DNA of 32,562 nt from Minisyncoccota bacterium (lineage in GTDB: Bacteria > Patescibacteriota > Minisyncoccia > Minisyncoccales > Minisyncoccaceae): positions 1-32,562 of the forward strand of contig JAQUOQ010000003.1 of the NCBI GenBank assembly GCA_028717005.1, in the 5' to 3' direction. How positions within the stretch are numbered: position 1 is the stretch's first letter; each line of letters begins with the position of its first letter. Made by a program: the position numbers and the translations under genes. Shown one piece after another: positions 1-32,562 of this stretch. Below the pieces are notes generated by a model. The model did no database searches. It was given only the letters and a program-made list of their open reading frames with translations, and was not told where the DNA came from.

Positions 1-1005
1 GAACGTCCCTGCGGCCTTAATATGCTTGAGTGGGAAACGCCCGAACAAAAAGATCTGGCGGTTTCGGAAATGATAGCGATTTTTTACAAGTTGTTTCCGC
101 CGGAAATGATCGGCCCGATGTTTGAGCATTATATGCGGAACGCTATGCTCGCCATTATGGCGGACAAGAATAACCCCGGGACATTGCTTGAAATTCCCCG
201 CATTTTTACCGATGACAAATATATGGAAAGCCGATTGGAAAAAGTGGCTGACCCGCTGGTCCGCAACTTTTGGCTGAAAGAATGGAAGCAAACCACAGGC
301 TCGACTAAGTCCGATATGCTTGGGTATGTGATTTCCAAAATCGGCCGGTTTGTGGAAAACGAAATGATGAGGAACATCGTCGGACAAAGCAGGTCGGGAT
401 TTAATTTGTCGGAAATAATGGATAATAAAAAAATATTCCTCGCTAATTTAAGCAAAGGGCGGGTGGGGGAATTAAACAGTTCTCTTTTGGGATTGATACT
501 TGTTTCCAAAATGCAGATGGCGGCGTTGCAGCGCGCGGCGATTCCGGAAGCAGCGCGGAATGATTTTTATCTTTATCTTGATGAATTCCAAAACTTTACA
601 ACCGACAGCATCGCGACCATCCTTTCCGAGGCGAGAAAATACAAACTGAACCTCATTTTGGCGCATCAGTATATTCCCCAGCTCAGGGAAGATATACGGA
701 ATGCGGTTATCGGAAACGTGGGCACTTTTATTTCTTTCCGCGTCGGGGCGGATGACGCGGAGTTTTTGGAAAAGCAGTTTTATCCCGAATTTTCGAAATA
801 CGACCTGATTAATCTGGATAATTTCCAGCTTATTATTAAAATGATGATAAACAATAAGACCAGCACTCCTTTCAGAATGAAAACAATACTGCCCGTGAAA
901 ATGCCGGCGGAAAACGCGCAAATTGCGCGGGAATTGTCAAAAAATAAATACGGCCGGCCGAAATCGCTGGTGGAAGCCGATATTGCAAGAAAGCTCAATT
1001 TTTGA
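1..1005 (+). CDS. TraD/VirD4-like or DUF87-type conjugation/secretion ATPase, C-terminal part (5' truncated by window edge)
   Basis: Frame is open to base 1 (ERPCGLNMLEWETPEQKDL...). Walker-B/motor motif YLYLDEFQNFTTDSIATILSEARKYKLNLILAHQYIPQL. TGA stop at 1005. Confidence 0.75.
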   Translation, partial: ERPCGLNMLEWETPEQKDLAVSEMIAIFYKLFPPEMIGPMFEHYMRNAMLAIMADKNNPGTLLEIPRIFTDDKYMESRLEKVADPLVRNFWLKEWKQTTGSTKSDMLGYVISKIGRFVENEMMRNIVGQSRSGFNLSEIMDNKKIFLANLSKGRVGELNSSLLGLILVSKMQMAALQRAAIPEAARNDFYLYLDEFQNFTTDSIATILSEARKYKLNLILAHQYIPQLREDIRNAVIGNVGTFISFRVGADDAEFLEKQFYPEFSKYDLINLDNFQLIIKMMINNKTSTPFRMKTILPVKMPAENAQIARELSKNKYGRPKSLVEADIARKLNF

Positions 1006-1060
1006 TTGATTTTATAACCCAACTATTTTATAATAGAGGCATATATAAATTATAAAGAAT

Positions 1061-2494
1061 ATGGCTAAAGAAAAAGAAAATTCCAAAGACGCCGAAAAAG
1101 ATATTTCTGCCGAAGAAATCGATTACGAAAGCGATGTTAAAAAAATCCGGCCGGATGTGGCCGCCAAAGCTTTTGTGGAATCGGAAGAAAGCGGCATTGA
1201 ATTTATAAGAAGAGAATCGGAAAATGGCGAAGACTTGGAGGAAAAAAAATCGGCTGAAAATCTGGAAGACTTTTTTGAGGAGGAAAAAGGCTTCAGCGGC
1301 TATAACGGGGCTGCGCTAAAAGAGGCTCTTCTCGAAAAAGGCGCGGGCGGGATGGAAAGGTTCAAGCTTGATGCGGAAACCAAAAAGGAAATGGACGGGT
1401 TAATAAGCCGGGAAAAAGACGGCCTTATGATCGGAGCCAAGGAAGAGTGGTACGAGAGGAATAAAGAATCGCTAATGGAAGAGGGGGTTTACATGAATAA
1501 TGCCGACGAAAGCCTGATTGCAAAAATATTTGCGGACCACGAAAAAGAAGCGGTTAAAGATATTCTTAACGAAAAAGAATACAAAACAACGCGGGAAAAA
1601 TTTGACCGGTATCGGGAATTAGACAAGGAAATAAAAAAAGAAGAACCGAGTATTGCCGGTTATTTCCTGATGATGGACGAGATTAAGAGATTAATTAAAA
1701 AGGAGCAGCCCGAAAAAGGAAAGCTTTCACCTGCCGCAATGCAAAGGATAGGCAATTTGTATAAAACCGGAATCGCGCTCGCGGAAAAAGTAAGCGGCCG
1801 TAATTTTCGGGCGGAAGCGGAAAATTCCATTAAAAAATTGGCGCTTAAAGATTTTACGTCCGAAAGCGCCGTGGAGAAGAGAAGGGGAGAGATTGTGGAA
1901 GAATATGCGGAAGGCAAAGCCGACCCGGTGAAGATTTTAGGCAAATACGGCTGGAAAGTTGATGTCGTGAGCCCAAGGCTGTTTAGCCGCGGCAAAACTA
2001 TTTTTCGGGATCGGGACGGAAAGCTGGTTAAAGAGTTTGTTTCTAATTTTTGGGGCAATTACGACAGGGCCGAAATGGCAAAATTTGTAAAACAGCAATT
2101 GAACGAGGGAATAAAAAGAGATCTTGTTTCCGAGTTTGACGCGGAAAAAAAGAGGGCGGAAGAAAAAATAAATACTATAATGCAGCAGGAGTTTTTCCGG
2201 TTTAACAAAAACCCGGAAGAGATTATATCAGCGGCCGCGGAAGACAAAAAAGAAGAGATTGTCGCGGAAGCCGTTAACGCCGACCAACCGGACAAAACCG
2301 AAGAAGAAATAGAAAAAATCAGGAAAAGATTTGAAGAAAAAGAAATTCCTTCGCCTGAAGACATGAAAAATATTGGCGATAAATTTTATCGGGAAACCGG
2401 AGGAAACCTTAAAGGCATTGATTTAAACAGCCCCGAAATAACAAGCTTGTTTGATAAAGGAGCTGTTAATGATATTTTGGAGCAAAATAAATAA
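1061..2494 (+). CDS. Hypothetical highly charged (Glu/Lys-rich), probably helical/coiled-coil protein
   Basis: Long 477-aa ORF directly downstream of the ATPase on the same strand; low-complexity charged sequence; no recognised domain. Confidence 0.7.
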   Translation: MAKEKENSKDAEKDISAEEIDYESDVKKIRPDVAAKAFVESEESGIEFIRRESENGEDLEEKKSAENLEDFFEEEKGFSGYNGAALKEALLEKGAGGMERFKLDAETKKEMDGLISREKDGLMIGAKEEWYERNKESLMEEGVYMNNADESLIAKIFADHEKEAVKDILNEKEYKTTREKFDRYRELDKEIKKEEPSIAGYFLMMDEIKRLIKKEQPEKGKLSPAAMQRIGNLYKTGIALAEKVSGRNFRAEAENSIKKLALKDFTSESAVEKRRGEIVEEYAEGKADPVKILGKYGWKVDVVSPRLFSRGKTIFRDRDGKLVKEFVSNFWGNYDRAEMAKFVKQQLNEGIKRDLVSEFDAEKKRAEEKINTIMQQEFFRFNKNPEEIISAAAEDKKEEIVAEAVNADQPDKTEEEIEKIRKRFEEKEIPSPEDMKNIGDKFYRETGGNLKGIDLNSPEITSLFDKGAVNDILEQNK

Positions 2495-2505
2495 TAATCT
2501 ATAAA

Positions 2506-2718
2506 ATGGCAAATAAAATATTATATAATGGCAGCCTGAAGGCGTTTATAGAATCGTTAAAGATCAGCCGAAAGGGGAAGGACGCGCTTATAGCGAAGGT
2601 GGACACAATGGATTTTGCCGAAAGAGCCGCTTTATTCAAGAAGCTGCTGATGGTTTATTTTTTGGATTTAGAGTCAGAAGAGGCAATAAAGAAAATAGGG
2701 AAATACTGCAAAGAATAA
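2506..2718 (+). CDS. Small hypothetical protein (70 aa)
   Basis: Starts 11 nt after the preceding stop, same strand; helical composition. Confidence 0.6.
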   Translation: MANKILYNGSLKAFIESLKISRKGKDALIAKVDTMDFAERAALFKKLLMVYFLDLESEEAIKKIGKYCKE

Positions 2719-2777
2719 GGCTGTTTTAACGGCTTTGATTGGCAGGGAAGCAAGTCCTACGGCAATTTGGGTTGCTC

Positions 2778-2806
2778 TTGACAACTTTATAATTTATTGA
2801 TACTAT
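2778..2806 (+). promoter_or_regulatory. Sigma70-type promoter for rpoBC
   Basis: TTGACA (2778-2783), 17 nt spacer, TACTAT (2801-2806). Confidence 0.75.
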
Positions 2807-2960
2807 TACGACAATCTCGAAAAAATAAATTAAATTTCCCGAAGTTGATTTTTCAATCTTTTATCCGCAATTAAATTGTTTGTGTGCCCTAAATAAATAG
2901 CGCAGGGTATTTTTTTTGTTTGAAATGCCCAATTTGTTTTCTAATTACTAAACGGTGCCT

Positions 2961-5900
2961 ATGAAAACCAAAATAAAAGATTTTGCAAGCAGTAAAATTT
3001 CCTATCCTCTGCCTAGTTTAATCTTTATGCAGCAGGAAAGCGGGCGGCAGTTTTGGGAGGAGGAGCTTAAAGATCTTTTTGCCGAAGTTTCTCCGATTAA
3101 AGACTATACCGGTAAAGAATTTGAGCTTCACTTTCTGGACTATAAATTAGGCAAACCTAATTATTTGTCCGGCTACGATGCTAAAGAAAACAACGACTCT
3201 TTTGTCGCGCCTTTGAGAGTGAGGACAAAACTTGTAAATTTAAAAACAAAAAGAGCGCAGGAACAGGAAATATTTTTTGGCAATTTCCCCCTTTTAACCG
3301 AGAGGGGAACTTTTATTTTAAACGGAGTGGAGCGGGTGGTTATTTCCCAGCTTATCCGTTCTCCGGGAGTGTTTTTCCCCTTGTCCATAAATCGGGGGAA
3401 ACGCTGTTTCGGCGCTAAACTTATTCCGAACCGCGGTTCCTGGCTTGAATTTGAAACCGAAGCGTCAAATGTTATTACTGTTAAAATAGACAGGAAAAGA
3501 AAAGTTCCGGCAACAACCCTTTTAAAGGCATTGGGCGGATACACTAACGAGGACATTAAAGAACTTTTTTCTCCTTTTGATTCTGGAGAAGCAGGTTATA
3601 TAGAAGAGACCTTAAAAAAAGACCCGGCCAACAACCAGGAAGAAGCATTGCTTGAAATATACCAGAGGCTTCGCGCGGGTGAAATGGTAAACCCGGATTC
3701 AGCCAGAGAGCTGATTTTTAATATGTTTTTTAATTTTGACAGATACGACCTGTCAAAAGTGGGGCGCTGGAAGCTTTGGTCGCGATTGCCGGACTTAAAA
3801 CCGAAAAAGGACCGCGACATAACAAAAGAAGACAGAGTTTTATCTCCGGACGATCTTATTGCCCTGATTAAGGAAATAATCCGCCTGAATAACGATCCGT
3901 ATTCGAACCCCGACCAGATTGACCACTTGGGCAACAGGCGCGTAAGGACATTGTCCGAGCTTTTATCAAACAAACTGAGAATAGGAATTGCAAGAATGGC
4001 AAGAATCATCAAAGACAGGATGTCCACTTTGGATTTTGAAAATCTTTCGCCTATGCAGCTGATTAATCCAAGGCCGTTTTCAGCCCAGGTTACCCAATTT
4101 TTTACCGCCAGCCAATTTTCCCAGTTTATGGACAACACTAATCCCTTGTCCGAACTGGAACACAAGAGAAGGCTTACAGCCACGGGACCTGGCGGATTAA
4201 CGCGGGAAAGAGCGGGATTTGAAGTGAGAGATGTTCAGCCTTCCCATTATGGCCGCATTTGCCCGATTCAAACGCCTGAGGGCCCTAACGTGGGATTAGT
4301 TACTCACTTGGCTTTGTATGCACGGCTAAATCCTTATGGATTTTTGGAAACTCCTTATTATAAGGTAGAAAAAGGAAAAGTCACGAAAGAAATTTATTAT
4401 CTCGACGCTACCGCCGAAGAAAGATACAATATCGCCGCCGCCAGCGTGCCTATGGATGAGAGCGGCCACATTTCCGCGGCAAGAGTGGAAGCAAGGATAA
4501 AAGGGGAGCCCGGAGAAATAGAAAAAGAACTTATTGATTTTGTTGATGTTTCGCCCCAGCAATTTATTTCCGTCTCCACCGCGCTGATTCCTTTCTTGCA
4601 GAATGATGATGCCAACAGGGCGCAGATGGGATCAAACATGCAAAGGCAGGCAGTGCCTTTGGTTAATCCGGAACCGCCTTTGGTTGGTACGGGAATGGAA
4701 GCATTGGTGGCAAGGGATTCGGGACAGCTTATATTATCGGAAGAAGCCGGAAAAGTGATAAAGGCGGACGCTACGGAAATAAAAATAAAAGGAACGGACG
4801 GAGTGAAATCCTATCCGGTCCGGATTTTTGACAGGACAAACCAATATACTTGTTTTCACCAAAGGACTATTGTGGAAACCGGCGATGTTGTTAAAAAAGG
4901 AGACCCTATTATAGAAGGCGGCTCAATTGCCGACGGAAAGCTTAGCCTTGGAAGAAATTTGCTTGTTGCTTTTATTTCCTGGAGAGGAAACACTTTTGAG
5001 GACGCAATTGTATTATCTGACAGGATTGTTAAAGAAGACGTTTTTACTTCGGTTCATATCGAAGATTTTTTCTGCGATGTGCGCGAAACTAAGCTTGGGC
5101 CGGAGCTGACTACCTCGGATATCCCTAATGTGGGAGAGGACAAGCTTAAAGATCTTGACGAAGAGGGAATTGTCCGCGTCGGAGCAGAAGTGGGGCCTAA
5201 TGATATTTTGGTAGGCAAAATTTCTCCAAAAGGTGAGGCCGATTTAAGCGCGGAAGAAAGATTGTTAAGGGCGATTTTCGGAGAAAAAGCCAAAGAAGTG
5301 AAAGACACTTCTTTGCGGCTGGAACATGGAAAACGCGGACGGGTAACGGATGTGAAAGTTTTCGCGAGAAGCGAAGGCTACACGCTTGAACCGGGTGTAA
5401 TAAAAAGAATAAGAGTGCGGATATCCGAAGTGAGAAAGGTGCAGGTGGGCGATAAGCTTGCCGGCCGCCACGGAAATAAAGGTATTATCGCGAAGATTCT
5501 ACCCACGGAAGAAATGCCGTTTCTTGAGGACGGCACGCCGGTGGATATTGTTTTAAACCCGCTATCAGTCGCATCCAGAATGAACCTTGGCCAGATTTTG
5601 GAAACTCATTTCGGTTTGGCGGTTAAAAAATTAGGATACGCCGCTGCTACGCCGTCTCTTTCCGGAGCGCGTGAAGAGAACATAAAAGATGAACTAAAGA
5701 AAGCAGGTTATCCAGAAAACGGAAAATTAACGCTGTTTGATCCGGAAACCGGAGAATCTTTCCCGGAAAAAATTACAGTTGGCTACATATATATGATGAA
5801 GCTGGGGCACATGGTGGAAGATAAAATCCATATGCGTTCCATTGGCCCATATTCTTTGATTACCCAGCAGCCGCTGGGAGGAAAAGCCCAGTTTGGAGGC

Positions 5901-6152
5901 CAGAGATTCGGCGAGATGGAGGTTTGGGCACTTGAAGGATACGGATCGGCCTTTACTTTGCAGGAAATGCTGACCATAAAATCAGATGATGTTTTGGGCC
6001 GGGCCGCCACTTACGAGTCAATATTGAAAGGAGAAAAAATTAAAAATCCGAACATTCCGGCCTCGTTTAACCTGCTTTTGGCAGAACTTAAGGCATTGTC
6101 TTTGAACGTGATAATAAAGGGCAAGATAGAAGAGGAAGAGCCCGGAGCCTAA
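2961..6152 (+). CDS. rpoB: DNA-directed RNA polymerase subunit beta
   Basis: Rif region FSQFMDNTNPLSELEHKRRLTATGPGGLTRERAGFEVRDVQPSHYGRICPIQTPEGPN; GDKLAGRHGNKG. ATG at 2961 preferred over the GTG at 2955. Confidence 0.98.
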   Translation: MKTKIKDFASSKISYPLPSLIFMQQESGRQFWEEELKDLFAEVSPIKDYTGKEFELHFLDYKLGKPNYLSGYDAKENNDSFVAPLRVRTKLVNLKTKRAQEQEIFFGNFPLLTERGTFILNGVERVVISQLIRSPGVFFPLSINRGKRCFGAKLIPNRGSWLEFETEASNVITVKIDRKRKVPATTLLKALGGYTNEDIKELFSPFDSGEAGYIEETLKKDPANNQEEALLEIYQRLRAGEMVNPDSARELIFNMFFNFDRYDLSKVGRWKLWSRLPDLKPKKDRDITKEDRVLSPDDLIALIKEIIRLNNDPYSNPDQIDHLGNRRVRTLSELLSNKLRIGIARMARIIKDRMSTLDFENLSPMQLINPRPFSAQVTQFFTASQFSQFMDNTNPLSELEHKRRLTATGPGGLTRERAGFEVRDVQPSHYGRICPIQTPEGPNVGLVTHLALYARLNPYGFLETPYYKVEKGKVTKEIYYLDATAEERYNIAAASVPMDESGHISAARVEARIKGEPGEIEKELIDFVDVSPQQFISVSTALIPFLQNDDANRAQMGSNMQRQAVPLVNPEPPLVGTGMEALVARDSGQLILSEEAGKVIKADATEIKIKGTDGVKSYPVRIFDRTNQYTCFHQRTIVETGDVVKKGDPIIEGGSIADGKLSLGRNLLVAFISWRGNTFEDAIVLSDRIVKEDVFTSVHIEDFFCDVRETKLGPELTTSDIPNVGEDKLKDLDEEGIVRVGAEVGPNDILVGKISPKGEADLSAEERLLRAIFGEKAKEVKDTSLRLEHGKRGRVTDVKVFARSEGYTLEPGVIKRIRVRISEVRKVQVGDKLAGRHGNKGIIAKILPTEEMPFLEDGTPVDIVLNPLSVASRMNLGQILETHFGLAVKKLGYAAATPSLSGAREENIKDELKKAGYPENGKLTLFDPETGESFPEKITVGYIYMMKLGHMVEDKIHMRSIGPYSLITQQPLGGKAQFGGQRFGEMEVWALEGYGSAFTLQEMLTIKSDDVLGRAATYESILKGEKIKNPNIPASFNLLLAELKALSLNVIIKGKIEEEEPGA

Positions 6153-6172
6153 ACTAAATAAATTATAAGCAT

Positions 6173-9100
6173 ATGTTTGTTTCTAACCTAGAATCAATAA
6201 AAATCAAATTAGCTTCACCGGAGGAGATTTTGAATTGGTCTCACGGGGAAGTTACAAAACCCGAGACAATCAATTACAGGACGCAAAGGCCGGAGAAGGA
6301 TGGTTTGTTTTGCGAAAAGATTTTCGGACCGACGAAAGATTACGAATGTTTTTGCGGAAAATACAAAAGGATAAGGTATAAAGGAATTATCTGCGACCGT
6401 TGCGGAGTTGAAGTTACAAAATCTTCGGTAAGGAGGGAGAGGATGGGGCACATCAAACTGGCTGCTCCGGTTTCGCATATCTGGTTTTTGAAAGGCATGC
6501 CTTCGAGAGTGGGAATTGTTTTGGGCATCCCGCTGCACAAAGTGGAAGAGGTCGTTTATTTTATTTCTTATATTATTACCGGAGTTAACGAATCTTTGAG
6601 GAACAAGATTTTGCAAGACATAGAGGAAGAGTATAAAAGCAAGGTAAAGGATGTAAAAAATAACGTAAAAACTTCTACCGATTCGGAAAAAGTTAAGGAA
6701 AACAACCTGGAAAAAGCTTTAGCTGATTTAAAGCTTTCGAAAGACAAGGCGAAGCAGGAAGTTTCGTCTTTAAAAGTTATGCAGGTTTTGAGCGAATTAG
6801 AATACCATGATTTATCCCTTAAATACGGTGAAGTTTTTGAAGCCGGCACAGGCGCCGAAATCATAAAAGAAATTTTCGAAAAAATGGATCTCAATAAAGA
6901 GATCGCGAAAATTAAAATCCAGCTTGAAGAGAAGAAATCAACCGAAGAAAAAAAGACTATTTTGCGCCGGCTGAAAATTTTCCAGGAAATGAACCACTCC
7001 GGAGTGCGGCCGGAATGGATGTTCATATCGGTTTTGCCGGTTTTGCCGCCGGATTTGAGGCCTATGGTCCAGCTGGACGGAGGCAGATACGCTTCCTCGG
7101 ATTTGAACGATTTATATAGAAGGGTGATAAACAGGAATAATCGCTTGAAATACTTATTGGAAATCGGCGCTCCGGATGTTATCGTCCGCAACGAAAAAAG
7201 GATGCTTCAGGAAGCAGTGGATGCTTTGATTGATAATAAGATGAGAAAAGGAACCACCACCCAGGCTTCAACCGGAGGCAGGAGATTGCTGAAAAGTTTG
7301 GCTGATATGCTGCAGGGAAAACAAGGCCGTTTCAGGCAGAATCTTTTGGGCAAAAGGGTGGACTATTCCGGACGAAGCGTTATTGTGGTTGGTCCTAATT
7401 TAAAACTTGACCAGTGCGGCGTTCCGAAAAAAATGGCGCTGGAATTATTTAAACCGTTCGTAATCAAAAAAATTCTGGAAAAGGAATTGGCTTTTAACGT
7501 GCGCGGAGCGACAAGGCTGATTGAAGAAGAAACCGACGAAATTTGGGAATCTTTGGAGGAAGTAGTCCGCGAAAAACTGGTTCTGTTGAACAGGGCGCCC
7601 ACTTTGCACAGGCTGGGCGTGCAGGCATTCCACCCGATTCTTATAGAAGGAGAGGCCATTAGCTTGCATCCTTTGGTTTGTACCGCCTTTAACGCGGATT
7701 TCGACGGCGACCAGATGGCAATACATTTGCCCTTGTCCGACGAAGCGCAGCAGGAAGCAAGAGAGAGAATGCTTTCGAGCATTAATCTGCTGAAGCCGTC
7801 CACCGGAGATCCGATTATGATACCGACCAAGGATATCGTGCTGGGCTGTTATTATCTTACAAAAATAATGCCGGGTTTGCCGGGCGAAGGAAAAGTTTTT
7901 TCAAATGCGGGAGACGCTTTAATAGCTAATGACGTAAAAATGATTGATTTAAGGGCGCAGATTAAGGTGCGCATTGATGACGAGTTTATGGAAACGAGCG
8001 TGGGCCGGATTATTTTTAACAAAGTATTGCCGCAGGATTTCGCTTTCCAGAACGAGCTTATGGATTCGAAAGCGCTGAAAAGGATGATTAACAAGATTGT
8101 TGATATTTACGGCAACGAGGCAGCGATAACTTTGGATAAGATAAAAGAACTTGGTTTTTCTTACGCCACCAAATCAGGCATTACCTGGGGAATGGACGAT
8201 CTTGTCGTTCCCAAAGAAAAACCGGCCTTAATCGCGGAAGCGGAAAAGAAAATAAAAGTTATTGAGGATTATTACGAAAAAGGGCTTTTGTCAAAAGACG
8301 AAAAAGCTAACCAGATTATTGAAGTTTGGAAAAAAGTTAAGAGTGAAATAGAAAAGCTTGTGCCAAAAACAATTCCTTCCACAAGCCCGGTCTTTTCCAT
8401 AGTTGATTCCGGTTCCAGGGGCTCCTGGTCACAGCCGGTGCAGATGGCGGGAATGAAGGGTTTGGTTGCCAATCCGGCAGGCAGGATTATAGAATTGGCG
8501 ATTAAAAATTCTTTTAAAGAAGGTTTTGACGTGCTGGAATACTTTATTTCCACCCACGGCGCCAGAAAAGGAACTGCGGATACCGCATTAAGGACTTCCA
8601 CATCAGGCTATCTTACAAGAAGGCTTGTTGACGTGGCGCATGATGTTATTATTTCTGAAGATGATTGCGGAACAAAAGAAGGCCTTGCGATGCTAAGGAA
8701 AGACGCGGAAGAGATCAACCAGGATTTTGTCCACAAAATTTTCGGCCGCGTGGCTTTGGAAAAGATTTATAATCCGGAGAGCAAAAAAGTTTTATTGAAG
8801 GAAGGCGAGATTATAGATTTGAAAACTGCCCATAAAATAAAAGAACTGAAGATCGAAAGCGTAAAAGTGCGATCGCCAATCACTTGCGAATGCAAGAGGG
8901 GAATATGCAAAAAATGTTATGGCACGGATTTGGGCTGGAAAAAACCGATTGAGTTGGGCGAAGCCGTCGGAGTGGTGGCTGCACAGGCCATCGGAGAGCC
9001 CGGCACCCAGCTGACGATGAGAACGTTCCACACCGGAGGTGTTGCCGGCGAAGCTGATATTACCCGAGGTTTGCCGAGGGTGGAAGAGGTTTTTGAACGG

Positions 9101-9787
9101 AGAACTCCTAAAGGTGAGGCGGAAATGGCCCTGAAAGACGGTAAAGTAACAACTGTGGACGAAAAAGCAGGCCTAATTAAAATTGAAACGCTAAACGGCA
9201 AATCAGAAGACACTGTTGAATATAAAATCTCTCCCAATATTGAGATACTGGTTAAGGAGGGCGATGTGGTGAAAAAGGGAGATCCTTTGTGCGCCGGCTC
9301 GCTTGATTTGAAAAAATTATTCAAGCTGATGGGCAAAAGGGCGACAGAAGATTATATCGTAAAAGAAATCCAGAGGGTTTACGTTTCCCAGGGTGTTTCC
9401 ATACATGATAAGCATGTCGAAATAATAGTGCGCCAAATGTTTTCAAGGGTGAGAATTAAAGACGCGGGAGACAGCATTTTCAGCGTGGATGAGATAATCA
9501 GCAAAGCGCGCCTTTTGGAAGAAAACGAACTGCTCGAAGCCGATAAGAAAAAACCGATGCAGGTTGATGAAATAATTTTGGGGGTTTCCAAAGTAGCCTT
9601 GAACACGGACAGTTTCTTGTCTGCCGCTTCGTTCCAGGAAACATCCAGAGTTTTGATAGAATCATCGCTAAGAGGAGACGAAGACCTATTGAGAGGATTA
9701 AAAGAAAATGTTATTATTGGTAAATTGGTACCGATTGGTACGGGCACAGTTATTGATAAAGAGCGGAAAGCTCAGGGCAAAAGTTAA
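6173..9787 (+). CDS. rpoC: DNA-directed RNA polymerase subunit beta'
   Basis: NADFDGDQMAIHLPLS catalytic motif; Zn motifs CFCGKYKRIRYKGIICDRCGVEV and CECKRGICKKC. Confidence 0.98.
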   Translation: MFVSNLESIKIKLASPEEILNWSHGEVTKPETINYRTQRPEKDGLFCEKIFGPTKDYECFCGKYKRIRYKGIICDRCGVEVTKSSVRRERMGHIKLAAPVSHIWFLKGMPSRVGIVLGIPLHKVEEVVYFISYIITGVNESLRNKILQDIEEEYKSKVKDVKNNVKTSTDSEKVKENNLEKALADLKLSKDKAKQEVSSLKVMQVLSELEYHDLSLKYGEVFEAGTGAEIIKEIFEKMDLNKEIAKIKIQLEEKKSTEEKKTILRRLKIFQEMNHSGVRPEWMFISVLPVLPPDLRPMVQLDGGRYASSDLNDLYRRVINRNNRLKYLLEIGAPDVIVRNEKRMLQEAVDALIDNKMRKGTTTQASTGGRRLLKSLADMLQGKQGRFRQNLLGKRVDYSGRSVIVVGPNLKLDQCGVPKKMALELFKPFVIKKILEKELAFNVRGATRLIEEETDEIWESLEEVVREKLVLLNRAPTLHRLGVQAFHPILIEGEAISLHPLVCTAFNADFDGDQMAIHLPLSDEAQQEARERMLSSINLLKPSTGDPIMIPTKDIVLGCYYLTKIMPGLPGEGKVFSNAGDALIANDVKMIDLRAQIKVRIDDEFMETSVGRIIFNKVLPQDFAFQNELMDSKALKRMINKIVDIYGNEAAITLDKIKELGFSYATKSGITWGMDDLVVPKEKPALIAEAEKKIKVIEDYYEKGLLSKDEKANQIIEVWKKVKSEIEKLVPKTIPSTSPVFSIVDSGSRGSWSQPVQMAGMKGLVANPAGRIIELAIKNSFKEGFDVLEYFISTHGARKGTADTALRTSTSGYLTRRLVDVAHDVIISEDDCGTKEGLAMLRKDAEEINQDFVHKIFGRVALEKIYNPESKKVLLKEGEIIDLKTAHKIKELKIESVKVRSPITCECKRGICKKCYGTDLGWKKPIELGEAVGVVAAQAIGEPGTQLTMRTFHTGGVAGEADITRGLPRVEEVFERRTPKGEAEMALKDGKVTTVDEKAGLIKIETLNGKSEDTVEYKISPNIEILVKEGDVVKKGDPLCAGSLDLKKLFKLMGKRATEDYIVKEIQRVYVSQGVSIHDKHVEIIVRQMFSRVRIKDAGDSIFSVDEIISKARLLEENELLEADKKKPMQVDEIILGVSKVALNTDSFLSAASFQETSRVLIESSLRGDEDLLRGLKENVIIGKLVPIGTGTVIDKERKAQGKS

Positions 9788-9816
9788 CAAATTAAATTAA
9801 TAACCTTTTCTTAAAA

Positions 9817-12039
9817 ATGAGAAGAAAGAAAGGGAAAACAAACAGCTTTAAAAACAGAAAGAACGGAAAGATTTTGGCTAAAGAAAAAGCAAGATTCGGG
9901 ATAGCTCTTCCGGAAAAAACCAAACGCTATCTTTGGGCGGCAGCTTTTCTTATCCTCGCGATTACCGTTTTATTTTCTTTTTTCCGCCAGTCCGGATTTG
10001 TAGGCGAAAGCTTGAAAAATTTCTTGAGCATTCTCGCCGGCAACGTAATATTTATTATGCCGGTTGTTTTTGTCGTTATCGCGCTTATTTTGCTTAACAA
10101 CGATGAGTCGCTTCGGGTTGTCCGGAAATCCATTACGATATCAGGCTTGGTTTTGCTTGTTGGCGCGACGGGCATGTTTTCGCTTTTCGAACTTAGGGCG
10201 GACGAAGTGCTGAAAAACACTTTTATCTGGGATCATTCCGGCGCCGGCGGCGTAATAGGCTATTATCTTTCCTGGCCGCTTTTTAAAGGATTTGATTTTT
10301 GGGTTACTTTTTTTATTTTTTTAATCGCAATTTTAGTTGCCCTGTTTATTTTGTTTGATTTATTCTTGAAGCATTTTGCCGAAAACGAGGAAGAAATTAT
10401 GGAAAAAGATAAAGAAAAAAAAGAACAGTCTCCATTGGAAAGAATAAAAGAAATAACACAAAGCAAGTTGCCAGCGATTGCCGCGGGGAAGCCGAGAGAG
10501 CAGGGGGCGGAGGCGGCCACGCTTGATGTTAAAAAACCCGGAAAAGCTTTTGAAGAAAGAAAAAAAGAAAATTTGGAATACAAGTATCCTCCTTTGGATT
10601 TGCTTGCTAACAAGCAAAGCAGTTCCGAGGGCGGGGATATTGAATATAATTCCGCGGTTATTAAACGGACGCTTTCAACTTTTGGCCTTCCGGTTGAGAT
10701 GGATGAAATAAACATTGGGCCTACTGTAACTCAATATACCTTAAAGCCGGCCGAGGGAATAAAATTAAGCAAGATTACGGCACTGCAAAATGATTTGGCT
10801 TTGGCTTTGGCAAGCCAGAGCATAAGGATAGAAGCTCCGATTCCCGGCCGTTCTCTTGTGGGAGTGGAAATACCAAACAGAAAACGGGCCATAGTCGGAT
10901 TAAGAGACTTGTTGTCCAGCGATGTTTTTAAAACCTCTCCTTCTCCGCTTTTAATAGCAGTGGGAAAGGACGTGATGGGGCAGCCGAGTTTTGCTGATTT
11001 GTCCGAGATGCCGCATTTGCTCGTTGGTGGAACAACCGGCTCCGGAAAAACTATCTGCCTTAACAGCGTAATTTTAAGCCTGATTTACAGGAACGGTCCG
11101 GACGAGCTGAAATTGGTTTTGGTTGATCCGAAGCGGGTGGAGTTTCCGGTTTATGCTTCGTTAAATCATTTACTTTGCCCGGTGATTTATGATGCCCAGC
11201 AGACACTTGTTGCCTTAAAGTGGCTGGTTCAGGAAATGGAAAGGCGCTTTACTGTTTTAGCCGAAGGCAAGAGTAGGGATATAACGAGTTTTAACGCTAA
11301 GGCGGAAAAATCAGGAAAAGACAAGCTTCCTTATATTGTTTTGATTATTGACGAATTGGCGGATTTAATGAGCGTAAAAGGCAAGGAAATCGAATCTTAT
11401 GTCGTAAGGCTGGCCCAGATGTCCCGTGCCACCGGAATACACCTCATTTTAGCCACCCAGAGGCCTTCTGTGGAGGTCATAACCGGCCTAATAAAGGCAA
11501 ACATCACCAGCCGAATTGCCCTTAAGGTAGGCTCATTAATTGACTCTAGGACGATTTTGGATGCATCGGGAGCGGAAAAGCTTTTAGGAAAGGGCGATAT
11601 GCTTATAATGAGCAAAGAATACAGCAAGCCAAGGAGAATGCAGTGCCCTTATGTTTCCGATCAGGAAATCAGGCGCGTCGCCAATTGGCTTTTGGAAAAT
11701 AATAGCCCGGAATCAAGTTCCGAAGAAGCGGATGAAAATGGATACATCGAAAGCCAAAAAGAAGAAAACTCTCTTACCGGAGAATTGCAAAAGGCAATGG
11801 AAACGCCGGAGGTCCAGATGGATTCTTTTTATTCAAAAGAAGATCCGCTTTACGAAGAAGCAAAAAGAATGGTTATTTCTTCCAAAAAAGCCTCCGCATC
11901 TCTTTTGCAGAGGCGTTTGGGAATAGGGTATGCCCGCGCGGCGAGGCTATTGGATATTTTGGAAGAGCGGGGAATAGTTGGCCCGGCCGAAGGGGCGAAA
12001 CCGCGGGCTGTTTACATTTCCGAAGAAACGGAAGAATAA
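9817..12039 (+). CDS. ftsK: DNA translocase FtsK/SpoIIIE family
   Basis: N-terminal TM segments; Walker A LLVGGTTGSGKT; IIDELADLM; C-terminal gamma-like winged helix (ASLLQRRLGIGYARAARLLDILEERGIVGPAEGAKPRAVYI). Confidence 0.95.
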   Translation: MRRKKGKTNSFKNRKNGKILAKEKARFGIALPEKTKRYLWAAAFLILAITVLFSFFRQSGFVGESLKNFLSILAGNVIFIMPVVFVVIALILLNNDESLRVVRKSITISGLVLLVGATGMFSLFELRADEVLKNTFIWDHSGAGGVIGYYLSWPLFKGFDFWVTFFIFLIAILVALFILFDLFLKHFAENEEEIMEKDKEKKEQSPLERIKEITQSKLPAIAAGKPREQGAEAATLDVKKPGKAFEERKKENLEYKYPPLDLLANKQSSSEGGDIEYNSAVIKRTLSTFGLPVEMDEINIGPTVTQYTLKPAEGIKLSKITALQNDLALALASQSIRIEAPIPGRSLVGVEIPNRKRAIVGLRDLLSSDVFKTSPSPLLIAVGKDVMGQPSFADLSEMPHLLVGGTTGSGKTICLNSVILSLIYRNGPDELKLVLVDPKRVEFPVYASLNHLLCPVIYDAQQTLVALKWLVQEMERRFTVLAEGKSRDITSFNAKAEKSGKDKLPYIVLIIDELADLMSVKGKEIESYVVRLAQMSRATGIHLILATQRPSVEVITGLIKANITSRIALKVGSLIDSRTILDASGAEKLLGKGDMLIMSKEYSKPRRMQCPYVSDQEIRRVANWLLENNSPESSSEEADENGYIESQKEENSLTGELQKAMETPEVQMDSFYSKEDPLYEEAKRMVISSKKASASLLQRRLGIGYARAARLLDILEERGIVGPAEGAKPRAVYISEETEE

Positions 12040-12068
12040 TTCCCCAGCCATTTTTAATATTTAACTTC

Positions 12069-12097
12069 AATATTTGGTAATCTGGTTACCAAATATT
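12069..12097. repeat. Palindromic element copy 1 (AATATTTGGTAATC-T-GGTTACCAAATATT)
   Basis: 14-bp inverted repeat around a central T (one G:T pair), followed by T-rich TTATTTTT; belongs to the five-copy family in this window. Confidence 0.85.
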
Positions 12098-12118
12098 TTA
12101 TTTTTCGCCGATTTTTAG

Positions 12119-12124
12119 TATAAT
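12119..12124 (+). promoter_or_regulatory. -10 element (TATAAT) of LamG pseudopilin gene 1
   Basis: TATAAT ends 7 nt before the ATG at 12132. Confidence 0.55.
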
Positions 12125-12131
12125 GCTCTTA

Positions 12132-13043
12132 ATGAATAAAAAATTATTCCATGCTTTCACCCTGATAGAGCTTCTCGTAGTTATTGCGATTATAGGAATT
12201 TTGTCTGGCTTAATTATCGTTGGAATGAGTGGAGCGACGCGGAAAGCCACGGTTGCAAAGGCCCAGGTGTTTTCTAATTCTCTTAGAAATTCATTGATGA
12301 TGAACTTGGTTTCCGAATGGAAACTGGATGGCAGCGCGAATGACACATGGGGAGGACAAAACGGCTCTCTTGTCGGGCCTCCTGTTCTACAAACAACAGC
12401 TAACTGTGTTAGCGGTACTTGCTATAGTTTTAACGGAAGCACTCAATATATTTCCATTCCTCATCCTGTCGGAACAGATGTTTTTGATTTTGGCTCTCAA
12501 ATGACTGCCTTTGTGTGGGTGAAAGGGGTGGCACAAAATAATACGCACATAATAGCACAATTTGATGGAGGAGCAAGTCAAAGAGCTTGGAGGATAGCTG
12601 TATACGGACCCAACCCATATAATAGATTGTATGTTGATATAGCGGCAGATGTTCAAACAGATAGAAAAACTTATTATACAGATGCAATAGCCTTTGATGA
12701 CAATTGGCATTTGGTTGGATTTACTTTCGGCTCGGGAACATTAAAATTATACGTTGACGGATTAGAATCAGGTGTTACAAAAACTAGTGACAGCGCAATA
12801 ACTTTAATTCATAACTCAACGGCGAATGCGTATATTGGATGTAATTCAAATAATGGCTCGCCAGCGGCATTTTTCGCCGGTTCAATTGACGAGGCAAGAT
12901 TATACAGCGCAGCCATTCCAACATCTCAAATACAGCAAATATATTGCGCCGGTCTCAATAAGCTTTTTGTACAAAAAAATATCGGGGCATTTGAATACCA
13001 ACGAAGAATGGCGGAATTAAAATCAAATTATGCGAAGAAATAG
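12132..13043 (+). CDS. Type IV pilin-like (prepilin N-terminal methylation) protein with LamG/concanavalin-like domain, paralogue 1
   Basis: MNKKLFHAFTLIELLVVIAIIGILSGLIIV; WKLDGSANDTWGGQNGSL...CVSGTCYSFNGSTQYISIP...DDNWHLVGFTFGSGTLKLYVDG...GSIDEARLYSAAIPTSQIQQIYCAGLNKL. Confidence 0.9.
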   Translation: MNKKLFHAFTLIELLVVIAIIGILSGLIIVGMSGATRKATVAKAQVFSNSLRNSLMMNLVSEWKLDGSANDTWGGQNGSLVGPPVLQTTANCVSGTCYSFNGSTQYISIPHPVGTDVFDFGSQMTAFVWVKGVAQNNTHIIAQFDGGASQRAWRIAVYGPNPYNRLYVDIAADVQTDRKTYYTDAIAFDDNWHLVGFTFGSGTLKLYVDGLESGVTKTSDSAITLIHNSTANAYIGCNSNNGSPAAFFAGSIDEARLYSAAIPTSQIQQIYCAGLNKLFVQKNIGAFEYQRRMAELKSNYAKK

Positions 13044-13110
13044 TAAAGCTTGGTCTTCTGGAGATTAAATATTAGGAAAGTTTAAATCTTGCTTCTTTCA
13101 ATGCCTTTGG

Positions 13111-13116
13111 TATAAT
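13111..13116 (+). promoter_or_regulatory. Extended -10 promoter (TGGTATAAT) for recA
   Basis: TGG immediately precedes TATAAT at 13111-13116. Confidence 0.55.
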
Positions 13117-13175
13117 TAGATTAAATTAACCAGAAATTAGTTATAAGTTTAGATTAGATAAAGATACTGGAAAAT

Positions 13176-14237
13176 ATGGCAAGAAAAAAAATTGACGAAA
13201 AAGAAAAGATAAACTTGGAAGAAGCAATTTCCGAGATTAAGGAAAAATTCGGCGAAGGAGCCATAATGAAACTTAAGGATGCCGAAAAGGCCAATGTGGA
13301 TGTTGTGTCTACCGGTTCTTTGTCTATCGATTTGGCTTTGGGCGTGATGGGCGTGCCGCGGGGCAGGATAATAGAAATATACGGAGGCGAAAGCACGGGA
13401 AAAACCACCTTGTCGTTAAGCATTTTGGCCGAGGCCCAAAAGAAAGGCGGAGTCGGCGCGTTTGTTGATGCCGAGCATGCGCTTGATCCGGATTATGCCA
13501 AACGAATCGGAGTAAACGTGGACGACCTATTAATTTCCCAGCCGGATTCGGCTGAACAGGGATTGCAGATAGTGGAAACATTGGTAAGATCGGGCGGAGT
13601 TGATGTGATTGTTATTGATTCTGTCGCCGCGCTGGTGCCAAAAGCGGAAGTAGCAGGGGAGATGGGCGAACTGCAAATCGGCCTTCAGGCAAGGCTGATG
13701 TCCCAGGCATTGCGCAAGCTATCAGGCATTGTTTCAAAAACCAAAACCATTGTCATATTTTTGAACCAAACCAGGATGAAAATCGGTATTTTATTTGGCA
13801 ACCCGGAAACGACCCCCGGGGGATTGGCCTTGAAGTTTTATAGTTCCGTCAGATTGGAACTGCGGAGAATTGCCCAGATAAAACAGGGAGAAAATATAAT
13901 CGGCAATCGCGTCAGGGCAAAGGTAGTAAAGAACAAGGTGGCCGCTCCGTTTAAAACCGCGGAATTTGATATTTATTATAACGAAGGTATTTCACGCGTT
14001 TCCGAGGCGATCAACCTTGGCGTTAAGAACGGACTTATCAAAAAGTCAGGCGCTTATCTGCAATATAAAGATGAAAAACTGGGACAGGGGCTGGAAAAAG
14101 CAAAAGAGTTTTTGCGGGCCAATCCGAAAATGTTTAAAGAGTTGCGGGCAGAGATTATAAAAGAGGAAACCGCGAAGCCGGACGAGAAAGAAACCGTAAA
14201 AGAGGAAAAGCCAGGAGAAGAATCCGGCGAAGAATAA
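13176..14237 (+). CDS. recA: Recombinase RecA
   Basis: [67 protein letters not shown]. Confidence 0.98.
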
Positions 14238-14253
14238 AATTTATTGCAAAACA

Positions 14254-14277
14254 AAAAACGCTTTTAAAAGCGTTTTT
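14254..14277. terminator. Bidirectional intrinsic terminator between recA and rpsR
   Basis: AAAAACGCTTTTAAAAGCGTTTTT between convergent genes. Confidence 0.8.
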
Positions 14278-14311
14278 GCTTTGGAATTGCTTCCAACCCG
14301 AATTGCTAAAA

Positions 14312-14509
14312 TTATTTAACAACGAACGGAAGTAAAGCCATAAAACGCGCCCTTTTTATGGCATTGGAAACCTGCCTCTGGTGTTTGGCGCAAAGGCCGG
14401 TTTTTTTGCTGGCCTTTATCTTTCCAGATTTTGAGGTGTATCGTGAAATTGTCTCCGTATCGCGGAAATTTATTTCTCGGATGTTTTTTTTGCAGAAATA
14501 ACAGTACAT
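14312..14509 (-). CDS. rpsR: 30S ribosomal protein bS18
   Basis: MYCYFCKKNIREINFRDTETISRYTSKSGKI...CAKHQRQVSNAIKRARFMALLPFV; Cys-containing form. Confidence 0.95.
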   Translation of the reverse strand: MYCYFCKKNIREINFRDTETISRYTSKSGKIKASKKTGLCAKHQRQVSNAIKRARFMALLPFVVK

Positions 14510-14520
14510 AAACTATTTAT

Positions 14521-14973
14521 TTAGAAGGGAATATCTTTAATATCGATTTCTTCGCCGTCTTCTATTATCGGTATATCTTCCCCCTCTTCAGCTTTTTTAT
14601 TATTTGTTTTTTGGTCGGGAACTTTGGCGTCTCCGCTGAATCCGCTGCTGCGGGGGCCTAACTGCAGCCCTTCGCCGATTATCTCCGTAGTGTATCTTTT
14701 GTTTCCGGTTTTATCTTCCCAGGAGCGGTTTTGTATCCGCCCTTCAATTAGCACCAGCGATCCTTTGGTAAGGAATTTTGAAGCTGTTTCCGCCAATTTT
14801 TGCCACAAAACAATGCGATGGAATTGAGAGTCTTCTTTTTTCTGTCCGGACGCGTCTTTCCAGACTCGATTTGTCGCTAATGAAAACGAACAAACGCTTT
14901 GGCCCGAAGGGGTGCTCCGTATTTCCGGGGGAGTAGCCACCCGGCCTAATAAAAATACTTTGTTAAGATTCAT
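14521..14973 (-). CDS. ssb: Single-stranded DNA-binding protein
   Basis: MNLNKVFLLGRVATPPEIRSTPSGQSVCSFSLATNR...; acidic C-terminus ending DIKDIPF. Confidence 0.97.
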   Translation of the reverse strand: MNLNKVFLLGRVATPPEIRSTPSGQSVCSFSLATNRVWKDASGQKKEDSQFHRIVLWQKLAETASKFLTKGSLVLIEGRIQNRSWEDKTGNKRYTTEIIGEGLQLGPRSSGFSGDAKVPDQKTNNKKAEEGEDIPIIEDGEEIDIKDIPF

Positions 14974-15011
14974 ATTTGTTTAATTATCTAATAATTAGTT
15001 AATTGAATCTT

Positions 15012-15473
15012 TTATTCGTCTCCTAGCATTTCGTTAAGCTTTTCTTCCACGTCTTTTAGCTCAACCGGCTTGTGCTTTTCTTCCGGCATACTAACGCCTG
15101 TTTTAACTTCTTTGTCCGTAGCCTTTTCGCCTTCTACCGGAGGCTTCCGGACCCTGTGGGAAGCTTTGTATTTGATTTCGTCCTTATTCAAGACAAGGTA
15201 TCGGATAATATTTTTATTGTCTTTAAGCTCTTTTTCTATGGAATCGACAATAGTTTTTTTATTCAAGCCGGTCTCGGGATAGAGGCTAAAAAAAGCATAC
15301 CAGGCTTCTTCGTCTTTTTCTATCGGGTAGGCTAATTTTTTGATTTCCGCCTTTCTCTCGCCCGCAAGTTTCCCATTTTTTTGGAAAGAAGATTCCAGCG
15401 CACCCAATAAGGCGCTAACTTCTTCTTGGGAAAGATTTGGGGAGATTAACAAATTAATTTCGTAAAACGACAT
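15012..15473 (-). CDS. rpsF: 30S ribosomal protein bS6 with acidic C-terminal extension
   Basis: MSFYEINLLISPNLSQEEVSALL...AYPIEKDEEAWYAFFSLY; rpsF-ssb-rpsR order. Confidence 0.92.
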   Translation of the reverse strand: MSFYEINLLISPNLSQEEVSALLGALESSFQKNGKLAGERKAEIKKLAYPIEKDEEAWYAFFSLYPETGLNKKTIVDSIEKELKDNKNIIRYLVLNKDEIKYKASHRVRKPPVEGEKATDKEVKTGVSMPEEKHKPVELKDVEEKLNEMLGDE

Positions 15474-15500
15474 TTTTAAATCTTTTTATCTTTTTATCTG

Positions 15501-15559
15501 CCTTTCTTTTGAAGTAGAAAGGATTTTCGCGAAGGTTTTCGCCCTCGGCTAAACGCCGA
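15501..15559 (-). promoter_or_regulatory. Structured 5' leader of rpsF-ssb-rpsR (three consecutive hairpins)
   Basis: TCGGC/GCCGA (15545-15559), GCGAA/TTCGC (15529-15542), CCTTTCT/AGAAAGG (15501-15522). Confidence 0.5.
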
Positions 15560-15602
15560 AAAAAGGGTTTATCCGTAGGTTTATTTCGTACAAGGTATGT
15601 GT

Positions 15603-15631
15603 AATATAGCAATAATTCGCCTTGAGGTCAA
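15603..15631 (-). promoter_or_regulatory. Sigma70-type promoter of rpsF operon
   Basis: Minus strand TTGACC, 17 nt spacer, TATATT. Confidence 0.75.
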
Positions 15632-15782
15632 GATTGTCCACTTTCCTTTTTTTAGAAATAACGATATAATTGCCGCATAATAAATGGCCAACAAGGTGGG
15701 AATAACAAAACTCCTGTTTTGTTGAAATCTATTTGTATCTTAAGGTCCGCGGCAACATATCGGGCTGTGGACAAAATGTACA

Positions 15783-15811
15783 TTGACAAATTAATAAATA
15801 TATATTATAGC
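15783..15811 (+). promoter_or_regulatory. Promoter of the small ORF
   Basis: TTGACA (15783-15788), 17 nt spacer, TATAGC (15806-15811). Confidence 0.6.
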
Positions 15812-15827
15812 ATAAATCATAGGAGGA

Positions 15828-16004
15828 ATGAAATTGTTTGTAAAAGATCCTTTGGTGTTACTATTCGTACCGGGTTACGGTAATGTTGAGCAGGATATTG
15901 TTCCCAGCAAAAATGGTCCTTTCGTTGAGGCATGGAAAAAGCAACAGGAACAACTTGCAAACGCTTGGGGCAACAAGCCTGGCAACCGACCCGCCTTCGT
16001 GTGA
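15828..16004 (+). CDS. Small ORF, 58 aa (absent from supplied ORF track): MKLFVKDPLVLLFVPGYGNVEQDIVPSKNGPFVEAWKKQQEQLANAWGNKPGNRPAFV
   Basis: AGGAGG at 15821-15826; ATG at 15828 or, with better spacing, TTG at 15834; consensus promoter upstream; TGA at 16004; hairpin follows. Confidence 0.6.
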   Translation: MKLFVKDPLVLLFVPGYGNVEQDIVPSKNGPFVEAWKKQQEQLANAWGNKPGNRPAFV

Positions 16005-16009
16005 AATGG

Positions 16010-16055
16010 GCATCCCGATTTTATAAGCATACTATGTGTTTGTAAAATCGGGTGC
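16010..16055 (+). terminator. Hairpin downstream of the 58-aa ORF (possible terminator or 3' UTR structure)
   Basis: GCA(T)CCCGATTTTA ... TAAAATCGGGTGC, 10-bp core stem plus 3 bp beyond a bulge; no immediate U-tract. Confidence 0.5.
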
Positions 16056-16185
16056 TCTCTACTCTCTCAAACAAGAATCAGCAACGCTACGCTGTTTTTT
16101 TGTTTGCCAAAATTTATTAAAGTTATAAATGTTTTATTAAAATTTACTTTTTTTCGAGAAGCTCCACAAATGGCTGTCTTGTTTT

Positions 16186-16220
16186 ATTCTTGATTCTTAA
16201 TTCTTTATTCTTGATTCTTT
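16186..16220. repeat. Heptanucleotide tandem repeat (ATTCTTN)x5
   Basis: ATTCTT at 16186, 16193, 16200, 16207 and 16214, exact 7-nt period. Confidence 0.95.
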
Positions 16221-16226
16221 CTATGA

Positions 16227-16232
16227 TATAAT
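16227..16232 (+). promoter_or_regulatory. -10 element (TATAAT) of LamG pseudopilin gene 2
   Basis: TATAAT 25 nt upstream of the ATG at 16258, directly after the heptad repeat. Confidence 0.5.
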
Positions 16233-16257
16233 ATATTCAAAATTACTGGTTTTGCTT

Positions 16258-17193
16258 ATGCAAAAAAAAATATTTGATAACGTAAATATTAAAGGTTTTA
16301 CTCTTATTGAGCTGATGGTCGCTATTCTTATAGTGGGCGTTTTATCCGGCTTGATTATCGCGATGATTTCTATGTCCGGAGCGCAGGACAATGCCAATCT
16401 CAATAAAAATAAAATGACCGCGGCCCAGTGGAAGAATTCTTTGATTGATAATCTTGTCGGTGATTGGAATTTCGATGAAACAAGCGGCACGACTGCTTAT
16501 AATTCCAGCGATTACGGCAGCAACTTAAACGGAACGTTCTCTGCCAGTCCACCAACAAGAAAAAGTGGCGGTGATTGTATTTCTGGTGGTTGTTTGGAGT
16601 TTGATGGGACCGACGATTTCGTGTCCGTAACTGATAGTACTCCTTTTTTGCCATTAGCTGACTCGACAGTTGCTTTATGGGCGTATAATGGACTTTGCAC
16701 AAAATCTTATCCGACTTTTTATAATAGGCATAGCCAGTCCGCAACTCTCGGTTTTTGGTGGGTATATACGGGGGGAACCAATGAAACAAACATTACCTGG
16801 CAATTTTCGAATGGTACGGCATATACTAGCACTACCTGGAGTAATGTTTTTGAAGCCAGTAAATGGTCTTATTTGGTTTTTGCTTATAATAACACAGCCA
16901 AAACAGTCACTTTGTATGTAAACAGTACTGCCAAAACCACACAATCTGTAGCCAATGCTCTCCCGGTGCTAAGCGGAACATTATATGTCGGGGCTTATAA
17001 CGCTACGGTATCAAACTATGCCTATAAAGGCAAAATTGATGAGCTTCAGGTATTTGATAAAATTTTAACGGTCTCCCAGATACAGCAAAAATATTTTGCG
17101 GGTGTCAATAAATTATTGGCGCGCGGAGAAATTAGTATTGCTGATTACGCGGAAAGATTGGCTTCTTTGAAAAGTTTGTCGGCAGGAAGGTAA
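16258..17193 (+). CDS. Type IV pilin-like protein with LamG domain, paralogue 2
   Basis: NIKGFTLIELMVAILIVGVLSGLIIAMI; DWNFDETSGTTAYNSS...CISGGCLEFDGTDDFVSV...KGKIDELQVFDKILTVSQIQQKYFAGVNKLLARGEISIADYAERLASLKS. Confidence 0.9.
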   Translation: MQKKIFDNVNIKGFTLIELMVAILIVGVLSGLIIAMISMSGAQDNANLNKNKMTAAQWKNSLIDNLVGDWNFDETSGTTAYNSSDYGSNLNGTFSASPPTRKSGGDCISGGCLEFDGTDDFVSVTDSTPFLPLADSTVALWAYNGLCTKSYPTFYNRHSQSATLGFWWVYTGGTNETNITWQFSNGTAYTSTTWSNVFEASKWSYLVFAYNNTAKTVTLYVNSTAKTTQSVANALPVLSGTLYVGAYNATVSNYAYKGKIDELQVFDKILTVSQIQQKYFAGVNKLLARGEISIADYAERLASLKSLSAGR

Positions 17194-17197
17194 TAAT

Positions 17198-18529
17198 ATG
17201 AATAAATCAATTTTTAAAGCATACGATGTTAGGGGTATTTACCCTGAAGATTTAGACGAAGAAGCGGCTTATAAAATCGGGCGGTCTTTTGTTGTTTTCC
17301 TAAAAAAAGAAAATCCTCAGATCGTTTTGGGGATGGATAATCGGCCATCTTCCGCGCTTTTATTTGCCGAGTTGAAGCGGGGCATTCTTGACCAGGGCGG
17401 AGATGTTGTTGAAATCGGCCTTACCACGTCGCCAATGTTTTATTTTGCTGTTGGGCAATACGGTTATGACGCCGGCATTAACATTACAGCCAGCCACAAT
17501 CCGCCGCAATACAATGGCTTTAAGATTGTTGGCGCGAGCGCGGTTCCCATAAGTGAAGCCACGGGATTAAAGGAAATTGCTGCTCTGGCAACGGAGGGGC
17601 GGTTTGAGGAGCCGGCCGCCAAAGGCAAGGCGATAAACAGAGACGCTTTGTCGGATTATATAAAACAAAATTCAGAAAACGAAAAGTTTAATTATAAAGT
17701 TGTTGTTGATACAGCGAATAGCGTTTCCGGAATTGTTATTCCGGAAATGCTTAACGATCGGGTTAGGCTAACCCATCTTTTTGGCAATTTGGACGGTTCT
17801 TTCCCAAACCATATGCCAGATCCGTTAAAAACGGAAAATATGAGGGAGATTCAACAGGTAGTGGTATCAAAAAAAGCCGATTTGGGAATCGCTTTCGATG
17901 GTGATGGGGACAGGCTTTTATTTGTGGACGAAAAAGGCAAAATAATATCAGCGGATTTGGTGCTCGCCTTGGTTGCCTCCTTAATATTAAAAAAGAACCT
18001 TAAGGCTAAGATATTATATGATGTGCGGTGCAGCAACATTGTTGCGGAAACGATTTTTAACAAAGGGGGAACGCCGATAGTAAGCCGGGTTGGCCATTCT
18101 TTTATTAAAGCGCGGATGAGAGAAGAAGATGTGCTTTTTGGAGGCGAATATTCCGGTCATTACTTTTGTAAAAATAATTTTTTTGCCGAGGTGCCATTCT
18201 TTGTTTTGTTCGCGGTGTTACGGGAAATGAAAAGGACGGGCAAAGGCTTGTCCGAACTTATCAATCCATTCAGGAAATATTTCCATTCCGGGGAGATGAA
18301 TTTTGAGGTTAGCGATCCGAAAGCCGCGGTTAAAAAATTCCAGGAGAAATACAAAGATGCTTTTGTGTCGCGGATCGACGGGCTGAAGTTCGGCTTTGAG
18401 GACTGGTGGCTCTTAGCGAGGACATCCAATACCGAACCTTTGCTGAGGATTATAATAGAAGCGAAAACAAAGATATTATTGGACGAAAAGATAGCCGAAG
18501 TAACAGCGTTTATAAAAAGCCTATCTTAA
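17198..18529 (+). CDS. manB: Phosphomannomutase/phosphoglucomutase (alpha-D-phosphohexomutase family)
   Basis: FKAYDVRGIYPEDL; active-site TASHNPPQYNGFKI; metal loop DGDGDRL; GGEYSGHYF; RTSNTEPLLRII. Confidence 0.93.
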   Translation: MNKSIFKAYDVRGIYPEDLDEEAAYKIGRSFVVFLKKENPQIVLGMDNRPSSALLFAELKRGILDQGGDVVEIGLTTSPMFYFAVGQYGYDAGINITASHNPPQYNGFKIVGASAVPISEATGLKEIAALATEGRFEEPAAKGKAINRDALSDYIKQNSENEKFNYKVVVDTANSVSGIVIPEMLNDRVRLTHLFGNLDGSFPNHMPDPLKTENMREIQQVVVSKKADLGIAFDGDGDRLLFVDEKGKIISADLVLALVASLILKKNLKAKILYDVRCSNIVAETIFNKGGTPIVSRVGHSFIKARMREEDVLFGGEYSGHYFCKNNFFAEVPFFVLFAVLREMKRTGKGLSELINPFRKYFHSGEMNFEVSDPKAAVKKFQEKYKDAFVSRIDGLKFGFEDWWLLARTSNTEPLLRIIIEAKTKILLDEKIAEVTAFIKSLS

Positions 18530-19498
18530 GCCCATTTTTTGCCTTACAATCTCCATTGTTTCTTTGGCGATAGTCCGGGCGTTTTGAGCGCCGCATCTAA
18601 GCGTTTCTTCCACAAAAGCCCTGTTTTCCTTTAATTCCTCCTTTCTTTCGCGGAAAGGAGTTAATTTTTCTATCAGCAAGTCCGCGAGGGCTTTTTTAAA
18701 TTCTCCGTATTGCGCAGCAGTGAATTTTTTTTCAACATCTTTCAGTGCCAGGCCGGAAAAAAGGGAATAAATCACCAAGAGATTGGAGATGCCCTTTTTA
18801 TTTTTATCGTCATATTTTATTTTTGTCTCGGAATCGGTTTCGGCCGCCATTATTTTTTTCCTTATCTGTTCCGGCTCTTCGAACAGGAACAAACAGCCTT
18901 TTCCGTCGTCCGTTTTGGACATTTTTTTATCCGGATTTTGCAAGGACTTGATGGTTGCTCCGTCTTTCGGCACCAGGCTTTCCGGCACCTTAAAAGTTTT
19001 TCCGAATTTTTTGTTGAATTTTTCGGCGACATTGCGTGCGAATTCCAGATGCTGAACCTGGTCTTTGCCGATTGGAACAATATCGGTCTGGTAAAGCAAA
19101 ATATCGGCAGCCATAAGAATAGGGTAGTTTAACAGCCCGGCATTAACGTAAGTGCTGTGTTTTTTTGATTTGTCCTTGAATTGCGTCATCCGCTGGAGTT
19201 CGCCCACGGGAACAATCGTGCCCAAAAGCCAGGCAAGTTCCGCGTGTTCTTTTACGTCCGATTGGACAAAGAACGAACATTTTTTCGGATCCAGCCCCAC
19301 GGCAAGATAATCGCACGCGAAATCAAAAATCGTATCCTGCATATTTTTTTCGTTGTAAGGCGTTGTGATGGCGTGCCAATCAACAATGCAAAAGAGGCAG
19401 TCGTTGTTATCCTGCAAATCAATCCATTGCTTGATTGCCCCGAGATAATTTCCTATATGCAATTCGCCCGAGGGTCTGATTCCGCTAAATACTCTCAT
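18521..19498 (-). CDS. trpS: Tryptophan--tRNA ligase
   Basis: SGIRPSGELHIGNYLGAIKQW; GKDQVQHLEFARNVAEKFN; KMSKTDD. Confidence 0.97.
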   Translation of the reverse strand: MRVFSGIRPSGELHIGNYLGAIKQWIDLQDNNDCLFCIVDWHAITTPYNEKNMQDTIFDFACDYLAVGLDPKKCSFFVQSDVKEHAELAWLLGTIVPVGELQRMTQFKDKSKKHSTYVNAGLLNYPILMAADILLYQTDIVPIGKDQVQHLEFARNVAEKFNKKFGKTFKVPESLVPKDGATIKSLQNPDKKMSKTDDGKGCLFLFEEPEQIRKKIMAAETDSETKIKYDDKNKKGISNLLVIYSLFSGLALKDVEKKFTAAQYGEFKKALADLLIEKLTPFRERKEELKENRAFVEETLRCGAQNARTIAKETMEIVRQKMGLR

Positions 19499-19518
19499 AA
19501 AATTTAGAGATTAATTTA

Positions 19519-21327
19519 TTAAACTTCGATAATAACCGGCAATACCATCGGGCGCCTTTTCGTTTTTTGGAAAAGGAAATCGCCTAATGTATTTTTAACG
19601 TTATCTTTTATGTATGTCCAGTTTATAACCTGGCCGGACGCGGTGGCTTTCTCGATTGTTTGAATTACTTTTTTTCTGGTTTGGTAAAGCAGATCTTTTG
19701 ATTCCCGCAAATAAACAAATCCGCGGGAAATAATGTCTGGCGATTCCTGCACCTTGCCGGTTTTCCGGTTTACAACCGCGATTACAACAAATATGCCGTC
19801 TTGGGCAAGCATTTGCCTGTCGCGCAGAACAACTTCGCCCACATCGCCGATGCCAAGCCCGTCAACCATAATATATTCCGAAGGCACTTCTTTTTTTTCG
19901 ATTGTAATTTTGTTTGGCGCCACGTCTATAATCGCGCCATTATCGGTTAAGATTACGTTTTCTTCGGGTATGCCGCATTCCTGCGCCAGTTTAGAGTTGG
20001 CGAAAAGCATTGAGAATTGCCCGTGAATAGGCAAAAAGAATTTAGGCTTCATCAACATTATCATTTCTTTCAGCTCTTCTTTTTGGGCATGGCCTCCGGC
20101 ATGGATATCCATCATTTTATAATGGAAAACATTTGCTTTTTGGCGGATTAAATCGTCCTTTATCATTTGCACGGTCCTTTCGTTGCCCGGAATAACGGAC
20201 GAGGAAAAAACTATAGTATCTCCGGGTTTTATAGTTATGGACGGATGCTGCTTCGTTACTATTTTCATCAATCCGGCGCTTTCCTCTCCCTGCGCGCCGG
20301 TGCATAAAATAGTTATTTTTTTGTCCGGCATGTTGTTGGCGTCCGCTACTTTTTTAAGGATGGTCCCTTTTTCGGATTTCAAGTATCCTAATTTTTTCGT
20401 CAATTCCACATTGGTTTTCATGCTGTGGCCGATAAAACCGACCCGACGCCCGTATTTTTCCGACAGGGTTATGGCCTGCTGTATTCGGTTTATAAGCGAA
20501 GAAAAGGTGGAAATAATGATTCTGCCCTTGGCGTTTTCAAATATGTTTTCCATATTTTCGAATATTTGCTTTTCGGACAGGGAATGGCCTTCTTCTTCCG
20601 CTCCGGTTGAGTCGGACATTAATAGGGTGATGCCATTGCTTGCTATTTTCGCCAATTTGTTAAAATCGGTAGGCAAGTCATTAACCGGGAAATTGTCGAA
20701 TTTAAAATCCGAAGTGTGCACCAGGTTTCCGACAGGGGTTTTAATAAGCATTCCGAGATTGTCGGGAATGTTATGGTTAAGGCGGAAAAATTCCACTTCA
20801 AAGGGCCCGAGTTTTATCTTGGAGCCGTCTTTAACCTCGGTAATGTTAAGTTTTGGATGTTCGGGAAATTCTTCCTGCCTTTTTATCATAATTCCCCGGG
20901 CGAGAGGGGAAGCGAACATCGGCGGATTGCCGATCCGGTTTATTACGTAAGGCACTGCTCCGATGTGGTCGTAGTGCCCATGAGTAAAGACCACGCCTAC
21001 GATATTTTTGTATTTGGCGTCTTTTAATAGATAGGATATGTCGGGAATAATATAATCTATTCCGGGCATGTCTTCTTCCGGCATTCTAAAGCCGACATCG
21101 ATTATTAAAATCGATTTTTTGTATTCGAGGAGCATCATATTCCGGCCTACTTCGCCAAGCCCGCCCAAAGGAATTATTTTTAGTAAGTCGTCGGGGTGGC
21201 TCGAGGAACGGACGGATTGTTCGGCTACCGGCTGGTAGCGAGGAACGTATTTTTTTGGCGCTCTCCTGCGTCTTGTATCTTTCGGGGCTGCAAGCGTCTG
21301 TGCGCCCGTTTTATTTTCTGTATCCAT
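19519..21327 (-). CDS. rnj: Ribonuclease J family
   Basis: LGGLGEVGRNMMLLEY; THGHYDHIGAVPYV; HTSDFKFDN; start taken as MDTENKT because the upstream in-frame ATG (21345) overlaps a TATAAT box. Confidence 0.93.
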   Translation of the reverse strand: MDTENKTGAQTLAAPKDTRRRRAPKKYVPRYQPVAEQSVRSSSHPDDLLKIIPLGGLGEVGRNMMLLEYKKSILIIDVGFRMPEEDMPGIDYIIPDISYLLKDAKYKNIVGVVFTHGHYDHIGAVPYVINRIGNPPMFASPLARGIMIKRQEEFPEHPKLNITEVKDGSKIKLGPFEVEFFRLNHNIPDNLGMLIKTPVGNLVHTSDFKFDNFPVNDLPTDFNKLAKIASNGITLLMSDSTGAEEEGHSLSEKQIFENMENIFENAKGRIIISTFSSLINRIQQAITLSEKYGRRVGFIGHSMKTNVELTKKLGYLKSEKGTILKKVADANNMPDKKITILCTGAQGEESAGLMKIVTKQHPSITIKPGDTIVFSSSVIPGNERTVQMIKDDLIRQKANVFHYKMMDIHAGGHAQKEELKEMIMLMKPKFFLPIHGQFSMLFANSKLAQECGIPEENVILTDNGAIIDVAPNKITIEKKEVPSEYIMVDGLGIGDVGEVVLRDRQMLAQDGIFVVIAVVNRKTGKVQESPDIISRGFVYLRESKDLLYQTRKKVIQTIEKATASGQVINWTYIKDNVKNTLGDFLFQKTKRRPMVLPVIIEV

Positions 21328-21452
21328 ATTTTTATTATAAGGCATTCTTTTAGAGATTTAAATGCCGTCCCGGGTTTAACATTTTTGCAAAGCAAAATTG
21401 TTTATTCGGGTAAATTTTTCTTTATTTTTTTGTTATTTTTAAACTAATTTTT

Positions 21453-22046
21453 TTAATTTTCTTTTAAGAAGCTCAAATGTTCCGGGAATTCTTTTAAAGG
21501 ATTCTCAAAACGCAATTCCGGAACGGTTTTATAATTCGGGTTTTTTATCCATCCATCAATGGTGTAAAAATAGCAGGCTCCTTTTTTGCTTTCAATAAAA
21601 TCATAATTGGATTCGCAATCAAGGCTTACCCAGTTGGCGATTTTTAGCGTGTCGGTTTCGGACGGATTAATGGTGATGTGGCTGTAGCCGCCCCTCGGAA
21701 CGACAACAATGTCTCCCTGCGAAGCGTTTATAGCCACAACATCTTCTATTTCGTCTTTTCCTTTTTGAGATAGGAACATAGCCTCTCCCTCAAGCACTTT
21801 GTATAATTCCGAGTGCCCCACGCAATGTTCGTGCCCTTTTGTTTTTAAATATTCTTTACCGAGCATTTTGGCCGGCATTACCGTAATGTCGTATCTTAGA
21901 TCGTTAATTTCGCGGACGCCGCGGTACATATAATATAAATCGCAATCGGTTTGTTTTTCCGCCCACGCGGAATCAAAGAGAACATTCCGCATATCATTTA
22001 ATGTTCTTGTTTCCGGTTTTATTCCGCTTAAATTAAGATCGTCCAT
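21453..22046 (-). CDS. Cupin-type glucose-6-phosphate isomerase
   Basis: MPAKMLGKEYLKTKGHEH...ELYKVLEGEAMFLSQ...VPRGGYSHITINPS; matches my knowledge of the cupin GPI family. Confidence 0.8.
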   Translation of the reverse strand: MDDLNLSGIKPETRTLNDMRNVLFDSAWAEKQTDCDLYYMYRGVREINDLRYDITVMPAKMLGKEYLKTKGHEHCVGHSELYKVLEGEAMFLSQKGKDEIEDVVAINASQGDIVVVPRGGYSHITINPSETDTLKIANWVSLDCESNYDFIESKKGACYFYTIDGWIKNPNYKTVPELRFENPLKEFPEHLSFLKEN

Positions 22047-22052
22047 AAATTT

Positions 22053-24092
22053 TTATTCGGCTACGGCGGAAAAGTCCCAAATCCGTTTTGTTCCGAAATA
22101 CCAATCCTTTATGTCGGAAAAGCGGTTTGATGGGTTAATTATTTTTTCCGCTTCAAAGCCTTTTAGCTTTTTACTTGTAACGTAAATATAATCCGGGCTG
22201 TACAAATATATCGCGGGAATATCGTTTGTTAGCGTGTCTTGTATTGCGGCGAGCGTTCCGATTCTGTCCGGATTGTTGTAATCGTAATATGCCCTTTGCC
22301 TTTCGAGCAAAGCATCCAGATCCGTGTTTTGGTATACGGATAGATTGAGGCCCGGATCGATAACTTGGGTGGAATGCCAGTATGGCAGCGGATCGGGTAT
22401 CGCGCCAAGCCTTTCGCCGAAAAGCAACACATCAAAATCCCTTTCCCGGATAACTCTTTTCATTTCCGTTGCCTCAACCACTTCTACTTCCGCTTTCACG
22501 CCGATTTTTTCCCACTGCGTTTTTAATGCGTTTGCGGCGGCAATCAAAGCCGGATGATTGCTTGTTTTTATATTAAATGAAAGGGGAATAACCTTGTCAG
22601 GCACGTTAAAGCAAACCTCATTCAGTTTTTTAATTGTGGCCGAGCTTACCTTGCCCGTGCCTGCGGTTAATCCATTCGGCGTAAGGATGTCGTCTTTATA
22701 TTTTTCCTGGAATTTGATTACCGCCGCTTTTGTGTTCTCGCCGAATTTGCCGGTTACTTCTCCTGTTGGATATATTTCCGGGTCTTGTGCGAGGCACTCC
22801 TGCAGTTTGGTCACATCTGTTCCGGTACTGCCGGATTGCAGAGTGGCTTTAAACTTAAATACAGATGTTTTTTCTATTGTTTTTTGCCTAAGTCCATCCA
22901 TTAGAACAAACCCCTCTTTTTCTAAGATGCTGTTTGCTTCGTCGGGATTGTAATCAATTGTATTTTTCGCAGCCGCGAATCCGTAAAACGATGGCAGCAG
23001 GGGAGAAGAAGTTATTTCGCCGCGTCCGTTTAGCGCTTTATTTATAACGTCTTGTTTGTCCGTGCCTAAAGCAAGGGCGGTTCGGATGTTTTTATTCTTG
23101 AAAGGGTCCTTAGCGTTGTTAAAAAATATGCTGAAATAGTTTGGGTTTTGAAGTTCGCGCACTTCGGAATTTTTAAGGCTGTTAGAATCGAATTCCGGGG
23201 AATTCTCTACTATTGCCGAATCAACAGCTCCCTTTTTCAGGGCGTTAACTAAGTCGGCTTCTTTGTTAAAAAACACAAGGTCTATTTTTTGGATGTGCGG
23301 TTCGCCGTCATAATATTTATCGTTCGCCGTAAGGATTATCGATTTTATTGTCTTGTCTTTGTTTTGATTTGTTTTCGCTATGCGATAAGGGCCGGATCCT
23401 ATTGGCGACATGAGGTTTAGTTCGAGATTCGACGCCATCGCCTGAACCGTTGCGCCCTCCCAAATGTGCTTGGGCATTATTTTAAAATTAGCAAGGTTTT
23501 CCAAAAATCCGCTGTAAGCCTGTTTTAATTTGAATATGCCTTTATAATCGGAAGCTTTTTCCAGCTGGATGCCCTGCCAATTGGCGCGGAGCGGGCTTAG
23601 ATAATCCGAATCTTCAATAAGGTTAAGCGTAAAAATAACATCGTCTATCGTAAGCGGTTCGCCGTCGTGCCATTGCGCGTTTTCTTTCAGTGAGAATTCA
23701 AAAGATTGCCCGTTATCGGTAAAGCGATAGTCTTTTATAAGGTCGGGCACGATGCCGCCGCTTGAGTCATATTTCATCAGTCCGGAAAAAACAAGTTCGG
23801 CGATATCCCTGTCCACGTCGGACGCGTAAGCATAGATTGGATTAATCAGCTGCGGCTGGCCGACTATTCCTTCTTTTATCTGTCCGGAGTTGCTCGGCAC
23901 GACAACCGTGTGCTTAAGGTAAAAATTGCCTGCCAGGAATCCGATTGATGCCAAAAAAATAATGATAAAACCGAAGAAAGCTATTTTTTCTTTTTTCGTG
24001 AGGATTTTGGGCATTTGCAGCCATTGCCGCCATGACGGCAGCCTCTTAACAGAACCCTCTTTCTCAGAAGTTTTTAATTTAAAAGGAAACAT
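22053..24092 (-). CDS. Membrane-anchored extracellular solute-binding protein family 5 with internal peptidoglycan-binding-like domain
   Basis: N-terminal TM; QPQLINPIYAYASDVDRDIAELVFSGL; WHDGEPLTIDDVIFTL; internal LQSGSTGTDVTKLQECLAQD...GKFGENTKAAVIKFQEKY. Confidence 0.85.
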   Translation of the reverse strand: MFPFKLKTSEKEGSVKRLPSWRQWLQMPKILTKKEKIAFFGFIIIFLASIGFLAGNFYLKHTVVVPSNSGQIKEGIVGQPQLINPIYAYASDVDRDIAELVFSGLMKYDSSGGIVPDLIKDYRFTDNGQSFEFSLKENAQWHDGEPLTIDDVIFTLNLIEDSDYLSPLRANWQGIQLEKASDYKGIFKLKQAYSGFLENLANFKIMPKHIWEGATVQAMASNLELNLMSPIGSGPYRIAKTNQNKDKTIKSIILTANDKYYDGEPHIQKIDLVFFNKEADLVNALKKGAVDSAIVENSPEFDSNSLKNSEVRELQNPNYFSIFFNNAKDPFKNKNIRTALALGTDKQDVINKALNGRGEITSSPLLPSFYGFAAAKNTIDYNPDEANSILEKEGFVLMDGLRQKTIEKTSVFKFKATLQSGSTGTDVTKLQECLAQDPEIYPTGEVTGKFGENTKAAVIKFQEKYKDDILTPNGLTAGTGKVSSATIKKLNEVCFNVPDKVIPLSFNIKTSNHPALIAAANALKTQWEKIGVKAEVEVVEATEMKRVIRERDFDVLLFGERLGAIPDPLPYWHSTQVIDPGLNLSVYQNTDLDALLERQRAYYDYNNPDRIGTLAAIQDTLTNDIPAIYLYSPDYIYVTSKKLKGFEAEKIINPSNRFSDIKDWYFGTKRIWDFSAVAE

Positions 24093-24101
24093 TTAAAAGA
24101 T

Positions 24102-24317
24102 TTATTTTGCCAGATTGGCAATAGACAAAGCGATAAAGGCGATCCCTAAGATAATGGTCGCCCAGTAGAGATATTTTTCGATGCCTCTTCTGGTGCTGTA
24201 TGCTTCGCCGCCGCCGCCAAAAGCTGACCCCAGTGCCGTGCCTCTTTGCTGTAAGATGATAAAAATTATGAGTAAAACGGCGATTACTGACTGGATTATT
24301 AATAGAGTTTGATTCAT
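24102..24317 (-). CDS. secG: Preprotein translocase subunit SecG
   Basis: Two TM segments flanking LQQRGTALGSAFGGGGEAYSTRRGIEKYL. Confidence 0.88.
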   Translation of the reverse strand: MNQTLLIIQSVIAVLLIIFIILQQRGTALGSAFGGGGEAYSTRRGIEKYLYWATIILGIAFIALSIANLAK

Positions 24318-24324
24318 ATAATAT

Positions 24325-24675
24325 TTAAGGCGATTTTAGGCTCACAGAAAATACCAAGTCCGTTGCCCAGACTATTAAAGAAACAAAAAATATATTTTTG
24401 AGCCCGTTAATTTCCAGGCTGGTAGCAAATAATACATCCACTATCCAAACCAGAAACATTATAATTACAAATGAAAAAAGGTTAAGGGTGATAATCCGCA
24501 ACGGCAGGGTTATAATATTCAATATCGGCTTTACAAAAAAGAATAACAATCCTATGGCGATTCCCGCGAATATAACCGTTGGTATGCTGTTATAAGTAAT
24601 CCCTCCTTTTAAAATGTAAACTGAAAGGCCTATGCCCGTGATTCCGGCAACTATTTTCAAGAGCAAGCTTTTCAT
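24325..24675 (-). CDS. Four-TM membrane protein, phage-holin-like (MmpL4/DUF360-type)
   Basis: 116 aa with about four TM segments; FFVKPILNIITLPLRIITLNLFSFVI is typical of this family. Confidence 0.7.
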   Translation of the reverse strand: MKSLLLKIVAGITGIGLSVYILKGGITYNSIPTVIFAGIAIGLLFFFVKPILNIITLPLRIITLNLFSFVIIMFLVWIVDVLFATSLEINGLKNIFFVSLIVWATDLVFSVSLKSP

Positions 24676-24739
24676 AAATCAATGATACCAAAAATAACAA
24701 TAAAGTCAACTCTTTCTTGCTTGTATTATTTTCTTTTGA

Positions 24740-24745
24740 TATAAT
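24740..24745 (+). promoter_or_regulatory. -10 element (TATAAT) of LamG pseudopilin gene 3
   Basis: TATAAT 27 nt upstream of the ATG at 24773. Confidence 0.5.
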
Positions 24746-24772
24746 TGCTTTAATATAAAAACAGGCGAAATA

Positions 24773-25684
24773 ATGGCTAAAAATAGCTCTAAAAAAAATT
24801 TATCATATTTCTCAGCTTTTACTTTAATAGAGATAATGGTTGTGATTGTTATAATTGCCGTTTTGGCGGGCATAGTTATGGCGCTTAACTCCGGCGCCAC
24901 CCAGAAAGCAATTGATACCAAGGTAAGAACTTTTGCCAATGGAATTCCCATGTCTCTTTCCGGCAACTATGTGGCAAGCTGGAAATTTGACCAAATTAAT
25001 GTGCCGGCCGCAAATCAAACACCAAGCGCTTGGGGAGATTATCCGGGAACACTAAGCGGACTTTCTTTGCCTACTCTTCAGACGACTGGTTGCGTAGATA
25101 GCAACTGTTTATATTTTAATGGCGTTGACGCCACGACATATTCTTATGTTAACGTTCCGTCCGATCTGACAACCGGCCTGAAAGCGCTTACTTTTGAATG
25201 CTGGGTTAATGGGCAGCAAGCTGCCAATATTATTAAATCAGAAAATAATTCGATAATTCTGCATTTTAGAGGAGCTGGTTTTTATCTTTTTGCCTCTGAC
25301 GACACGGCAAGCAATTACCTCGGTTGGAACAGTACATTGGCTTATAACGTTTGGACGCACTTGGTGGCAACATGGGACGGAGCTACTATGAAATTGTATG
25401 TGAACGGTACTAGGCAAGCGAGTACACTCGCCTTTGCGGGCGGAGCTGCCAATAAATTGCATCCTAGCACCTATTCTTGGATTGGCCATTATTTCAACAG
25501 CGGCCAGTTGGGCTTTAAAGGATATATGGACGAATTGCGTTTTTATAACGAAGCTCTAAGTATAGGCCAAATTAGAGAAAACTATTACGCGGGTGTAAAC
25601 AAATTATTAGCCAAGAATATTATAACCGTAGTGGATTACCAAAACCGTATCGCGCAGATAAACAATAATTTAGCAAATAAATAA
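24773..25684 (+). CDS. Type IV pilin-like protein with LamG domain, paralogue 3
   Basis: SAFTLIEIMVVIVIIAVLAGIVMAL; CVDSNCLYFNG; WTHLVATWDGATMKLYVNGT; KGYMDELRFYNEALSIGQIRENYYAGVNKLLAKNIITVVDYQNRIAQI. Confidence 0.9.
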   Translation: MAKNSSKKNLSYFSAFTLIEIMVVIVIIAVLAGIVMALNSGATQKAIDTKVRTFANGIPMSLSGNYVASWKFDQINVPAANQTPSAWGDYPGTLSGLSLPTLQTTGCVDSNCLYFNGVDATTYSYVNVPSDLTTGLKALTFECWVNGQQAANIIKSENNSIILHFRGAGFYLFASDDTASNYLGWNSTLAYNVWTHLVATWDGATMKLYVNGTRQASTLAFAGGAANKLHPSTYSWIGHYFNSGQLGFKGYMDELRFYNEALSIGQIRENYYAGVNKLLAKNIITVVDYQNRIAQINNNLANK

Positions 25685-25688
25685 TTCT

Positions 25689-26348
25689 ATGAAATTAAAA
25701 TCAGTCCACTATATAATAATGTTTACTATCGCCGCCTCTTTTTTCGTTGCCGTCTTTTTTTACCCTCTTTTGCCGGATAAAATAGCATCTCATTGGGGTG
25801 TTTACGGGCAGGCGGACGGGTATGCGAGTAAGGCTCTTGGTTTATTTTTTCCGCCAATACTTTTGATAATCCTGGATGCCTTCTTTTTCCTTATTCCGAA
25901 CATAGACCCGTTAAAGAAAAACATCCAATCGTTTAGGGAATATTTTGACCACTTTATTCTTTTAATGAATTTCTTTTTGTTTTATTTATATTCTCTGACG
26001 ATTTTTTGGAATCTCGGGGCGAGGTTTAATATGTTAATGTTTCTTATGCCCGCCTTTGCTATTCTTTTTTATTATATCGGGGTTATGGTGGGGAAGGCGA
26101 AAAGGAATTATTTTATTGGTATCCGCACTCCGTGGACTTTGGCAAACGACAAAGTGTGGGAGAAAACCCATAAACTGGGAAGCGTGCTGTTCAAGCTTGG
26201 CGCTTTGATATTTTTGGTATCTGTCTTTTTCCCGCTGCAAGGGTTTGTATTACTTATTTCTTACATGATCGCGCTAATTTTCTTTTTATTTATTTATTCT
26301 TATCTCGAATTCCGCAAAGAAGAGCCCAATGGCAAAAGAGCGCATTAA
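25689..26348 (+). CDS. DUF1648/SdpI-like membrane protein
   Basis: LPDKIASHWGVYGQADGYASKALGLFFPP; KRNYFIGIRTPWTLANDKVWEKTHKLGSVLFKLGALIF. Confidence 0.85.
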   Translation: MKLKSVHYIIMFTIAASFFVAVFFYPLLPDKIASHWGVYGQADGYASKALGLFFPPILLIILDAFFFLIPNIDPLKKNIQSFREYFDHFILLMNFFLFYLYSLTIFWNLGARFNMLMFLMPAFAILFYYIGVMVGKAKRNYFIGIRTPWTLANDKVWEKTHKLGSVLFKLGALIFLVSVFFPLQGFVLLISYMIALIFFLFIYSYLEFRKEEPNGKRAH

Positions 26349-26365
26349 AAACAACTTGTTCCGTT

Positions 26366-26394
26366 AATGTTTGGCAGCCTGGCTGCCAAACATT
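26366..26394. repeat. Palindromic element copy 2 (AATGTTTGGCAGCC-T-GGCTGCCAAACATT)
   Basis: Perfect 14-bp arms around a central T, then TTGTTTT. Confidence 0.92.
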
Positions 26395-26410
26395 TTGTTT
26401 TGGGGGATAA

Positions 26411-26439
26411 TTGACAAAATTTTTTGAAAAGGATAAAAT
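26411..26439 (+). promoter_or_regulatory. Sigma70-type promoter of groESL
   Basis: TTGACA, 17 nt spacer, TAAAAT. Confidence 0.8.
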
Positions 26440-26440
26440 G

Positions 26441-26467
26441 TTAGCAATCAAAGGTTGTAAGTGCTAA
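26441..26467. promoter_or_regulatory. CIRCE-like operator (HrcA site) upstream of groES
   Basis: TTAGCAATC-N9-AAGTGCTAA versus consensus TTAGCACTC-N9-GAGTGCTAA: exact spacing, two mismatches. Confidence 0.85.
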
Positions 26468-26507
26468 TTCGTCGCACTCGCCTTATTATTAAACAATAAT
26501 TAAAAAT

Positions 26508-26801
26508 ATGAAAATTAAACCGATAGGAGACCACATAATCATTGAGCCGCTAAAAGGGGATGAAAAGTCGAAGGGAGGCATTTTTTTGCCCCAGTCGGCG
26601 GAAAAAGAAAGGCCGGAACAAGGCAAGGTTGTTTTTGTCGGGCCGGGTAAGATGACTAAATCCGGAAAATACGTTCCGATGCAAATAAAAAAAGGCGACA
26701 CGGTTATTTTCACGAAATACGGCCCAACGGAAATAAAGATTAACGGAAAAGAATATTTAGTCGCAAGCCAGGACGATGTTTTGGCTATTATTGAAAATTA
26801 A
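26508..26801 (+). CDS. groES: Co-chaperonin GroES
   Basis: MKIKPIGDHIIIEPLKGDEKSKGGIFLPQSAEKERPEQGKVVFVGPG. Confidence 0.96.
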   Translation: MKIKPIGDHIIIEPLKGDEKSKGGIFLPQSAEKERPEQGKVVFVGPGKMTKSGKYVPMQIKKGDTVIFTKYGPTEIKINGKEYLVASQDDVLAIIEN

Positions 26802-26808
26802 TAAATAA

Positions 26809-28458
<1,650 letters not shown>

Positions 28459-28486
28459 AATAGAATTAAGAATAGAGAATAAAGAG

Positions 28487-28515
28487 AATGTTTGGGTTCC
28501 TGGAACCCAAACATT
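28487..28515. repeat. Palindromic element copy 3 (AATGTTTGGGTTCC-T-GGAACCCAAACATT)
   Basis: Perfect 14-bp arms, inner arm different from copies 2, 4 and 5 but still paired; followed by TTTATTT. Confidence 0.92.
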
Positions 28516-28553
28516 TTTATTTGCGCAATATTTTTGATATTTTTGCAAGCTTC

Positions 28554-28581
28554 TTGATTCTTTAATGGTTTTTGCTATAAT
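28554..28581 (+). promoter_or_regulatory. Promoter of lemA-like gene
   Basis: TTGATT, 16 nt spacer, TATAAT (28576-28581). Confidence 0.55.
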
Positions 28582-28604
28582 TATAGAATAAAACACCATC
28601 CGTT

Positions 28605-29228
28605 ATGGATAAAATCACTCTTTACATCACCATTATTTTATTTGCCATAATTTTTTTGGTTGCTTTTCTTTTTGGCCTCCTTCTGGCGAGAATAAAAAGG
28701 CAAACCAAAAAAGCCTTGTCGGATATTGAAAAGGAATTGAGGATAAAAATTGCCATCGCGATGGGGGTGCTGGCGGAACTGATGAGATACGCAAAGTACG
28801 AAAAAGATCTGATTAGCGAGATAATGGACGCTAAGAAAAAAGCGGAAGCAGCAAAAACGGAGGAGGAAAAAAAACAGGCAGGCAATTTGCTTTCCGTGAT
28901 TTTAAAATCAGTTTTCCGGGTTTCAGAAAAATATCCGGACCTAAAACTATCGCAGAGGTTTTTAGCGCTGAAGCAGCAGCTTGATGATTTGGAGGGAGGA
29001 GTGGAAGCCGCCAAAGACCTTTACAAAAGATGTTCAGTTGTGCTAAAAAAGATTGCACGCAGAATACCTTTTCTGGCTAATTTTTTGGAGAGGGACAGCG
29101 TTTATGACATTGAAAACGAAGAAATGTATGAACGAACCGAAGTTGCCGGCAAAAAAAGGAAAAATTCTTTTGTAAAAATAAAAATCAAGCCGGCCGAGAG
29201 CCGCAATAAAAAAGGGAATAAAACCTAA
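28605..29228 (+). CDS. Divergent LemA-like membrane protein
   Basis: N-terminal TM; VFRVSEKYPDLKLSQRFLALKQQLDDLEGGVEAAKDLYKRC resembles the LemA core of the next gene. Confidence 0.65.
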   Translation: MDKITLYITIILFAIIFLVAFLFGLLLARIKRQTKKALSDIEKELRIKIAIAMGVLAELMRYAKYEKDLISEIMDAKKKAEAAKTEEEKKQAGNLLSVILKSVFRVSEKYPDLKLSQRFLALKQQLDDLEGGVEAAKDLYKRCSVVLKKIARRIPFLANFLERDSVYDIENEEMYERTEVAGKKRKNSFVKIKIKPAESRNKKGNKT

Positions 29229-29273
29229 TTCTAAAGATAATAAAAAAGGTTAAATAAACCATAAAATAATAAT

Positions 29274-29837
29274 ATGATATCAACAGCTTTAATCATTTTT
29301 GCTATAGTTGTGGTTATTTTGCTGTACATCGCGGCTGTTTATAACAGCTTGGTGGTGGCAAGAAACCGCACGCAAGAAGCATGGTCTGACATAGACGTGC
29401 AATTAAAAAGGAGATACGACCTGATCCCCAATTTAGTTGAGACGGTAAAAGGATACGCCGCGCACGAAAGCGGCACATTTGAAAAAGTTATCCAGGCAAG
29501 GAATGCAGCCATGTCCGCGCAGGGAGCGAAAGCAAAAGCGGAAGCGGAAAATGTTTTGGCCGGAACCTTAAAAACATTGTTCGCTTTGGCGGAGAATTAT
29601 CCGGAACTTAAGGCTTCCGCTAATTTCCTTGAATTGCAAAGGGAATTAAGGGATACCGAAGACAAGATACAAGCCTCGCGCAGATTCTACAATGGCAACG
29701 CCATGGAACTTAAGACAAAGATAGAATCTTTTCCCTCCAATATTTTCGCTAATTTATTGGGATTCAAACCAATGGAATTTTTCGAAATAGAAGATGAGTC
29801 GCAAAAACAAGCGCCTAAGGTTGATTTTAAGAATTAG
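29274..29837 (+). CDS. lemA: LemA family protein
   Basis: VARNRTQEAWSDIDVQLKRRYDLIPNLVETVKGYAAHE; LAENYPELKASANFLELQRELRDTEDKIQASRRFYN. Confidence 0.95.
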   Translation: MISTALIIFAIVVVILLYIAAVYNSLVVARNRTQEAWSDIDVQLKRRYDLIPNLVETVKGYAAHESGTFEKVIQARNAAMSAQGAKAKAEAENVLAGTLKTLFALAENYPELKASANFLELQRELRDTEDKIQASRRFYNGNAMELKTKIESFPSNIFANLLGFKPMEFFEIEDESQKQAPKVDFKN

Positions 29838-29915
29838 AAAAAGATAAATTCGCTTTTATCGAGATAGTGCGGCAGGTTACAAGCCCGCCTTCATCAAGAT
29901 TACGGCGCGGCAAGA

Positions 29916-30023
29916 ATGAAAAATTTTAAAAAAACCATTATCAGACACAAGAAAAAACTTAGGAAAAAGTTCAACAAGCTGAGCGAAAAGGACCAAAAAA
30001 GAATGGGCATTCTTAAGAAATAG
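29916..30023 (+). CDS. Tiny, very basic 35-aa ORF: MKNFKKTIIRHKKKLRKKFNKLSEKDQKRMGILKK
   Basis: Sits in the lemA-htpX gap, same strand; below track cutoff; no clear SD. Confidence 0.4.
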   Translation: MKNFKKTIIRHKKKLRKKFNKLSEKDQKRMGILKK

Positions 30024-30074
30024 GAAACAAAAGCGAATTTCAAGCTATTGTTTTGATTTCTTATCTCTAAAATT

Positions 30075-31019
30075 ATGGCAACAACATTATACAGAGAGGC
30101 CGAATCCAATGTCCGCAAAACCTTTTTTCTGATTTTCTTTTTCTCTATTTTTCTGATTCTATTAGGCTGGCTATTCAGCTATTTGCTGCACAGCCAGTTT
30201 TTTCTCTATTTGGCGGTAATAATCAGCCTTATAACGAGCGTTTCTTCTTATTGGTTTTCGGATAAGATTGTTTTGGCAACAACCGGGGCGATGCCGATAG
30301 AAAAGGAAGACGAGCCCGAACTTTATAGGCTGGTGGAAAATTTTTGCATAACTACCGGCCTGCCAATGCCCAAGATTTATATCCTAAACGAGGACCAGCC
30401 GAACGCTTTCGCGACTGGCAGGGATGAAAAGCACGCAATTTTAGCCGTTACCAAGGGTTTGTTGCAGCGATTAAGTAGGGTAGAAATGGAAGGAGTTTTG
30501 GCGCATGAATTGTCGCACATAAGAAACAAAGATATGCTTTTGCAAACGGTTATAGTCGTTCTTGTCGGATCAATAGCGATTGTCTCCAATTTCTTTTTTC
30601 GGATAAGTTTTTGGGGCGGCGGCAGGCGCAACGACAGAGAGGCGAACCCTGTTGTGGCCGTATTGGGTATTGTGGCTGCGATTTTGGCGCCAATAGCCGC
30701 AACCCTGCTGCAACTGGCGATCTCCCGGCAGAGAGAGTTTTTAGCCGACGCGTCCGGCGCCCTTATAACACGCTATCCGGAAGGGCTGGCGAGCGCGCTT
30801 GAAAAAATAGCATCCGATAACCACCCGATGGAAAGAGCAAACAATTCCGTAGCGCATTTATTTATTTCTTCGCCCATGAAAGGAGAAGAGGCGACAAGCT
30901 GGTTTGCAAAATTATTTATGACCCATCCGCCGATAGAAGAGAGGATAGCTGCATTGAGGGGAATGAGGCTTCCGCCAGCCGGATCAGAAGGAATAGAAAA
31001 AGAAGTATTCACAAAATAA
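30075..31019 (+). CDS. htpX: Zinc metalloprotease HtpX
   Basis: LAHELSHIRNKDMLLQT (HEXXH), four TM segments, REFLADASGALITRYPEGLASALEKI. Confidence 0.96.
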   Translation: MATTLYREAESNVRKTFFLIFFFSIFLILLGWLFSYLLHSQFFLYLAVIISLITSVSSYWFSDKIVLATTGAMPIEKEDEPELYRLVENFCITTGLPMPKIYILNEDQPNAFATGRDEKHAILAVTKGLLQRLSRVEMEGVLAHELSHIRNKDMLLQTVIVVLVGSIAIVSNFFFRISFWGGGRRNDREANPVVAVLGIVAAILAPIAATLLQLAISRQREFLADASGALITRYPEGLASALEKIASDNHPMERANNSVAHLFISSPMKGEEATSWFAKLFMTHPPIEERIAALRGMRLPPAGSEGIEKEVFTK

Positions 31020-31029
31020 CGAAATCATT

Positions 31030-31058
31030 AATGTTTGGCAGCCAGGCTGCCAAACATT
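31030..31058. repeat. Palindromic element copy 4 (central A, i.e. opposite orientation)
   Basis: AATGTTTGGCAGCC-A-GGCTGCCAAACATT, perfect arms. Confidence 0.92.
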
Positions 31059-31089
31059 TGAAAATTCGGAAATGCGAAATTCGTTTGGT

Positions 31090-31118
31090 AATGTTTGGCA
31101 GCCTGGCTGCCAAACATT
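31090..31118. repeat. Palindromic element copy 5
   Basis: AATGTTTGGCAGCC-T-GGCTGCCAAACATT, ends 4 nt before the tRNA. Confidence 0.92.
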
Positions 31119-31122
31119 TGCT

Positions 31123-31207
31123 GGAGAGGTGCAAGAGCGGTTTAATTGGCAGTCCTGGAAAGACTGTGTGTCGAAAGGCACCGAGAGTTCGAATCTCTCC
31201 CTCTCCG
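31123..31207 (+). tRNA. tRNA-Ser(GGA), CCA not encoded
   Basis: Acceptor GGAGAGG/CCTCTCC, anticodon arm CAGTC-CTGGAAA-GACTG, long variable arm, T arm GAGAGTTCGAATCTCTC. Confidence 0.95.
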
Positions 31208-31250
31208 CTTTATGATAAAAGACGCCCTTTGGGTGTCTTTTGTCATAAAG
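31208..31250 (+). terminator. 20-bp hairpin starting at the base after the tRNA discriminator
   Basis: CTTTATGATAAAAGACGCCC-TTT-GGGTGTCTTTTGTCATAAAG, fully paired with two G:U pairs; A-tract/T-tract style core. Confidence 0.8.
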
Positions 31251-31256
31251 AATGAA

Positions 31257-31340
31257 AGAGATTCGAAGCCGGAGGCCCGACGGGGCCGAGGCCGTACCTT
31301 GAGGATTTTCCAGCAGGAAAATACCGAAGGGCGAATCTCT
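31257..31340. repeat. GC-rich structured repeat, unit A
   Basis: Closing stem AGAGATTCG/CGAATCTCT; hairpin GGCCC-GACG-GGGCC; hairpin ATTTTCC-AGCA-GGAAAAT; shares AGATTCGAAGCCGGAGG with unit B. Confidence 0.8.
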
Positions 31341-31356
31341 CTGTTGATATAATAAA

Positions 31357-31478
31357 AGATTCGAAGCCGGAGGGCTGACGAGCCCGACCGTGTCCCTCGT
31401 AGCTCCGAAGGAGCGAAGTGGGAGCCCGTACCGGAGCGCAGCCTCAACAGAGGCTGACGCGTAGGCGAATCTCTCCCT
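31357..31478. repeat. GC-rich structured repeat, unit B
   Basis: Closing stem AGATTCG/CGAATCT; hairpins GGGCT-GACG-AGCCC, GCTCC-GAA-GGAGC, GCGCAGCCTC-AACA-GAGGCTGaCGC; ends CGAATCTCTCCCT, identical to the tRNA 3' end. Confidence 0.8.
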
Positions 31479-31543
31479 GCATTTCCCCTTGTATTTATTG
31501 GTTTTGAGTATTAAAATGTACGAAAGCAACCTAAAAAACAATC

Positions 31544-32053
31544 ATGAACTTAAGCACTTCGGGGAAAATAATTCATTTTTACTTTGTGTCCGGAAAATGG
31601 ATTATGAAAACAGCAATCGTTTTAATCATACTTTTGCTTCTTTCGTGCGCTTTAATTTTAAGCGTGCCGGAATTTTCCATGAACCAGCCGAATTTTAAGC
31701 TGTCCTCCAATACCTTTTTAGCGATCAGCCAATTTGCCGTCAGCGTAACATTCATCGGTTCTCTGCTTGGCAGCGTTCTGTTGGGAATCTATGTTTTCTT
31801 TTGGTTTTGGCCGGAAATAATTTGCGAACTGGCTTTAAGGAAAAAGACGTTTAAAGCCATCCAAGCCAAGAAAAATATATTTTTATCCGATTTAGCGGAA
31901 GAAGTCGGAGTTCGCGAAGATGAATTGGGTATTTTATTGAAGCACTGGACCGCGGCGGGAAATAAATTCCGCATTGATCCGGCCAAAAGAACTTTATCGG
32001 GAAATCACGTAAGCATAGATTTGGCGAATAAACAAATATTTTGGGAAGATTGA
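31544..32053 (+). CDS. Hypothetical membrane protein with C-terminal helical, possibly winged-helix-like domain
   Basis: Two TM segments then KTFKAIQAKKNIFLSDLAEEVGVREDELGILLKHWTAAGNKFRIDPAKRTLSG; true start may be Met at 31604. Confidence 0.65.
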   Translation: MNLSTSGKIIHFYFVSGKWIMKTAIVLIILLLLSCALILSVPEFSMNQPNFKLSSNTFLAISQFAVSVTFIGSLLGSVLLGIYVFFWFWPEIICELALRKKTFKAIQAKKNIFLSDLAEEVGVREDELGILLKHWTAAGNKFRIDPAKRTLSGNHVSIDLANKQIFWED

Positions 32054-32059
32054 AAATAA

Positions 32060-32084
32060 AAAAGCACCCTTTTGGGGTGCTTTT
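32060..32084. terminator. Bidirectional intrinsic terminator
   Basis: AAAAGCACCC-TTTTG-GGGTGCTTTT between convergent genes. Confidence 0.85.
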
Positions 32085-32120
32085 GATGTTTAGATTTCGC
32101 CGGCCGGCGAATCTCCTAAA

Positions 32121-32562
32121 TTAGTTTTTAAGAGATTGTATTTTTTCGGCCAAGCCCTCGATATTCGGATTTAACGCGAAAGCTTGTTCATAATCGGCAA
32201 TTGCCTTTTCGGTGTCGCCGATTTTTTCATAAAGAGCGCCCTCGGAAAAATATATTTCAAAATTATTGGGAGCGAGCTTTTTTGCTTTTTCATAAGCGTC
32301 TATGGCGGCCTGAGTTTTGTTGGTAACCAAAAAGTTCGTGTTCTCGAAAATCAATCCCAAATTGCTCCAGGACTGGAAATTCTGCGGATCTCTTTGTGTT
32401 GCTATCACCGCGAGCGATTCCGCCTGGGAAGCGAAGTTTTTCGCTTGTTTTTGTTTTTCTATTTGAGTTTCTTCCGGCACATCGCTGTTGATTAGCAAGC
32501 TTTCATCAAATAATCTGCTTGCTTTAACGACATAAAGTTGCGACAACCCTATATAATAATCT
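32121..32562 (-). CDS. TPR-repeat protein, C-terminal part (5' truncated by window edge)
   Basis: Frame open to the window end (DYYIGLSQLYVVKAS...); TPR pattern WSNLGLIFENTN..., AIDAYEKAKKLAPNNFEIYFSEGALYEKIGDTEKAIADYEQAFALNPN. Confidence 0.8.
   Translation of the reverse strand, partial: DYYIGLSQLYVVKASRLFDESLLINSDVPEETQIEKQKQAKNFASQAESLAVIATQRDPQNFQSWSNLGLIFENTNFLVTNKTQAAIDAYEKAKKLAPNNFEIYFSEGALYEKIGDTEKAIADYEQAFALNPNIEGLAEKIQSLKN

Follow-up and report, generated by a model that had tools for sequence, protein, structure and literature searches.

A putative family of gene-less hairpin elements addressed by tRNA tails downstream of tRNA genes in Patescibacteria

Introduction

In Escherichia coli, the tyrT gene is followed by tandem repeats (rtT RNA, RF00391), each of which contains a copy of the tRNA 3′ end. 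rtT is a single E. coli locus, and we know of no multi-tRNA family, inverted copy, or shared core connected with it. Integron cassettes are small mobile units that stand in arrays and carry folded attC recombination sites, which have R′ and R′′ boxes and a GTTRRRY core. In IS608 and REP, a guide sequence immediately 5′ of the foot of a hairpin pairs with the site of cleavage (PMC5934647, PMC8266576). Islands that integrate at tRNA genes are collected by Islander, which requires an integrase and a length of 2–200 kb (PMC4383910). Template switching in replication makes and mends hairpin arms (PMC8794818).

Here, we analyzed a stretch of 32,562 nucleotides from a Minisyncoccota bacterium (assembly GCA_028717005.1, contig JAQUOQ010000003.1; hereafter the window), in which repeated folded units follow a tRNA-Ser gene, and related units in other genomes. 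Computed from assemblies, the evidence leans slightly toward these units being a family of small, non-autonomous, gene-less hairpin elements that reside at tRNA 3′ ends and are addressed by tRNA tails. No description of such tRNA-linked repeats, Patescibacteria included, was found in the open-access literature.

Results

Two folded units follow tRNA-Ser(GGA) in the window

ARAGORN located tRNA-Ser(GGA) at 31123–31208 on the forward strand of the window, where all features described in this section lie. Sequence comparison identified the tail of this resident tRNA, from C56 to the 3′ end (31190–31208), as the left copy and the source of the others. CGAATCTCTCCCT of the T arm (31190–31202) recurs exactly at 31466–31478, as the first-pass annotation of the window had reported, and a 13-nt copy of the tRNA tail arose in 3 of 20,000 shuffles of the downstream sequence. 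The shorter copy placed at 31332 is also present, as an imperfect version of CGAATCTCTCCCT with 11 of 13 positions identical (31332–31344). Additionally, two inverted copies of the tail were found, AGAGATTCGAA at 31257–31267 and AGATTCGAA at 31357–31365, each partnered with a direct copy downstream. The inverted and direct copies are designated X′ and X, respectively. A folded core lies inside each X′/X pair (z = −5.0 in unit 1 and −3.8 in unit 2), and the two structured repeats noted after tRNA-Ser are two elements with strong folds. The spacings of 142 and 134 nt given as unit lengths are correct as spacings, but the true units occupy 31257–31341 (unit 1) and 31357–31478 (unit 2). The segment had been described as GC-rich, and its GC content is indeed 58.7% (31256–31478) versus 42.3% for the window.

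Between tRNA-Ser and unit 1, outside the repeat, HP1 (31208–31250) follows the tRNA directly as a terminator-like hairpin of 20 bp with a 3-nt loop (−28.8 kcal/mol, z = −10.2), and related units, orphans included, have a hairpin in the same place. In unit 1, X′ (31257–31267) is an inverted copy of the tRNA T-loop/T-stem, followed by P2 at 31268–31292 (GCC-GGA-GGCCC(GACG)GGGCC-GA-GGC) and P3 at 31297–31331, a hairpin with the loop AGCA, both assigned from the fold and covariation. X of unit 1 (CGAATCTCTC, 31332–31341) is a direct copy that pairs with X′, according to sequence and fold. Unit 2 begins with X′ at 31357–31365. According to the fold, its P2 (31366–31435) has an inner stem at 31372–31385 with the loop GACG at 31377–31380, and its P3, GCGCAGCCTC(AACA)GAGGCTGACGC, occupies 31436–31460; X, the direct copy of CGAATCTCTCCCT at 31466–31478, forms the right end of the array. 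P2 of unit 2 is interrupted by a nested hairpin (approximately 31388–31424), which is also found in the element of tRNA-Leu(UAG). This small hairpin (TGTCCC.CGTAGCTCCGAAGGAGCGAAGTGGGA), nested in the cores of two units (the window and L047 at tRNA-Leu UAG), is a second-order repeat.

The core is a conserved three-way junction

The fold and its covariation were derived from an alignment of eighteen units (A1). The element is gene-less, has a length of ca. 90–125 nt, and forms a three-way junction in which P1, made of X′ and X, encloses P2 and P3. P2 has the form GSC-GNA-stem-GACG-stem-GA-GSC, and P3 is a stem whose ANCA loop is closed by a C-G pair. Changes on both sides were observed in 25 of 29 pairs, and 92.4% of the cells were paired; none of 500 shuffles was as good, and slid registers likewise fell far below the true register of the fold. 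The tRNA-linked units share one order of parts: the tRNA tail ending in (CCA), HP1, ca. 10 nt, X′, AA, P2 (GACG), P3 (ANCA), X (from C56 to the tRNA end), and the old flank. P1 is imperfect in some copies. At tRNAs with CGAGTCC, P1 is often GGACGAG/CGAGTCC, in which the helix is kept via tandem G-A pairs, indicating that the helix matters and not the copy alone.

When the pairs of P2 and P3 from three alignments were pooled, 30 GT and 15 AC were counted among 1783 cells, compared with 48 GT and 1 AC in the acceptor and T stems of tRNAs from the same genomes. Since GT is rare and AC nearly as common in P2 and P3, this wobble pattern would favor upkeep of complementarity at the DNA level over selection on RNA, the test being modest and partly alignment-dependent. 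In folding of the whole tail-HP1-X′-core-X sequence, RNA parameters preferred pairing of X′ with the tRNA tail, while DNA parameters preferred pairing of X′ with X. This disagreement suggests that the two pairings compete.

Copies in the same genome and distribution in the phylum

The genome of the window (G000) has 657 kb in 59 contigs and 43 tRNA genes. A search of this genome with the start of the unit detected copies adjoining other tRNAs, and a covariance model (R1) found 22 copies. When all regions downstream of tRNAs were read, at least one unit was found after ca. 21 of the 43 tRNAs, so that the copies which the first-pass annotation had proposed to look for at other tRNAs do exist. 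Tandem units stand at several of them, namely tRNA-Asp (period of 148 bp), Pro, Ile, Leu, and Thr. X′..X pairs copy the tail of their own tRNA, with AAACAGGATTCGAA..CGAATCCTGTTT at tRNA-Lys, GCGGGACTTGGATTCGAA..CGAATCCAAGTCC at tRNA-Gln, and AGAGACTTGAA..CAAGTCTCTCC at tRNA-Leu.

Three of the 21 genomes of the family carry the element: G000, and G002 and G009 of another genus with 21 and 17 R1 copies, respectively. R1 gave no copies in the other 18 genomes of the family. Thus, instead of the same segment in all relatives and no copies elsewhere, which had been named as speaking against an att-type or satellite origin, we found few occupied relatives and many copies. At the level of the phylum, the element occurs patchily, in 43 of 380 sampled genomes (11%); this search used stricter filters and may have missed copies, and the genomes are mostly drafts, with sizes of 0.4–1.3 Mb at high completeness, which would suit Patescibacteria. 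Of the 108 non-edge matches from this sample, 61 lie behind a tRNA gene of like orientation, usually at a distance of ca. 50 nt. A second branch is intergenic; here the same core is bracketed by inverted ends particular to the branch, GCGAG..CGAGC (18 matches by a strict rule and more by eye). In this branch (L315–L336, L345, and L346; genomes G300, G109, G275, G165, G287, and G278), P1 covaries and up to nine or more copies are present per genome; the GCGAG..CGAGC ends may form tandem G-A pairs.

No credible copy was found in 40 genomes of other groups, which gave at most two weak matches (best 28.8 bits), and viral contigs contained no true copy, all pattern matches being chance or coding sequence. 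A degenerate pattern, which proved too loose, matched only unrelated, mostly GC-rich genomes in a scan of public genomes, and none of these matches was credible by the model. A match in a Ruminococcaceae sequence (L170, E = 7e-4) was dropped as weak and without a nearby tRNA. Rfam gave nothing over the element in the window and eight further loci at gathering and relaxed thresholds, and RF00391 did not match the element at these loci.

The ends follow the resident tRNA and the cores do not

In 47 units from relatives and the phylum, X matched the resident tRNA over 15.1 nt versus 5.3 nt for other tRNAs, and X′ matched over 9.8 versus 5.4 nt (p ~1e-9 in both cases). The direct repeat starts exactly at tRNA C56 in 41 of 61 cases and ends at the last base of the tRNA gene in 17 of 61; the remaining repeats have either diverged before that point or, in tandem arrays, extend into the spacer. 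On the other hand, the nearest core was found at a different tRNA for 37 of 41 elements, 16 of these within the same genome. Nearest cores at other tRNAs, together with ends that match their own tRNA, indicate that the cores move and the ends are local. The clearest transfer is the unit at tRNA-Arg(UCG) of G009, whose core is 98% identical to that at tRNA-Lys(CUU). Its X, CGAGTCCTCCACGGGGCAC, is the X of the second unit in the tRNA-Lys(CUU) array and is unlike the Arg tail.

In 68 of 84 units, X′ is complementary to more bases of the left tRNA tail than of the right copy; the two are equal in 14 units, and the right copy has the longer match in 2. Part of this excess is the AA after X′, which may be intrinsic, and about twenty cases exceed AA; at tRNA-Thr, the complementarity reaches 18 with the left tail versus 11 with the right copy. 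On contig 5 of G000, X′ (GAGCGATTCAAA) matches the tail of a decayed tRNA-Arg at 12 of 12 positions and not the adjacent intact tRNA-Arg. Judging from these comparisons, X′ is written from the left tail.

At the same locus of contig 5 (L072, ca. 880–1067), the decayed tRNA-Arg has a hairpin inserted in its anticodon region and is followed by the element and then by the intact tRNA-Arg(GCG). In L302 and L286, truncated 5′ parts of tRNA-Ala and tRNA-Gln stand directly before the element, and the intact tRNA lies just downstream, possibly reflecting insertion at the anticodon region.

Boundaries, orphan units, and an empty site

Orphan units without a detectable tRNA upstream were found in G193 (two), G192 (three), G280, G214, and G377, some of which may adjoin tRNAs missed by the program, as in L383. 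The sequence before HP1 ends in CCA in most orphans, and X ends in CCA where it is intact; therefore, HP1 and the CCA of X appear to mark the two limits of the unit. As HP1 is present with orphans, it looks like part of the unit. The flanks share 6–11 nt of identity in five clear cases (CCAGCCA, CAGCCA, GGTACCA, CCACCA, and TGGGGTCACCA), and the junction appears, from these sequences, to need only a few bases of identity.

The first-pass annotation had also suggested a comparison with relatives for empty sites. tRNA-Gly(UCC) of G000 runs straight into a gene, while in G002 the same tRNA and gene are kept apart by a hairpin followed by a related unit, whose core is a variant one. By this comparison, tRNA-Gly(UCC) of G000 is an empty site and that of G002 an occupied one. 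Duplication in genus g3 also takes in the spacer behind the tail, which fits tandem duplication better than clean insertion.

Discussion

Comparison with described systems

Similar to REP/REPIN and the IS200/IS605 family (IS608), the units are gene-less intergenic hairpins. X′ is positioned immediately 5′ of P2, with complementarity to the sequences at both ends, as a putative guide would be. Unlike in REP and IS608, the complement has 7–18 nt instead of a tetranucleotide and corresponds to another tRNA at each site; the core folds into a three-way junction, and many carriers have no Y1 transposase. As in genomic islands at tRNAs, the insert is flanked by direct repeats of the tRNA 3′ end that begin in the T loop. 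However, the element has ca. 100–130 bp, no integrase gene, and an extra inverted copy of the tail, and the integrase and length filters of Islander would discard it. Integron attC sites share with it the folded unit and the arrays, while the element ends in tRNA tails (CGAATCC...CCA) and not in GTTRRRY, has two hairpins on a three-way junction, and carries no cassette genes. It differs from rtT in its occurrence at many tRNAs, its inverted copy, and its shared core. In a comparison with MITEs, inverted ends particular to the non-tRNA branch (GCGAG..CGAGC) were noted, and no parent transposon was found. In terms of sequence organization, the element seems to work like a REP/IS200-type hairpin at the site of a tRNA island, but it lacks a defining feature of each. 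The family is distant from known kinds, and an identified enzyme could return it to a REP or integron-like variant.

Candidate movers

A dedicated integrase, a reverse transcriptase, and a Y1 transposase were considered as movers and rejected, as none tracks the elements. Tyrosine recombinase (PF00589) is present in 12 of 13 carriers, with no match in the carrier G002; it is equally common in relatives without elements. The carrier enzymes include a widespread XerC-like protein and one of 294 aa in G130, G185, G193, and G280. Y1 transposase (PF01797) is absent from six of the 13 carriers (G000, G009, G312, G193, G130, and G185), and reverse transcriptase from seven (G009, G312, G193, G185, G280, G300, and G109). 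The first-pass annotation held that the segment is too small to encode an integrase, and there is in fact no room for a gene, the PF00589 matches being located elsewhere in the genomes; the trans-acting integrase to which it pointed did not emerge, since no integrase is specific to the elements and non-carriers have tyrosine recombinases equally. Because no enzyme tracks the elements, they would depend on something general or unrecognized. Excised or circular forms of the element were not seen. The proposal of an att-type duplication or a tRNA-seeded satellite agrees with the direct repeat starting at C56, the copies at other tRNAs, the empty site, and the tandem arrays. It lacks an element-specific integrase, and it did not take in the inverted copy, the conservation of the core, the spread of the family across the phylum, or the passage of cores from one tRNA to another. 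With no element-specific integrase found, neither "att site" nor "satellite" describes the element fully.

Proposed mode of movement

Comparison of the assemblies shows that the core keeps its fold and has been transferred from tRNA to tRNA as well as to sites without a tRNA, that the ends correspond to the resident tRNA, that the flanking repeats end at the tRNA terminus, and that occupancy varies between relatives. In the mechanism that we propose for a tRNA-tail-addressed element, it would move as folded single-stranded DNA, the conserved hairpins would be recognized by a protein acting in trans, and X′ would serve as the guide, pairing in turn with the left tail and with the tail at the right end. 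The anatomy points to cutting and joining at the tRNA terminus (CCA). Once the element is at a new tRNA, X′ would be rewritten from the local tail by a switch of template from one inverted arm to the other, so that the element would become addressed to the new tRNA, and unequal exchange between tail copies could give rise to the tandem arrays. The geometry of X′ is that of the IS608/REP guides, which favors folded single-stranded DNA; single-strand movement is thus probable by analogy, and an analogy is not proof. A further step, which we put forward tentatively and doubt somewhat more than we believe, is a self-readdressing element whose guide and both ends are rewritten from the adjacent tRNA, so that one core, moved in trans, spreads over nearly all tRNAs.

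Alternative explanations

The main rival, rather unlikely in our estimation, dispenses with dedicated mobility: tRNA-seeded satellites would form through replication errors, with template switching in the palindromic tail and terminator making X′ and duplicating X, slippage producing the arrays, and recombination via the shared TTCGAATCC copying cores between tRNA loci. Such satellite formation would account for the arrays and X′, as the spacer is duplicated in tandem units, the last units are truncated at varied points, X′ derives from the tRNA tail on its left even when that tail is decayed, and template switching is able to create and mend hairpins (PMC8794818). It leaves unexplained why the core is conserved as a fold with fixed loops across many families, why orphans are bounded precisely at CCA, and why a non-tRNA branch has its own ends. 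The conserved, covarying fold is also compatible with functional RNA genes or tRNA trailers, in which alternative pairings of X′ and X with the tRNA tail would regulate processing or read-through; two competing RNA states are predicted (X′ with the tRNA tail or with X), and the sense strand and the position ca. 50 nt after the tRNA are nearly constant. We consider this improbable because most relatives are without the element (present in 3 of 21 family genomes), the cores do not follow tRNA identity, copies can be orphan, truncated, or tandem, a terminator-like hairpin precedes the element in G000, and GT wobbles are few with AC pairs nearly as many. An RNA gene of plain vertical descent was rejected in view of the 3/21 occupancy, the empty tRNA-Gly site, and the cores at other tRNAs.

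The direct repeat from the T loop to the tRNA 3′ end is as in islands (PMC4383910), and one ordinary integrase adjoins a tRNA in G009, as would suit scars of tRNA-integrating islands or prophages that lost their genes and left att repeats. Yet the units are uniform (ca. 115–156 bp) and share one folded core across almost all tRNA isotypes, a larger gene-bearing version was not seen, viral contigs gave no true matches, and a three-way junction is not expected to be common to island ends, making this origin very unlikely. Retrotransposition would start from an RNA with the tRNA tail (CCA) at its end and copy it by reverse transcription into sites that have its last 6–11 nt in common; it would match right ends that equal mature tRNA 3′ ends and orphan sites that share 6–11 nt ending in CCA. 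Since reverse transcriptase is missing from seven of 13 carriers, among them G185, a single contig, and G312, which is rich in copies, and the wobble pattern does not favor RNA, we regard it as the most improbable of these explanations.

Under the preferred reading of a mobile family addressed by tRNA tails, about every second tRNA gene of a small, reduced genome is accompanied by the element, which 11% of the sampled phylum genomes carry. If the ends are rewritten from each target, this would be a natural address-copying scheme, unlike guide RNAs and fixed terminal repeats. The elements point to a trans-acting factor in bacteria with small genomes, and as a set they are clean data for how inverted repeats stay perfectly paired.

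Other repeats in the flanks of tRNA genes

Several further repeats were observed. Other cores follow the same tail-copy logic, such as an Asp-specific core common to two genera (L020 and L251), and at tRNA-Glu(UUC) and tRNA-Gly(UCC) of G002 (L240 and L242) a core occurs with a full inverted T arm and no right copy X. A hairpin repeat, CTTCGCTC..GAGC.ACGCGGTGCAAGCAC, stands flush with the CCA of tRNA-Ala, Phe, Leu, Met, and Val in G000 (L019, L037, L026, L005, L020, and L018); it is present at tRNAs without the element and, at some tRNAs with the element, 3′ of X. In L022 (tRNA-Arg UCG and tRNA-Lys CUU of G000), a third repeat, GAACTGTGTTGCC..GGCAACTCTAGTTC, is found in the same flanks. A weak, below-cutoff match to a group I intron lies near an orphan element (L378, 876–1100, minus strand). 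In the window, two near-identical perfect palindromes of 29 nt, AATGTTTGGCAGCC-A/T-GGCTGCCAAACATT, are located at 31030–31058 and 31090–31118 between an M48 peptidase gene and the tRNA, and similar hairpins (ATGTTTGG..CCAAACAT) occur elsewhere in G000 and in G009. Finally, a small hairpin with tail-like sequence, AGATTTCGCCGGCCGGCGAATCT, lies between convergent genes at 32090–32122 of the window.
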